In this document: one piece after another, positions 1 through 64,000 of the stretch
Layout: each line of letters begins with the position of its first letter
Position numbering within the stretch: position 1 is the stretch's first letter
Assembly (NCBI GenBank): GCA_024643725.1
Contig: JAHEMJ010000001.1
Coordinates: forward strand, 1 to 64,000
Origin: Crocinitomicaceae bacterium
Lineage (GTDB): Bacteria > Bacteroidota > Bacteroidia > Flavobacteriales_D > Crocinitomicaceae
Direction of reading: 5' to 3'
DNA length: 64,000 nucleotides
Translations under genes and position numbers: made by a program
The notes under the pieces: generated by a model
The model's database searches: none
Told to the model about the DNA's origin: nothing
What the model saw: the letters and a program-made list of their open reading frames with translations, nothing else

Positions 1-112
1 ATCTTTGCCTACGTTATAACAATGGGAGGATTTAAGTTTGAGAGTAATAAATCAAAAAAGGACTTGCAGGCATTATTCGAGGCAGACATCATTGAAGCAT
101 GATTGCCTATGT

Positions 113-604
113 ATGATTGGACTCGGTTTTGCATTCATCGTTCATAGAATGATCACGGCACAGAACTTATCCATAAAGGAATTAAAAAACTCAGAATGGT
201 TTGAAGATAATTCCGACTCCATGTGCGAGATGTATAACATAAACTTAAAAGTTGGGGATACCCTTGAACTTATTCAGCGTATTCATCGAAATTTAATGAT
301 AGATTCGGAACTATTTGGTAAACAAGAAGTAGCCATCCTCGGTCATCAATCCTATGCTAATTTTATTTTTAAACCTAAATCATCACTCCGTTATTATCTG
401 ACAACCAAAAACCACCCAAAACATATGATTGTTGGACGAATGCCCTCTTGGGAATGGAAACATTTGCGCAGAAATCAATTGGCATTTTACAAATCCGGTC
501 ATCATGAAATGACATTAACCCTTGTAAAACGTGGGATTATTGGTTTTAGCATGGATGGCAACTTTATGATGGCTCAAAAAATGATTTTTGTGCGGATTAA
601 ATGA
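113..604 (+). CDS. hypothetical secreted protein
   Basis: ORF 38..604; internal ATG at 113 gives an N-terminus MIGLGFAFIVHRMITAQ that looks like a signal peptide; no family recognised. Confidence 0.5.
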   Translation: MIGLGFAFIVHRMITAQNLSIKELKNSEWFEDNSDSMCEMYNINLKVGDTLELIQRIHRNLMIDSELFGKQEVAILGHQSYANFIFKPKSSLRYYLTTKNHPKHMIVGRMPSWEWKHLRRNQLAFYKSGHHEMTLTLVKRGIIGFSMDGNFMMAQKMIFVRIK

Positions 605-668
605 AAACCGTTGAATGCAATATGAAGCGATATAAATCGTTAAAGGTATATTTAAAGACGAGGTTTGT

Positions 669-1013
669 ATGAAAATATGGAAAACACTATTTTATTTTCT
701 GGCAGTTATTCCATGGACATTTATTGTGGCACTTGCAACGTTTTATGTGAAGGCTGGACAAATTCTTGGTCACGCACCGACATACAATAATCCCGACCCA
801 AAAGAACTTGAGATCTATATAGACTATGCCCCATTTGTTGATTTGACTGCCGAAGTATGGATGTTCTCATTTTTTGTTTGGTTTGCATTGACTATGACGT
901 ACATAGTTATTTTCAGGAGGAGAATCGAATGGACTCCCCTAGTCATTAGCGGCATTGGACACTATTTTGGAATTCTATTATTTTCAGGAATTTTCGAATG
1001 GTATATTGACTGA
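669..1013 (+). CDS. hypothetical small membrane protein (about 3 TM)
   Basis: ORF with hydrophobic segments, ATG start. Confidence 0.6.
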   Translation: MKIWKTLFYFLAVIPWTFIVALATFYVKAGQILGHAPTYNNPDPKELEIYIDYAPFVDLTAEVWMFSFFVWFALTMTYIVIFRRRIEWTPLVISGIGHYFGILLFSGIFEWYID

Positions 1014-1096
1014 AAGATGAGCATAACGATAACAAGAATGAAACATCCTTTATTTGCACTTTTCTAAAAAGCTATTTTTCGTATGTCATTGTCAGA

Positions 1097-1126
1097 TTTG
1101 TGGTTAACAGAAGTTTTGTACTTTTA
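1097..1126 (+). promoter_or_regulatory. putative Bacteroidota promoter (TTTG-N18-TACTTTTA)
   Basis: TTTG at 1097-1100 and TACTTTTA (one mismatch to TAnnTTTG) at 1119-1126, upstream of the ORF at 1184. Confidence 0.4.
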
Positions 1127-1183
1127 ATCACGTTGAAAATGGAAAAAAAGATCTCAAATGAACAGGAATGACAACGAACAGAA

Positions 1184-2167
1184 ATGAAATTTAGGCTAAT
1201 TATATATTCCATATTTCTTACATCTCATGTATTTGCTCAAGATTACATAGAATATCACAGAATCATAAATAGAATTGATGAAGATGTTTTAAACAAAAAC
1301 TACTCGATAGCTATTAAACGACTCGACAGCCTCTATGAAAATTTTGATTTTATTTATGCCCGCCACTGCTTTAAGGCATTACAAATTTGTACCGTTTCGC
1401 AAGACTCTCTACATGCAGATAAATGGTTGGAAAAGTCATTTATTCAGGGTGTTCCAATTTGGATGACAAGAACCAATGAACTGACAAAACAAGCCCTGAA
1501 ATATACCACAACTCAATCTACCATAGAACGATATGATAGCTTGAGGACGATCTACATTAATTCCATAAACCTTGAAATCAGAAATGTAATTGATAGTTTG
1601 TATGTCATTGACCAACTCTACACAACAAAGGTAAATGATGGATTTATCCTTTTTCGACATACATACCATGGAATCAGATGGTTGAAAAATAACAAAAAAC
1701 AATTTGCCATCTTAAATGAAATAATTGATACGTATGGATACCCTGACGAGAGACTTATTGGACTTCCGAGAAATCTTGAAGATTCCATCCAACAGATGAA
1801 ACATTTTAATTTTTGGGGCCCATCGCTTCTAGAATCGAAAACTTACATTATGCTCATTCATTACTACAGTAATCCCAGAGCGGACATAAACAACAAATTA
1901 CTTAAAAACATTAAACTGGGTTATATGCCTCCATATCAATATGGTGCACTTAATGACTTTATGGCAAAATGGGGAAAGGAAAAATATGGTGAATTCTATT
2001 ACTATAATGTTTGGCACCAAGACCCGGATCATTCAAATGACCTTGATATTGAAAACAGAAGAAAATCTATAGGGCTCAATAGTTATGCGCAACAAAATAG
2101 AAATATGTTGTTATACAGAGAACGAAGAAAAAATCATACGGCTAATTCTGAAATAATTTTAGAATAA
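1184..2167 (+). CDS. hypothetical secreted protein
   Basis: 327 aa ORF with signal peptide MKFRLIIYSIFLTSHVFAQ. Confidence 0.7.
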   Translation: MKFRLIIYSIFLTSHVFAQDYIEYHRIINRIDEDVLNKNYSIAIKRLDSLYENFDFIYARHCFKALQICTVSQDSLHADKWLEKSFIQGVPIWMTRTNELTKQALKYTTTQSTIERYDSLRTIYINSINLEIRNVIDSLYVIDQLYTTKVNDGFILFRHTYHGIRWLKNNKKQFAILNEIIDTYGYPDERLIGLPRNLEDSIQQMKHFNFWGPSLLESKTYIMLIHYYSNPRADINNKLLKNIKLGYMPPYQYGALNDFMAKWGKEKYGEFYYYNVWHQDPDHSNDLDIENRRKSIGLNSYAQQNRNMLLYRERRKNHTANSEIILE

Positions 2168-2277
2168 AACATGACTGAATTTGAAAACACTGGCATAGCA
2201 TCTTTAAAACAATGTAAGCGCAAAGCAAAAAACTTTCCAAACAATCAACATGCAATGAACACAAACAGAAAGTGAAT

Positions 2278-3060
2278 ATGACATACACAAAATACATAAC
2301 GATCATTTTTCTTTTACTCACGTCACTGTCCTTTGGAAAAACGCAACTACTTAAAAAGTATGACTTTGACAAAGGAGGTTATTCCCTACTCGGCATTCGT
2401 ACGGGTGCCGCCCCAAATGACCTGGCGGAAAAATTAGGTGATTTCTATACCAATGACATTGCCGTGTTAAACGCTATTAAAAAGGAATGGACCTTTAAAA
2501 AATCAGGTGTTGGATTTGCCTGTGGTTACCACTATGAGGTGATAATTTGTGAAAATGGATTTGAACTAGAGCGTTTTTCGATTAACCTAAATTGTAAGGA
2601 AATCTCATGTGATGAGGGATATTTCTATTTTGACCCGGAACAACTCGCCATGTTTCAAAACAATTTCAACTATTCGTATCGAAAAAAAGAAGAATTTAAT
2701 TCGCTTTCAGAAGCTAGGAATTACTACGCTGAAATTCGAAAAAAACCTAACCTTATTTATGCACCCACTCCTGCTTGGACGACATACGAAGGAACATTTG
2801 ATTTTACACTTAGCTGTGAATATGAAACTAAAGACTGTTATCAAAATGAAAAGAAACTTTTGGAAAATTTGACCGAAGAAATCAGCAAAAAATATCCTGG
2901 TGAAGAATTCGAACTTGAGAGTATTGGCGGCTCCCTTACTGACTTATTTGTGAAAGTAACTTGCAACAAGTCCCTAGCAGAAAAATTCACGTTGTATAGT
3001 AAAAATGGAAAGTTTGCAGAATGGAAAACATTTGATTTGAGGTTTTACACGTTTTGGTGA
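2278..3060 (+). CDS. hypothetical secreted protein
   Basis: ORF 2272..3060; ATG at 2278 gives signal peptide MTYTKYITIIFLLLTSLSFG. Confidence 0.65.
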   Translation: MTYTKYITIIFLLLTSLSFGKTQLLKKYDFDKGGYSLLGIRTGAAPNDLAEKLGDFYTNDIAVLNAIKKEWTFKKSGVGFACGYHYEVIICENGFELERFSINLNCKEISCDEGYFYFDPEQLAMFQNNFNYSYRKKEEFNSLSEARNYYAEIRKKPNLIYAPTPAWTTYEGTFDFTLSCEYETKDCYQNEKKLLENLTEEISKKYPGEEFELESIGGSLTDLFVKVTCNKSLAEKFTLYSKNGKFAEWKTFDLRFYTFW

Positions 3061-3101
3061 GAACGGATGTTCTGATAAAAAAAAACTATGTTTAATCAAC
3101 C

Positions 3102-3233
3102 ATGCAGTACCTACTGATCAGAATGCTCGCCATCTTTTCCCTTTTTAGTTGTTCAGCTAATAAAATAAAGGAAATATGTCCTTATTTGATCAATTTAACA
3201 AGTGATTTAAAAACAAATGGCGAAAATCTTTAA
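3102..3233 (+). CDS. possible 43-aa lipoprotein or 5' remnant of a lipoprotein gene
   Basis: Read directly: MQYLLIRMLAIFSLFSCSANKIKEICPYLINLTSDLKTNGENL*, lipobox-like LFSC; below the ORF-track length cutoff; 3' end overlaps the next ORF out of frame. Confidence 0.4.
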   Translation: MQYLLIRMLAIFSLFSCSANKIKEICPYLINLTSDLKTNGENL

Positions 3234-3555
3234 ACTGCCATTCATCCTTGGACAAGTACTCCTGTTGTTCTTACTAAACAATTATGCTTTTCATGTTAAG
3301 GGTGGTGATAACCAAACGAGTCTACCTGTTCTGCTGTGCGGAATTCTATTCGCATGTATCGCCATAAGTGTCCTCCTGATTACGCAATTCGTTTTAAAAT
3401 CAACGGGCAGCTCAAACAAATTGAATTTGATCATTCTCATCCTATTTATTCTCTTGAGCTTGAATTTTTTCCTGTTAGACTATTTCAATGTCATGGTCGA
3501 ATATGACCGCTGGATCGAAAAAGGAATGCCGGCAAAACCGTTTTGGTTTGAATAA
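3217..3555 (+). CDS. hypothetical membrane protein
   Basis: 112 aa ORF with three hydrophobic segments. Confidence 0.6.
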   Translation: MAKIFKLPFILGQVLLLFLLNNYAFHVKGGDNQTSLPVLLCGILFACIAISVLLITQFVLKSTGSSNKLNLIILILFILLSLNFFLLDYFNVMVEYDRWIEKGMPAKPFWFE

Positions 3556-3758
3556 TAAATGGTTTGTCTACTGTTCATACAACCAACATGAACCATCGTC
3601 GAAAAAGGATTGGGCGGAAAAGTGAACATCTCCATCCAACTTTGATGGCAGAGGAAACCATCAGCACATCATAAAACATTCAACAATTTGGTCCTTCTTT
3701 CGATGTTTGACTAACTATTTGTTATTTTTATAAAAGCTTACTGAAATAAAGACAAGCA

Positions 3759-4334
3759 TTGAAACACAATCTCCCATTTTTCATCCTTCTCCTTCTTGTT
3801 TTTTTGACAGGCTGTCATTCACCTTCAAAGCCAGTCAACTCCAATAAAAAACTTCGTTTATTGACCTACGGTGGACCACCAGATTTAGAATGTAGTGTCA
3901 ACGCTATAAACGTGGTTGCAGATCAATGGGGTCTTGAGTTTGTAAGAGCCGCCGGATGTGAAGTCACCGAAGAATTAGTGGATAGTGTTGACCGTCACAA
4001 TAAAAAAGTGGAAGCTTTGATTGAAGCTAAATTTGGAAAATCGTGGCAACTCACATTTGATAAAGAAGTCAACGAGGAAGGTAAGAAACAAAAAGTTGTT
4101 TATGACCTATTAGACAACGAAAAAAGGATCCTAGACAAGCAAAAAGCGCTTGAAAAAGAAGGAAATGGTTTACATTATCAATTCAAGAAACGGAATAATG
4201 ACACCTACTTGGTTCGTGTGAGCGGCTGGGGAAAAATCAAAGGGAAAGACACGTACGTTTCTTACTTTCGTTATGTAGTGGACATCGAAAAGAAACAGGT
4301 GAAATTAACGAGTGATCGTGTGATCAAAGAGTGA
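3759..4334 (+). CDS. lipoprotein, possibly FEKKY-domain-like
   Basis: TTG start; lipobox LTGC in MKHNLPFFILLLLVFLTGCHS; 'RLLTYGGPPDLECSVNAINVVADQWGLEFVRAAGCEVTEELVDSVDRHNKKV' resembles FEKKY-domain proteins from memory. Confidence 0.6.
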   Translation: MKHNLPFFILLLLVFLTGCHSPSKPVNSNKKLRLLTYGGPPDLECSVNAINVVADQWGLEFVRAAGCEVTEELVDSVDRHNKKVEALIEAKFGKSWQLTFDKEVNEEGKKQKVVYDLLDNEKRILDKQKALEKEGNGLHYQFKKRNNDTYLVRVSGWGKIKGKDTYVSYFRYVVDIEKKQVKLTSDRVIKE

Positions 4335-4371
4335 ACGAATAGAAATAGCCAATAGTTGATAAGAACCAAAA

Positions 4372-4854
4372 GTGATGTTAGAAAATTTTATCAAAGAAGC
4401 CCGCGAACTGAATACATATGACCTTGAACACATCGAAGGGTATAAATTGTACTATAGCAGAATTAAAAACATCCTTTCTTTACTGACTTACCTTGCCTTG
4501 ATCGGATTTGGATTGTTTCTCATCATCAGTGACACACGCAATGAGGGTAAATTGCTAGGGTTGTTTTCTTTTGTTTTCTTTCTTTATATGCTCGTTAAAA
4601 CCATCGGAAATCTGATGCTGAGAAATCCCGTGATCATTTTAACGCGAGACAAAATCTACCACCTAAAAACAAATCAATGGTATTCGCTGTATGATTACGA
4701 ATTGTCTGATTCGAGCAATCGAACCTTGGCTTTTCGAAGAAAGAACGCCAATGGCTACAACGAATTCGCCGAAAGTCGCTGGGAATTAAACTCTGATGAT
4801 GAATTTATGAGCTTGCTTAGGGTGTACACGCATTCGTTGGAAAGAAAGGAATAG
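4372..4854 (+). CDS. hypothetical membrane protein (2 TM plus possible PH-like soluble tail)
   Basis: 160 aa ORF; two adjacent TM segments followed by a soluble beta-rich tail. Confidence 0.55.
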   Translation: MMLENFIKEARELNTYDLEHIEGYKLYYSRIKNILSLLTYLALIGFGLFLIISDTRNEGKLLGLFSFVFFLYMLVKTIGNLMLRNPVIILTRDKIYHLKTNQWYSLYDYELSDSSNRTLAFRRKNANGYNEFAESRWELNSDDEFMSLLRVYTHSLERKE

Positions 4855-4873
4855 CATAAAGATTGGTCATAAA

Positions 4874-5503
4874 ATGAAAAACAAACATCTACGCAAATTA
4901 AAACCGATGATTCCAATGAAAGCAATCAGCACCGCACTTTTATTATTCGCGCTCACATCCCTCACCTCTGATGAATTACCGAAATCATTTTCGGAATTGC
5001 TTGTCCGTGCACACATGACTTTTCAATATCCGGAAGGATTGGAAGAAACCAAAATCGTCGAAAACAAACAGATGAATTACGAATATGCGCTAAAGTATCC
5101 CAAAAAGAAATTTGAAGTGCGCTATGCCATTCGACCTTTAGATAAATTAATGCACGACTACCGAAAAAAGGAAAAGAAAAAAGGCTCCGGCGACATAAAC
5201 ATTAATCCCAATGAATGGTATTCTTCCATGCTGCAGGCAACAATCTTAAACATTTCCGGTGGACAACTGCCTGAAATCACCAACTTTAACAAACAGGCTG
5301 TCAAAAAAGAGTTCAATGCGGATTGGGGTGCAACATGCTTTTTTGAGGTAGGTAAAGAATTTGGACAAAGCTATAAATACTGTATGGTTGTGGCCATCCA
5401 CAAGGATAATTGTGCAGATGCGTATTACTTTTATTTATCCAATTCCAAAGACGATTTTAGCGAATTGATGAGTCCAGCATTCCACTCCTTGAAATTCAAG
5501 TAA
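4874..5503 (+). CDS. hypothetical secreted protein
   Basis: ORF with signal-like ISTALLLFALTSLTS. Confidence 0.6.
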   Translation: MKNKHLRKLKPMIPMKAISTALLLFALTSLTSDELPKSFSELLVRAHMTFQYPEGLEETKIVENKQMNYEYALKYPKKKFEVRYAIRPLDKLMHDYRKKEKKKGSGDININPNEWYSSMLQATILNISGGQLPEITNFNKQAVKKEFNADWGATCFFEVGKEFGQSYKYCMVVAIHKDNCADAYYFYLSNSKDDFSELMSPAFHSLKFK

Positions 5504-5520
5504 AAAGACATCGTTTGCAT

Positions 5521-5940
5521 ATGAACAGACAAAAAACAAGTTATTTTATCCTGCTCAGCTCTTGTTTTATTGGTGCTTTCGTGAGTATGTTCTTTCCGTA
5601 CTTGGAAAAGTTAGGATGGCAAAACGGACAATTGTCCATCTTCGAGTCAGTTCCCGGCTATGCATTTTTCTTAATGCCTTTCATCTTGATCACCATGATT
5701 TTGGCTGCATTCACGCATTTACACTGGTCCTTTTTCTGGAGTGTTTTCCACATTGGACTCGTCTATTTAAACCGATTCGCCATCCATTACCAAGGATTCA
5801 TTGATCAAGATTATGATAGTAAAGCTGGACTTGGATACTACCTACTCTGCCTGTTTTCAAGCATTTTCTTTATTTTAACAACGGTAAATTGGTTAAATCG
5901 ATGTCGCCAACAAACATCGCTCGAACGCACAAACGAATAA
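5521..5940 (+). CDS. hypothetical membrane protein (4 TM)
   Basis: ORF 5515..5940; ATG at 5521; hydrophobic segments. Confidence 0.6.
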   Translation: MNRQKTSYFILLSSCFIGAFVSMFFPYLEKLGWQNGQLSIFESVPGYAFFLMPFILITMILAAFTHLHWSFFWSVFHIGLVYLNRFAIHYQGFIDQDYDSKAGLGYYLLCLFSSIFFILTTVNWLNRCRQQTSLERTNE

Positions 5941-5949
5941 ATTAAAGTA

Positions 5950-6555
5950 ATGGGAATGAATCTATTCTTGGGGATTTTCATTTTTGCCGCTTGTTTTGCG
6001 CCGACTTGCATCCTACTCGCTTACGCGCTACGTTCCATCAAAGAAGAGCAGCAAGAAATCATCAAACTGAAACGAAATCCGATGAGCGTCCTCTTCTCAT
6101 TCCTATTAAACGGACTAACTTTTGGACTCTCTGTGTCAGTATTCATCTATATCATTACGTCAACACATTTACCGATTTGGATTCACCTTTTCACTTTTCC
6201 GTTTATATTTTTGGCATCCATCGATTTCATCATTCTCATCTCTCACGTGGTGAATGAATGGCGATACAAGGTCACTTGGGACAAGAAACAGAATGTGTTC
6301 AATGTACGTTACAAAGGAAATGAATTTCAACTTCCCTTAGATTCAGCCACCTTGCAGATCATTCACTATTTTCCACCCATGCAAGGTCGTTCCAAAGGAG
6401 TTCCAGGTTTCAGTTACCATGTGTTAGTGCTTTCGGACCATGGAAATACCTGGAAAGTCTCAAGCATCACCTACGACAACTATGACTTTTTTCAAACTTT
6501 GTCTGAGCATCCAAATTTTACCGTGATCAAACGTCAATTTAATGTATTACTTTAA
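5950..6555 (+). CDS. hypothetical membrane protein with soluble C-terminal domain
   Basis: 201 aa ORF, about 3 TM then a beta-rich tail. Confidence 0.55.
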   Translation: MGMNLFLGIFIFAACFAPTCILLAYALRSIKEEQQEIIKLKRNPMSVLFSFLLNGLTFGLSVSVFIYIITSTHLPIWIHLFTFPFIFLASIDFIILISHVVNEWRYKVTWDKKQNVFNVRYKGNEFQLPLDSATLQIIHYFPPMQGRSKGVPGFSYHVLVLSDHGNTWKVSSITYDNYDFFQTLSEHPNFTVIKRQFNVLL

Positions 6556-6614
6556 CAGGAAGCAAACGTCAACTTGCTCCAAAACACATGGCTTAATTCG
6601 ATAAAAACATCCGG

Positions 6615-8369
6615 ATGAGAAAAGAATTGACAGAAAAACATAGTTTCGTAAACGACAGCATCTTTCAAGTGAAAAAAGTGGTACTGACTGGAAATCGTAT
6701 GTTCAAAAATCTCGTTCATCCACCAAAAAAATTCAAGGACAAGGGACTTTTGCTGAATGAGCCCATCATCGCCTTTTCCGAAAGCGACCTGTGGAATCCC
6801 TTTGACAACATAGACAATTGGATATTAACCGCGGGCAAAATTGAAAACTTAAGAATTTCAGCAAAAAAAATAAATGGACTTGAGGTGAAGGCGCATGAAG
6901 TGTTTAGTTTTTGGAAACACATTGGCAATCCAAACTTCGGTCAAGGATATGTTGTAGGAAGAGAAATTAGAGAGGGCTGCATTGTTCCAACCATTGCCGG
7001 TGGACTCTGTCAACTTTCGAATGCCTTGTATGACGCTGCTTTACATGCAAACTTCGACATCGTTGAACGACACAAACACACCAAAGTCATCAAAGGCTCG
7101 CTTGCCGAAAAAGACAGGGATGCGACCGTCAAATGGAATTACCTTGATTTACGTTTCAAGTCCTCCTTTGACTTTCGAATCGAAGTGGAGTTGACTTCCG
7201 ATAAATTGATCGTCGCATTTAAAAGTCGAGAAAAGAACACAAGTCCTGATGGGCGCAAGGATATTTTGCTGCAATCCAACAAATTGAATGACTGCTATTC
7301 TTGTGGGAATGCCGCCTGTTTCAAACATCCCGACAGAACTTCCCTGAAACAAGAAATGGCAACGACCACCTTTATTCTCGATGAAAAATGGCCTGAATAC
7401 GACAAATATGTTAGTGAAATCGCCAGCAAATCAGACCACTTCATCGTGCCGATGCGGAAAAGCAGATGGATTCGAACAGATCGCTATTCCTGGAATTCTG
7501 CGCATCCCGACAAAACCAAAACAACACCATTCCACGGAGTTTATCGAGCCTTAAAACTCAGGTTTCATCCAAAGAACAAGAACAATGCGTTTGAACTGAG
7601 TTTGCAGTTGGACAAGAAAATCGCCAAAGCAGCGTCGAAGCTCATTCCACTCGATTCTACACACGTCGTCATTTCTCAAAACTTACTTCCCTTCGTGTAT
7701 GAAACCGATGCCTTAGGTGGACGAACCTTTGATGTACTGATGACCAGGCTTCCTTTTGAAAAACTGCACGAACGATTGGATTTTGCTTTTGAACAGCATC
7801 AGGAAAGTCCAACACTCAATGATTTTAGAGCAAGTCAAGAATGGATCGAACTTGAAAACAAGGCCTTGACGCGTGCACGAAAAATCATAACTCCACATGC
7901 AGAAATGGCGGCAATCTTCCAAAACAAAGTAGAGAAGTTGGAATGGCACATATCTAAGACGGAAAATGGACCTTTAAACGGAACCAAGTTACTTTTTCCC
8001 GCTTCCGCCGTTGGAAGAAAAGGCGCTTATGAAATGAAAAGACTGGCAAAAGAACTACAATTGGACTTAGTTATCGCAGGAAGAAGCATCGAGCAAGAAA
8101 ACTTTTGGGAAGATGTGCCGATTGAAAAGTTCACGGGTAACTTTCAGGACATCGGACTTGTGGTTTACCCAACCTTTGTGGAGAATCAACCCAGACAACT
8201 ATTGAAAGCGCTGTCGAAAGGAATTCCAGTTGTTACCACCACCGCAAGTGGACTTGAGCCCTCAGAACGCGTGGACATTGTCGAAACGACTAACTTTGAG
8301 CAATTGAAAGAGGTTGTTCAGAGGCGAATCGAATGGAAAATCACAAACTTCATTGCTACTAGGAAATAA
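6615..8369 (+). CDS. VanW-family protein fused to a glycosyltransferase-like domain
   Basis: N-terminal VanW-like 'HEVFSFWKHIGNPNFGQGYVVGREI...GGLCQLSNALYDAAL'; middle CX2CX4CX2H motif; C-terminal GT-B-like 'PTFVENQPRQLLKALSKGIPVVTTTASGLEP'. Confidence 0.75.
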   Translation: MRKELTEKHSFVNDSIFQVKKVVLTGNRMFKNLVHPPKKFKDKGLLLNEPIIAFSESDLWNPFDNIDNWILTAGKIENLRISAKKINGLEVKAHEVFSFWKHIGNPNFGQGYVVGREIREGCIVPTIAGGLCQLSNALYDAALHANFDIVERHKHTKVIKGSLAEKDRDATVKWNYLDLRFKSSFDFRIEVELTSDKLIVAFKSREKNTSPDGRKDILLQSNKLNDCYSCGNAACFKHPDRTSLKQEMATTTFILDEKWPEYDKYVSEIASKSDHFIVPMRKSRWIRTDRYSWNSAHPDKTKTTPFHGVYRALKLRFHPKNKNNAFELSLQLDKKIAKAASKLIPLDSTHVVISQNLLPFVYETDALGGRTFDVLMTRLPFEKLHERLDFAFEQHQESPTLNDFRASQEWIELENKALTRARKIITPHAEMAAIFQNKVEKLEWHISKTENGPLNGTKLLFPASAVGRKGAYEMKRLAKELQLDLVIAGRSIEQENFWEDVPIEKFTGNFQDIGLVVYPTFVENQPRQLLKALSKGIPVVTTTASGLEPSERVDIVETTNFEQLKEVVQRRIEWKITNFIATRK

Positions 8370-8406
8370 TGAATCTGTTTTTTTGCTAGGTTTACATAGA
8401 AAACAG

Positions 8407-9255
8407 ATGAAACAGCTGACCTTAAAACTCATTATTCCACTTAGTGTCATCTCGTTCGCAACACTGACGAAATGGTGGTATGCGCTTCCAGTCGACGCTC
8501 CAGGTACCTACCTAACAGGATTTCCTTTTCCATTCGTTTGTAACGGCTGGCACACATCGATGTCCTTGCAAATTTTCGCAATTGAATTTTTCGTAGACTT
8601 CCTCACCTACTTTTTGATTTGGTTTCTTGTATTTTTTTGCATCAACCGTTATTGGAGGAAAATCAATCCAACGAAATGGCTGACTATTTTCCTGTGGAGC
8701 GTTGCCGGACTCATCATCTGCGGAGCGAGTTTTATTGCCGCCAATCCAGACCATAAGTTTTACCTGAAACGTCCTTTTGACATGGAAGTGAAGGCTTCGG
8801 GATTTAGATTTATTTGGGAGAAAATGGAACGCATGGACAATCAGTTTGATGATGGACAAGTAACGAAAACTAAAAATACCAACATTAAAAATCAAGAATT
8901 AACGATTGATACTTTCTCTAATTTTCCACCAGAAATAGACGGTTGTTCTTGCTACTACTCCAAAGACTCACTTGACTTAAAAAACGGATCTTATCTTTAT
9001 GCAAATGACTTTGAACAAACATCATTTTTAAACATAAACGGCATACTCACAAAGTTCATTCAGTCCGAATGGAAAGAACTAAATAAAACCACTAGAACCG
9101 CCAAAGCGAAAAGTGATCAATATGAATTAACAATCGAAATCCACGATGTCCGGAAAAATGGTGACGAAACATGGATCAATACAGGGATAATCACAGTGAA
9201 AGATAAAAACGGTAATAAAACAACAAGGACCCTCTATGGAGAATGTGGGTGCTAA
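8407..9255 (+). CDS. hypothetical chimeric membrane/secreted-domain protein
   Basis: ORF 8314..9255, likely ATG at 8407; TM N-terminal half and Cys-containing C-terminal half (IDGCSCYYSKDSL...TLYGECGC). Confidence 0.6.
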   Translation: MKQLTLKLIIPLSVISFATLTKWWYALPVDAPGTYLTGFPFPFVCNGWHTSMSLQIFAIEFFVDFLTYFLIWFLVFFCINRYWRKINPTKWLTIFLWSVAGLIICGASFIAANPDHKFYLKRPFDMEVKASGFRFIWEKMERMDNQFDDGQVTKTKNTNIKNQELTIDTFSNFPPEIDGCSCYYSKDSLDLKNGSYLYANDFEQTSFLNINGILTKFIQSEWKELNKTTRTAKAKSDQYELTIEIHDVRKNGDETWINTGIITVKDKNGNKTTRTLYGECGC

Positions 9256-9734
9256 TGAAATTGGAAATGAAACATCAGAAAAATAAAACGCACATGGCTA
9301 AAATTTACGGGATCACAGCACTTAGTCTACTCATTATTAGCTTCTTTATACCTGGGAGTTTTGACATTGCTTTACACGATAGTTATGTGATCATTAGCAA
9401 GTCGCAAATAACGGTCATCTTCGCCCTACTATTCGCGTTTTTCACCTTGATTTTATGGATCCTAGAAAGAAATTTAAAACAGTTAAGTCCTATCCTAAAT
9501 TGGCTTCATTTCGGTCTAACAGTCGGTGGAATTTTGATTATGGAAGTGATCACCAGTCATTCCATCATGCAAATTTTTTTAGTGGAATTTTCCACAGATG
9601 AAATCAACAAACAGGAAATTTGGATCAACGAATGGCTGAGTTTTTTAATCGTTGTCGTGCTATTTAGTCAAGTTCTATTTATTTTTAATATCCTAAGAGC
9701 CTTCATCTTAAAACCTAAACATGGTAGCAACTGA
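9255..9734 (+). CDS. small membrane protein with COX1-like 'DIALHDSYVII' segment
   Basis: ATG overlaps the stop of the upstream ORF (TAATG at 9253-9257); four hydrophobic segments. Confidence 0.55.
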   Translation: MKLEMKHQKNKTHMAKIYGITALSLLIISFFIPGSFDIALHDSYVIISKSQITVIFALLFAFFTLILWILERNLKQLSPILNWLHFGLTVGGILIMEVITSHSIMQIFLVEFSTDEINKQEIWINEWLSFLIVVVLFSQVLFIFNILRAFILKPKHGSN

Positions 9735-9891
9735 GGTGGGCATACAGAACCATACGCTTACTTTTTTATGTATCTTCATTTTCCAAATTCATTTGCGCTA
9801 TGGGTGCTAAGGTGAAAGATTAAAACGCTAAATTTGATATGAATCGTTTCTAGTTAAAATCCGATTACATCAACCATCAAGAAAACAAGCA

Positions 9892-10476
9892 GTGAGAAAT
9901 TTACTTTGCATCATTTTCGGATTTTTACCACTTACGTTTGCCTTTGGACAGACCTATAGTTCGCTGACAAGTGATGAGGAAATGTATGCCTTTCTGAAGT
10001 GGATGACCGTGCATGACCGCAAACACGTTGATAAACCTACATGGAAACGCAAGCACATCACGACTAACATTTTACCGTGGGAAATAGCAAACTTTCTACT
10101 CCCTGAATCGGCAGGAGTCAATCAACGTGAATTCATCAACATAGACAGTCGTTACCTGTATAAAAGTCGTGGTGGTACGGACACCCTGTTTAATCAACAA
10201 GATCGCGATTTTATGTTTCAGCAATTTACCGCGATGAAGGACACTGTTTGGCAAGCGAAGTTTTCATACCTCACGCACTTGACGAGTAAGAAACAAGCAA
10301 GCTTGAAAACGTACTGTTATTCCATCCCACTGTTTTCCGTGGACAAAACATACGTCATCATTCAAAAACATTTTCACTGTGGAAATATGTGCATCGAAGG
10401 TGGATACTACGTTTACCGACGATTGAACGACAAGCATTGGGAATTCGTGACAGCTGTAAATACTTGGATAAGTTAA
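9892..10476 (+). CDS. hypothetical secreted protein
   Basis: GTG start, signal peptide ...LCIIFGFLPLTFAFGQ. Confidence 0.6.
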   Translation: MRNLLCIIFGFLPLTFAFGQTYSSLTSDEEMYAFLKWMTVHDRKHVDKPTWKRKHITTNILPWEIANFLLPESAGVNQREFINIDSRYLYKSRGGTDTLFNQQDRDFMFQQFTAMKDTVWQAKFSYLTHLTSKKQASLKTYCYSIPLFSVDKTYVIIQKHFHCGNMCIEGGYYVYRRLNDKHWEFVTAVNTWIS

Positions 10477-10481
10477 CGAAA

Positions 10482-11219
10482 ATGATCTTGAACAACATGA
10501 ACAAAACAAAAAAGTCCATAATCAGCGTCCTCTACCTTGTCCATATCTTGGTGCTGCATAACTTATTGTTTCATCTTTTTCCTTCACCAGGACCGGGAAC
10601 GATCTTTACTGTTCCACTGAGTTTTGCTGTTGCGAATATTACCGGCATTTTACATTTTTTTCTGATCAATTTCATCCAAAAGAAAAGCATTCGCATAGTC
10701 AGTCAACTGTGCTCCTTTGTCTTACTGACATGGTTTTATCTTTTCATTTACGGGGAAGAACCAATAGCTCAAATAGCGGATGCGGTTTATTACGCAAATC
10801 ACCAAGATCAATTACGCTTCGAGGATATTTTTGACGATAATTATGGAAAATTTGGCGTGAAATGTGCCGCAGCATTTGCTAAATTCAAGGACAGCATTCC
10901 AGACGCCGCATTTGTCATAACGTATTGTTGTCAGGATGAAAAGTCCTTTTACGTTGCGAGGTACGGAAATACCTTTGTAACGAATAATCAAAACCTACAA
11001 TTGAACCTTTTTGCGGACAAAGATTCCATCAGCTTATCGGAAAAGTACAAGGGAGAAGAGATCACGATCACAGGTGACGTGAAAGGATTTGGGAAAAACA
11101 GTATTTGGGGTCGAGACAACATGAAGACAACAAACAAAAACTCCATCTTTTTACACGACATTCAACTGAAACCAAATGAAGGATTCTGCACATACTATTA
11201 TCACTATTTAGTGGATTGA
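10482..11219 (+). CDS. hypothetical membrane protein with OB-fold-like (tRNA_anti-like) C-terminus
   Basis: ORF 10389..11219; likely ATG at 10482 or 10497; N-terminal TM helices; C-terminal 'LSEKYKGEEITITGDVKGFG...IFLHDIQL' OB-like. Confidence 0.5.
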   Translation: MILNNMNKTKKSIISVLYLVHILVLHNLLFHLFPSPGPGTIFTVPLSFAVANITGILHFFLINFIQKKSIRIVSQLCSFVLLTWFYLFIYGEEPIAQIADAVYYANHQDQLRFEDIFDDNYGKFGVKCAAAFAKFKDSIPDAAFVITYCCQDEKSFYVARYGNTFVTNNQNLQLNLFADKDSISLSEKYKGEEITITGDVKGFGKNSIWGRDNMKTTNKNSIFLHDIQLKPNEGFCTYYYHYLVD

Positions 11220-11384
11220 TGAAGTCATAATTAGAACTGACCAATGGATTTTTGCCTCGTGGGCTCCTGGTGAAACCATCTTTCATATCCTAATGGACTA
11301 TTTCAAGCAAGTGCTGGAGTTTACAACTTCTTTATGCGACGAAAAGTAGCATGCGTGCAGCGGAGCAAATCCATCAAAAAAGAA

Positions 11385-11392
11385 TAACTTTG
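11385..11392 (+). promoter_or_regulatory. putative -7 element TAACTTTG
   Basis: Exact TAnnTTTG match 43 nt upstream of the ORF at 11435; -33 element weak. Confidence 0.35.
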
Positions 11393-11434
11393 TATAAGTC
11401 ACTTCAGTACGATTTAACATGATGTATCAGTAGC

Positions 11435-12757
11435 ATGTCCGATATTTTCGCAGACAAAAATATTTATCCGAACGAAGGAAAAATCATCCTTCACTTTCAG
11501 GAATTCTATGACTCGGTATTTGTTGCTTTTATGCCGTTCATTGAAATCGAAGGTGAAAAAATGATCCATTCAAACCCAAGTCAATCCATTCAATTAACAC
11601 CTGAAGAAGCACTGAAAGATCTTCAATTTCTTGAGGATGCACCGCTATTAAATGCGAGGATTTACAGCCAAAACATGGATTATCCAAAAGAAGAAGAAAT
11701 TTATGAGCATGGAAAACAGATCTCTTGGGAAACCATTTAAAAAGGTGCTGGATTTTCAGGTTTTTCTGAGGTAAACAAAGCATTGGAGACATCCATCGGG
11801 GCATTAAACAGTGCTTTTAACAGTCCTGAATTATGCGATCAATTAACAACGCATACAACGAAACAAAATTACTGGCATCCAACAGAAGGTGAATTCAACA
11901 CCCTATCAAAAGTCGCTATGTACAAGGCATTCAAGCTTATAGATAAACATAAAATTTGTGTGATTGACAAGTTTTATGAACGAAGATCCATACTAGACTT
12001 GGATACACTAACTATCCATGATTTTGTAAGGGAGATTGGTCGCGAAGATTATTACATCTATTCCGTGGATAAAGAACTGTTGTTCACGATCGACTGGGAC
12101 AGTTTCTTTTTCCTCATAGCGAGTAGTCAAGAGAAAATGAATCAAATCATCGAAGCTAAATTAGTTGAAGGTTTTCTTTGTGATGAAAACACAGAACATG
12201 AGTGGGACATGGATCAAAAGGGAAATTTAACAATGGCAAACATGGATCAACTATTAAAAAATAAAAACACCAGTTCTGAACCGTTGACCATTTGCATTTC
12301 GCTTGTGTTGTTCATGCTATTTCAATTCAATCTAGACTATTTTCAGCTAAAATTTTGGTTTTTTTATGGCGCTCAACTCCATGTACCGTCCGCGCATTTG
12401 CTGAGCTACCCGTCCATCATCATCCTAACTTTTTTCATTTACAAGAAATCGAAAATCGCCTGGTGGATCATTGTGTCAATGGGTACGTACTTCATGCTAC
12501 ATGTTGGATGGAATTACATCAAAGAGTTGCAATTGCCCGAAATCGACCAGCACCAAAATTCACTTGAAACCTTACTGACCTTATTTGAAGAACCACGATT
12601 CGGACTATTCTACTACCTATCGAATATGCTCGTATGTTTCGTCCCCGTCTACTTATGCTTCCGATTTAAAGCGCATTTTTCCATCACCAGAAAGATCCTA
12701 TGGAGTGCGTTTATTGTGTCCATTGTTCTTTTTACTTTGGATGTACTTTTTATTTAG
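11435..12757 (+). pseudogene. DUF2711-like protein interrupted by an in-frame TAA, fused to a C-terminal 4-TM domain
   Basis: ORFs 11435..11740 and 11783..12757 are in the same frame; the 14 codons between encode KGAGFSGFSEVNKA and continue smoothly into ALETSIGALNSAF; TAA at 11738-11740 is the only interruption. Confidence 0.6.
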
Positions 12758-12846
12758 CATCATCAACATAAAATAACAACAGGCAAAATCGCGATATCAA
12801 TTTTTGGTATTTTTACTTTGTTCTTTTGCAATGTCGGGCAACAAAA

Positions 12847-13359
12847 TCAACTTACAAACAATTGCGCAATCGTTTTCATTGCTAAAAATAATTTGCCGCT
12901 ATCCGGTAATTTTTGAAAACCATAACTCACGTAAAATTGTTGAGCATTGTCATCAATAGGATCGACAACAACGGCAACAGAACCTATTTCATTCGATGCA
13001 AGATAACTTCGATAAAGGGCTTCTACAAGCAACTCCCTACCTAGTCCTTTGCCATGAAAAGTTACATCAACCGCTAGTCGACCCAAAAGTGTTGTAGGAA
13101 TTGTTTTATATGATTTTGGGAATTTACGCTGCCATTCCAAAGGGATAAAATCTCTTGAAATACTAGAGTTTGACAACGTGTAATAAGCAATGACCGGTTC
13201 ATTTAATTCCTCATTGACACAAACAAAACATGCAGATAATCGCTTCTTCATATCCTGACTGGCTTGAAACTTCAAATAATCGTCCAACACGGACTTTCCA
13301 CATTTGAAATCCGTTCGAAAATGAGAAGAATGAAGAAGGACTGTTTTAAAACCTACCAC
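12847..13359 (-). CDS. GNAT-family acetyltransferase toxin (TacT-like)
   Basis: 'LLGRLAVDVTFHGKGLGRELLVEAL...VVVDPIDDNAQQFYVSYGFQKLPDSGKLFLAMKTI'; GTG start directly after the antitoxin stop. Confidence 0.9.
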   Translation of the reverse strand: MVGFKTVLLHSSHFRTDFKCGKSVLDDYLKFQASQDMKKRLSACFVCVNEELNEPVIAYYTLSNSSISRDFIPLEWQRKFPKSYKTIPTTLLGRLAVDVTFHGKGLGRELLVEALYRSYLASNEIGSVAVVVDPIDDNAQQFYVSYGFQKLPDSGKLFLAMKTIAQLFVS

Positions 13360-13644
13360 TTACTGTTTAGTTTTAAATTTTGCGGCTGCAGCTTTCAGTT
13401 TTTCATTTGGTGGTAAAGGATTAAAAATCGCATCGAAAAACAATTCAGCATCACGCTTTGAGGATAATATAGCTTCTTCAGCTTGAATAATTTCTTCAGC
13501 TTGTTTCACCGCTGAACGAATGACAAACTCTGTTAAGCTACGATAACCACCTATTGCTGCAGCTCTTTCAAAAAATGCCTTTTCATCTTGAGTCAAGCGT
13601 GCTTCAAACCGAGTTTTTCCTGAAATTTTATTACTTATTGCCAT
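13360..13644 (-). CDS. DUF1778 ribbon-helix-helix antitoxin (TacA-like)
   Basis: 'KTRFEARLTQDEKAFFERAAAIGGYRSLTEFVIRSAVKQAEEII'; likely ATG (MAISNKISG) at 13644, because the track's TTG at 13665 overlaps the -7 box. Confidence 0.88.
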   Translation of the reverse strand: MAISNKISGKTRFEARLTQDEKAFFERAAAIGGYRSLTEFVIRSAVKQAEEIIQAEEAILSSKRDAELFFDAIFNPLPPNEKLKAAAAKFKTKQ

Positions 13645-13662
13645 GATTCTATCATTAATTTT

Positions 13663-13686
13663 CAAATGTACGGATTATTTACGTAC
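13663..13686 (-). promoter_or_regulatory. TA-module promoter -7 box (TACATTTG) overlapped by inverted repeat GTACG-N9-CGTAC
   Basis: + strand CAAATGTA at 13663-13670; arms GTACG 13668-13672 and CGTAC 13682-13686. Confidence 0.5.
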
Positions 13687-13879
13687 AATAATAGTAGTTT
13701 AATTCTATTCAATTAAAAATTGTGAACAAATAGGTTAACGCAAAAAATTAACAATTATTGAATACAAAATGTAGTAACTTTAACCCGTGTGAAAGCTTCT
13801 ATTGAATTAATGCCAAAATGTCACAACAAAAATCTTGGAACACAAATTGACTGATTAAGAAAAATTTAAAACACATATT

Positions 13880-14437
13880 ATGAAACCGATTTACATTGTC
13901 TTAGCGAGTATTGGAGCAATTATCCTTTTTTCCTTTTTAGGTTACCGTAGCTTATTCAACAACGCAGTTGGATACCAAGAAACGGTGGATGAAAAATGGT
14001 CTAATGTTCAGTCTGCCTACCAACGTCGCGCCGATTTGATTCCTGCACTAGTAAAACAAGTGAAAGCTGGATCGAAAAACGAACGCGAAATCCTCACACA
14101 AGTGACTCAAGCAAGAGCTGGAATCGTGAACGCAAAAACTCCAGACGATTTAGAATTGATGGGTAAAAAAATCAATACTGCAATTAACTTGGCGTACGAA
14201 GCGTATCCAGAATTGACTTCGACAAAGTTATTCGTGGACTTCGGTCGTGCTGTGGAAGGATCTGAGAACCGCATCAATTACGCCCGTGACGAATACAACG
14301 GCGCAGTGAAAACCTACAATACACATATTCGTAGCTTCTTTGCAAGCATGTTATTGAACAGAGAGGAATTCGGTAAGAAAGATGGATTCAAAGCGAATAG
14401 CGGAAGTGAAAACGCACCTGATTTCGAATTGGAATGA
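13880..14437 (+). CDS. lemA: LemA family protein
   Basis: 'NAVGYQETVDEKWSNVQSAYQRRADLIPALVKQVK' LemA signature. Confidence 0.92.
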   Translation: MKPIYIVLASIGAIILFSFLGYRSLFNNAVGYQETVDEKWSNVQSAYQRRADLIPALVKQVKAGSKNEREILTQVTQARAGIVNAKTPDDLELMGKKINTAINLAYEAYPELTSTKLFVDFGRAVEGSENRINYARDEYNGAVKTYNTHIRSFFASMLLNREEFGKKDGFKANSGSENAPDFELE

Positions 14438-14856
14438 TCAACCAACAGGAAAACGAACTCATTGTACAAGCCATCCAAGAAGCTGAAAAATTGACTTCTG
14501 GTGAAATTCGCGTGCACATCGACAAAAAATGCTCATCCGATCCTGTCAAAAGAGCAGTCACGGTTTTCGAGAAATTAGGCATGCATCAAACAGAATTGCG
14601 CAATGGCGTAATGATTTACGTTTCCTTCAGTGATCGTAAATTAGCCATCATTGGGGACAAAGGCATTCACGAACTCGTTCCTTCAGATTTCTGGGAAAGC
14701 ACACGCAACAAAATGATTGCTGAGTTTAAAGCGAATCGTTTCGCGGCTGGCATCATCGCGGCCATCGAAGAAGCTGGAACACAACTCCGCTCCTATTTTC
14801 CTTACATGGAAAACGATCAAAACGAATTGTCCAATGAAATAAGCACGGAAGCATGA
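14434..14856 (+). CDS. TPM domain protein
   Basis: 'AEKLTSGEIRVHIDKKC...VFEKLGMHQTELRNGVMIYVSFSDRKLAIIGDKGIHE'; ATGA overlap with lemA. Confidence 0.88.
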   Translation: MINQQENELIVQAIQEAEKLTSGEIRVHIDKKCSSDPVKRAVTVFEKLGMHQTELRNGVMIYVSFSDRKLAIIGDKGIHELVPSDFWESTRNKMIAEFKANRFAAGIIAAIEEAGTQLRSYFPYMENDQNELSNEISTEA

Positions 14857-15608
14857 AAGCGATTTTAGTCATTTTAGTGCTTTTGTGGACAAGCGCCATG
14901 AGCTGGAGTCAAATTCCGGACGCTCCAAACCCACCTCGATTCTTCAACAACTTTTCCCAAACGGGCATTATCAGTGAGGAACAAGGAGCAGAATTGGAAG
15001 CGATGTTGGACCAATTTGAACAAGAAACAAGCAACGAAATCACGGTTGTCATCATCGACGACTTAGGTGGTGATGAAGCTTGGCATTTTGCCGCTGAACT
15101 TGGAAAAAAATGGGGAGTTGGAAAAGCAGACAAGGACAACGGCGTCGTTCTTTTAGTGAAACCGACCGAGGATAATGGCGGACACCAAGTATTTATTGCT
15201 CCAGGAGCAGGATTAGAAGGTGCGATCACCGATATTTCTTGTGGCGAAATCGTGGACAATGAACTCATTCCCAACTTTAAAAAAGGTGATTATTTCACGG
15301 GAATCAAAAATGCGATTACCGTCTTGAAAAAGATGGCCAAAGGTGAAATCAATCAAATGTCTTACCGAAGAGCAAACCGTAAAAATGATCTAGCAGGTTC
15401 AATTTTTGCATTCCTTGCCATTATTATCATTGTTATTCTACTTATTCGTAAAGGTGGACGCGGTGGCAATGGCACTACTTTTGGACGCGGTGGATTCTTC
15501 GTTGGAGGATTCGGCGGTGGCTTTGGCGGAGGAAGCTCCGGTGGAGGCGGATTCGGTGGATTCGGAGGCGGAAGTTTTGGCGGAGGTGGCTCCGGTGGAA
15601 GTTGGTAA
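14853..15608 (+). CDS. TPM domain protein (YgcG-like) with Gly-rich C-terminus
   Basis: Signal peptide, TPM domain, TM helix, (GGFGGG)n tail; ATGA overlap with upstream gene. Confidence 0.9.
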   Translation: MKAILVILVLLWTSAMSWSQIPDAPNPPRFFNNFSQTGIISEEQGAELEAMLDQFEQETSNEITVVIIDDLGGDEAWHFAAELGKKWGVGKADKDNGVVLLVKPTEDNGGHQVFIAPGAGLEGAITDISCGEIVDNELIPNFKKGDYFTGIKNAITVLKKMAKGEINQMSYRRANRKNDLAGSIFAFLAIIIIVILLIRKGGRGGNGTTFGRGGFFVGGFGGGFGGGSSGGGGFGGFGGGSFGGGGSGGSW

Positions 15609-15622
15609 TTAATAAAAATAAC

Positions 15623-16567
15623 ATGAGATTTAAAAGTTTACTTGTCTTAGTTCTATTCGTTCAGTGCTCCTTTGCGCAAAAAACGTACAAGATTGCATTT
15701 TACAACACAGAAAACCTTTTTGACACGATCGATGGTCCAAACGACGACGCGGAATTTCTTCCTCAATCAAAGTCCCAATGGAATGGAACACGCTACAATG
15801 AAAAACTGACGCATATTCGCCAGGTGATGAACGATTTGAATCGTCCAATGATCGTTGGATTCAGTGAAATTGAAAATAAAAGCGTTTTGACGGATTTAAT
15901 CAAGGATGGATACTCGACTTACGGAATCGTTCATTACGAAAGTCCAGACCTACGTGGAATCGATGTCGGAATGATCTACGACAAGAAACTCCTCAGCTTG
16001 AAGGAATCTGGAAAAATACGTTTTGTCCTTCCGGGCGACACCACTCCCCTCACCCGCGACATCGTCTGGGCGAAATTCAAATGCAACAAAGAGTACATCT
16101 ACGTGATGGTTAATCACTGGCCAAGTCGTCGTTCCGGAACAGATACCAGCGAACCAAAACGCATCAAAGCAGCGGAAGCTGGAGCTCAGTTCATTGACTC
16201 GATTATGAAAATCAATCCTTCGGCGAAAATCGTTTACTTGGGCGACTTGAACGACCATCCGCAGGACAAAGCTCCACAAATCATTCAGCAACGCTTGATT
16301 CCGGTGATTACAGCCGCTTCTGGTGAATTTGGTGGGTCCTACAACTACAAAGAGGAATGGGGCGTATTAGATCACATCTATGTGTCTAAAGGCATGCAAA
16401 ACGGAAACGTACACATGGTAGAGAATTCAGGGAAAATTTCTTCCTTCCCTTACTTAATTACCGAATACAAAGGAAACAAAGTGCCTTTCAGAACCTACGG
16501 AGGAGATAAATACCTAGGTGGATACAGCGATCACTTACCTGTATCAATCGATATTTTAGTTCCGTAA
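15623..16567 (+). CDS. endonuclease/exonuclease/phosphatase family protein, secreted
   Basis: 'IAFYNTENLFDTIDGPNDDAEF...YLGDLNDHP...YLGGYSDHLPVSIDI'; ATG 15623 gives a signal peptide. Confidence 0.9.
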   Translation: MRFKSLLVLVLFVQCSFAQKTYKIAFYNTENLFDTIDGPNDDAEFLPQSKSQWNGTRYNEKLTHIRQVMNDLNRPMIVGFSEIENKSVLTDLIKDGYSTYGIVHYESPDLRGIDVGMIYDKKLLSLKESGKIRFVLPGDTTPLTRDIVWAKFKCNKEYIYVMVNHWPSRRSGTDTSEPKRIKAAEAGAQFIDSIMKINPSAKIVYLGDLNDHPQDKAPQIIQQRLIPVITAASGEFGGSYNYKEEWGVLDHIYVSKGMQNGNVHMVENSGKISSFPYLITEYKGNKVPFRTYGGDKYLGGYSDHLPVSIDILVP

Positions 16568-17910
16568 GTTTTCTCTACCCCTTTAAATTGATAAGGTAGT
16601 TTTTCCTTGTAGAGAAACTTCTTTTGAATGGACTCGAACGGACGATAAATGTAGTACACGTAATTGTTGTGCACACGAATTTTATCCACATAGCGAAAAC
16701 TCAATTTCACTTTTTCGCTGATTTCTCCGGTTTTGATATTCATCAGTCCTAGGTAACACGAACCATCTTTTTCATAGGTCGCGTAAATGGATCCTGTGAC
16801 ACGGTCTTGCAAGACATTGCGTCTCCATCCCGTTTCCTTCGCTTGGTAATGGTGGTAAATCGGAATCGAATCCAAACGCTTTCCTTCGATGTCGTAAATC
16901 AACAACACATCCTTCGGATAATTGAAAATGAAAATGGAATCATTTCGGTGAAACATTGGCGCATAAACTTCCTCGTAATAAATGCTTTGCGTGAAATAAT
17001 TCGCTCCAATATAAATCTCCGCGTCAATACCCGTCTCTAGCTCCTTGTTTTTCGCCCAAAGTTTGGTGCGGACATCCATCCACTTGTATTCGGAGCGGTA
17101 AAGTTCCATCATCAAATCATCTTTAATGTTCACGATGGACTTGTAGGATGAATCCAATTTATCGTACACGTAATAATCGAAGGCTGGATAAATTTTACTG
17201 AAATCGGAGAAGAAAATCTTGGATGTATTGGTGTCCACAATCGGCTCAATGTACTTGAAATAATAATCCTTGGGAATTTGACCCAATTCAATCTGATCGC
17301 CATCGGAATAAACGCCATAGACATGCTCTTTGCAGATGACATGGGCATTTCCACGAAAATCTCGTTTCAATTCCAAGGCTTGATCGTTCAATAAAACACT
17401 TGATTTGGTTTCTGAGCCATTGTACAATAACAACTCACTTCCTTTCTGCAATTGTTTGGGATACGTCAATAATATGATATCGCCATTCGCTTGCAATTCA
17501 AAATCCGCCACGCTCAATCGCTTGGACCCGAAAACCGTATCTGGAACGCCAACAGATTTCACAATGACCTCCTTCGATAACTGAATGCGCATAGGAATCA
17601 ACAAGACTTCCAAACGAATTGTATCTTTTCGTTCTTTGTAGTGAAATTCGATGTTTGCTGTTTGATAAATTGCATGACGGAATTCAAAATTCAAGGTGCT
17701 CCCCAAGTTCATTTTATCCAATGAATAATCCGACATTCCATTCCAAGTAACCTGATAAATAATGGTATCTCCTCCAGGAAATGGAGACATGGTAATCCCG
17801 ACATTGGAAACTAAATCGCCGGATCGCTTGTCGATGCACGTCAAACGAAGCACTTGTCCATCGATATGAATGGAACTTAATACCAAGAAAATAAATAGCA
17901 GTAATCTCAT
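16531..17910 (-). CDS. hypothetical secreted protein
   Basis: About 459 aa; signal peptide MRLLLFIFLVLSSIHIDGQ; 3' end overlaps the convergent gene. Confidence 0.7.
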   Translation of the reverse strand: MRLLLFIFLVLSSIHIDGQVLRLTCIDKRSGDLVSNVGITMSPFPGGDTIIYQVTWNGMSDYSLDKMNLGSTLNFEFRHAIYQTANIEFHYKERKDTIRLEVLLIPMRIQLSKEVIVKSVGVPDTVFGSKRLSVADFELQANGDIILLTYPKQLQKGSELLLYNGSETKSSVLLNDQALELKRDFRGNAHVICKEHVYGVYSDGDQIELGQIPKDYYFKYIEPIVDTNTSKIFFSDFSKIYPAFDYYVYDKLDSSYKSIVNIKDDLMMELYRSEYKWMDVRTKLWAKNKELETGIDAEIYIGANYFTQSIYYEEVYAPMFHRNDSIFIFNYPKDVLLIYDIEGKRLDSIPIYHHYQAKETGWRRNVLQDRVTGSIYATYEKDGSCYLGLMNIKTGEISEKVKLSFRYVDKIRVHNNYVYYIYRPFESIQKKFLYKEKLPYQFKGVEKTYGTKISIDTGK

Positions 17911-17930
17911 CTTATGCATGAGATGCCGTT

Positions 17931-17954
17931 AAAAGAAAAATTCCACAAGGAATT
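17931..17954 (-). terminator. putative intrinsic terminator downstream of ilvE
   Basis: AATTCC-ACAA-GGAATT inverted repeat (17939-17954) followed on the minus strand by a T-rich run; stem overlaps the ilvE stop codon. Confidence 0.45.
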
Positions 17955-19023
17955 ATACGCGAACGTTCCAATTGAAAATATCCGGTTCAATACCTGCTTT
18001 CAAATCGTCCATGTGTTGTTTGATGCGATTCGACAAGGTACGAGTTTCAAACGCAGGCAATTCTAGGATTTCATCACGGTAACCAATGACAATGATTTGT
18101 GCAATCGTCGCCGCAGTTCCTGCGCCAAATGCATCTTCCAAGGTGCCATTTTTCGCAGCTGTCACAATCTCTTCTACAGAAACTTGACGTTCTTCGATTT
18201 CTACACCCCAGCTTGCCGCAAGTTCTAACACCGAACGTTTTGTGATACCACGTAAAATGGTATCCGCGTCCTCTGATGGAGTAATCAATTTTCCACCGAT
18301 TTGGAAAATGATGTTCATCGTTCCTGATTCCTCAATGTACAAATGTTCTTTCGCATCTGTCCAAACCAATTGGTGGAATCCTTGCATTTGACATTGTTTT
18401 GCTGGATACAATGAAGCGCCGTAATTTCCAGCCGCCTTTGCACGTCCAACACCACCTTTGGCAGCACGTGTATAATGTTCTTCAATTTTCACACGAACAG
18501 GTTCCGCGTAATACGCTCCTACTGGTGAAGTAATAACCATGAATTTATAAGTGTCAGATGGTTTGATTCCAACCAATTCATCTGTCCCAAACAAAAATGG
18601 ACGAATGTACAACGAGTATCCTGGACGATCCGTCACCCAGTCTTTATCCACGGCAACCAATTGTTTCACCGCTTCAAGAAAAATTTCTTCTGGAACTTCT
18701 GGCATGCACATGCGTGAAGCAGATTCGGCAAAACGTTTTGCGTTCATGTCTGGACGAAACAAAATCACTTCACCTTCCGCATTTTTGTATGCTTTTAATC
18801 CTTCAAAAATAGATTGTCCATAATGCAACGCAGACATAGCAGGATGCATTGGAATCGGTTGAAATGGCATGATTTTACCTTCCTTCCACTCTCCATCCGC
18901 ATATTCCATAATGAACATATGATCTGAGAAGATTCTTCCGAAAGGCAAATTATCCCAATCAACTTGAGCGAGTGAAGATTGGTTTGTTTTTTCAACTGAA
19001 AAAGTAAGAGATGTAGTTGACAT
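17953..19023 (-). CDS. ilvE: branched-chain amino acid aminotransferase
   Basis: 'IFEGLKAYKNAEGEVILFRPDMNAKRF...YIEESGTMNIIFQIGGKLITP' class IV aminotransferase. Confidence 0.95.
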   Translation of the reverse strand: MSTTSLTFSVEKTNQSSLAQVDWDNLPFGRIFSDHMFIMEYADGEWKEGKIMPFQPIPMHPAMSALHYGQSIFEGLKAYKNAEGEVILFRPDMNAKRFAESASRMCMPEVPEEIFLEAVKQLVAVDKDWVTDRPGYSLYIRPFLFGTDELVGIKPSDTYKFMVITSPVGAYYAEPVRVKIEEHYTRAAKGGVGRAKAAGNYGASLYPAKQCQMQGFHQLVWTDAKEHLYIEESGTMNIIFQIGGKLITPSEDADTILRGITKRSVLELAASWGVEIEERQVSVEEIVTAAKNGTLEDAFGAGTAATIAQIIVIGYRDEILELPAFETRTLSNRIKQHMDDLKAGIEPDIFNWNVRV

Positions 19024-19098
19024 ACGCGTATATTGTTGCGCGAATATACGTCCTTTATTCCTCCTTCACAACTAATTTTATTCACAAGACAATTCTTG

Positions 19099-19106
19099 TA
19101 CTTTTG
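19099..19106 (+). promoter_or_regulatory. putative -7 element TACTTTTG of recQ
   Basis: Exact TAnnTTTG 18 nt before the GTG start at 19124. Confidence 0.5.
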
Positions 19107-19123
19107 TAAAACAATCCAACAAA

Positions 19124-20995
19124 GTGAACAGCAGCGAACAAGTATTGAAACAATTTTGGGGATTCGATCATTTTAGACCGAATCAAAAAGCCATTGTGGA
19201 AGATGCGGTTGCCGGCAAGGATGTGCTGGCACTTTTGCCAACTGGGGGCGGAAAGTCCATTTGTTTTCAAGTTCCTGGATTGATGCGTGAAGGTGTCACC
19301 GTTGTTATTTCTCCGCTGATTGCCCTCATGCAAGACCAAGTCGATAACTTAAGTAAGCGTGGAATCCGGGCGAAATCCATCACCTCTGGCATGAGCTACA
19401 AGGAAATCGACCAAATATTGGACAATGCGCGTTTCGGTGGATTGGATTTCCTCTACACCTCTCCAGAACGAACGATGTCTACCCTTTTCATTGAACGGTT
19501 TAAACGAATGAATGTCGGACTAATTGTTGTAGACGAAGCGCACTGCATTTCGGAATGGGGACATGATTTTCGTCCAAGTTTTATGCACATTAAAAACTTG
19601 CGTGAATTGAAACCCCAAGTACCCATTCTTGCGTTGACAGCAACAGCCACGGAACGGGTGAAAACGGACATCATCACGCACCTAAACTTGAAAAAAGAGG
19701 TCGTTCATGAGGCTTCTTTCCAACGTCCAAACTTAAACTACCAAGTCCGTAAAACCAGTAATAAAATTGAATCGATCCTAGCTCATTGCAAATTGACCGA
19801 TGGCGTTGGAATCGTTTACTGCCAAACCAGGCGATCCGTAAAGGAAATGGTCAAATTACTCATGTCGAATCGCATTTCGTGTGGCGTATACCACGGTGGA
19901 CTCACAAAATCCGAGCGCGAGCGCATGCTGAATGACTGGATGACTGAAAAACGGCGAATCATGGTCGCCACAAACGCGTTTGGAATGGGCATCGACAAAC
20001 CAAATGTTCGTTTCGTACTTCACTATGAAATCCCAAGTTCTTTGGAGGCATATTTTCAAGAAGCTGGACGTGGTGGCCGAGATGGAGAAACATCCAAAGC
20101 CTTGCTGTTCTTTGAGGAAAAAGACACGCTTCAATTGAAAGAGTCAACCTTGAAGAAATTCCCCAAAAAGGAAGATGTACTCAATACCTACCGAGCGATT
20201 TCCAATTATTTAAAAATTGCCATTGGATCTGGTAAGGATGAAACGTATCCCCTCGATCTGAAAAAGATTTGCCAAGTGTTTAAATTGGATTACGAAACAA
20301 CTTTTCATTCCTTGCGCATATTAGAATTGAATGAAAACCTGCTTTTTTCTGAAGGCACGTATCACCCAACCAAGTTGCGTTTTCTCGTCGACAACCGGGA
20401 ACTATACAACTTTCAGATTCAATACGAATCCGCTCACGCCTTATCGACTTTACTCACTCGCTCCTATCCCGGAATCTTCGATTATTTTCATGCGATTCAC
20501 GAAGATGAGATTTGTAAAAGACTAAAAATCAATTTTGAACGTTTAACGCAACAACTAGAGTTTATGCAGTTACACGGAATCATTGATTTAAATTTAAGAA
20601 GCAACCTGCCAACAGTCACTTATTTAACTGAAAGACTGCCGGATAGCTATGTTAATTTAAAGCCAGAAATTTACAAGGATCGACGAGATGTGGCCATTGC
20701 AAAGGCAGAGGCCATGTTGCAGTTTTGTTTATCCGATGAATGTCGCACACAACAAGTGATTCGTTACTTCGGTCAAACATCCGAACCTTGTGGAACGTGC
20801 GATGTCTGTCAGCGAAATAAAATCCCCAAGGATTCCATACAAAGTGAATTAATCCATTTGTTGGAACGACCACAGTCATCTAGAGAATTGTCTGATGCCC
20901 TTCGCATTCCTGAAAACGAAATAAAGGAAATCCTACGCGTTTTATTATCCCAAGAAATCATCTTAACTATCGACGGAAAGTTTTACTTGAACTAA
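19124..20995 (+). CDS. recQ: ATP-dependent DNA helicase RecQ
   Basis: 'LLPTGGGKSICFQVPGL', 'VVDEAHCISEWGHDFRP', 'QEAGRGGRDG', Zn motif 'CGTCDVC'; GTG start. Confidence 0.95.
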   Translation: MNSSEQVLKQFWGFDHFRPNQKAIVEDAVAGKDVLALLPTGGGKSICFQVPGLMREGVTVVISPLIALMQDQVDNLSKRGIRAKSITSGMSYKEIDQILDNARFGGLDFLYTSPERTMSTLFIERFKRMNVGLIVVDEAHCISEWGHDFRPSFMHIKNLRELKPQVPILALTATATERVKTDIITHLNLKKEVVHEASFQRPNLNYQVRKTSNKIESILAHCKLTDGVGIVYCQTRRSVKEMVKLLMSNRISCGVYHGGLTKSERERMLNDWMTEKRRIMVATNAFGMGIDKPNVRFVLHYEIPSSLEAYFQEAGRGGRDGETSKALLFFEEKDTLQLKESTLKKFPKKEDVLNTYRAISNYLKIAIGSGKDETYPLDLKKICQVFKLDYETTFHSLRILELNENLLFSEGTYHPTKLRFLVDNRELYNFQIQYESAHALSTLLTRSYPGIFDYFHAIHEDEICKRLKINFERLTQQLEFMQLHGIIDLNLRSNLPTVTYLTERLPDSYVNLKPEIYKDRRDVAIAKAEAMLQFCLSDECRTQQVIRYFGQTSEPCGTCDVCQRNKIPKDSIQSELIHLLERPQSSRELSDALRIPENEIKEILRVLLSQEIILTIDGKFYLN

Positions 20996-21005
20996 ACTTT
21001 CTACC

Positions 21006-22970
21006 ATGTCTCATGTCACGCCGGACTTTCGTCCTGCCTTTTCGCGCTATCCGTTTGTGTACCTCTGTTGCTATTTTTGCATGGGGATTTTTCTTGCAGA
21101 AAAATGGCTGTGGAATCAAGATTTATTGCTCCTACTCTCTTCGTTACTGCTCGTCAGTGCGGGAATTAGTAATACTTATTTCCGTTCCGATATTCTTCCA
21201 AAACAACTATTCTTGCTGTGGTCCTTCAGTTTACTTGGCTATTTAGCACATCACGAGCAAGAACAACAATCCGGATGGAGCAATTGGCATTTCCATCGTG
21301 GGAAATCAACCTTTGAGGTAAAAATCACCGAATTTCAATCACATTCGGACTGGTCAAAAGCAATCGCTTGTATTCATTGGAAGGACGGAGCGAAAATTTT
21401 CGATATGCCTGTCTGCATGTATATTCGAGCGAAAAAGCTTCCAAAATTGGACGATGTATTGCGCGTCACTACACAGATCATTCGCATGGAGAACAAAGGA
21501 AATCCGGGTGAATTTGACCTAAAAACCTACTGGAAAACCAAAGGAATTGAAGGCATGTGCTTCATCGAAGATACTGATTTTAACATCCTGCGAAATGAGC
21601 CAGCTTCCTGGTTGACACAAAGCGTGCGAAAAGCGAATCAATTGTGCATGGACATTCTGGCAAGTCATTTAAAAGGAACGGAGCTTGGCATTGCTCAAGC
21701 CTTGATTTTAGGAGATAAATCCATGTTGGACAATGAGATTCGCAGTGCATTTTCTGCCACGGGAGCGATGCACATTCTCGCTGTTTCTGGACTACACATT
21801 GGACTCATCTTACAATTATTGATCTTCCTCATGCAGTTCGCTGCTCATTGGATAAGTCGTTCCAAGGCCATCTTTTTCATCGTCGTATTACTTTGGTTTT
21901 ACGCTTTAATGACCGGTTTTTCACCTTCCGTTATCCGTGCCGTTTTTATGTTCAGTGTGTTGACCTTAACCCAGTGGACAGGTATTCAAATTTCATCCAT
22001 CAACTCACTATTTTTCACGGCATTCGTCATCGTACTCATTAAACCCATGTATTTCTTCGATATCGGTTTTCAACTGTCGTATTTGGCCATGTTGGGCATC
22101 TTTTTGTTTTATCCAATCATTGGAAAAAGCTGGACGCCATCCAATAAAATCCTTGCTTACCTGTGGGAGGGAACGGCCATTGGATTCGCGGCGCAAGTCG
22201 TCACGACACCATTAACACTTTACTATTTTCATCAATTCCCAAATTATTTTGCCGTCGCAAACTTAGGACTCATGGGACTTTCATCGGTGGTTTTGGCTGT
22301 CGGGATTTTCATTTTAGGATTGCATTTTGTCCCATTGATTGGAAAACTGAGTGGCATTGTTTTATTTCTATCACTCTGGATGATGTTTGCTTTCATCCAA
22401 TGGATTGAGTCCTGGCCCGGCGCACTCGTTTATGGATTTGAATTAGCGCTGTACTGGATTCCCTTTTTATTTTTCATCGCAGCGGTATTACTTCTTGGAA
22501 ATCCATCGGAACCATACTGGCGGATCAATGCGGTGCATTTTATCGTCATTTTAAGTTTGATCACTTGGAAGCGGTGGAGAAACATACAGGAGGATCACTT
22601 GTGTATCCTCAACGAAAACAAATGCTGCATTCTCCTAAAAAAGAACCAACAGATGTATTGCTTTTACAACGATGACAATCCAGATAAGATCAAGTTTTCC
22701 GTTCAAAACTACCTGAAGATTTTTCCCGGAGAGCCAAGGTATTATTCGATCAAACATCAGAATGTACACGTGGATAATGAAAGATTTACCTTACACTTGG
22801 ACTGGCACAAAAAAGACCTGTTGATTCAGCTCAACACGCATCGAATAGCGATTCTTTCGGATACTTCATCCAAACAAATCTCACCTACAAAAAGCTACTA
22901 CATGCCGTGGGTGGAGCATCCAAACTCCTTGAAATTTGGCGCAAAATTCATTCACTTGTCGTCCAATTAA
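21006..22970 (+). CDS. comEC: ComEC/Rec2 family competence protein
   Basis: DUF4131-like N-terminus, 'ALILGDKSMLDNEIRSAFSATGAMHILAVSGLHIGLI'. Confidence 0.93.
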   Translation: MSHVTPDFRPAFSRYPFVYLCCYFCMGIFLAEKWLWNQDLLLLLSSLLLVSAGISNTYFRSDILPKQLFLLWSFSLLGYLAHHEQEQQSGWSNWHFHRGKSTFEVKITEFQSHSDWSKAIACIHWKDGAKIFDMPVCMYIRAKKLPKLDDVLRVTTQIIRMENKGNPGEFDLKTYWKTKGIEGMCFIEDTDFNILRNEPASWLTQSVRKANQLCMDILASHLKGTELGIAQALILGDKSMLDNEIRSAFSATGAMHILAVSGLHIGLILQLLIFLMQFAAHWISRSKAIFFIVVLLWFYALMTGFSPSVIRAVFMFSVLTLTQWTGIQISSINSLFFTAFVIVLIKPMYFFDIGFQLSYLAMLGIFLFYPIIGKSWTPSNKILAYLWEGTAIGFAAQVVTTPLTLYYFHQFPNYFAVANLGLMGLSSVVLAVGIFILGLHFVPLIGKLSGIVLFLSLWMMFAFIQWIESWPGALVYGFELALYWIPFLFFIAAVLLLGNPSEPYWRINAVHFIVILSLITWKRWRNIQEDHLCILNENKCCILLKKNQQMYCFYNDDNPDKIKFSVQNYLKIFPGEPRYYSIKHQNVHVDNERFTLHLDWHKKDLLIQLNTHRIAILSDTSSKQISPTKSYYMPWVEHPNSLKFGAKFIHLSSN

Positions 22971-23318
22971 ATGCAAATCTTATCTTTGCCAAAACGAATT
23001 ATGCGCTACATCGATCCAAAAAGCTGTCAAGAAAGATTGTCGAAGCAAGACAATTTGATCATTATTGATATTCGCGAAAACTACGAATACCAACATTGCA
23101 ACGCCGGATTCACTCACATTCCAATGGGTGAAATCGCTGAGCGTCATGCTGAAATCCCATCTGATAAAGACGTGGTGATCATGTGTCAGTCTGGACGTCG
23201 AGCAGAAGCTGTCGTAAATTTGTTAGAAACTGAATTTCATTTTCCCGCTGTGTTTGTCATGGAAGGTGGAATCACGAATTGGATTGCTCAAGTAGATCCT
23301 TCGTTAAAACTAGACTAA
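22971..23318 (+). CDS. rhodanese-like domain protein
   Basis: 'IIIDIRENYEYQHCNAGFTHIPMGEI...VIMCQSGRRAEAVVNLLE'. Confidence 0.92.
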   Translation: MQILSLPKRIMRYIDPKSCQERLSKQDNLIIIDIRENYEYQHCNAGFTHIPMGEIAERHAEIPSDKDVVIMCQSGRRAEAVVNLLETEFHFPAVFVMEGGITNWIAQVDPSLKLD

Positions 23319-23987
23319 ATGACACTTCTCAAAGATTTCTTGGACTTTTTCCTTCACTTGGATGTCCATTTGTTCGCCTTGATTCAAGATTACGGAACAT
23401 GGATTTACGGCATTTTATTTCTCATCATTTTTGTGGAAACTGGATTGGTGGTCATGCCTTTACTTCCAGGAGATTCCCTGTTATTCGCCGCTGGTACTTT
23501 TTGCGCTGGAGTCATTCAGGACGGTGAAAAAGCAGAGTTGAACTTGTTTATTGTCCTAGCTCTTTTAATCGTGGCGGCAATTCTTGGAGATGGTCTAAAT
23601 TATTTTCTTGGAAAAACCATCGGACTTAAAGCCTTAACGTGGAAAGTTGGAAACCGTCAAATCGTTCAACAAAAGTACATTGACCAAACACAAGCGTTTT
23701 TTGAAAAACATGGATCAAAAACCATCATCATTGCGCGTTTTGTCCCAATTGTACGAACCTTCGCGCCATTCGTAGCTGGAATTGGTAATATGAGTTACCG
23801 CAATTTCTTTCGTTACAACGTCATTGGTGGAATCGCTTGGGTATGTGGATTAACTTTGCTAGGTTACTTCTTCGGCAACTTGGACATCGTTCGTAAAAAC
23901 TTCGAAATTGTCATTTTCGGCATCATCGGCATTTCATTATTGCCCATGATTATTGAAATTATACGCGCTAAATTATCCTCAAAGTAA
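23319..23987 (+). CDS. DedA family membrane protein
   Basis: 'FVETGLVVMPLLPGDSLLFAAG', 'FEKHGSKTIIIARFVPIVRTFAPFVAGIGNM'. Confidence 0.93.
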   Translation: MTLLKDFLDFFLHLDVHLFALIQDYGTWIYGILFLIIFVETGLVVMPLLPGDSLLFAAGTFCAGVIQDGEKAELNLFIVLALLIVAAILGDGLNYFLGKTIGLKALTWKVGNRQIVQQKYIDQTQAFFEKHGSKTIIIARFVPIVRTFAPFVAGIGNMSYRNFFRYNVIGGIAWVCGLTLLGYFFGNLDIVRKNFEIVIFGIIGISLLPMIIEIIRAKLSSK

Positions 23988-24500
23988 GGCTTGAAATTCT
24001 TGTTTCAAGAACGAAACTGCGACCTCTGAAGGCATCGCCTCTAACTGCGACAACAACTCCATGATTTTCGCTGATAAGTCCAAAGACGTTGCTGTTGGTT
24101 CCATCTGACTTGCAGCTAAATTGATCAAGCGAATCGACTCTTCTTTGGAATCACGCATCATTTTCCATCCCGTTTCAGAGATAAAAAGTTGCTGTGCGAC
24201 ATTGTGATCAAATTCCTCGCGAATGGTTTTCAATAAAATACTTTGTTGCGCCAATGCACTAACATTTCCCTGATGTGCACGCATTACCAAACTATTTGGG
24301 TGGATACGTTCCATCAACAAAATGGCGCGTTGATATGCTTCCAATCGTGCCGGTAAAAAAAACTCTTGGCGTCCTTTGCGTAATTCCAATTGCAACTTAA
24401 CCAATTCTTGATCCTCTTGGCGTTTTAAAAAGAAATAAACCAAAGCGATGATTGTCAGTCCGAAGAAAATCAATAATACAAGAAAGAGCCAAAGTTCCAT
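23979..24500 (-). CDS. hypothetical protein with N-terminal TM anchor
   Basis: ORF 23979..24548; ATG at 24500 gives MELWLFLVLLIFFGLTIIALVYFFLKR. Confidence 0.75.
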   Translation of the reverse strand: MELWLFLVLLIFFGLTIIALVYFFLKRQEDQELVKLQLELRKGRQEFFLPARLEAYQRAILLMERIHPNSLVMRAHQGNVSALAQQSILLKTIREEFDHNVAQQLFISETGWKMMRDSKEESIRLINLAASQMEPTATSLDLSAKIMELLSQLEAMPSEVAVSFLKQEFQALL

Positions 24501-24601
24501 AGGTGTTGTTTTGCACAAAGATAACAAGGATTGAAAAGTAATGCCCAAAAATTTCCGCGGATATCGATGATTCCGTTATTTTTACATTTCAAACTTATTG
24601 C

Positions 24602-26095
24602 ATGAATCAAGCATTTATCATTGCCATTCTCATCGCTTATTTTGGCGTTCTACTTGTTATTTCTCATTTTACGTCCAAGAATTCGACTTCCAATAGTTTC
24701 TTCACAGGGGATAAGAAAAGTCCATGGTATTTGGTGGCCTTTGGAATGATCGGCACTTCCCTTTCGGGCGTAACTTTCGTTTCCGTACCTGGAACGGTGA
24801 CCGCAAATGGATTTTACTATTACCAAATGGTGCTTGGCTTCTTCATCGGATATTTCGTCGTAGCCTATGTCCTACTCCCACTCTACTACAAATATAACCT
24901 CAGTTCCATTTACCGATATTTAGAGTACCGACTTGGATTCTCCGCATACAAATGGGGTGCCGGTTATTTCATTCTTTCGCGAACATTGGGAGCGACCGTT
25001 CGTTTGTACTTGGTGATCAATGTCCTGCAAATCTTTGTCTTCGATGGCGTTGGCATTCCATTTTGGCTTTCCACCATCATCATCATTGCGATGATCATCG
25101 CCTACACATTCCGAGGTGGTGTAAAAACGATTGTTTGGACTGACACCCTGCAAACCGTATTCATGTTATTGGCCTTGGTGGTCTGTATCATTTCCATTCA
25201 AGGTGAGTTAAATTGGTCTTGGGGACACATTTGGAACCAAATGTCCGAAGGTGGAATGACCAAACTTTGGAGTACTGATCCAATGCGTAAAGACTTTATG
25301 TGGAAACACATCATCGGCGGAGCATTCATAACCATTACCATGACTGGACTGGACCAAGAAATGATGCAGAAGAACATCAGTGTAAAAAATTTAAAAGACG
25401 CGCAAAAAAACATGGTGGTATTTAGTTTTATTCTGCTTTTTGTCAATGCGCTTTTCTTGCTACTCGGCGGTATGTTGCAACTGTTCGCCACACAGAATGG
25501 TTGGGAATTCAAACCGGATGATTTGTTTCCATCCATCGTTCAGCAACACCTGCCATTCGGGATTTTCATCATCTTCATCATTGGATTGATCTCTGCCCTT
25601 TTTCCATCTGTCGATGGGGCAATTACGGCATTGACTTCCTCGTTCTGTATTGATATTTTAGGTTTCGAACGTCGAACAGACATCGATGAAACTCAAAAAA
25701 ACCGGCTTCGAAAAGGAGTTCATTTGTCCTTTGCTGTGTTATTCATGCTGCTCGTTTTTTACTTCAAATGGATGAACAACAAAAGCATCGTTGATTTAAT
25801 CTTTACGATTGCTGGATTCACGTATGGTCCATTGCTCGGACTTTTTGCCTTTGGAATATTAACGAAACGCACCCTCAAAAGCATCATGGTTCCTGTTGTA
25901 TGCATCATTGCCCCATTGCTTTGCTTAGGACTAACCTACGCTCCTATGATTCTTTCGTATTTCAATCCATCCTACGATGCTAGCACTTGGTTAAATGGCT
26001 ACGTTTTTGGGTATGAAATGCTCATTCTAAACGGAGGACTTACCTTCGCATTACTTTATCTTACCAGCACACCCACAGAAACAGTCAACGCATGA
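24602..26095 (+). CDS. sodium:solute symporter family protein
   Basis: SSS family 'FFTGDKKSPWYLVAFGMIGTSLSGVTFVSVPGTV', many TM helices. Confidence 0.93.
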   Translation: MNQAFIIAILIAYFGVLLVISHFTSKNSTSNSFFTGDKKSPWYLVAFGMIGTSLSGVTFVSVPGTVTANGFYYYQMVLGFFIGYFVVAYVLLPLYYKYNLSSIYRYLEYRLGFSAYKWGAGYFILSRTLGATVRLYLVINVLQIFVFDGVGIPFWLSTIIIIAMIIAYTFRGGVKTIVWTDTLQTVFMLLALVVCIISIQGELNWSWGHIWNQMSEGGMTKLWSTDPMRKDFMWKHIIGGAFITITMTGLDQEMMQKNISVKNLKDAQKNMVVFSFILLFVNALFLLLGGMLQLFATQNGWEFKPDDLFPSIVQQHLPFGIFIIFIIGLISALFPSVDGAITALTSSFCIDILGFERRTDIDETQKNRLRKGVHLSFAVLFMLLVFYFKWMNNKSIVDLIFTIAGFTYGPLLGLFAFGILTKRTLKSIMVPVVCIIAPLLCLGLTYAPMILSYFNPSYDASTWLNGYVFGYEMLILNGGLTFALLYLTSTPTETVNA

Positions 26096-27228
26096 AAATC
26101 AATTTAGACGATCACGGACTTCACTTACGCTTCGCCCCATTTACCTTAAGTCGTCCAGTTGGAAACTTACGCATGGGGATTTACACCAACGATGAACGCT
26201 GGCAACGTTTATTGCCGGATTGTGAAGTTGGATTTATCACAGAACCGCACTTGCAAGCTAAATTTCCAGCCTTGGATGACGCCATTCGCGTCAATGCCCA
26301 ACTCATTCCGAACGAAGAATTAGCGGCTTCTGTTTTTGCTTTAGAGGAAGGATTTTCTCTGTACGCAGGAGATCTATTCATAGCCGAACATGGAAGCGGT
26401 ATCACAAAGATTCAATACGTGGGAGCTGCACCAATTGTGCTCGAACATCGTTGGGACATTTTTCAGAAAAACGAAGCTGCCATCGAATTGGATTTCTATT
26501 TGATCACCGAAGATCGAACATCGGAAAAATTGTCAAAAACCAATACCCTGATCGGACCGAAAGAACTATTGTTCATCGAAGAAGGAGCAACAGTTGAAGC
26601 GTGTACGTTGAACACGACACATGGTCCAATCTACATTGGACAAGACGCTGAAATCATGGAAGGATCGATGATTCGTGGATCCTTTGTCCTCTGCGAAGGA
26701 GCCGTAGTAAAAATGGGCGCAAAAATCTATGGCGCTACCACCATTGGTCCACATTGCCGTGTAGGTGGCGAAGTGAGCAATGTCGTTTTCTTTGCTTATT
26801 CGAACAAAGGTCACGATGGATTCTTAGGAAACGCTGTTCTTGGAGAATGGTGCAACCTTGGTGCGGACACCAATTCCTCGAATTTAAAAAACAACTACAG
26901 CCTGGTTTCGAGTTACAATTACGAAACGAAGGAAATCACACCGAGTGATTTACAATTCATGGGACTTTGCATGGGTGATCATTCGAAAAGTGCAATTAAC
27001 ACAATGTTCAATACGGCAACGGTCATTGGTTTTGCCGTGAATGTCTTTTCGGATGCCTTTCCACCAAAACACCTTCCTTCTTTTACCTGGTTGAATGGAA
27101 AGGAACAGCATGCGTATGAACTTCCAAAAGCAATTCAAGCAGCCGAAGCAATGATGGAAAGACGACATGTGGAATTCACCGATGCGGACAGGCAGATCTA
27201 CGAGCATTTGGCGAAAACACGTCCATAA
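26092..27228 (+). CDS. GlmU-family putative sugar nucleotidyltransferase
   Basis: 'IYIGQDAEIMEGSMIRGSFVLCEGAVVKMGAKIYGATTIGPHCRVGGEVSNVVFFAYSNKGHDGFLGNAVLGEWCNLGA' left-handed beta-helix. Confidence 0.9.
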   Translation: MKINLDDHGLHLRFAPFTLSRPVGNLRMGIYTNDERWQRLLPDCEVGFITEPHLQAKFPALDDAIRVNAQLIPNEELAASVFALEEGFSLYAGDLFIAEHGSGITKIQYVGAAPIVLEHRWDIFQKNEAAIELDFYLITEDRTSEKLSKTNTLIGPKELLFIEEGATVEACTLNTTHGPIYIGQDAEIMEGSMIRGSFVLCEGAVVKMGAKIYGATTIGPHCRVGGEVSNVVFFAYSNKGHDGFLGNAVLGEWCNLGADTNSSNLKNNYSLVSSYNYETKEITPSDLQFMGLCMGDHSKSAINTMFNTATVIGFAVNVFSDAFPPKHLPSFTWLNGKEQHAYELPKAIQAAEAMMERRHVEFTDADRQIYEHLAKTRP

Positions 27229-27354
27229 TCTGACTATTTTTCAGTCGAAAATGGCATGGCACAATGCTTGCCGAATGTAGCACAGCAAAGTAAACTTCCA
27301 ATTTGAGAAGTTGCTGCGCGATTTAATCTGACAATCTGTCGTAATATATAAGAT

Positions 27355-29814
27355 ATGAGTGATTTATTTGAACACGGTTTTTTTGGGATGTCTGGAATGG
27401 AATCAGACGCAGAATTCATCCCATTAATCACCGCTGAGGAGGAGGAAAATGTCAACAATCAGGAGTTTCCATCGGAATTGCCCATTTTGCCTTTGCGAAA
27501 TAACGTGCTCTTCCCAGGTGTGGTGATTCCGATAACAGTTGGACGCGATAAATCCATTAAACTCATTCAAGAAGCGAACAAAGGAAATAAAATCATTGGT
27601 GTTGTTTCGCAGAAAAATCAGGACGAAGAATCTCCGTCCTTCGATGACCTGCATTCCGTTGGAACCGTTGCTCAGATCATTCGCTTATTAAAAATGCCAG
27701 ACGGAAGTTCCACGGTGATTTTACAAGGAAAACGTCGTTTTGAAATCGTGACCCCAGTTCAGACGGAACCCTACATGCGTGCAACCGTGAATATTTTCAA
27801 GGAAATGCCCATTGAAAAAGGAAACCAGGAATTGGATGTCATGTTCAAAACCATCAAAGATTTGGCCCTTCAAATCATTCGCGATAGTCCAAACATTCCA
27901 TCCGAAGCACAATTCGCCATTGGAAACATCGATAGTCCGAGTTTCTTAGTGAATTTCATCTCGTCAAACATGAATGCAGATGTCGCGAAGAAACAAGAAA
28001 TGCTGGAGGAAATGGACGTGAAAAAACGCGTCATGATGGTCATGGAACATTTGACACTTGAAGTGCAAATGCTTGAAATGCGCAACGAAATTCAAAATCG
28101 AGTACGCAAGGACTTGGACAAGCAACAACGAGAGTATTTTCTGCACCAACAAATGCGTACCATTCAAGATGAACTGGGTGACAATCCTCAAATTCAAGAT
28201 GTCCGCGAATTTGAAGAACGTGCAAAATCCAAAAAATGGGATGAGCGTGTCGAAAAATTGTTCTTTAAGGAACTAGAAAAATTACAACGCATGAATCCAC
28301 AAGGGGCTGAGTATACCGTTCAAATGAACTATTTGGATTTGTTACTCGACCTACCTTGGGGCGTTTATACCAACGACAAATTGGATTTAAAACGCGCAAA
28401 GAAAATTCTTGAACGCGATCATTTTGGCATGGAAAAAGTCAAAGAACGCATCTTGGAATATTTGGCCGTTTTAAAATTAAAAGGCAACATGAAATCTCCG
28501 ATTCTTTGCTTCTATGGTCCTCCAGGAGTCGGAAAAACTTCACTTGGAAAATCCATTGCAGAAGCGTTGGGAAGAAAATACATCCGCATGTCCTTAGGTG
28601 GCCTGCACGATGAAGCAGAAATCCGTGGACACCGTAAAACGTACATTGGAGCTATGCCCGGACGAGTGATGCAAAACTTGAAAAAAGCAGAAACAGCGAA
28701 TCCCGTTTTTGTCCTTGACGAAATTGATAAATTGGGAAGAAATCACCACGGAGATCCTTCCTCTGCCCTATTAGAAGTACTTGATCCAGAGCAGAACAGT
28801 GCCTTTTACGATAATTACGTGGAAACAGAATTCGATTTATCGAAAGTCTTGTTCATTGCCACGGCAAATAGCTTGAGCACCGTTCAGACGCCACTGTTGG
28901 ACCGCATGGAAATCATTGAAGTCAATGGTTACACGATTGAAGAGAAAATCGAAATTGCGAAACGTCACCTGCTACCAAAACAAATCGCTGAACACGGAAT
29001 TACCAAAGATGACATCATCGTGGATAAAAAAGTGTGGGAGAAAATTGTAGAGGAATATACGAACGAATCAGGTGTGCGCGGCTTGGACAAAGTCACAGCT
29101 AAGTTGGTGCGCAATCGCGCGCGCCAGATTGCCATGGAAGAATCCTTTGAACCGAACATCACCATGGAGGATTTATTCACCTTCCTTGGTGCCGGAAGAG
29201 CACGTACGAAATACATCAACAATGAAACAGCTGGCGTGGTCACAGGACTCGCATGGACATCCGTTGGTGGAGATATTTTATTCATCGAATCCTCGATTAC
29301 AAAAGGAAAAGGAAAATTAACCTTGACTGGAAACTTAGGCGATGTCATGAAAGAATCTGCTGTCATTGCCTTGGAATTCTTGAAAGGACACAGCGACTTA
29401 CTTGAACTCGATCAAGAGGTCTTTGACGAACACAACATTCACGTTCACGTTCCAGAAGGAGCCACACCAAAAGATGGTCCAAGTGCTGGAATTACCATGT
29501 TGACTTCCTTAGCCTCCGTTTTCACGCAACGCAAAGTGAAGAAAAACTTAGCGATGACTGGTGAAATCACCTTAAGAGGCGATGTTTTGCCCGTTGGTGG
29601 AATCAAAGAGAAAATCTTGGCTGCCAAACGTGCGGGAATCAAAGAAATCATTCTTTGTGCGAAAAACAAACAGGACATCGATGAAATCAAAGAAGATTAC
29701 CTGAAAGGAATTACTTTTCACTTTGTGACAAAAATGTCCGAAGTTTTAGATTTGGCCTTAACAAAGGAAAAAGTGAAAAACCCAAAGAAAATTGAGGTTC
29801 CTAAAGCAAAATAA
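27355..29814 (+). CDS. lon: endopeptidase La (Lon)
   Basis: Walker A '[32 protein letters not shown]', catalytic '[11 protein letters not shown]'. Confidence 0.97.
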
Positions 29815-30218
29815 TGAAGAACAAAAAGATTGTCGTTTTTGATGGCGTTTGCATCCTTTGCAACGGCTTTGTTCAATGGCTCATTGAGCACGATCGAAAT
29901 AAACACTTCTTTTTTTCTACCGCACAATCTGAATTTGTCCAACGAACAAGCAAAGAAATACCTTTGCCGATGAGCGCAATGGATTCTGTCATCTATTTGA
30001 GAAACGGAAAAATACACACAGAAAGCGCAGCAATCTTGATGATTTTATTTGATCTTGGAGGCTGGTGGAAAATTCTTGCTGTTTTTCGCATCGTTCCTGC
30101 GTTTATCCGTAATTTCTTTTACCGATTCATCGCTAAAAAAAGGTATTCAATCTTTGGGAAAAAGGACGAATGCATGATTCCAAGCAAAGAAATCAGTGCA
30201 CGTTTTATCCTCGACTAG
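29814..30218 (+). CDS. DCC-family thiol-disulfide oxidoreductase
   Basis: 'VVFDGVCILCNGFVQWLIEHD' DxxCxxC motif. Confidence 0.92.
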   Translation: MKNKKIVVFDGVCILCNGFVQWLIEHDRNKHFFFSTAQSEFVQRTSKEIPLPMSAMDSVIYLRNGKIHTESAAILMILFDLGGWWKILAVFRIVPAFIRNFFYRFIAKKRYSIFGKKDECMIPSKEISARFILD

Positions 30219-30271
30219 TCATTAGCGTTTCTACTTGAATTATCTTAAATTAGCCGTACAAAATTCTGTAC

Positions 30272-33200
30272 ATGAGATTAATTTACTTCAAGAAACTATC
30301 CGTTCTTACCATTTGCGCTTTCCTTCAATTTGCGATTCACGCTCAGAATTACAAAAAACCAAGCGCCTATGAAATCGGACTATTACCCGAATGGGCACAG
30401 CGCATGTACGGTGATAATCCGAGTGTATATGAGGTGGATGCACTTTACCGCGCCTATTACAATACACATGAGTTTGAAAAATCCTATCACACGCAATACT
30501 ACAAACGTTGGAGAAGAGCTGCGCTTCCCTATTTGAACGAAGCAGGATATATTCAAAAACCAACGGCAGAAGAGCAAATCCGTATAGATCAAGCCTATTT
30601 GAGAAAACAAAAACAACAAAAAACTTCGAATTGGAGTGTCGTTGGACCCATTACAAATTATCAAGAAGGATTAACGCAAGGATCTGGACAAACCAACACG
30701 TACAGTTTCGACCAATGCTTGAATTCCCCGAACGTTTGCTATTGTGGAACCGAACCCGGTGAAGTGTACAAAAGTACTAACGCCGGATTAAACTGGACTT
30801 GTGTTTCGATGTCCATCGATTTTGGAAGTGGTGTGACAGCAGTGGAAATCGATTATAACAATCCAAACATTGTTTTTGCCGGAGGAAATAATGGTGTTTT
30901 TCGTTCAACAAATGGTGCAACGAGTTGGACAAATGTCCTACCCAATACTAGCTTAGGTGTCAACGAATTGTTCATTCACCCAACAAATACGCAATTGGTC
31001 TTCGCTGCAACGGATAAAGGATTGTTCAAAAGTACCGATGGAGGAACCACTTGGACTCAGGTTTTTACTGAAGCATCCTACGACATCAAAGCAAATACGG
31101 CCAATAGTTCGATTTTATATTTAGTGAAACACAACGCGACTAGTTTGAATTGTGAATTTTTGAAATCTTCGGATGGTGGACAAACATGGCTTGTTCAAAC
31201 GAATGGTTGGTACACCTCAAACGATACCGCACGAAACGATGGAGGTGCGCGTATTGCCGTAACTCCTGCGGATCCAAATCGTGTTTATGCCTATTTGATT
31301 GGTGAATCCAAACCAAACGACATTGGATACATTGGTGTCTACCGAAGTGATGACGGCGGAAGTTCATGGACCTTGCCAAATGGTCCGGTTGGTGGACCCT
31401 ACTCGACCACACACATCAATTTGGCCATTGGAACAGATACTTGGCTCTACCATCAAGGATTTTACAACTGCGCCATCATGGCTTCTCCAACTGATCCAAA
31501 CTTAATATTAGTTGGTGGACTGAATGTCTATAAATCAACCGATGGCGGCGCGACGTTTTCCGCGTTATCCGGTTATGTAGGCGGACCCCTGCACATGCAT
31601 GTCGATAATCAAGATTTCCGTGTGAATGGCAACGACGCTTGGATTACAACGGATGGTGGTGTTTATCATTCCTCCGATTTCTTTGCAACTGAACCGGAAT
31701 TTCGCATGTCAGGTGTCCACGGTTCCGATTATTGGGGCTTTGGTTCCGGATGGAACGAAGATGTATTAGTTGGCGGACTTTACCACAATGGAAACCTAGC
31801 ATACCACGAAAATTACGGTCCAGGGAACTTTTTAGAATTAGGCGGAGGCGAAGCAGCAACTGGATACGTGAATCCAGGAAATAATCGCCTGACGTACTTT
31901 TCGGATATCGGCGGAAAACGAATTCCCTTGAATTTAGGTGATCCCATTTCTGGTGCACCATTTGGCAATTCACCAAATGAAAGTTATTACGCAGCAGAGT
32001 CAAGTGAAATGGAATTTCATCCAAACTGTTACAGTATCGCGTACATTGGAAAACAAAATGCCATTTACAAAACAACTGACGCAGGAGCATCCTTTACAAA
32101 CCTGCATAGCTTTGGAACCTTGGTGGATGACCAAGTAAAGTACATCGAAGTATCTTCTTCGAATCCAAATGTCATTTACCTAAATCAACAACCAGCTTCA
32201 GGAAATATAGGGAAACTATGGAAAACAATCGACGGAGGACAAAACTGGACGCAAGTAACGATTCCTGGAGGAAATAGTCGTCGCATGGTGCTTTCCTTAA
32301 ATCCATTAAATGAAAATGAATTATGGATTGCTTACGCCAGTGGTGCGAATGGCAACAAAGTCTTTAAAACAAGCGATGGCGGAGCAACTTGGAGTAATTT
32401 AACGACTTCTATTTTGAACAACGAAAGTGTGCAATCCATTGAGCACATTGCTGGAACGGATGGCGGAATTTACGTAGCAACAAACAAGGCCGTTTACTAC
32501 CGAAACAATACCAATGCATTTGTCTTAGACAACGCCGGACTTCCAACCTTTATTAATGGCAACATCCTTCATGCGTTTTACAGAGATGCAAAGATTCGTT
32601 TGGCATCGTACGGAAAAGGAATTTTCGAAAGTGCCTTGACAGAGATTCCAAGTTTGCCCATTTGCCGCATCACCGTGGACAAACTTTCCCTCGTTGCTGT
32701 TTGCGAAGTGGATTCATTCTATTTCGAGGATCATTCCTTTTTGAATCACACCAATGCAACGTGGCAGTGGACCTTCCCTACTGGATTCCCAAGCAGCTCT
32801 TCGCAACGAAATCCTTCGGTGTTATTTCCAACCGCAGGAGATCATTTAGCCATTCTTCAAATTACGGATGCTGCTGGTCACACCGATGTAGATAGCTTAA
32901 CCGTGAATGTTTCTTTCTTCCAATTGCAGACAGGAATCCATGAAGATTTTCAAACGAATTTCTTACCGAATGGATGGAGCATCAACAACCAAGATGGTGG
33001 CGGAACATGGAGCCTTTCTACTTCGACCGGTGGATTCGGGAATTCAACGCAAGCCGCACTTTTCGATAATTACAACATCGACTCACAACATTCCTTTGAT
33101 GATTTAGTCATGCCATTAGATGCGACTGTTTTGGACATTCAACCCTACTTGCATTTTGATGTGGCTTACGCTCGTTGGGGAAGCGGATATTCAGACTCTT

Positions 33201-33700
33201 TAGCCGTCATGGTTTCGACAGATTGTGGTGTTACCTACCAACAAGTTTATTTAAAAGGAGGAACCACTTTGGCAACTTCGCCGGACAACCAAAGTTTTTT
33301 CATTCCAACAAATGATCAATGGCGGACCGATTCCGTTGATTTAAGCGCCTATTTTGGACAAACCAATTTACAAGTGGCCTTCAGAAACATTGGAGGATGG
33401 GGAAATGCCATCTATATCGACAACGTGAACCTTGGTTCTTTGGCTGGATTAAACACAGCAAAACTTCCGTCAATTTCCATGTATCCAAATCCAATTCAAG
33501 CAGGTACTTGTTTGACCATTCAAGGAGATGGGATTGAAAAAGTGACGTTGGTAAATCAAGAAGGAAAGAAGATCAAGTCCATTTCGTTTGCTTCTGGTTC
33601 GACCTTTGAACTTCCAGAGCAACTGGCCGCTGGAACATATATCATTCAATTGGAGACAAAAAATCAGCTGATCAACAAACCACTAATCATCATTCGTTAA
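30272..33700 (+). CDS. BNR/sortilin-like beta-propeller protein with PKD and T9SS type A sorting domain
   Basis: Repeated 'STDGGTTWTQV' BNR motifs; C-terminal 'ISMYPNPIQAGTCLTIQG...AGTYIIQLETKNQLINKPLIIIR'. Confidence 0.92.
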   Translation: MRLIYFKKLSVLTICAFLQFAIHAQNYKKPSAYEIGLLPEWAQRMYGDNPSVYEVDALYRAYYNTHEFEKSYHTQYYKRWRRAALPYLNEAGYIQKPTAEEQIRIDQAYLRKQKQQKTSNWSVVGPITNYQEGLTQGSGQTNTYSFDQCLNSPNVCYCGTEPGEVYKSTNAGLNWTCVSMSIDFGSGVTAVEIDYNNPNIVFAGGNNGVFRSTNGATSWTNVLPNTSLGVNELFIHPTNTQLVFAATDKGLFKSTDGGTTWTQVFTEASYDIKANTANSSILYLVKHNATSLNCEFLKSSDGGQTWLVQTNGWYTSNDTARNDGGARIAVTPADPNRVYAYLIGESKPNDIGYIGVYRSDDGGSSWTLPNGPVGGPYSTTHINLAIGTDTWLYHQGFYNCAIMASPTDPNLILVGGLNVYKSTDGGATFSALSGYVGGPLHMHVDNQDFRVNGNDAWITTDGGVYHSSDFFATEPEFRMSGVHGSDYWGFGSGWNEDVLVGGLYHNGNLAYHENYGPGNFLELGGGEAATGYVNPGNNRLTYFSDIGGKRIPLNLGDPISGAPFGNSPNESYYAAESSEMEFHPNCYSIAYIGKQNAIYKTTDAGASFTNLHSFGTLVDDQVKYIEVSSSNPNVIYLNQQPASGNIGKLWKTIDGGQNWTQVTIPGGNSRRMVLSLNPLNENELWIAYASGANGNKVFKTSDGGATWSNLTTSILNNESVQSIEHIAGTDGGIYVATNKAVYYRNNTNAFVLDNAGLPTFINGNILHAFYRDAKIRLASYGKGIFESALTEIPSLPICRITVDKLSLVAVCEVDSFYFEDHSFLNHTNATWQWTFPTGFPSSSSQRNPSVLFPTAGDHLAILQITDAAGHTDVDSLTVNVSFFQLQTGIHEDFQTNFLPNGWSINNQDGGGTWSLSTSTGGFGNSTQAALFDNYNIDSQHSFDDLVMPLDATVLDIQPYLHFDVAYARWGSGYSDSLAVMVSTDCGVTYQQVYLKGGTTLATSPDNQSFFIPTNDQWRTDSVDLSAYFGQTNLQVAFRNIGGWGNAIYIDNVNLGSLAGLNTAKLPSISMYPNPIQAGTCLTIQGDGIEKVTLVNQEGKKIKSISFASGSTFELPEQLAAGTYIIQLETKNQLINKPLIIIR

Positions 33701-33753
33701 GTATATTTTTTCTTCTTGGCATAATTTCTGATATTTGCAGTGAAATTTAAGAC

Positions 33754-34395
33754 ATGAAATCAGTATACCTCCTTTTAACCGTTCTTTTCCTACAAGTTGG
33801 AAACGTATTTTCTCAAGATGCAAAAGCTCAAGGGATCCTTGATAAACTATCTTCCAAAATGAAAACGATGAAGTCTTTCTACATCGAATTCAATGCAACC
33901 ATCAAGAATACAGAAAACGGAACCAATGAAAATGCTACCGGAAAAGGTTGGGTAAAAGGAAATAAATTTTACGCTTCTTACGGAGATAACACCATTATCT
34001 CCAATGGATTAAAAACATGGACCATCATCAAAGAAGAACGTTCCGTATACGAATCAGATGCAACGGACGATGAAGATGGTATCAATCCAAAGAAATTAAT
34101 GACCATTTGGGAAACTGGCTTTAAAAACAAATTTGACCGTGAGGACAAATTGAACGGAGAAGCCGTTTACGTCATCGATTTATTCCCAAAAGTTCCTGCA
34201 AAAGCAGAATACCACACCATCGTTTTATACATCTCAAAAACAGACAACGAATTGAAGAAAGCGATTTTGAAAGCGAAAGATGGAACAGTTATGACATACT
34301 CCATGACGAAGTTCACTTCGAATCCAGAAATCGACGATAAAAAATTCGTATTCGATAAAACGAAATTCCCTGGATATCCAGTCATCAAAGACTAA
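33754..34395 (+). CDS. LolA-like outer membrane lipoprotein carrier
   Basis: 'AKAQGILDKLSSKMKTMKSFYIEFNATIKN...' LolA-like, signal peptide. Confidence 0.88.
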   Translation: MKSVYLLLTVLFLQVGNVFSQDAKAQGILDKLSSKMKTMKSFYIEFNATIKNTENGTNENATGKGWVKGNKFYASYGDNTIISNGLKTWTIIKEERSVYESDATDDEDGINPKKLMTIWETGFKNKFDREDKLNGEAVYVIDLFPKVPAKAEYHTIVLYISKTDNELKKAILKAKDGTVMTYSMTKFTSNPEIDDKKFVFDKTKFPGYPVIKD

Positions 34396-34400
34396 GGGAT

Positions 34401-34853
34401 TTATCGCTTCATGGCACGATCCATTTCTCGGCGATCGTCTTTCTCTTTTAAATCATGACGTTTGTCGTGCAGTTTTTTACCAACCGCACACGCAATGTGT
34501 ATTTTTACCCATCCCTTTTCTGAGAGAAATAATTTCAATGGAATGACCGTATTTCCTTTGATTTTTAGAAATTTCTCTATGCGGATAATTTCTTTTCTAT
34601 TCAAGAGAATTTTGCGGTCTGCTCGTGGCTTATGGTTGTAAAAGGAACCATTTTCGTACTCCGTCACGTGCATGTTGCGAATCCACACCTCGTTGTTATA
34701 GAAAATGCAATAGGCTTCCAGAATACTCGCTTTTCCGTTGCGAATGCTTTTAATTTCTGTACCAGAAAGAACCATCCCAGCAGTGAATTCCTCCTCTAGG
34801 TGATACTCAAAACGAGCCCTTTTATTCCGTATGTTCAGTTCTTTCACCGCCAT
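34401..34853 (-). CDS. smpB: SsrA-binding protein SmpB
   Basis: 'LNIRNKRARFEYHLEEEFTAGMVLSGTEIKSIRNGKASI...KKLHDKRHDLKEKDDRREMDR'. Confidence 0.97.
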   Translation of the reverse strand: MAVKELNIRNKRARFEYHLEEEFTAGMVLSGTEIKSIRNGKASILEAYCIFYNNEVWIRNMHVTEYENGSFYNHKPRADRKILLNRKEIIRIEKFLKIKGNTVIPLKLFLSEKGWVKIHIACAVGKKLHDKRHDLKEKDDRREMDRAMKR

Positions 34854-34942
34854 GGTCTAACAAAGTTAATCAATTGTTGGCAGTGGCTTGAAACTTCCTT
34901 GGACTATTTCCAAACTATCTATCCATATTTGAAAAGAATAAG

Positions 34943-34950
34943 TAAATTTG
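34943..34950 (+). promoter_or_regulatory. putative -7 element TAAATTTG of recR
   Basis: Exact TAnnTTTG overlapping the track's TTG start. Confidence 0.5.
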
Positions 34951-34965
34951 AACTCAACTTTTTAC

Positions 34966-35577
34966 GTGCACATTCCTTCTAAATATTTTGAAAAAGCAGT
35001 CGATCAATTGGCGACTCTTCCGGGCGTTGGACGTCGATCAGCACTACGTTTGGCGTTGGATCTATTCAAACGAAGCGAGGTGGAAATCGCAGACTTCACT
35101 AGTGCATTAATCGACTTCAAACAAAAAGTGTTGCATTGCAGCAGTTGTGGCAACATGACGGATGAACCCGTTTGCGCTATTTGTGCCAATCCAAAGCGCG
35201 ACCATGGAACAATCTGCATCGTTGAAGACATTCGCGATGTAATGGCTATTGAATCTACATCGACCTATCAAGGAATTTACCATGTGCTTGGTGGTATCAT
35301 TTCACCGATGGACGGAATTGGTCCGGCGGATTTGAACATTGAATCTTTGTTGCAGAAAATGGAAAAAGAAGAAATCCGCGAAATTATCTTTGCGTTAAGT
35401 CCAACCATGGAAGGCGACACCACCAATTTTTACCTGTACAAGAAACTACAACACTTTGATTGTTTGGTGACTTCGATTTCCCGAGGTATCGCTGTTGGGT
35501 CGGAATTGCAATATGCAGATGAACTCACGCTTGGACGCTCCTTACAACAACGTCAAGTATTCCAAAGCGGACATTAG
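34966..35577 (+). CDS. recR: recombination mediator RecR
   Basis: 'KAVDQLATLPGVGRRSALRLAL', Cys motif 'CSSCGNMTDEPVCAIC', Toprim; GTG (VHIPSKYFEKAV) proposed as start. Confidence 0.93.
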   Translation: MHIPSKYFEKAVDQLATLPGVGRRSALRLALDLFKRSEVEIADFTSALIDFKQKVLHCSSCGNMTDEPVCAICANPKRDHGTICIVEDIRDVMAIESTSTYQGIYHVLGGIISPMDGIGPADLNIESLLQKMEKEEIREIIFALSPTMEGDTTNFYLYKKLQHFDCLVTSISRGIAVGSELQYADELTLGRSLQQRQVFQSGH

Positions 35578-36314
35578 TCCATCTCGTGAAAGAGTTTCGT
35601 TCGATGTTTCAAGTAACGAAACGTTAATCCGAAAATGGCGATCCCACTGCCGAAAACCAACCATCCTTCCAAATAGGAACGGTAAAATGCTGAAAAGGGA
35701 TAAATCTTATTGACAAGAAGTGAGTAAATACATAAAGCGATGGTCATACTAGCGGTCCAACCTGGATATTCGTTCTTGAAAACAATCCTCCATGAAAAAT
35801 CATTACGATTTGATTGATAAAGAAATGGATTCGGAATCAATCGTGGCGTTCTACGGTGCCATCTTTCATATTCCTGACCGAATTTTCTGCGTAGAAATTG
35901 CTCCTCGGCATACATGATAAACATGTAGTAAACAACAAAAACAATGGTCGCTGCAACAATTAACCAAGCAATGCTGAGCAAGGTCGTCCACCCGATCCAA
36001 ATCAAGATATTGGCCAAGTATAAGGGATGTCTAACGATGGAATACATTCCTTCAGTGTTCAGGACTTCAGCCACCTGATGACTACGGTTACGCCCAGAAG
36101 TGTGCATGCTGCGGTGTCCAACCGTCAAGGCCCGGATCAAATGTCCAAAAACGACTAAAAAAAGTGCTGGTTTTTCAACTAAACTGAAGGACAATTGTTC
36201 ATGAGTGTCTATCAACTGAATAGAAAACGCAATAACCGCGAATAGAACAGGCACAAATCCACGGTACTTAAAAAGTTGATTTCCTACACGTTCAAGACTA
36301 GAATTGACTGACAT
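35574..36314 (-). CDS. isoprenylcysteine methyltransferase/phospholipid methyltransferase-like membrane protein
   Basis: 'GMYSIVRHPLYLANILIWIGW', 'EEQFLRRKFGQEYERWHRRTPRLIP'. Confidence 0.85.
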   Translation of the reverse strand: MSVNSSLERVGNQLFKYRGFVPVLFAVIAFSIQLIDTHEQLSFSLVEKPALFLVVFGHLIRALTVGHRSMHTSGRNRSHQVAEVLNTEGMYSIVRHPLYLANILIWIGWTTLLSIAWLIVAATIVFVVYYMFIMYAEEQFLRRKFGQEYERWHRRTPRLIPNPFLYQSNRNDFSWRIVFKNEYPGWTASMTIALCIYSLLVNKIYPFSAFYRSYLEGWLVFGSGIAIFGLTFRYLKHRTKLFHEMD

Positions 36315-36375
36315 TCACGATTTTTTTAGTATATTGCAGAGACTAAACAAAATTAGAATTATTTACCGAAGTCCC

Positions 36376-36759
36376 ATGAAAGAAAAATACGAATTAGAAT
36401 TCCTTCTCAAAACTTCACCGCGTGTCCTTGAAAAATTAATCAACACACCGGATGGATTATCAGAATGGTTCGCGGACGACGTCAACATTAAAGACGATAT
36501 TTATTCCTTCGAATGGGATGGAAATGAAGAGGAAGCTCGATTGTTACAAAACAAACCGAACGCTAAGATTCGTTGGAGATGGTTATCGGACGAAGAAGAT
36601 GGACTCGATGTGTACTTCGAAATTGCGTATATCGTCGATCCAATGACTTCATCTGTCTCTCTACAAATCACCGATTTTGCTTATCCAGCCGATAAAGAAA
36701 GTGCCATCATGTTATGGAACCAACAGGTGACTGATTTAAAACGTGTCCTTGGCTCATAG
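36376..36759 (+). CDS. START-like domain protein
   Basis: 'MKEKYELEFLLKTSPRVLEKLINTPDGLSEWFADDVNIKDDIYSFEWDG'; ATG 36376. Confidence 0.85.
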   Translation: MKEKYELEFLLKTSPRVLEKLINTPDGLSEWFADDVNIKDDIYSFEWDGNEEEARLLQNKPNAKIRWRWLSDEEDGLDVYFEIAYIVDPMTSSVSLQITDFAYPADKESAIMLWNQQVTDLKRVLGS

Positions 36760-36796
36760 TCCACACAATTCTTCTCCTTTTTCTACGTTTATTAGC

Positions 36797-36804
36797 TACC
36801 TTTG
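36797..36804 (+). promoter_or_regulatory. putative -7 element TACCTTTG of the LptF/G gene
   Basis: Exact TAnnTTTG overlapping the track start at 36802. Confidence 0.45.
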
Positions 36805-36819
36805 CCGAAATTTTCAGGA

Positions 36820-38286
36820 TTGAAAAGACTGTACCTATTTAGCATCCGTTCCTTTGCTGGTCCCTTCATTGTGACCTTGGTCATTTCAATGTTCATACTC
36901 ATTCTTCAATTCTTTTGGGTGTACATGGATGACTTCATGGGTAAAGGATTAAGCGTCTGGGTACTTTTCGAATTACTGTTTTATGTTTCCGCTAATTTAA
37001 TTCCTTTAGCACTTCCCCTTGCCATCTTACTTTCCTCATTGATGACCTTTGGGAGTTTTGCAGAAAACAATGAATTAACAGCCCTTAAATCCAGTGGCCT
37101 TTCTCTTTACCGCATCATGCGTCCGCTCATGGTGATTGTCACGATTATTTCCATTGGAACGTTTTACTTTGCCAATTACGTGATTCCTGTCTTCAATTTG
37201 AAATTTCACACCTTACTTTACGACATTCAAAACACTAAGATTTCATCCATTTTGACGCCAGGAGTTTACACGAAGGATTTCGAAGGATTTTCCATTAAAG
37301 TAAATGAATTCAATGATACCGTTTACAAAGGCATTACCATTAACGATTACAGTCATCCATCCGAATTGAAGACCGTTAAGGCAAAAGAGGGACGCATTTA
37401 CAAATCGGCGAATGGACAATTCATGTTTTTCGACTTAAAGGATGGACGGATTCTCGAAGAACTCGACATTCAAAACCCCTTATTTCTTCCGGATGGTAGC
37501 ATTCAAAATCCATCAGGACGTCCATCTCGCGTGTCATACTTCGAACATGGAACGTATAAATTAAGCATTGCGGGATTCAATTTGAATCGGACAGATGAGG
37601 ATTTGTTTACCGACAAATACGAAATGATGAACGTTTTTCAAATTAGCACCACCATGGACTCGCTGGAAAAGAAGAAGCAAGGGATTTATCAAACGTTTGC
37701 GGAAAACAGCGCAAAAGAGTTCGTTTCTTTCAATGATAAAATTCGCTACCAGCAACCCATGACAGATGAATTTAGTCAACCAGAGGTAAAAGCGATTGAT
37801 GTAAATGAGTTAAACGCAGTGGATCGTCTCCAGGCCAAAAATACGGTGATCTCTCGGTTGCGACGCACGAATGAAACCATGGACAATCAACAACAGTTCA
37901 TGGATGTCATGGAAAAAGAATCCGATTTGTATTGGATTCAATTCCACAAGAAATTGGCGTTAACATACACGATTGTCGTGCTGTTCTTTGTCGGAGGTCC
38001 ACTTGGAGCCATCATTCGCAAGGGTGGATTCGGTGCACCAGTGGTCATTGCAGCCTTGACTTTCATGGTGTATTTCATGCTAAACAGCATTGGAGAAAAT
38101 TTAGCCGAAACGAATACCGTTTCACCGTTTGTCGGAATGTGGTTGGCTGGCATCTTCTTTACACCCGTAGCTTGGATTATCACCAGAGCAGCAGCAAATG
38201 ATTCTCAAATATTCTCCAAAGAAATTTGGAATAAGTTTATTCAACGAATGTTCAAGAAAAATGCGCCTACTCGTCCTCAGTCATAA
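36820..38286 (+). CDS. LptF/LptG (YjgP/YjgQ) family permease
   Basis: 'LPLALPLAILLSSLMTFGSFAENNELTALKSSGLSLYRIMRPLMV'; start re-placed to TTG 36820 because 36802 lies in the -7 box. Confidence 0.9.
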   Translation: MKRLYLFSIRSFAGPFIVTLVISMFILILQFFWVYMDDFMGKGLSVWVLFELLFYVSANLIPLALPLAILLSSLMTFGSFAENNELTALKSSGLSLYRIMRPLMVIVTIISIGTFYFANYVIPVFNLKFHTLLYDIQNTKISSILTPGVYTKDFEGFSIKVNEFNDTVYKGITINDYSHPSELKTVKAKEGRIYKSANGQFMFFDLKDGRILEELDIQNPLFLPDGSIQNPSGRPSRVSYFEHGTYKLSIAGFNLNRTDEDLFTDKYEMMNVFQISTTMDSLEKKKQGIYQTFAENSAKEFVSFNDKIRYQQPMTDEFSQPEVKAIDVNELNAVDRLQAKNTVISRLRRTNETMDNQQQFMDVMEKESDLYWIQFHKKLALTYTIVVLFFVGGPLGAIIRKGGFGAPVVIAALTFMVYFMLNSIGENLAETNTVSPFVGMWLAGIFFTPVAWIITRAAANDSQIFSKEIWNKFIQRMFKKNAPTRPQS

Positions 38287-39442
38287 GCCCCCCTACCCGA
38301 TTGTAGATGGCGGATGTCTAGCCATGAGTCGATTCATTGCGGATCTTTGTGCGATTTCACGCATTGAACACATTGATTACTTGACTTTAAGCACGTTCAA
38401 ACATGGATTCGATTCAAAAGCCTTTGAACCCGTTCAGTCGACGAAAATAAACTTTGAAGGAATTTCAGTTGATACACGCATCAAAGCACTTCCTGCTCTG
38501 TTTTGCTTGTTGCGCAAAAAATCGTACCACACGGAGCGATTCCAGCAAGATAATGTGAAGGAGATTCTACAGCAAAAACTGTCGCAGCAGCACTATGACC
38601 TTGTGATTTTCGAAAGTTTATACGCAGCTATTTACACTCCGTTTATCAGAACTTTTTACAAGGGTAAAATCGCGTATCGCTCTCACAACCTGGAATTTCG
38701 CATCTGGGAAGATTTAGCCAAAAATGCGCGAAATCCTTTGAAATCTTGGTATTTGAATCAACTTTCATCCACCTTGAAAAAAGAAGAACAACAGATCTGG
38801 CGTCAAGCGGATATCATTTTTCCCATTTCCCAAGACGACCAACGAGAAATGGAAAAAAGCACAGCAACAAAGATTCGTTATTTGCCTTCCTCCATGGCAA
38901 AAAATGAATGGACGTATATCGATCAAGAAAATAGCCTATGTTTTTTAGGTGCGTTCGACTGGGAACCGAATGTGGAGGCCATCCGTTGGTTTGTGACACA
39001 GATCTTCCCGAAAATATTAATTGAATTCCCAAGTCTTACTTTTCATATTGCGGGTAGAAAAAGTGAACTTATTCAAGCTGAATTGACACATCCCAACATC
39101 CAATTCCACGGATTTGTAGACGATGCTTTAGCATTTATTCGTCAACATGGTATCTTCGTTGGCTCGTTGCAATCTGGTTCTGGAATTAAAATGAAAATCC
39201 TAGAAGCGATGAGCGTTGGAACACCTTGTGTACTGACTAAAAAGGCAGCGGAAGGACTCTCCATTGAACAGCTCATGCCAGTACATGCCAACGCAGCAGC
39301 ATTTACACTTGACTTGATTCAGTTATTGCAGAATCAAGAAGCGCGACAAGTACGAGGCGAGATTGGCAAATCGTTCATTCAAACAAGCTTCTCATCGGAA
39401 TTTGTCCAACAGATCTTCATGGAAGAGATGGAATCCAACTAA
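38261..39442 (+). CDS. glycosyltransferase (GT4-like)
   Basis: 'LLVLSHKPPYPIVDGG', 'GSLQSGSGIKMKILEAMSVGTPCVLT'; ATG 38261 overlaps the upstream gene by 26 nt. Confidence 0.9.
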   Translation: MRLLVLSHKPPYPIVDGGCLAMSRFIADLCAISRIEHIDYLTLSTFKHGFDSKAFEPVQSTKINFEGISVDTRIKALPALFCLLRKKSYHTERFQQDNVKEILQQKLSQQHYDLVIFESLYAAIYTPFIRTFYKGKIAYRSHNLEFRIWEDLAKNARNPLKSWYLNQLSSTLKKEEQQIWRQADIIFPISQDDQREMEKSTATKIRYLPSSMAKNEWTYIDQENSLCFLGAFDWEPNVEAIRWFVTQIFPKILIEFPSLTFHIAGRKSELIQAELTHPNIQFHGFVDDALAFIRQHGIFVGSLQSGSGIKMKILEAMSVGTPCVLTKKAAEGLSIEQLMPVHANAAAFTLDLIQLLQNQEARQVRGEIGKSFIQTSFSSEFVQQIFMEEMESN

Positions 39443-39498
39443 AAGCGTTGTGAGAATCCCCAAATAATGTTTAATATTGTCCTGAAACGGAAGAGCGC

Positions 39499-40665
39499 AT
39501 GCTTATTGTAGAAATCATTATTTGGCTTGGTATTGGATGCATCGTACACAGTTATGTTGTTTATCCATTTCTAACTCAATATTTTGCGCGTTTTAGAGAG
39601 TCAAACGACCTCGTTTTTTCCGAAGAAGAACTTCCATCTGTTAGCATCATCATTCCTGCACACAACGAAGAACAGGTGATCCGACAAAAGCTCGACAGCA
39701 TTCTTGCATCACATTTTCCCTTAGAAAAAATCCAATTATTCATAGGCGCTGACAATTGCAAGGATCGAACGGTTGAAATTGTGTCCTCGTATCAATCACG
39801 TTTTCCGCACATGAAGCTTGTGGAGTTTCAGGAACGTCAAGGGAAAATCAATATTGTCAATCAACTAATTCAAGAAGTCGAAAACGAAGTCATCATCATG
39901 ACAGATGCCAACGTATTATTCGAAGCAAGCACCATTGCACAACTTGTCAAACATTTCAAAAATCCAAAAATAGGATTAGTTGACAGTCGCATGGAACATT
40001 TTGGCGTAAAAGAAACGGGGATTTCCATGGCTGAAAACGGCTACATTTCAAACGAAGTACAAACCAAGTCTGCCGAAGGGAAAATTTGGGGAGCCATGAT
40101 GGGACCATTTGGTGGATGCTTTGCTTTTCGCAAGTCCTGCTTTGAACCCATTCCAACTCACTTTTTGGTCGATGACTTTTACGTGAACATGCTCATTCTT
40201 CAAAAAGGATTTCGCTGTATCAATGAACAGAACGCACGTGTATTCGAAGATGTATCCAATGAATCTTGGATTGAATTCAAGCGAAAAATTCGCATATCCG
40301 CCGGAAACTTTCAAAACTTGAGTCGATTCTGGCCGATGTTATTCCGTTTTGATGGAATCTCTTATGCCTTTTTCTCCCACAAGTTTCTTCGTTGGATCTT
40401 GCCTTTTTTCATGTTGTTCATTCTTGTCGGATCGAGTTTTTTGGTTCGCGAACACATGGCGTATGCTATTTTAAATACCTTGTTTCTGCTTCCGATTGCA
40501 CTTTACATTCCAGATTGGCTCGGGAAGAAAATCGGTGTTCATTTCAAATGGTTGCGCTATATTTTGCACTTCACTTCCATGAACATTGCATTATTCCTTG
40601 GATTTTTTCAATTTCTTGGCGGAATAAAATCGAGTATTTGGGAGCCGACTAAACGGCTGCAATAG
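39499..40665 (+). CDS. glycosyltransferase family 2
   Basis: 'SIIIPAHNEEQVIRQKLDSIL...MTDANVLFE', C-terminal TM helices. Confidence 0.93.
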   Translation: MLIVEIIIWLGIGCIVHSYVVYPFLTQYFARFRESNDLVFSEEELPSVSIIIPAHNEEQVIRQKLDSILASHFPLEKIQLFIGADNCKDRTVEIVSSYQSRFPHMKLVEFQERQGKINIVNQLIQEVENEVIIMTDANVLFEASTIAQLVKHFKNPKIGLVDSRMEHFGVKETGISMAENGYISNEVQTKSAEGKIWGAMMGPFGGCFAFRKSCFEPIPTHFLVDDFYVNMLILQKGFRCINEQNARVFEDVSNESWIEFKRKIRISAGNFQNLSRFWPMLFRFDGISYAFFSHKFLRWILPFFMLFILVGSSFLVREHMAYAILNTLFLLPIALYIPDWLGKKIGVHFKWLRYILHFTSMNIALFLGFFQFLGGIKSSIWEPTKRLQ

Positions 40666-40666
40666 T

Positions 40667-41374
40667 TTATCGATTCAAGGCTTTAAAGTGATCGTATTTA
40701 TCCTTGATAAAAAGAACCAACTCCATTTCTGATGCCGTTTTAATGAAGTTCTCATCGATGTTTAAGAAAGTGATAAACTCATCGAACGTATCCTCCGGAA
40801 GTTCAATAATATCAAAGGCAACATAGAGACGAAGTAATTCCTTCACAACACGACGTTGATCGTCTTTGTATTGTTGTTCTGCAATCCACTGTTTGTTTTG
40901 TTCTTTCTTCGAAAACGCTTGATACAAAGCTGTAATTGGACTTTGAAGCACATTGACTCCTGTGACCAAACGCGTTTCTCTTTGGGACAATGCTTGACGT
41001 TCCTCTTTGATTTGTTCGAGTGATTTTAAAGGACGAACAACAACTTGTTCAATTTCCTGTGGTATGCGTTCAATGATGGCATAAATGTGATTTTGACAAT
41101 CGCCATCCGCTTTCGCAATGAATTCATATACTGGATATCCTTTTGTGGATAGTGCAATTTTGTCACCAGGACGAACATATACCGAAAAGTAACCATTTGG
41201 TTGTCCGAAAACACCTCGTCCAGTTGTTTTATTGATGACCATCAAATTGTAAAACATATCTCGATTCAAAGTATCCTCCACCCTTCCCGACACAAACACT
41301 TGGTCACATTGTCCAAATACCGAGGAAGGCAAAAGAAACAAAATAAAAACGGAAAAGTGTTGAATGAATTTCAA
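40667..41374 (-). CDS. carboxypeptidase-regulatory-like domain protein, secreted
   Basis: Signal peptide; 'VFVSGRVEDTLNRDMFYNLMVINKTTGRGVFGQPNGYFSVYVRPGD'. Confidence 0.8.
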   Translation of the reverse strand: MKFIQHFSVFILFLLPSSVFGQCDQVFVSGRVEDTLNRDMFYNLMVINKTTGRGVFGQPNGYFSVYVRPGDKIALSTKGYPVYEFIAKADGDCQNHIYAIIERIPQEIEQVVVRPLKSLEQIKEERQALSQRETRLVTGVNVLQSPITALYQAFSKKEQNKQWIAEQQYKDDQRRVVKELLRLYVAFDIIELPEDTFDEFITFLNIDENFIKTASEMELVLFIKDKYDHFKALNR

Positions 41375-41377
41375 GGA

Positions 41378-42322
41378 TTACAATTTTTCAAAATACCAAC
41401 TAAAATCGAGGACATCGCTCAATAGTAAATAGACGGGCAAACACAAGGAAAGTAACCAGAATAACACCACCAGTATTTTTAAGGTTCGACCTGCATCTTG
41501 TTTTACTGGAGCTAAAAGTGCCGCATTGACATGGGACGCCAACAAGTCATCGTTGTTTTCTTCCGACAAACTAAAGTATTTTTGCAAAGCGGGGGTTTCA
41601 TCGATGAGTACCTCTTTTATTTTAGCATATTCCTCGTTTGTCAATTCATCGTAAGTCGATTCATAGCGAATGTTCTTTTCGTCCATTACCTTGCGAAGGT
41701 GATAACTGCGTTGAAAACTACGCACCTTGAATCCCATTAAAAAACCAAATGCAAGAATCACATAACTATCGATTTTCCATCCAACCAAAATCATGAGCAT
41801 GGAAGAAACCAAGGCGAAAACCATCAAGAATAAGTCTCTTTTTTTCGTCACGTACAATTTAAAGAGTTGCCCACCATCCAAAGGATCAATTGGGATCAAA
41901 TTTATCACGTTGAGAAAAAGAAATAGAAAACTGAGTTCCAGCATCCATTCTTGTTTATAGCTAGCTGCAAAAATTAAAAAGGCAGATCCAATCCAAATTC
42001 CCGGAAAGGGTCCAGCTGAAATCACAAAGAAACTTTCTTTCTGCGAGTACTTTTCCTTGTTACCTTGGACAAATGCACCCATTAAGGGAATAAATAGCAT
42101 GCGGACATTTTCGTACTTAAACAGCTTCATGAAAAGGTAATGTCCCATTTCGTGAATGAACAGCACTAAAATCAAAAATAAAACAAAGCGTAGTTGATCT
42201 TTAAAAATAAACAGGAACGTTCCCACAAAAAGCACCATAGAAAAAAAGGTCAAGCCCCAATTGCTTTCGACTTTTACCTTTTCAATAAGTGGTTTCGGTG
42301 GATATAAATCGAATTCTTCCAT
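41378..42322 (-). CDS. site-2 protease family (M50) membrane protein
   Basis: HExxH 'FIHEMGHYLFMKLF' and 'IDPLDGGQL'. Confidence 0.9.
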   Translation of the reverse strand: MEEFDLYPPKPLIEKVKVESNWGLTFFSMVLFVGTFLFIFKDQLRFVLFLILVLFIHEMGHYLFMKLFKYENVRMLFIPLMGAFVQGNKEKYSQKESFFVISAGPFPGIWIGSAFLIFAASYKQEWMLELSFLFLFLNVINLIPIDPLDGGQLFKLYVTKKRDLFLMVFALVSSMLMILVGWKIDSYVILAFGFLMGFKVRSFQRSYHLRKVMDEKNIRYESTYDELTNEEYAKIKEVLIDETPALQKYFSLSEENNDDLLASHVNAALLAPVKQDAGRTLKILVVLFWLLSLCLPVYLLLSDVLDFSWYFEKL

Positions 42323-42325
42323 GTA

Positions 42326-43672
42326 TTACATTCCTGGCATGCCGCCCATGCCTTTGAGTTTACTCATCATCCCCATCATGTTGCGCGGATTACTCATCAT
42401 TTTCATCATTTTGCGCATGTCTTCGAATTGCTTCATCAACTTATTCACGTCCTGAAGCGTGGTTCCACTTCCTTTCGCAATGCGCGCTTTGCGCATGTTG
42501 TTCAACAACGACGGATTCGCCCGTTCTTTCGGTGTCATAGAGAGAATGATCGCTTCCACTCCTTTGAAGGCATCATCTGGAACATCAACATCCTTCATGG
42601 CTTTTCCCATTCCTGGAATCATTCCCATTAAGTCCTTGACATTTCCCATTTTTTTTATTTGCTGCAATTGCGCCAAGAAATCATTAAAATCAAATTGATC
42701 CTTCATGATTTTCTTCTGCAACTTGCGCGCTTCTTCTTCATCGAACTGCTCTTGAGCGCGCTCTACCAAAGAGACTACGTCCCCCATTCCGAGAATACGG
42801 TCAGCCATACGGGAAGGATAGAATACATCCAATGCATCCATTTTCTCTCCAGTTCCAACAAATTTGATTGGTTTATTGACAATCGCTTTAATGGAAAGCG
42901 CCGCTCCACCGCGGGTATCACCGTCTAATTTCGTTAAAACGACACCGTCAAAATTAATGCGATCATTAAAGGCTTTCGCTGTATTCACCGCATCTTGTCC
43001 TGTCATGGAATCCACCACAAACAACGTTTCGCTTGGCTGAACAGCCTCTTTCACTTGTGCGATTTCATTCATCATTTGCTCATCCACTGCCAAGCGTCCA
43101 GCTGTATCGATGATGACCACATTGAAGGAATTGCTTTTCGCATATTGAATCGCTGAAGTGGAAATCGACACCGGACTTTTGTCCTCACGATTCGAGTAAA
43201 CCTCAATGTCCAATTGCTCACCAAGTACATGTAGTTGGTCAATCGCTGCAGGACGATAAACGTCACATGCGACCAAAAGCACTTTCTTTCCTTTTTTATT
43301 TTTTAAATAAGAACCAAGTTTCCCTGTGAAGGTCGTTTTACCTGAACCTTGCAATCCAGACATTAAAATAATGGATGGATTTCCTTTTAAATTGATTTCT
43401 GTTTCATTTCCTCCCATCAACTCCACCAATTCTTCGTGGCAGATTTTAATCATTAATTGTCCAGGAGAAACCGAAGTTAACACATCTCTTCCGAGCGCTT
43501 TTTCTTTTACGGTGTTCGTAAATTGTTTTGCTGTATTAAAGTTCACATCGGCATCCAATAAGGCGCGACGTACTTCTTTTAGCGTTTCCGCTACATTAAT
43601 TTCTGTGATTTGTCCTTGTCCTTTTAGAACTTTAAACGCGCGTTCAAACTTGTCCGTTAAATTTTCAAACAT
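42326..43672 (-). CDS. ffh: signal recognition particle protein Ffh
   Basis: 'GLQGSGKTTFTGKLGSYLK', Met-rich M domain 'MMKMMSNPRNMMGMMSKLKGMGGMPGM'. Confidence 0.97.
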   Translation of the reverse strand: MFENLTDKFERAFKVLKGQGQITEINVAETLKEVRRALLDADVNFNTAKQFTNTVKEKALGRDVLTSVSPGQLMIKICHEELVELMGGNETEINLKGNPSIILMSGLQGSGKTTFTGKLGSYLKNKKGKKVLLVACDVYRPAAIDQLHVLGEQLDIEVYSNREDKSPVSISTSAIQYAKSNSFNVVIIDTAGRLAVDEQMMNEIAQVKEAVQPSETLFVVDSMTGQDAVNTAKAFNDRINFDGVVLTKLDGDTRGGAALSIKAIVNKPIKFVGTGEKMDALDVFYPSRMADRILGMGDVVSLVERAQEQFDEEEARKLQKKIMKDQFDFNDFLAQLQQIKKMGNVKDLMGMIPGMGKAMKDVDVPDDAFKGVEAIILSMTPKERANPSLLNNMRKARIAKGSGTTLQDVNKLMKQFEDMRKMMKMMSNPRNMMGMMSKLKGMGGMPGM

Positions 43673-43757
43673 AGCTACTCATAAATTTAAGTGACAAAGA
43701 TAGCCAAATTAGGCTGAAATCCCTTGCTTAAAAAGGAAAAAAGAATGAACAAGAAGC

Positions 43758-44357
43758 TTATGCAATTTGCGTTACAATCTCGTTTTCTTCGAGCATTTTT
43801 CGCAAATTGATCAACGCATAGCGCATGCGTCCAAGCGCAGTATTGATGCTGATGTTTTCAGACTCTGCTATTTCCTTAAAGGAAAGATCCTGAAAAATGC
43901 GCAACTCGACTATTTCGCGCTGTGCACGTGGTAAATGTTGTAGCAATTGAATCAATTGCGCATCCAATTCACGCGTTGACTCCGCTTGTACGTAATTTTT
44001 ATCTGGACAAGAGATGCGGTGAAAAATGGAGAAATCTTCCGAACGAGCACTGCGTTCTGAGAAAATCTTCACTTTGGATTGCTTTCTGAAAAAATCGATG
44101 ATTAAATTCTGTGCAATGCGCATCGCCCAAGGAAGAAACTTACCTTCTTCATTGTACTTACCTAGTTTAATGTTTTGAATGATCTTGATAAAGGCTTCTT
44201 GAAAAATATCATTTGCCAAATCAGAATCTTTTACTTTCAAACAAATGAATTTAAAAATTTGATTTTTATAGCGCATTAATAGCACTTCAAAAGCACTTTC
44301 ATTTTCATTCAAGTATAAACGGATTAATTCAGAATCGCTTAACGAAGATAAAACCAT
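43758..44357 (-). CDS. RNA polymerase ECF-type sigma factor
   Basis: 'DSDLANDIFQEAFIKIIQNI', region 4 'LPRAQREIVELRIFQDLSFKEIAESENISINTALGRMRYAL'. Confidence 0.95.
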   Translation of the reverse strand: MVLSSLSDSELIRLYLNENESAFEVLLMRYKNQIFKFICLKVKDSDLANDIFQEAFIKIIQNIKLGKYNEEGKFLPWAMRIAQNLIIDFFRKQSKVKIFSERSARSEDFSIFHRISCPDKNYVQAESTRELDAQLIQLLQHLPRAQREIVELRIFQDLSFKEIAESENISINTALGRMRYALINLRKMLEENEIVTQIA

Positions 44358-44394
44358 AACTTACAATTTCTGCTGAAAAGTCAACAATTAAAAG

Positions 44395-44402
44395 TAAATT
44401 TG
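44395..44402 (+). promoter_or_regulatory. putative -7 element TAAATTTG of the CPBP gene
   Basis: Exact TAnnTTTG overlapping the track start at 44400. Confidence 0.45.
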
Positions 44403-44480
44403 ATCTATAGGCGTTCTTTTAGGTTTAGGAAGACGAATATAGAAGTTATTTTTTATCTCACCAAATTCCAATCAAAAAAA

Positions 44481-45050
44481 TTGCAAAATATTAGTAAAAT
44501 ACGTTTTCTTGGTTTGGTTACATTGCTTCTCTTCCCGATTCCTGGATACTTAATTGTACATTATTTCCACCCTCAATCCATCGCTACATTCTTGCAAATC
44601 GATGAATTCAACGTCATTCCAACTACCTACGGACTGGAATTCGGCTTTGTATATGCCTTCCTTGCCTATCTCTTTATGAAAGCGCCTTTTTTCGATAAAG
44701 TTCCTTCAAAAGTAGACCATATTATTGCACAACTTCCACTCACCTACTTCGATGGAATCTTTCTTTCCCTTTGCGCAGGCGTGGGCGAGGAATTATTATT
44801 CCGCGCTGGAATTCAACCATTACTCGGACCTTGGGTAACCTCGGTGGTGTTTGTCGCGCTGCATGGATACTTGAATCCATGGAATTGGCGGTTTTCCATG
44901 TATGGAATGATTGTCCTTCCTTTTATTGTCATTCTGTCATTTGGCTTTATCCATTTTGGACTTTGGTTTGGCATCGGCGCTCATTTTGCTTACGACGCCG
45001 TTCTTTTTACCATCATGATCCGTGAAAAGAAACAGAGTCAAACAACTTGA
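44481..45050 (+). CDS. CPBP family intramembrane metalloprotease
   Basis: EExxxR-type 'GEELLFRAGIQPLL' and 'FIHFGLWFGIGAHFAYDAV'; start uncertain (track 44400; TTG 44481 proposed). Confidence 0.85.
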   Translation: MQNISKIRFLGLVTLLLFPIPGYLIVHYFHPQSIATFLQIDEFNVIPTTYGLEFGFVYAFLAYLFMKAPFFDKVPSKVDHIIAQLPLTYFDGIFLSLCAGVGEELLFRAGIQPLLGPWVTSVVFVALHGYLNPWNWRFSMYGMIVLPFIVILSFGFIHFGLWFGIGAHFAYDAVLFTIMIREKKQSQTT

Positions 45051-45076
45051 ATTCCTCAATAATGCATTTCATTCCG

Positions 45077-45084
45077 TAAATTTG
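45077..45084 (+). promoter_or_regulatory. putative -7 element TAAATTTG of the PAP2 gene
   Basis: Exact TAnnTTTG ending 4 nt before ATG 45089. Confidence 0.4.
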
Positions 45085-45094
45085 AGCCATGAAA

Positions 45095-45727
45095 ATGAAA
45101 TCAAATCTATTTGATTGGTGTAATTACGTGTATTGGTTGATGGCCTTACTTATAATCACCCAAACGGATAAACTTTCCCTACATATCTTTTTCAATGGAT
45201 TCGCAAATCCAATTGGGGATTTTTTGATGCCTCATTTGACGAATGTTGGCGATGGACTTGTCCTATTGCTATTCGCTTTTTTTGTCTTTTTATTTCGAAG
45301 CCGAAAACTTGCCTTGATTTTATTCATTGCCTTTTTAGTGTCTTCTGGACTCGTGCAATTCCTCAAACATTTCGTTTTTGAAAACCACATGCGACCAATG
45401 TATGTCTTTCAGCACGTCAAAGGATTTCATCAAATCAAGAACTTCCACTATCACATGTCCCAAAGTTTCCCTTCTGGACACGCTACAAGTTCTTTTGTCC
45501 TTTTTACTTTCATAGCCATGAATTACGCGAAATCAGCGAAAGGACAAATTGTATGCTTTATTGGCGCATTGTTTTTTGCTTTTACACGCGTTTACCTTTC
45601 CCAGCATTACTTTGAAGACATGTTCGTTGGATCGATGATTGGATTTCTGTGCATGAAATACGCGCAAGTATTCCTTTCTCAATCCTTTCAACAGTTGGAT
45701 TCCCCACTTAATTTATCCAAAAAATGA
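45095..45727 (+). CDS. PAP2-family phosphatase
   Basis: 'SQSFPSGHATSSFVLFTF' and 'LSQHYFEDMFVGSMIG'. Confidence 0.92.
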   Translation: MKSNLFDWCNYVYWLMALLIITQTDKLSLHIFFNGFANPIGDFLMPHLTNVGDGLVLLLFAFFVFLFRSRKLALILFIAFLVSSGLVQFLKHFVFENHMRPMYVFQHVKGFHQIKNFHYHMSQSFPSGHATSSFVLFTFIAMNYAKSAKGQIVCFIGALFFAFTRVYLSQHYFEDMFVGSMIGFLCMKYAQVFLSQSFQQLDSPLNLSKK

Positions 45728-47355
45728 CCAAACGATTTCACTGGTTCCTCATTGCTTTTGTGGTGTTCGCTTGCCTGCCGACAATTGGACAGTCCGCTCT
45801 ATTCGATTGGGACGAAGTGAATTTCGCCGAATGTGCACGCGAAATGATCGTTACGAAAGATTACTTCAATGTCACCATTAACTTTCAAGCTTTCTGGGAA
45901 AAACCGCCTTTATTTATTTGGATGCAAGCACTCTCCATGCTTGCCTTTGGAATCAACGAATTTGCCGCACGCTTCCCGAATGTTCTTGCGGCGGTTTTCA
46001 CCCTGTTGACTCTTTATCGCTTCGGTAAACAATTCTATTCAGAACAAATGGGCCTGATTTGGTCAAGTCTTTACGCTTGTTCGATTCTTCCTTTTATGTA
46101 TTTCAATTCAGGCATCATCGACCCATGGTTTAACTTGTTTATTTTCAATGGCATCATTCAATTTTACATAGGAACACAAACGAAAATCCACCGGAACTTT
46201 GTACTCGCCGGATGCTTTATCGGCCTGGCGATTCTAACGAAAGGACCTGTAGCACTCATCCTCATTGGCGGTGCCTTTGGGATTTTTTTCATCATTCGTA
46301 GATTTAAAGGATTTCCGTCCATCTGGAACCTTTTCTTATTTCTAGCAACCACCACATTCATTGGCTCCCTTTGGTTCTTGCTGCTTATCGCTACTGGACA
46401 TCAAGAAATCATTCACGAGTTCATTGCGTATCAAGTGCGTTTATTTGAAACACAAGATGCAGGACATGGCGGACCAATTTATTACCATTGGCTGATTTTA
46501 CTTTTTGGTGTGTTTCCAGCGTCGTTTTTCATGCTGGCCTACTTCCGAAATAAAACGATCACACGAAGCAACGTGGATCAGATTATGCATGGCATGCTTT
46601 GGTTTACCTTGGTGTTATTCTCCATCGTTAAAACAAAAATTGTTCACTACTCCAGTTTTTGCTACTTTCCAATCACTTATTTTGCTGCACAATTTGTCCT
46701 TTATCAATGGCAAAATGGATTTGCCATCACAAAGAAAGTGCATTACTTCGTGCTTTCGTTCTTACTTCTATTAGCCCTTATTTTTGGGGCACTTGGCTAT
46801 TTGGTAGGACATACTTCATTGATCTTAGATTACATTCATGTCAACGATCCCTTTGCCATTGAGGGAATGAAAGAGCACTATTCTTGGTCCTTTATTCAAC
46901 TTATACCTTTTGTTTTATTAGTAACTACTATTGTATTGTTATTCAATTATTTAATTAAAAATAAATTTAAGAATTATTTTATTACATTGGGGACTGGGAT
47001 TATCATTAGCTTGGTGAGCATCAATGCCTTCGTTGTTCCAAAAATTGAAGACATCACCCAGGGCGCAGCCATTGATTTTTACAAGCGACACCAGCACGAG
47101 GATGCCTATTTCACTACATTAGGATTTAAATCCTACGCACATCTCTTCTATGGCAATACGCGTCCCGGAAACGAAGTAACACAAGACGAAAAAGCAGTAG
47201 CAACAGGTATCTTATCCAAGCCTGCTTACTTTGTTGCGAAAATTCAACAAAAACAAGAATTCATGTCCATTTATCCCGATCTTCAATTAATCGGTGAAAA
47301 AGGAGGATTCGTGTTTTTTAAACGGACAACTTGGATAAGATGTAAGGGTAAATGA
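45724..47355 (+). CDS. ArnT-like GT39-family glycosyltransferase
   Basis: 'LFDWDEVNFAECAREMIVTKDYFNVTINFQAFWEKPPLFIW'; ATGA overlap with PAP2 gene. Confidence 0.9.
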   Translation: MTKRFHWFLIAFVVFACLPTIGQSALFDWDEVNFAECAREMIVTKDYFNVTINFQAFWEKPPLFIWMQALSMLAFGINEFAARFPNVLAAVFTLLTLYRFGKQFYSEQMGLIWSSLYACSILPFMYFNSGIIDPWFNLFIFNGIIQFYIGTQTKIHRNFVLAGCFIGLAILTKGPVALILIGGAFGIFFIIRRFKGFPSIWNLFLFLATTTFIGSLWFLLLIATGHQEIIHEFIAYQVRLFETQDAGHGGPIYYHWLILLFGVFPASFFMLAYFRNKTITRSNVDQIMHGMLWFTLVLFSIVKTKIVHYSSFCYFPITYFAAQFVLYQWQNGFAITKKVHYFVLSFLLLLALIFGALGYLVGHTSLILDYIHVNDPFAIEGMKEHYSWSFIQLIPFVLLVTTIVLLFNYLIKNKFKNYFITLGTGIIISLVSINAFVVPKIEDITQGAAIDFYKRHQHEDAYFTTLGFKSYAHLFYGNTRPGNEVTQDEKAVATGILSKPAYFVAKIQQKQEFMSIYPDLQLIGEKGGFVFFKRTTWIRCKGK

Positions 47356-47408
47356 TTCTGCTCCTATTTGAGAAGAATGATTAATTTTGAGGAATCAAAA
47401 ACATAGAC

Positions 47409-48608
47409 ATGCCAAAAATTTCAGATAAGGCCGTTCAGATGCCCGCTTCTCCGATTAGAAAACTTGTTCCATATGCTGAAACAGCAAAGAAAGCAGGTAA
47501 AATCGTTTATCATTTAAATATTGGTCAACCGGACATTGAAACCCCGGAAACAGCTTTAAATGCCATTCATAATTTAGACCGCAAAGTATTGGAATACAGT
47601 CACTCTGCTGGATTCGAGAGCTATCGAAATAATTTAGCGATTTCCTATCAGAAAAGTGGCATTCCAGTAAACAGTGAGGATATCCTGATTACAACGGGAG
47701 GATCCGAAGCCTTGATTTTTGGCTTTATGACGACCTGTAATCCAGGTGATGAAGTCATTATTCCAGAGCCTTTTTACGCGAACTATAACGGATTCGCTGT
47801 GACAGCAGGATTAAACGTTGTTCCGGTAGCATCGTCCATCGAATCTGGATTTGCCCTTCCACCAGTCGAAGAATTTGAGAAGAAAATCACTCCAAAAACA
47901 AAGGCAATTGTCATTTGTAATCCTGGAAATCCAACTGGATATCTTTATTCTCAAGAGGAATTAGAGCAGTTGCGTGAAATCGTTCAAAAGCATGACCTAT
48001 ACTTGTTCGCGGATGAAGTATACCGCGAATTCTGCTACGACGGCGCAGTTCCTTTTTCGGTGATGAACTTGAAAGGAATCGAGAACAATGTCATCATGAT
48101 CGACTCCGTTTCTAAACGTTATTCCATGTGTGGCGCACGCATTGGAGCGTTAATCACAAAAAACAAAGAGGTTATGAGTGCGGCATTGAAATTCGGACAA
48201 GCGCGTTTATCCCCGCCAACCGTTGATCAAATCGCAGCTGAAGCAGCTTTAAATACACCACAATCTTATTTTGATAATGTTGTGGCAGAATACGTGACCA
48301 GAAGAAACATCATGGTCGATGGACTAAACAGCATACCAGGTGTTTTCTGCCCGAAACCGAGCGGTGCTTTCTATTGTGTAGCAAAATTCCCAGTTGACGA
48401 TGCTGAAAAGTTCTGTCAATGGTTATTAGAGGACTTCGAACACGAAGGTCAAACCGTGATGATGGCGCCAGCAAATGGATTCTACTCGACTCCAGGGGCA
48501 GGAAAACAAGAAGCGCGCATTGCCTACGTTTTGAATCAAGATTCTTTGCGTAAAGCGGTAGAATGTTTGCGTGTTGCATTGCAAGTTTATCCAGGAAAAA
48601 CAGCCTAA
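47409..48608 (+). CDS. PLP-dependent aminotransferase (aspartate aminotransferase-like, class I/II)
   Basis: 'CNPGNPTGYLYSQEELEQL', 'DSVSKRYSMCGARIGAL'. Confidence 0.93.
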   Translation: MPKISDKAVQMPASPIRKLVPYAETAKKAGKIVYHLNIGQPDIETPETALNAIHNLDRKVLEYSHSAGFESYRNNLAISYQKSGIPVNSEDILITTGGSEALIFGFMTTCNPGDEVIIPEPFYANYNGFAVTAGLNVVPVASSIESGFALPPVEEFEKKITPKTKAIVICNPGNPTGYLYSQEELEQLREIVQKHDLYLFADEVYREFCYDGAVPFSVMNLKGIENNVIMIDSVSKRYSMCGARIGALITKNKEVMSAALKFGQARLSPPTVDQIAAEAALNTPQSYFDNVVAEYVTRRNIMVDGLNSIPGVFCPKPSGAFYCVAKFPVDDAEKFCQWLLEDFEHEGQTVMMAPANGFYSTPGAGKQEARIAYVLNQDSLRKAVECLRVALQVYPGKTA

Positions 48609-48614
48609 TCCAAT

Positions 48615-49058
48615 ATGAGTATTCAAACCTACATCGATTCCATTCCAGCGGCTTATCAAGCGGATTTTAAGCAACTGATGCAGGTCATTCAATCCAACAT
48701 TCCATCTGGATTTGAGGAAACAGAAAGTTACGGAATGATCGGATACGTGGTCCCCCATTCGATTTATCCAGATGGCTACCATTGTACACCAAAACTTCCA
48801 CTCCCGTTTTTGAACATCGCTTGTCAAAAAAACTTCATCGCTGTTTATCACATGGGGATTTATAGTGATGAAAAATTACTGAACTGGTTCATGGAAGAAT
48901 TCCCAAAACATAGCTCCAAGAAATTGGACATGGGAAAATCGTGTATTCGTTTTAAGCATGGACATCCGATTCCGTTTGATTTAATTGGACAATTAGCTCA
49001 AAAAATGACTGTTCAGGATTGGATAGAACGGTATGAAAAAATGTACAAACGCAAATGA
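48615..49058 (+). CDS. DUF1801 domain protein
   Basis: 'YGMIGYVVPHSIYPDGYHCTPKLPLPFLNIACQKNFIAVYHMGIY'. Confidence 0.85.
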   Translation: MSIQTYIDSIPAAYQADFKQLMQVIQSNIPSGFEETESYGMIGYVVPHSIYPDGYHCTPKLPLPFLNIACQKNFIAVYHMGIYSDEKLLNWFMEEFPKHSSKKLDMGKSCIRFKHGHPIPFDLIGQLAQKMTVQDWIERYEKMYKRK

Positions 49059-49091
49059 ACCAATTCAACGCTTATTCGTTGATTTAGACAT

Positions 49092-50309
49092 ATGAAACAA
49101 TTCGAAGTTCCAGCTTTTTATCGTTCCCCTATCATTTCTAAAGTGAAAGCGAAACGAAAATTGGAAGATCCACGCAAAAAGGATTTCAGTCCGAGTGAAT
49201 TAACCTTAGGAAACATCACGTTTGTCATTGCTCGTCATTTTGGCTTTTGTTATGGCGTAGAAAATGCCATTGAAAAAAGCTACAAAGCAATTCAAGAGAA
49301 TCCAACAAAACGCATTTTTCTCTTAAGTCAAATGATTCACAATCCAGCTGTGAACGAAGATTTAATCAGTCATGGACTTCAATTCTTGCAAGATACGGAA
49401 GGAAACCAACTCATTCCTTTTGACCAATTAACAGCGGATGACCTTGTAATTATTCCTGCATTTGGAACCACTTTGGAAATTGAGGATAAATTAAAGGGAA
49501 TTGGTGTTGACATCGCAACATACAATACCACTTGTCCGTTCGTAGAGAAAGTATGGAATCGCTCCGAAAAACTGGGAGAAACGGAACATACGATTATCAT
49601 TCATGGTAAATACAAGCACGAAGAAACCCGCGCTACTTTTTCACATAGTTCAAAAAATGCGCCTTCCATCATTCTGAAGGACATCCACGAAGCAAACATT
49701 TTAGCTTCCTTCATTCGAGGTGAAATGGATGAAAGAGAATTCGTAAAATACTTTGACGGAAAAATGTCTGATGGCTTCAATCCATCGCAGCATTTAACAA
49801 AAATTGGCGTAGTGAATCAAACCACGATGTTGGCAACAGAGACGCAAGAAATCGCCCAGTACTTGCGCGAGGTTATGATCGAGAAATACGGTGAGGCAGA
49901 TATCAAATCGCACATTGCGGACACGCGAGACACCTTGTGTTACGCTACGAATGATAATCAAACGGCGACTTTAGGATTAATGGAAACCGAAGCGGATTTG
50001 GCAATTGTTGTGGGAGGATACAACAGTTCGAACACGAGTCACTTGGTCGAATTATTGGAGCAAAAATTCCCGTGTTATTTCATTAAGGATGCGGAGGAGA
50101 TTCAATCGAAAAAAGAAATCCACTCCTACGACATCCACACCAAATCCATGAATTTGCAAGATGCTTTTTTACCGGAAAAAGAAACAATGCGCATCATCCT
50201 TACCTCTGGCGCTTCATGTCCAGATTCGATTGTAGATGCCGTCATGATGAAACTACTCTCCTACTTTCATTCGGAATCAGAAATTGAAACGCTATTAAGT
50301 CAATTATAA
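49092..50309 (+). CDS. ispH: 4-hydroxy-3-methylbut-2-enyl diphosphate reductase
   Basis: 'RHFGFCYGVENAIEKSY', 'TCPFVEKVWNRSEKL', 'VVGGYNSSNTSHLVEL'. Confidence 0.95.
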   Translation: MKQFEVPAFYRSPIISKVKAKRKLEDPRKKDFSPSELTLGNITFVIARHFGFCYGVENAIEKSYKAIQENPTKRIFLLSQMIHNPAVNEDLISHGLQFLQDTEGNQLIPFDQLTADDLVIIPAFGTTLEIEDKLKGIGVDIATYNTTCPFVEKVWNRSEKLGETEHTIIIHGKYKHEETRATFSHSSKNAPSIILKDIHEANILASFIRGEMDEREFVKYFDGKMSDGFNPSQHLTKIGVVNQTTMLATETQEIAQYLREVMIEKYGEADIKSHIADTRDTLCYATNDNQTATLGLMETEADLAIVVGGYNSSNTSHLVELLEQKFPCYFIKDAEEIQSKKEIHSYDIHTKSMNLQDAFLPEKETMRIILTSGASCPDSIVDAVMMKLLSYFHSESEIETLLSQL

Positions 50310-50310
50310 G

Positions 50311-50859
50311 ATGAAAATCTACACAAAAAAAGGTGATCAAGGTCACACAGGATTAATCGGCGGAACGCGCGTTTCCAAAGGGGAATTGCGCATCGAAGCT
50401 TACGGAACGGTGGACGAATTAAATTCGTACATTGGCTTGATTCGCTCGTTTGACATTCAAACGAAGGCAGTTCAACAACTGATTGAAATTCAAGATCGTT
50501 TGTTTACCATCGGTTCCAGTTTAGCCGCTGACCCAGAGAAATCAAACATGAAGATTCCAGATTTGTTGGAATCGGACATTACTTGTTTAGAAGATTGGAT
50601 GGACGAAATGGACGCCTCATTACCACCATTGACTAGTTTTGTATTACCTGGTGGACATCCATTCATTGGACACATTCATGTGGCACGATGTGTTTGTCGT
50701 AGAACGGAGCGTTTGGTGGTTACGTTGGACGAACACGATTTCGTTGCGCCATTGGTAATCAGCTACTTAAATCGCCTGAGTGACTATTTATTTGTCCTTG
50801 GAAGAAGAATAGCCATGGACTTAAACATTCAAGAAATTGAATGGAAACCGAGAATGTAA
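50311..50859 (+). CDS. cob(I)yrinic acid a,c-diamide adenosyltransferase (PduO type)
   Basis: 'MKIYTKKGDQGHTGLIGGTRVSKGELRIEAYGTVDELNSYIGLIRS', 'RRTERLV', 'YLNRLSDYLFVLGR'. Confidence 0.95.
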   Translation: MKIYTKKGDQGHTGLIGGTRVSKGELRIEAYGTVDELNSYIGLIRSFDIQTKAVQQLIEIQDRLFTIGSSLAADPEKSNMKIPDLLESDITCLEDWMDEMDASLPPLTSFVLPGGHPFIGHIHVARCVCRRTERLVVTLDEHDFVAPLVISYLNRLSDYLFVLGRRIAMDLNIQEIEWKPRM

Positions 50860-50892
50860 GAAGGCAGATTGATGTATAGTTTTTACATTTAA

Positions 50893-50923
50893 TTTGCTTT
50901 ATTCGAAATAAAAATTACTTTTG
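50893..50923 (+). promoter_or_regulatory. canonical Bacteroidota promoter: TTTG-N19-TACTTTTG
   Basis: TTTG 50893-50896, TACTTTTG 50916-50923, upstream of the DUF2795 gene. Confidence 0.7.
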
Positions 50924-50952
50924 CCAAAAAATAACACCTAAAAACACAGAAT

Positions 50953-51174
50953 ATGTATTGGACTTTAGAACTTGCTTCTTACTTAGAAGATGCTCCATGG
51001 CCAGCAACGAAAGAGGAATTAATTGATTTCGCCATTCGTACTGGAGCTCCGTTAGAAGTAGTAGAAAACCTACAAGATTTGGAAGATGAAGGTGACATGT
51101 ACGAAAGTATTGAAGAAATTTGGCCGGATTATCCTTCAAGAGAAGATTTCCTCTTTAACGAAGATGAATATTAA
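50953..51174 (+). CDS. DUF2795 small acidic protein
   Basis: 73 aa 'MYWTLELASYLEDAPWPATKEELIDFAIRTGAPLEVVENLQDLEDEGDMYESIEEIWPDYPSREDFLFNEDEY', recognised as a conserved Bacteroidota family. Confidence 0.92.
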   Translation: MYWTLELASYLEDAPWPATKEELIDFAIRTGAPLEVVENLQDLEDEGDMYESIEEIWPDYPSREDFLFNEDEY

Positions 51175-51177
51175 TTG

Positions 51178-51203
51178 AATCCTGCTTCGGCAGGATTTTT
51201 TTT
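51178..51203 (+). terminator. intrinsic terminator of the DUF2795 gene
   Basis: AATCCTGC-TTCG-GCAGGATT hairpin with UUCG tetraloop followed by a T run. Confidence 0.92.
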
Positions 51204-51207
51204 GACC

Positions 51208-51771
51208 ATGAATTTTCTCGGACACCTTTATTTTTCCAATGGCGACAAAGATCTGATGATTGCCAATCTTTTCGGAGATTTTGTACGTGGATCCAATTTC
51301 ACTCATTATCCTCCATTAATTCAGGAAGGAATCATGCTGCATCGTCAAATTGACCACTACATTGACACACATCCGGTTGTACGTGAATTAAAGTTGGAGC
51401 TAATGTCCGATCTTCCCAAAGTCGGTCCAATTGCCGTCGACTTGTTTTTCGATCACTTACTCGCTAAAAACTGGAAGGACTATCACGCGGATGATTACCA
51501 TGGTTTTTTAGCGGAATTCTATGCACATGAATCGGAATACCTTGAACATTATCCAACAAGCTTCCATCAATTTTTAGACAAATTGCGTTTTCATCAATGG
51601 ATGAATCATTATCCAACAAAATTCGGACTCATGAAATCGTGCGAGGGCGTTTCTAAGCGCATCTCTTTCAAAACAAATTTAGCGGACGCTCATTTGGTGT
51701 TTGAACAAAAAGAAGCCACTGTGGAAGCTGTATTTCACGCGTTTATGGCTGATGCCCTCAAAAAATTCTAA
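51208..51771 (+). CDS. acyl carrier protein phosphodiesterase (AcpH-like, DUF479)
   Basis: 'MNFLGHLYFSNGDKDLMIANLFGDFVRG...HRQIDHYIDTHPVV...VDLFFDHLLAKNW'; start moved past the terminator. Confidence 0.88.
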   Translation: MNFLGHLYFSNGDKDLMIANLFGDFVRGSNFTHYPPLIQEGIMLHRQIDHYIDTHPVVRELKLELMSDLPKVGPIAVDLFFDHLLAKNWKDYHADDYHGFLAEFYAHESEYLEHYPTSFHQFLDKLRFHQWMNHYPTKFGLMKSCEGVSKRISFKTNLADAHLVFEQKEATVEAVFHAFMADALKKF

Positions 51772-54542
51772 TGAAGTAGATTCACATGTCCAGACACAAC
51801 GATCGGTGCTTCACCATCTTTACGTTGATATGTGATTTGGTAATTGTACGTTCCGTCCGGACACAAGACAAAATTTAGTCGACCGTCCCAGCCAAAAAGA
51901 TAATTCCCTGTACCAAAGACTTCCTCTCCCCAACGATTAAAAATGCTTAATTCGTAATTCTTGGGAACGAATCCAGTCGAGAAAATCGGCAAGAATATTG
52001 TGTTATATTCCTCTGCATCAGGTGTAAAGGTATTTGGAACATACAACGCCACATTATCCCTCACTGTCGCCGTTAACGTTAAAGAATCTGAGCAACCAAT
52101 GGACGATTCACATGCCAATTGAATGGAATAATTGCCTTCATTGAAAGGCAACTGATATGGAAATGAACTTTGATTATTCACAAAACTTGAACCCATAATG
52201 GTCCATGTGTTTTGATTGTTGCCAACTGTTGTATTGTAAATCGTAATTGTCGGATTGTCCATTTCTACTTGATCCGGGTCAATGTAAAAATTTGGAATGG
52301 GCGTTGGTTCCACAAACACCGTCAGAGGAACACTTGCCGAAACACAGCCATTTTGATCGATTCCATATACATGATACGTTGTTGTTTGAATTGGCGAAAC
52401 GGAAATGGATCCATCCACATTCTGAGGAACATCCCAAACAAACGTTTGAGCACCAGTTGCGTTTAAATTCAAAAACGTGTTTTCACAAACAAGTGTATCA
52501 GACACGTGCACAATCGGCAGTGGATATTCAGTCAGATTTAAACTAACAATGGAATCACAGCCGAATTGACTTGTCAATGTCACGGCATACAATCCACCTT
52601 GTGTTAGGGTTAATCCATTAAACGAATAACTAGTTCCTGTGCAAATTGCTGCATTGACAGTAGAATACGGTATGGCGACCAACGAAAGCGTCAATTGAAT
52701 AATGGAGTCACAACCTTGAACTGTTTGCAAGGTATCCACATATAGACCTGCTTGCGAAAGGGATTGGCCATTAAAAACATAATTACTCCCTGTACAAATA
52801 GAATCCGAAAACGCAGTTTGAACGGTTGAAATTTGACTTAACATCATCGTGTCTTGCTCCGTACATCCATTGCTATTCGTCGCAGTGCCTATGTATATAC
52901 CTGGTGTTGAAATATAAATAGAAGAGGCAGTTAAACCATTATTCCAACTAATGGAATTGAAGATCCCGTTTCCTGAAATTGCGATAGAATCGCCCTGACA
53001 AATCGAAAGATCTGGACCAACATCGAATGAAAAAGTACTTAATCCAACCACAATAGAATCTCTGGCGATGGAACAACCACTCGGTACATCAACCCAATAG
53101 ATACCTGGTGTACTTATATTGATGGAAGCAGTAGTTTGCCCGGTATTCCAAAAATAAGATGAGAAAGTTTGACTCAATTGTAAACTAACCGTCTGACCTT
53201 GACAAATGGTGATGTTAGGTCCTAAGTTTGGAAGATTTGGCGCAGAAAGTGTGGGATAATTGAAAAGTTGAATTCCAGCTGCTCCTGCAGTAGCACCGTG
53301 AGAAGTTCCTGCACATGCTGGCCCAGTATGTAAAACCATCCCTGGATTTCCTCCTGTCAGTAAATTTGTCACATTTGCAGGAATGGAAGCTTGTTGATAG
53401 CATACCGCACCGCCACCTCCTCCTCCACCTGGACCATGACAAGCTGAGGACCAAAGCGTACTAAAAATATTCCCTCCATTTCCACCTCGGACATCCAAAC
53501 TTAAGGCAGATGAAGTTGTGGGACAAACATAATAAATACAGCCTCCTGCCCCACCAGCCCCAGCTCCTTCAGAATCCGTGTTTCCAATGACATTTGCGCC
53601 ACGAGCATCCACTGTGAAATTATTCCCGTTAATTGTTTGTGCTTTTAAAAAAACCATTCCACCACCATTCGATCCTGAAGTGGCGTTTAATCCATTATCC
53701 TTGTAACCGCCACCACCGCCGCCGCCTAAAAAAGCTTTGTAGGACGAATAACTTGGGGCGTATCCACCAAGTCCATAAGAAAAGTTCAATTGACAAGAAC
53801 CATAAAATTCATTTCCTCCTCGTCCACCGACTCCGCCATTTGCTCCACCTCCAGCACCAGGATTTCCCGTGTTGGACCCACCGCCACCATTGGCCAAAGG
53901 AGCTCGATTGGAATCCATAGTAACAGGAGGAACAGCAATGCCCTCTCCTTTTTTCCCAGCATTTTGATTGGCAAAATTGACATCACCGCATGCAAACCAT
54001 CCTGAAAATACAGCACCCCCAATAAACCCTTGTCCCGAAACATTAATATTCGCATTAAACGTAATCGTGTTAGTGGCCTCAATAGCTACAATTCCACCGG
54101 TTGTACCATTCCATGGTTGAGCGGTGACCGTTCCAATAATGGTGACTGAAGAATAAACCGGAACACGTACCAACTGAACCTTACCCGATGGAGTATATGT
54201 TTTACATAAATTACTAGAAAAAGTCACAGTAGATCCATTGATGGATGCGATGGTTGCAAACTCAAAATTTCCTGCATTTCCAAGGGCTGTTATGGTACCA
54301 AAGGTAGCAGTGTTTGTAGCCGTAATCGTGGCTCCTTTCATTTGAATGATCAACACTTTGTCACCCACTTGAAAGGGTCCAATGGCATTCAATGTCGCAC
54401 TATTGGTGGTCACCGCTGTTACCGCTGCGTATTGATTTACCACTCCGGAAATACTTTGCGCTGAAAGCACACATGGAATCACTAGAAGCAATGAAAATAG
54501 AAGAACTGGAAACGAAAAGTAGTTTACTATTCTTCTATGCAT
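51768..54542 (-). CDS. large secreted protein with gliding motility-associated C-terminal (T9SS type B) domain
   Basis: C-terminal 'YVPNTFTPDAEEYNTIFLPIFSTGF...LSIFNRWGEEVFGTGNYLFGWDGRL...DGTYNYQITYQ'; Gly-rich middle; repeated 'FNGxxLxQxGxY' modules. Confidence 0.92.
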   Translation of the reverse strand: MHRRIVNYFSFPVLLFSLLLVIPCVLSAQSISGVVNQYAAVTAVTTNSATLNAIGPFQVGDKVLIIQMKGATITATNTATFGTITALGNAGNFEFATIASINGSTVTFSSNLCKTYTPSGKVQLVRVPVYSSVTIIGTVTAQPWNGTTGGIVAIEATNTITFNANINVSGQGFIGGAVFSGWFACGDVNFANQNAGKKGEGIAVPPVTMDSNRAPLANGGGGSNTGNPGAGGGANGGVGGRGGNEFYGSCQLNFSYGLGGYAPSYSSYKAFLGGGGGGGYKDNGLNATSGSNGGGMVFLKAQTINGNNFTVDARGANVIGNTDSEGAGAGGAGGCIYYVCPTTSSALSLDVRGGNGGNIFSTLWSSACHGPGGGGGGGAVCYQQASIPANVTNLLTGGNPGMVLHTGPACAGTSHGATAGAAGIQLFNYPTLSAPNLPNLGPNITICQGQTVSLQLSQTFSSYFWNTGQTTASINISTPGIYWVDVPSGCSIARDSIVVGLSTFSFDVGPDLSICQGDSIAISGNGIFNSISWNNGLTASSIYISTPGIYIGTATNSNGCTEQDTMMLSQISTVQTAFSDSICTGSNYVFNGQSLSQAGLYVDTLQTVQGCDSIIQLTLSLVAIPYSTVNAAICTGTSYSFNGLTLTQGGLYAVTLTSQFGCDSIVSLNLTEYPLPIVHVSDTLVCENTFLNLNATGAQTFVWDVPQNVDGSISVSPIQTTTYHVYGIDQNGCVSASVPLTVFVEPTPIPNFYIDPDQVEMDNPTITIYNTTVGNNQNTWTIMGSSFVNNQSSFPYQLPFNEGNYSIQLACESSIGCSDSLTLTATVRDNVALYVPNTFTPDAEEYNTIFLPIFSTGFVPKNYELSIFNRWGEEVFGTGNYLFGWDGRLNFVLCPDGTYNYQITYQRKDGEAPIVVSGHVNLLH

Positions 54543-54546
54543 AAGC

Positions 54547-57312
54547 TTATTTTAATAAGTTAACGTGTCCAGTTATGGACTTATATTCTCCCGATTTACT
54601 TTCCGTGAATCGAATGTTATACATATACATTCCTTCCTGACATTTCACAAAATTTAAATATCCATCCCAACCAATTTGCGGATTTTGGGAAGAGAAGATT
54701 ATTTCTCCCCATCGATCATATACATCAAATTGATAAGTTAACGGATCAAATCCTGAAGTGAATACTGGATTAAACATGTTATTGTGCTCATCACCATCCG
54801 GTGTAAAGGCATTTGGAACATAATACAGAACATCGCCTTTCACTTGAATTAATTGTGTTGTAGAATCCAAACAACCAAATTGGCTTTCCACCACTAATTG
54901 CACCATGTAATCACCTTCCTCATATGGATACTGGTAATCGAAATTGGTGTTGGATTGTTCTTGAATCGTACCATCGTCAAAATTCCATGTAGAAATTACT
55001 TGTCCACTCGAAAGGTTCGTAAAAGCCACGATGGGTGAATCACTTGTCAACAGATATGGCTCTGCACCGATCATCGCAACTGGATTTGGATGAACCGTAA
55101 CAATCGATGAAACTGTATCAGAGCAATTGAATTGATTGAATCCAATTACTGAATAGTTGGTGGTGACAATCGGACTCACATACACTTGAGTACCATTAAG
55201 GGTCGCTGGATTCCAAACATAATTGGTTGCACCAGAAACCGTCATCGACGCCATTTGTCCGTCACAAATATCCTGATCTGCTGTTATGGTTAATACTGGT
55301 TTGGGATAAAGCGTAAAATTCGTTTGAATAGAATCCACACATCCCTCAGCTGTATATCCAACAACATTAAATACACCGGAACCAGTTGGAATAATGGTTT
55401 GACTATTTGTTGTAGACGAGGTCACACCAGGTCCACTCCATGAATACGTTGCCGCTCCTGAGGCAGTTAACGTTAGCGATTCATTCGGACATAAAGCCTG
55501 CGAAGAAGCAACCAAGCCCATGTTTGGTAAAGGATTCACTGTTAAATCTAAGGAGTCGAGGTGCGTACATCCGTAGTTATTCGTTGCTAACAGGAAGAAT
55601 TCATTGGATACCACTGGATTCCAAGTCATCGCACCCGTACTCGTTGGAACAGCCATTTGTGGCGTCCAAGTATATGAATATGTTCCTCCAACTCCTTGTG
55701 GCGCCAATGTCAATGGATTCCCAATACAAATGGTTGTATCCGACAGCGTAAATACCGGTTCAGTGGAAATCACAATGTTTAAATTCACGATGGAGTCACA
55801 ACTGTGGATACTTGACAAGGTATCCACATAAATTCCTGTTTGTGTAATTGATTGCCCATTGAAATTATACGGACCACCGTTACACAAGGTATCCGTGATA
55901 TTCGTCACAAACTTTGGATAAATGGTTACTTGGACTTGATCCGAAGAAGGACATAATCCTGGATTGGAGGATGAACTTGTTGAAAGCGTATACGTCTGAA
56001 CGATCGGAATGCCCGTTGTATTCACAGCAGAAACGGTGGGATTCGCAATGTTGTTTGCGGATAAATTCGTTGCAGGCGACCAAGAATAAGCATATCCAGC
56101 AATTGGACTCACTCCTAAATTTCCGACTTCATCCGAACAAATGGAAATATCCGGACCAGCATTGGCTTGTGCATTTCCAATGGTTAAATTCAACGTGACG
56201 ATGGAGTCACAACTATGAACGGAACTTAAGGTATCGTAATATGTTCCCGACTGAGTCAGTGGCTGTCCGTTAAACATGTACGGACCACCGTTACACAAGG
56301 TTTGAGAAACAGTGCTCGTAAATTCCGGAAAAACGGTCACAACAATCTGATCCGTTGTTGGACACAGCCCCGGATTACTTGCCAATGAAGTTGTAACTGT
56401 ATAGGTTTGTGTAATGGGAGCACCCGTTGTATTCGGTAAGGTAACCGTTGGATTAGCCGCAGTGGTGGAAGAAAGTCCAACAGCTGGAGACCAAGAATAA
56501 ACGTTTAGTGGATTCGGGGTAGCACCGATAACAACTCCCGTATTTGAACATGTGTTGGCATCAATTCCCGCATTTGAAACTGCTTGATTGGTATAAATCG
56601 TAACATTTCGAATGGAATGTAAATCATAAAGAGCACCTGTACTTGCTGTGAATCCAACGTAACCGGTAAAATTCACAGGAGAATTAGCTTGTAAAAGTTG
56701 AACATTGTTTACTAAAACAGTTACCAATCCATTATTGTAAATAATTTTTACAGGCTGGTAGTTTGTATTGCGCAAATAATTCAATGAACCTCCTGAATTT
56801 TGAATTTTAGGGGTTGCCGGCAAACACTCGTTGTATCCAATTCCATTGAAAATTTGAATTTCCGGATTTGTCCCACCTTGACTGCAGTTGTCATAGGTGT
56901 CAATCACAACCTTTAAACCATTTGCAGTTCCAGGTATTCCTACCCCACCTCCACTCACGAATCCAGTTGGAGGCACACTTAAAAAACAAAAAGCTAATCC
57001 ATCGGCGGCATTCCCCCCTGCAATTCTGTATTCAAAATCAACTGTCCATGTCTGACATGCAGAAAGATTGATTGGCGTATTGTAAAAAACACCTCCTGAT
57101 TGACCCGTCGTATTATTCGTTAATAGTAATTCATTATTAAAGTTGTCAACGTCACCAGGTGTATCGCCAATGTGCGCATTACCAGTTAAGTTCCAACCTG
57201 TTGTAATCATATTTGGAGATCCTGTTAGTTGTCCAAATACAAATGTTTGTGCCCAATTGACATTGCTCATCAATGTGAAAAGGACGAAAAGAAAACTTGT
57301 TTTAATCATCAT
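54547..57312 (-). CDS. L-type lectin-domain protein with gliding motility-associated C-terminal domain
   Basis: N-terminal lectin-like 'WTVDFEYRIAGGNAADGLAFCFLSVPPTGFVSGGGVGIPG...LKVVIDTYDNC'; C-terminal 'YVPNAFTPDGDEHNNMFNPVFTSGF...DVYDRWGEIIF'. Confidence 0.92.
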   Translation of the reverse strand: MMIKTSFLFVLFTLMSNVNWAQTFVFGQLTGSPNMITTGWNLTGNAHIGDTPGDVDNFNNELLLTNNTTGQSGGVFYNTPINLSACQTWTVDFEYRIAGGNAADGLAFCFLSVPPTGFVSGGGVGIPGTANGLKVVIDTYDNCSQGGTNPEIQIFNGIGYNECLPATPKIQNSGGSLNYLRNTNYQPVKIIYNNGLVTVLVNNVQLLQANSPVNFTGYVGFTASTGALYDLHSIRNVTIYTNQAVSNAGIDANTCSNTGVVIGATPNPLNVYSWSPAVGLSSTTAANPTVTLPNTTGAPITQTYTVTTSLASNPGLCPTTDQIVVTVFPEFTSTVSQTLCNGGPYMFNGQPLTQSGTYYDTLSSVHSCDSIVTLNLTIGNAQANAGPDISICSDEVGNLGVSPIAGYAYSWSPATNLSANNIANPTVSAVNTTGIPIVQTYTLSTSSSSNPGLCPSSDQVQVTIYPKFVTNITDTLCNGGPYNFNGQSITQTGIYVDTLSSIHSCDSIVNLNIVISTEPVFTLSDTTICIGNPLTLAPQGVGGTYSYTWTPQMAVPTSTGAMTWNPVVSNEFFLLATNNYGCTHLDSLDLTVNPLPNMGLVASSQALCPNESLTLTASGAATYSWSGPGVTSSTTNSQTIIPTGSGVFNVVGYTAEGCVDSIQTNFTLYPKPVLTITADQDICDGQMASMTVSGATNYVWNPATLNGTQVYVSPIVTTNYSVIGFNQFNCSDTVSSIVTVHPNPVAMIGAEPYLLTSDSPIVAFTNLSSGQVISTWNFDDGTIQEQSNTNFDYQYPYEEGDYMVQLVVESQFGCLDSTTQLIQVKGDVLYYVPNAFTPDGDEHNNMFNPVFTSGFDPLTYQFDVYDRWGEIIFSSQNPQIGWDGYLNFVKCQEGMYMYNIRFTESKSGEYKSITGHVNLLK
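55762..56574 (-). repeat. two tandem ~135-aa repeat units inside the lectin/CHU_C-type gene
   Basis: Units at 56167-56574 and 55762-56163 share 'SWSPA..LS...ANPTV...NTTG.PI.QTYT..TS..SNPGLCP..DQ..VT..P.F....(S/T)..TLCNGGPY.FNGQ..TQ.G.Y.DTLSS.HSCDSIV.LN'. Confidence 0.85.
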
Positions 57313-57364
57313 CGGCTAAAAGACGTTATAAACATTAAATAGTTGCTAAATTTAAGTAAAATTA

Positions 57365-57395
57365 TTGCGCTATTCAATTACTTAGTGTAATTTTG
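57365..57395 (+). promoter_or_regulatory. zwf promoter: TTG-N20-TAATTTTG
   Basis: TTG 57365-57367, TAATTTTG 57388-57395; overlaps the track start at 57393. Confidence 0.6.
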
Positions 57396-57419
57396 ACACA
57401 AACTAATGCTGTTCTAAGA

Positions 57420-58910
57420 ATGAATGCAAACAACAAAAAAACCAATTACAGTACAGAACGTTTTCAATCGTTTAATATTGTGGTATTCGGTGGAGATGGT
57501 GATTTGGCGATACGAAAAATTTATCCAGCACTATTTCATAGAGACCTTGATGGACAATTAAATATAGACTATAACATAGTCGGAATTACGCGAAAAGATC
57601 CAGATGAAAAAGTTTTTTTCGAAACGCTTATTCCTTTCTTGGAATCAAGTGATCATCACCGTTACAATCGCAATGAAATTGAAAAATTCATTAAAAAAAT
57701 TAAATTAATCAAGGTAGCAGATGCGACTGAGGAAGATTACGAAGAACTTTCCACTTACATCAAACAGTTTCCTTCTTATCAAAATATTTATTACTTCTCT
57801 ACACCTTCCTCTGCTTTTGGTCCGATCGCTCGCACATTAAAAGCCTGCGGATTGGTCAGTGAATCGAGTAAAGTAGTCATTGAGAAACCCTTAGGATACA
57901 GCCTTGAATCGTCCAATGCCATCAACGATGAAATTACCCAGGCATTCGATGAGCATCAAATCTACCGCATTGACCATTACCTCGGAAAGGAAACTGTACA
58001 GAATTTGATGGTCCTTCGTTTTGCCAATAACTTGTTCGAACGCGCTTGGAATTCAGAAAACATTGATAGCATTCAGATTACCGTTGCGGAAAGTTTAGGC
58101 GTTGAAAAACGCGCCTCCTACTATGACAATTCTGGCGCTTTGTTGGATATGGTGCAAAATCATTTGTTGCAATTGCTTTGTTTGGTTGCGATGGAGCCTC
58201 CTGTTTCGTTGGAAGCAAATGAAGTTCGAAATGAAAAATTAAAAGTCCTTCGTGCATTGCGCCCCTTGACAAAGAAAAGTGTTCTAACGGACACCGTAAA
58301 AGGTCAGTATACTCGTGGGAAAATCAATGGCGAACAAGTGAATTCCTATTTGGAGGACATCGAAAAATACGAATCCAAAACGGAGACGTTTGTTGCGATG
58401 AAAGCGTATGTGGACAATTGGCGTTGGAAAAATGTTCCTTTCTACTTGCGCACGGGAAAACGAATGATCAAACGTTATTCCGAAATTGTCATTAATTTCA
58501 AAGAAGTACGACACAACATTTTCCCTTCGAAAGAGAAATTAAACAACAATAAATTAATTATTCGTCTTCAGCCGGAAGAACGCATTGAATTGATTCAAAT
58601 GACGAAGATTCCTGGCCCGGGTGGATACCGCTACAAACCCATCGCGTTAAAATTGGATTACATCGATTCATTCAAAGAACGTTTTCCCGATGCATACGAG
58701 CGATTAATTATTGACGTTATTCGTGGGAACCAAACCTTGTTCATGCGTCAAGATGAATTGCAAGCAGCATGGACCTACATCGAATCCATTACGAACTCAT
58801 GGAAATCGAGCAACATGCCAAATGTCCTTTATGAAGCTGGTACTTGGGGTCCAGGTGATTTAATTTTAGATGAAAACGAATCTTGGATAACAAAATCATG
58901 GAGAGATTAA
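57420..58910 (+). CDS. zwf: glucose-6-phosphate 1-dehydrogenase
   Basis: 'VVFGGDGDLAIRKIYPALF', 'YRIDHYLGKETVQNLMVLRFANNLFE'; ATG 57420 proposed. Confidence 0.96.
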   Translation: MNANNKKTNYSTERFQSFNIVVFGGDGDLAIRKIYPALFHRDLDGQLNIDYNIVGITRKDPDEKVFFETLIPFLESSDHHRYNRNEIEKFIKKIKLIKVADATEEDYEELSTYIKQFPSYQNIYYFSTPSSAFGPIARTLKACGLVSESSKVVIEKPLGYSLESSNAINDEITQAFDEHQIYRIDHYLGKETVQNLMVLRFANNLFERAWNSENIDSIQITVAESLGVEKRASYYDNSGALLDMVQNHLLQLLCLVAMEPPVSLEANEVRNEKLKVLRALRPLTKKSVLTDTVKGQYTRGKINGEQVNSYLEDIEKYESKTETFVAMKAYVDNWRWKNVPFYLRTGKRMIKRYSEIVINFKEVRHNIFPSKEKLNNNKLIIRLQPEERIELIQMTKIPGPGGYRYKPIALKLDYIDSFKERFPDAYERLIIDVIRGNQTLFMRQDELQAAWTYIESITNSWKSSNMPNVLYEAGTWGPGDLILDENESWITKSWRD

Positions 58911-59569
58911 TTTCATTCGATTCTAAACCTGCTTTAGAACACGCATTAGCTGAACGTATTGCACGTATTTTGTCTGATTGTTTAATGTCCAACGGAAAAG
59001 CTACGATGCTACTGTCTGGTGGAAGTACACCCAAACAATTGTATCAACAATTGGGACAATACGACATGGATTGGTCGAGGGTTCATATCGGTTTAGTAGA
59101 TGAGCGATTTGTCGATCAAGCACATGAGGCATCCAATGAAAAATTAATCCGTGAAAGTTTAATGAACGGTAAAGCTGCTCTTGCTACCTTCCACTCGATG
59201 GTCATTGATTCTGCTGATTACGAGGAAAACCTAAAATTAGCCATCCTAGAAAATGAAACCTTCAGACACACAGACGTGATTGTTCTAGGCATGGGTGATG
59301 ATGGCCACACAGCTTCGTTGTTTCCGAACGACACGCATTCCTTTGCTGCAATGACATCCCCTGATCTAATGGCAAATACGACGTCTCCAAATGAGCCTTC
59401 CAAGAGAATCACTTTTTGTGGTCCAATTCTTCAACAAGGAAAACACCTTTTCCTGATGATTACCGGCGAAAAAAAACGAATCGTGCTATCGGAAAGTCAA
59501 GAAAAGAACCATCCAATTCAACAATTTATTCCTTTCATTGAAGGAATCTATTACACTGAAAACGCTTAA
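58898..59569 (+). CDS. pgl: 6-phosphogluconolactonase
   Basis: 'MLLSGGSTPKQLYQQL', 'VHIGLVDERFVDQ', 'VLGMGDDGHTASLFP'; overlaps zwf by 13 nt. Confidence 0.94.
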   Translation: MERLISFDSKPALEHALAERIARILSDCLMSNGKATMLLSGGSTPKQLYQQLGQYDMDWSRVHIGLVDERFVDQAHEASNEKLIRESLMNGKAALATFHSMVIDSADYEENLKLAILENETFRHTDVIVLGMGDDGHTASLFPNDTHSFAAMTSPDLMANTTSPNEPSKRITFCGPILQQGKHLFLMITGEKKRIVLSESQEKNHPIQQFIPFIEGIYYTENA

Positions 59570-59572
59570 GTT

Positions 59573-61372
59573 ATGAATGCAAAAGTTTTAGAAATTACGC
59601 AAAGAATCATCGAGCGAAGTAAAGAAATGCGCACGACGTATTTAAAACAAATGAGATCCGCTCATCAGGAAGGTGTTTCTCGCCAGTCCATGAGCTGTGG
59701 AAACTTAGCCCATGCTTTTGCTGCCTGCGGGACACATGACAAAAATGAATTAGCACAAAATAAACTTCCAAATATTGGAATCATCACGGCGTATAACGAC
59801 ATGTTATCGGCTCATAAAGTTTATGAAGACTATCCAAAGAACCTACGCGCTTACGCCAATAAACATCAAGCCGTTGCACAAGTTGCCGGTGCTGTCCCTG
59901 CGATGTGCGATGGAGTGACTCAAGGTCAACCTGGAATGGAATTGTCCTTGTATTCAAGAGACGTGATTGCTATGTCCACGGCAATCGGACTTTCTCACAA
60001 TATGTTCGATGCGACATTGTGCTTAGGGATTTGCGACAAAATTGTTCCAGGACTGATGATGGGCGCTTTGCGATTTGGACACCTTCCAACGGTTTTTGTA
60101 CCCGGCGGACCAATGCCAAGTGGTATTAGTAATGAAGAGAAAGGACGCATCCGTCAACTTTTCGCGGAAGGAAAAATTGGAAGAGAGGAATTGTTAAAAG
60201 GCGAATCCGACTCCTATCATTCACCAGGAACCTGTACGTTTTACGGGACCGCGAACAGCAATCAAATGCTCATGGAAATCATGGGGATGCAATTACCAGG
60301 ATCTAGCTTTGTAAATCCAGGAACAGAATTACGCGATTTATTGAACGAAGAGGCTGTCAAAGTTGCTGCTGAAAATACAAAACATGGATTTGAACGATCC
60401 ATCGCTAATATTGTCGATGAGAAAGTCATCGTCAATGGAATCATTGGATTGCTTGCAACAGGTGGATCGACTAATCATACCATTCACTTAATTGCCATTG
60501 CGCGCGCTGCAGGAATCATCATCAATTGGGAGGACATGTCTGATTTATCTGACGTTGTTCCATTGCTGACACGCATGTATCCAAATGGCGCTGCGGATGT
60601 CAATCACTTCCATGCTTCAGGTGGAATGGGATTTGTGATTCGTACCTTATTAGATCATGGCATTTTACATGAAGATGTGAACACGATTCTTGGAAAAGGA
60701 TTGACTGCTTACAAACAAGAACCACGCATCGAAAATCACCAATTAATATGGGTAGATGGAGCGAAAGAATCCTTGAATGAATCGATTATTCGTCCAGTGG
60801 ACAATCCCTTTTCAATTGATGGAGGAATTAAAATCCTAAAAGGCAACCTTGGACGTTCCGTGATTAAAACCGCAGCTGTGGCAGATGATCAACGTGTGAT
60901 CGAAGCACCGGCCATTGTCTTTCATGAACAAAGTGATTTAATCAAAGCATTTAAAAATGGTGAATTGGAAAAAGATTTCATTGCCTTATTGCCTTTTCAA
61001 GGTCCAAAACACAATGGAATGCCAGAATTACACCAGTTAACCCCTACTCTCACAGTTCTTCAGAAGAAAGGATTCAAAGTGGCTTTAGTGACCGACGGAC
61101 GCATGTCGGGAGCATCCGGAAAAGTTCCTGCAGCCATTCACTTAACACCTGAAGCGAAAGATGGCGGATTAATTGCTAAAATCCGCACAGGAGATCGCAT
61201 TCGTTTGGATTCTTATCATGGAGAATTAACCGTTTTAAATCAAGCGGAAGTAGAAGCACGAGTGGCGACCTACATTTCCAATGAAGATACCTTTGCGTTC
61301 GGAAGAGAATTATTCGCTAACGTTCGAAGAATGGTCACAAAAAGCGAAGAAGGAGCAAGTTTCTTGTTTTAA
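59573..61372 (+). CDS. edd: phosphogluconate dehydratase
   Basis: IlvD/Edd family: 'PAMCDGVTQGQPGMELSLYSRDVIAMSTAIGLSHNMFDA', 'PGTCTFYGTANSNQMLMEIMG', 'LVTDGRMSGASGKVPAAIH'. Confidence 0.95.
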   Translation: MNAKVLEITQRIIERSKEMRTTYLKQMRSAHQEGVSRQSMSCGNLAHAFAACGTHDKNELAQNKLPNIGIITAYNDMLSAHKVYEDYPKNLRAYANKHQAVAQVAGAVPAMCDGVTQGQPGMELSLYSRDVIAMSTAIGLSHNMFDATLCLGICDKIVPGLMMGALRFGHLPTVFVPGGPMPSGISNEEKGRIRQLFAEGKIGREELLKGESDSYHSPGTCTFYGTANSNQMLMEIMGMQLPGSSFVNPGTELRDLLNEEAVKVAAENTKHGFERSIANIVDEKVIVNGIIGLLATGGSTNHTIHLIAIARAAGIIINWEDMSDLSDVVPLLTRMYPNGAADVNHFHASGGMGFVIRTLLDHGILHEDVNTILGKGLTAYKQEPRIENHQLIWVDGAKESLNESIIRPVDNPFSIDGGIKILKGNLGRSVIKTAAVADDQRVIEAPAIVFHEQSDLIKAFKNGELEKDFIALLPFQGPKHNGMPELHQLTPTLTVLQKKGFKVALVTDGRMSGASGKVPAAIHLTPEAKDGGLIAKIRTGDRIRLDSYHGELTVLNQAEVEARVATYISNEDTFAFGRELFANVRRMVTKSEEGASFLF

Positions 61373-62397
61373 GCTTCCGTTTTTTCCTTGCTGTAAATCG
61401 AAGCGATAATCGATAAAAATAATGCCCCAACCACAATCATCAAAGAAATCGATGATGGAATGTGAATAAACGGAGATAGTAACATTTTTAATCCAATAAA
61501 GGACAAAATAAAGGCTAATCCATATTTCAACTTTGAGAACATGTGAATGGAATTTGCCAAAAGGAAATACATTGAACGAAGTCCTAAAATGGCAAAGATA
61601 TTCGATGTGTAGAGAATGACCGGATCATTTGGAGCAATCGCAAAAATAGCCGGAATTGAGTCAATCGCAAATACCAAATCTGTTGTTTCTATCACCACGA
61701 GAACAAGAAAGAGTTTGGTCGCAAATCGCTTTTTGTGCCAAGACATGAAGAACTTATCACCGTAATAATGTTTTGAAATCGGAAAGACTTTTCGCGCCAT
61801 TCTTGCGCCAAAACTTGTGCTATAATCTTCTTTATCGTCCTCATCTTCATCCGAGAATAAGGACTTAATTCCAGCGTAAATCAAGAAAATACCAAACAAC
61901 GTTAAAATGGCATTTGGACGGAAAAACTTCCCTGCGTTTTCAGCTAAACTGCGGTTTGCTTCTTGATCTAAACTAAAGTGCCAAGAACCAATGCTAAATT
62001 CTGGCAAGTACGTTAAATTGATTAATCCGATTCCAGAAAAGATGAATATTGCACGGAAAATGATCGCACCTAAAATCCCCCAGAATAGCACTTTATGCTG
62101 AAGTTTTCCTTCCAGTTTAAAAAACCTAAACACGAGAATAAACACGAACATGTTGTCCACTGAAAGAGCCTCCTCGATCCAATAAGCGGACTGATAATCA
62201 GCAAATTTGGCAAATCCGGACTGCCAATAAACCACTAGACTGAAAAGCATCGAAACGGAAACCCAAATAAAGGTCCATTTCAACGCTTCCTTGTTGGTGA
62301 TTTCATGACTTTTCTTGTTAACAATACCTAAATCCAGCAGCAACATAAAGACAATGATGACTGCGAATAAACTGATTAAAACGGGATTATTGGTCAT
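61369..62397 (-). CDS. TerC family membrane protein
   Basis: 'WIEEALSVDNMFVFILVFRFF...ETTDLVFAIDSIPAIFAI'. Confidence 0.94.
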   Translation of the reverse strand: MTNNPVLISLFAVIIVFMLLLDLGIVNKKSHEITNKEALKWTFIWVSVSMLFSLVVYWQSGFAKFADYQSAYWIEEALSVDNMFVFILVFRFFKLEGKLQHKVLFWGILGAIIFRAIFIFSGIGLINLTYLPEFSIGSWHFSLDQEANRSLAENAGKFFRPNAILTLFGIFLIYAGIKSLFSDEDEDDKEDYSTSFGARMARKVFPISKHYYGDKFFMSWHKKRFATKLFLVLVVIETTDLVFAIDSIPAIFAIAPNDPVILYTSNIFAILGLRSMYFLLANSIHMFSKLKYGLAFILSFIGLKMLLSPFIHIPSSISLMIVVGALFLSIIASIYSKEKTEA

Positions 62398-62494
62398 GAA
62401 ACAAAGCTAATTTTTAATGCACACAAAAGTAAGAAAATGATTCGAGTCAACACTGAAAATGATCATAGCGATTACAATCAACGCTTGTACGCAT

Positions 62495-62525
62495 AAAAAA
62501 AGGCCACATTGACACGTGACCTTTT
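62495..62525 (-). terminator. intrinsic terminator of the subtilase gene
   Basis: Minus strand AAAAGGTCAC-GTGTCAAT-GTGGCCTTTT then T run; 10-bp stem with one G-T wobble. Confidence 0.85.
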
Positions 62526-62544
62526 CCATATGATTGTCGAAATA

Positions 62545-64000
62545 TTATTTTTTCTTCAATAGGTATTCAACTGCCTCCGCAGCATTTACGAATCCACCTG
62601 TGATACAAGTTTCGGACATTTTCGCGGATTTTTTTGTCCCAGGAATAACAATTCCTTTTTTGTAAGTAACGGATGTTAGCATCAACACTTCACGAACTTG
62701 AGCAGCCGTCAATTCTGGGAAATATCCACGAATCAACGCAGCAACTCCCGCTGTTGCAGGACAAGCCATGGAAGTACCAGAAGCGTCTTCGTATTTTGCA
62801 TCTGGAACGGTGGAGTAAATGTCTACCCCTGGCGCAAAGAAATCAACGGATTTAGCTCCGTAGTTGGAGAAGTCCGCCAAAATTGTTTTTCCTTTTTTAG
62901 ACGAGCTACTTGCACCGACATCGATCCAATTGCTTGCCCATTTTCCATCGTTTAAAATACGAGTTGGGTACGAATCCTCCACATCCTTATTCTTCGCATC
63001 ATTTCCTGCTGCGTGAATAAACAACACATCTTTGCTTTCAGCGTAACGAATTGCTGCATCTACAGCTTCTTTGTTTGGTGTATAGTATTTACCGAAGGAC
63101 ATGTTAATCACCGTCGCTCCATTGTCCACCGCATAATAAATGGCATTTGCTACGTCTTTATCGCGTTCGTCACCGTTTGGAACCGCGCGGACAACCATGA
63201 TTCGTGCGCAATTTGCAATTCCATCGATCCCGATGCCATTTCCGCGTGTAGCCGCAATAATTCCTGAAACGTGCGTTCCGTGCATCGCATCTGGACCTTC
63301 GTAACGGTTACATCCATAATATTTTTCTGTCAGATCGTTTGGATGATCTCCAACAACCACGGCACGAATGCTATCTGCATTTACCGTAGACATTTTAATG
63401 CTGCCTTCAACAGACTCCATGGCGTGGTGAATTTCCGATTCCAATGTCTCAGGTGACATCGCAATAAAAATAGCTTTCAACCGTGTTTGGATGCGTTTTT
63501 CCTGCTCTGAAATTGGCGTGTAATCTGCGCTTGTTTTCTTTGAGAACTCACCATTGGAAGCTTTCTTTACATTTTGAACATACGCATCAAAAGCTTTCAT
63601 GGAAGCCAACTGTTGTTGAGAATTTTTCAAATCCTCTTCGTAGCTTTTCTTCAATTTCAAATACGCTTCGTAACGTGTTTTGTCCGCTGAGGATAAACTA
63701 CCAACATTTTTACCTTGGAAGTATGCTGATTCCATGCGATACATTCTAGATAATTCTGTTGCTTCGTTGTTGATATCTTGTGTTGCTCCTCCAAGGAATG
63801 ACCAACCATGTACGTCGTCCACATATCCATTTTTATCGTCGTCGATGCCATTTCCTGGAACTTCATCTTCATTGACCCAAATCACATCTTTTAAATCTGG
63901 ATGATCTGTTTCAACACCACTATCGATCACAGCGACAATCACTTGTTTTGGTTTTTTACCCGCAGCATTCAATAGTTCGTATGCACGTTCTGCACCTACA
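62545..64000 (-). CDS. S8 family subtilisin-like serine peptidase, 5' end outside the window
   Basis: 'VIVAVIDSGVETDHPDL', 'HGTHVSGIIAATRGN', 'ASGTSMACPATAGVAALIRGYFPELT'; frame stays open to the window edge (VGAERAYELLNAAG...). Confidence 0.95.
   Translation of the reverse strand, partial: VGAERAYELLNAAGKKPKQVIVAVIDSGVETDHPDLKDVIWVNEDEVPGNGIDDDKNGYVDDVHGWSFLGGATQDINNEATELSRMYRMESAYFQGKNVGSLSSADKTRYEAYLKLKKSYEEDLKNSQQQLASMKAFDAYVQNVKKASNGEFSKKTSADYTPISEQEKRIQTRLKAIFIAMSPETLESEIHHAMESVEGSIKMSTVNADSIRAVVVGDHPNDLTEKYYGCNRYEGPDAMHGTHVSGIIAATRGNGIGIDGIANCARIMVVRAVPNGDERDKDVANAIYYAVDNGATVINMSFGKYYTPNKEAVDAAIRYAESKDVLFIHAAGNDAKNKDVEDSYPTRILNDGKWASNWIDVGASSSSKKGKTILADFSNYGAKSVDFFAPGVDIYSTVPDAKYEDASGTSMACPATAGVAALIRGYFPELTAAQVREVLMLTSVTYKKGIVIPGTKKSAKMSETCITGGFVNAAEAVEYLLKKK

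Follow-up and report, generated by a model that had tools for sequence, protein, structure and literature searches.

What would a protein do that joins a VanW domain, by way of a short cysteine-rich linker, to a part resembling a glycosyltransferase, and where in the cell would it do so? The gene that raises the question lies in the window, a 64,000-nucleotide stretch of DNA from a Crocinitomicaceae bacterium, as 584 uninterrupted codons on the plus strand, and its product has five cysteines in total (C122, C132, C227, C230 and C235). No description of a VanW-glycosyltransferase fusion was found in the literature searched. A sequence-only reading of the window had proposed one, and it is upheld by a PF04294 match, a GT-B fold and the existence of full-length relatives; a frame or assembly artefact is ruled out by 23 distinct full-length copies, independent and across many genomes. 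Coordinates are collected in Table 1.

Table 1. Features of the fusion gene in the window, and stand-alone VanW genes with their partners at other loci (locus handle before each range)
Feature	Position	Strand	Basis or remark
VanW-CysLinker-GT-B fusion gene, 584 aa	6615..8369 (ATG at 6615, stop at 8367-8369)	+	single open frame and full-length relatives
VanW domain (PF04294)	6837..7211	+	Pfam; genome's sole VanW
C122	6978..6980	+	in all fusions, in 0/34 stand-alone VanW; candidate fourth ligand
C132 of GGLCQ	7008..7010	+	common to all VanW compared; presumed nucleophile, mechanism by analogy (PMC12729407)
H155	7077..7079	+	universal His in VanW compared; presumed catalytic partner
Cys-rich linker C227-X2-C230-X4-C235 (-X2-H238)	7293..7328	+	alignment of 25 rows
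GT-B fold	7362..8339	+	AlphaFold2, Foldseek, Pfam on family members
GRKG (R468, K469)	8013..8024	+	aligns with WaaG R208/K209 (PMC10556518)
E523 to K531	8181..8207	+	align with WaaG E281 and E289 (PMC10556518)
Methyltransferase-VanW pair	L081 6124-7490; L083 6202-7586; L085 7010-8397; L086 6322-7713; L088 6755-8166		
VanW near M15 gene	L119 603-2050; L120 841-3654		

Residues 75-198 match PF04294 with 112 bits against a cut-off of 27 (E 1.8e-32, profile positions 2-125 of 130), and the search found no second VanW gene in the window's genome. The NCBIfam equivalog for the VanW of glycopeptide resistance, NF033128, is matched under its cut-off (78.8 bits vs 365). C132, H155 and D178 are identical in 26/26 fusion rows and in each of the 34 stand-alone VanW proteins used for comparison, the latter being from Bacteroidota, Actinomycetota and Alphaproteobacteria (three phyla). 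The statement that VanW has no settled function, from which the sequence-only reading started, is outdated: two Clostridioides difficile VanW proteins, LdtCd4 and LdtCd5, are L,D-transpeptidases with a triad of Cys, His and a small residue, their activity having been shown in 2024 (PMC12729407; also PMC11986978), while some other VanW proteins are without it (PMC12729407). C132 and H155 are presumably the counterparts of the catalytic Cys and His of these enzymes, given their universal conservation among the VanW proteins compared.

A VanW domain with a conserved Cys and His is what the fusion has in common with LdtCd4 and LdtCd5; they are predicted to be membrane attached and carry PG4 domains (PMC12729407), whereas the fusion is without an anchor and has instead the Cys-rich linker and the GT-B half. 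The stand-alone VanW proteins (240-290 aa, including that of glycopeptide resistance) have the same core, C132, H155 and D178 included, and like the fusion are without a signal sequence; hydropathy likewise yields no hydrophobic segment in those examined. They differ from the fusions in being without the linker cysteines, C122 and the GT-B half, in forming a separate clade, and in many pocket positions (W60, E117, S162, E165, R168 and W174). By hydropathy the window protein has no secretion signal and no hydrophobic segment (maximum mean 1.08 over 19 residues), and a Pfam search gave no PG4 peptidoglycan-binding domain. Because of these absences, and since an activated sugar would have to be within reach of its GT-B half, the protein is most likely soluble and apparently cytoplasmic.

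For the C-terminal half, the likeness to a GT-B donor-binding region is a weak match in the window protein itself, the end of which reaches Glyco_trans_1_4 at E 0.0017 with 19-20 bits against a cut-off of 27. At E<=1, glycosyltransferase group 1 profiles recognise 16 of 18 family members, the best of them at 5e-6. Searched against the PDB, a family profile picks out WaaG/RfaG with an E-value of 0.0025. Structure prediction from the single sequence was uninformative (pLDDT 34); AlphaFold2 with an 18-sequence alignment gave block-mean pLDDT values of ~70-95 over residues 250-575, with an acceptor-type sub-domain at about residues 250-450 and a donor-type one at about 455-575. In Foldseek, 205 solved structures matched the model at E<=0.001, and BshA, other GT-B enzymes and WaaG led the list (best 3.5e-8). 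The TM-scores are moderate (<=0.48 by target length), at least in part since the query was the whole multidomain chain. The GT-B likeness first noticed at the end of the protein is thus sustained, a GT fold being what AlphaFold2 and Foldseek both give.

The donor site of this fold is largely, though not fully, conserved. WaaG holds the diphosphate through R208 and K209 and the ribose through E289, with E281 in the wall of the glucose pocket (PMC10556518). The family-profile alignment to RfaG places the GRKG residues R468 and K469 on R208 and K209, and E523 on E281, and all three are unchanged in every family member; Q355, G368-R370, R378-P380 and R405 in the acceptor domain are equally invariant. 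However, the EX7E motif of GT4 enzymes is incomplete: its second Glu, that of WaaG E289, is K531 here, and every member but one has K, N, R or Q there. On its sequence the GT half is accordingly GT4-like with an altered EX7E and not an ordinary GT4, because R468, K469 and E523 are kept while the position of E289 is replaced, and with the ribose-binding Glu gone from nearly all members the GT half may use its donor differently or no longer use one. With GT4-type GT-B enzymes (WaaG/RfaG, BshA, MshA) the fusion thus shares the fold and the first Glu of EX7E, together with GRKG as in WaaG; it departs from them in the second Glu, and in that a CX2CX4C linker comes before its N-terminal GT domain and VanW is fused to it, with detectable sequence similarity limited to the donor domain.

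In the linker, C227, C230, C235 and H238 had been correctly placed at bases 7293-7328 and read as a CX2CX4CX2H site. CX2CX4C appears in 0.02% of shuffles of the window protein. Conservation in homologues, by which that reading proposed to be judged, bears out its three cysteines, which are invariant (25/25 aligned rows), but not its histidine, which is kept in 23/25 and is Ser or Asn in the divergent members L003 and L004, both of which retain all five cysteines. Overlooked at the time was C122, ten residues N-terminal to C132. The four extra cysteines go with the fusion, because C122 is present in every fusion (26/26 rows) and in none of the 34 stand-alone VanW proteins; C122 and the linker cysteines occur only together. 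As H238 is not invariant, the site is therefore better written as CX2CX4C plus C122, a Cys3His site being possible in most members. Given this co-occurrence, C122, C227, C230 and C235 may together make up a tetra-Cys site by which the linker is fastened to the active-site loop of VanW. The model shows no contact of C122 with the linker, pLDDT being below 50 in both regions (residues 102-128 and 211-248, the VanW active-site loops and the linker).

The survey of how often the fusion occurs, proposed with the sequence-only reading, gave recurrent full-length copies and a sparse distribution. Among the samples of genomes covered, full-length fusions are in 9/299 of the order and 8/395 of the class; in a phylum sample of 396 genomes none but that of the window has the fusion, 8 carry a VanW gene of some kind, and the linker-GT half by itself gave only generic GT donor-domain matches. 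A scan of genome contigs yielded further fusion copies. The distinct full-length sequences, window included, number 23 in Bacteroidota, with the others 34-81% identical to the window protein; the 25 full-length aligned rows include two duplicates (L100 is the same as L046, and L101 as L038), and row L036 is without its first 54 residues (contig end). One copy, from a metagenome-assembled genome titled Chitinophaga pinensis (L042), is the same as that of G252, a genome of the window's family, and the title is probably wrong.

The fusion is real and old, but rare. It arose once among the sampled sequences, since a single branch of the VanW tree (support 1.00, length 0.98) sets all the fusions apart. 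The gene is under purifying selection (dN/dS ~0.16, 0.110/0.706, for the window against the nearest copy). Identity between fusions does not track RpoB identity (Spearman 0.16, p 0.52), as with one pair at 84% in RpoB and 34% in the fusion and another at 74% and 60%, and for that reason horizontal transfer or old paralogy is what the comparison would point to.

The reading that we favour, tentatively and at somewhat less than an even chance, is of a soluble two-domain cytoplasmic enzyme acting on one acceptor, with C122 and C227/C230/C235 as a metal site that would hold the linker against the VanW pocket. In the VanW half (C132/H155 with D178), C132 would be acylated by an amide or peptide substrate and would hand the acyl group on to water or an amine, as supposed for VanW L,D-transpeptidases; the GT-B half would draw on an activated donor to add a sugar to the same acceptor, or to one linked with it. 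The metal of the tetra-Cys site would most likely be zinc, with Fe-S possible, and the site would lock both linker and GT half onto the VanW pocket. We infer the metal, both activities, the single acceptor and the substrate's identity; for the last, our best guess would be either a peptide resembling a peptidoglycan precursor or a small molecule that contains a peptide. A step further, and a doubtful one, would be to see here a new cytoplasmic bifunctional class in Bacteroidota: a cysteine transferase resembling an L,D-transpeptidase, coupled to a glycosyltransferase through a metal site of four cysteines to which the VanW active-site loop contributes, and making a novel peptide-sugar modification.

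Were the VanW half alone catalytic, the GT-B half could be a degenerate glycosyltransferase that serves to recognise a sugar-nucleotide or glycoconjugate (e.g. UDP-MurNAc-peptide) and to bring it before the VanW site. The near-general loss of the second EX7E Glu, and donor-domain profile scores under the Pfam cut-off for the window protein, would fit, yet the invariance of R468, K469, E523 and the acceptor-domain residues is what one would look for in a functional active site, and we consider this fairly unlikely. An unlikely account of the cysteines is that the Cys3His linker is a small zinc knuckle alone, with C122 unrelated to it and instead forming, together with C132, a redox switch for the VanW site; the ten-residue spacing of the two and the presence of H238 in most rows are in its favour, though it has to contend with L003 and L004, where H238 is lost and the five cysteines are kept, and with the finding of C122 and the linker cysteines only together.

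Another role, that of a VanW-type L,D-transpeptidase outside the cytoplasmic membrane acting on mature peptidoglycan, would agree with the conserved active-site residues and with the known activity of LdtCd4 and LdtCd5 (PMC12729407). It is nevertheless highly improbable for a protein that has neither membrane anchor nor PG4 domain, and whose fused GT-B half would need an activated sugar donor. That the gene is instead a stand-alone protective one (anti-phage or detoxifying), spreading horizontally, is improbable: its patchy distribution, neighbours that are not conserved, and the lack of correlation with RpoB would all be expected, but a PADLOC defence search gave no match, and no full-length fusion was found in plasmid, phage or viral-contig collections, in which the plasmid matches are VanW-only. 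As regards neighbours, none is common beyond close relatives in the genome-collection loci and six further fusion loci. The value of the fusion as a functional clue on VanW, claimed at the outset, is in consequence real but limited, because the fusions are without a conserved gene context.

For the two-domain enzyme that we favour, the wider relevance is that many VanW proteins, including that of the vancomycin-resistance cluster, have no known substrate. The permanent joining of VanW to a GT fold in one soluble protein suggests that some members of the family act intracellularly, on a substrate that would also meet a sugar donor. The fusion is, moreover, a compact protein with defined residues for direct testing (C122, C132, H155, C227/C230/C235 and E523).

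Stand-alone VanW genes have neighbours of their own. A VanW of ~240 aa directly follows a class I SAM methyltransferase gene in 5 of 6 loci, a pair kept across several genera, and these proteins are without signal sequences. On Bartonella and Aureibacter plasmids, stand-alone VanW genes are near genes of M15 type (D-Ala-D-Ala dipeptidase), an arrangement reminiscent of vanB-type clusters. Both kinds of neighbour would fit peptide or peptide-derived substrates.

An integron-like cassette array around the fusion gene was also considered, and no recurrent repeats of that kind were seen. A long series of small proteins, for the most part uncharacterised, is encoded in the surrounding part of the window (669-12757), entirely on the plus strand, and many of them seem to have signal or membrane segments; in comparison with the nearest relative, L044, content differs and some order is kept. 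Beyond it on the minus strand (12847-13665) is a GNAT acetyltransferase gene preceded by one for a small DUF1778/ribbon-helix-helix-like protein, a pair that is also in L044 and resembles toxin-antitoxin systems of the TacAT/AtaRT type.
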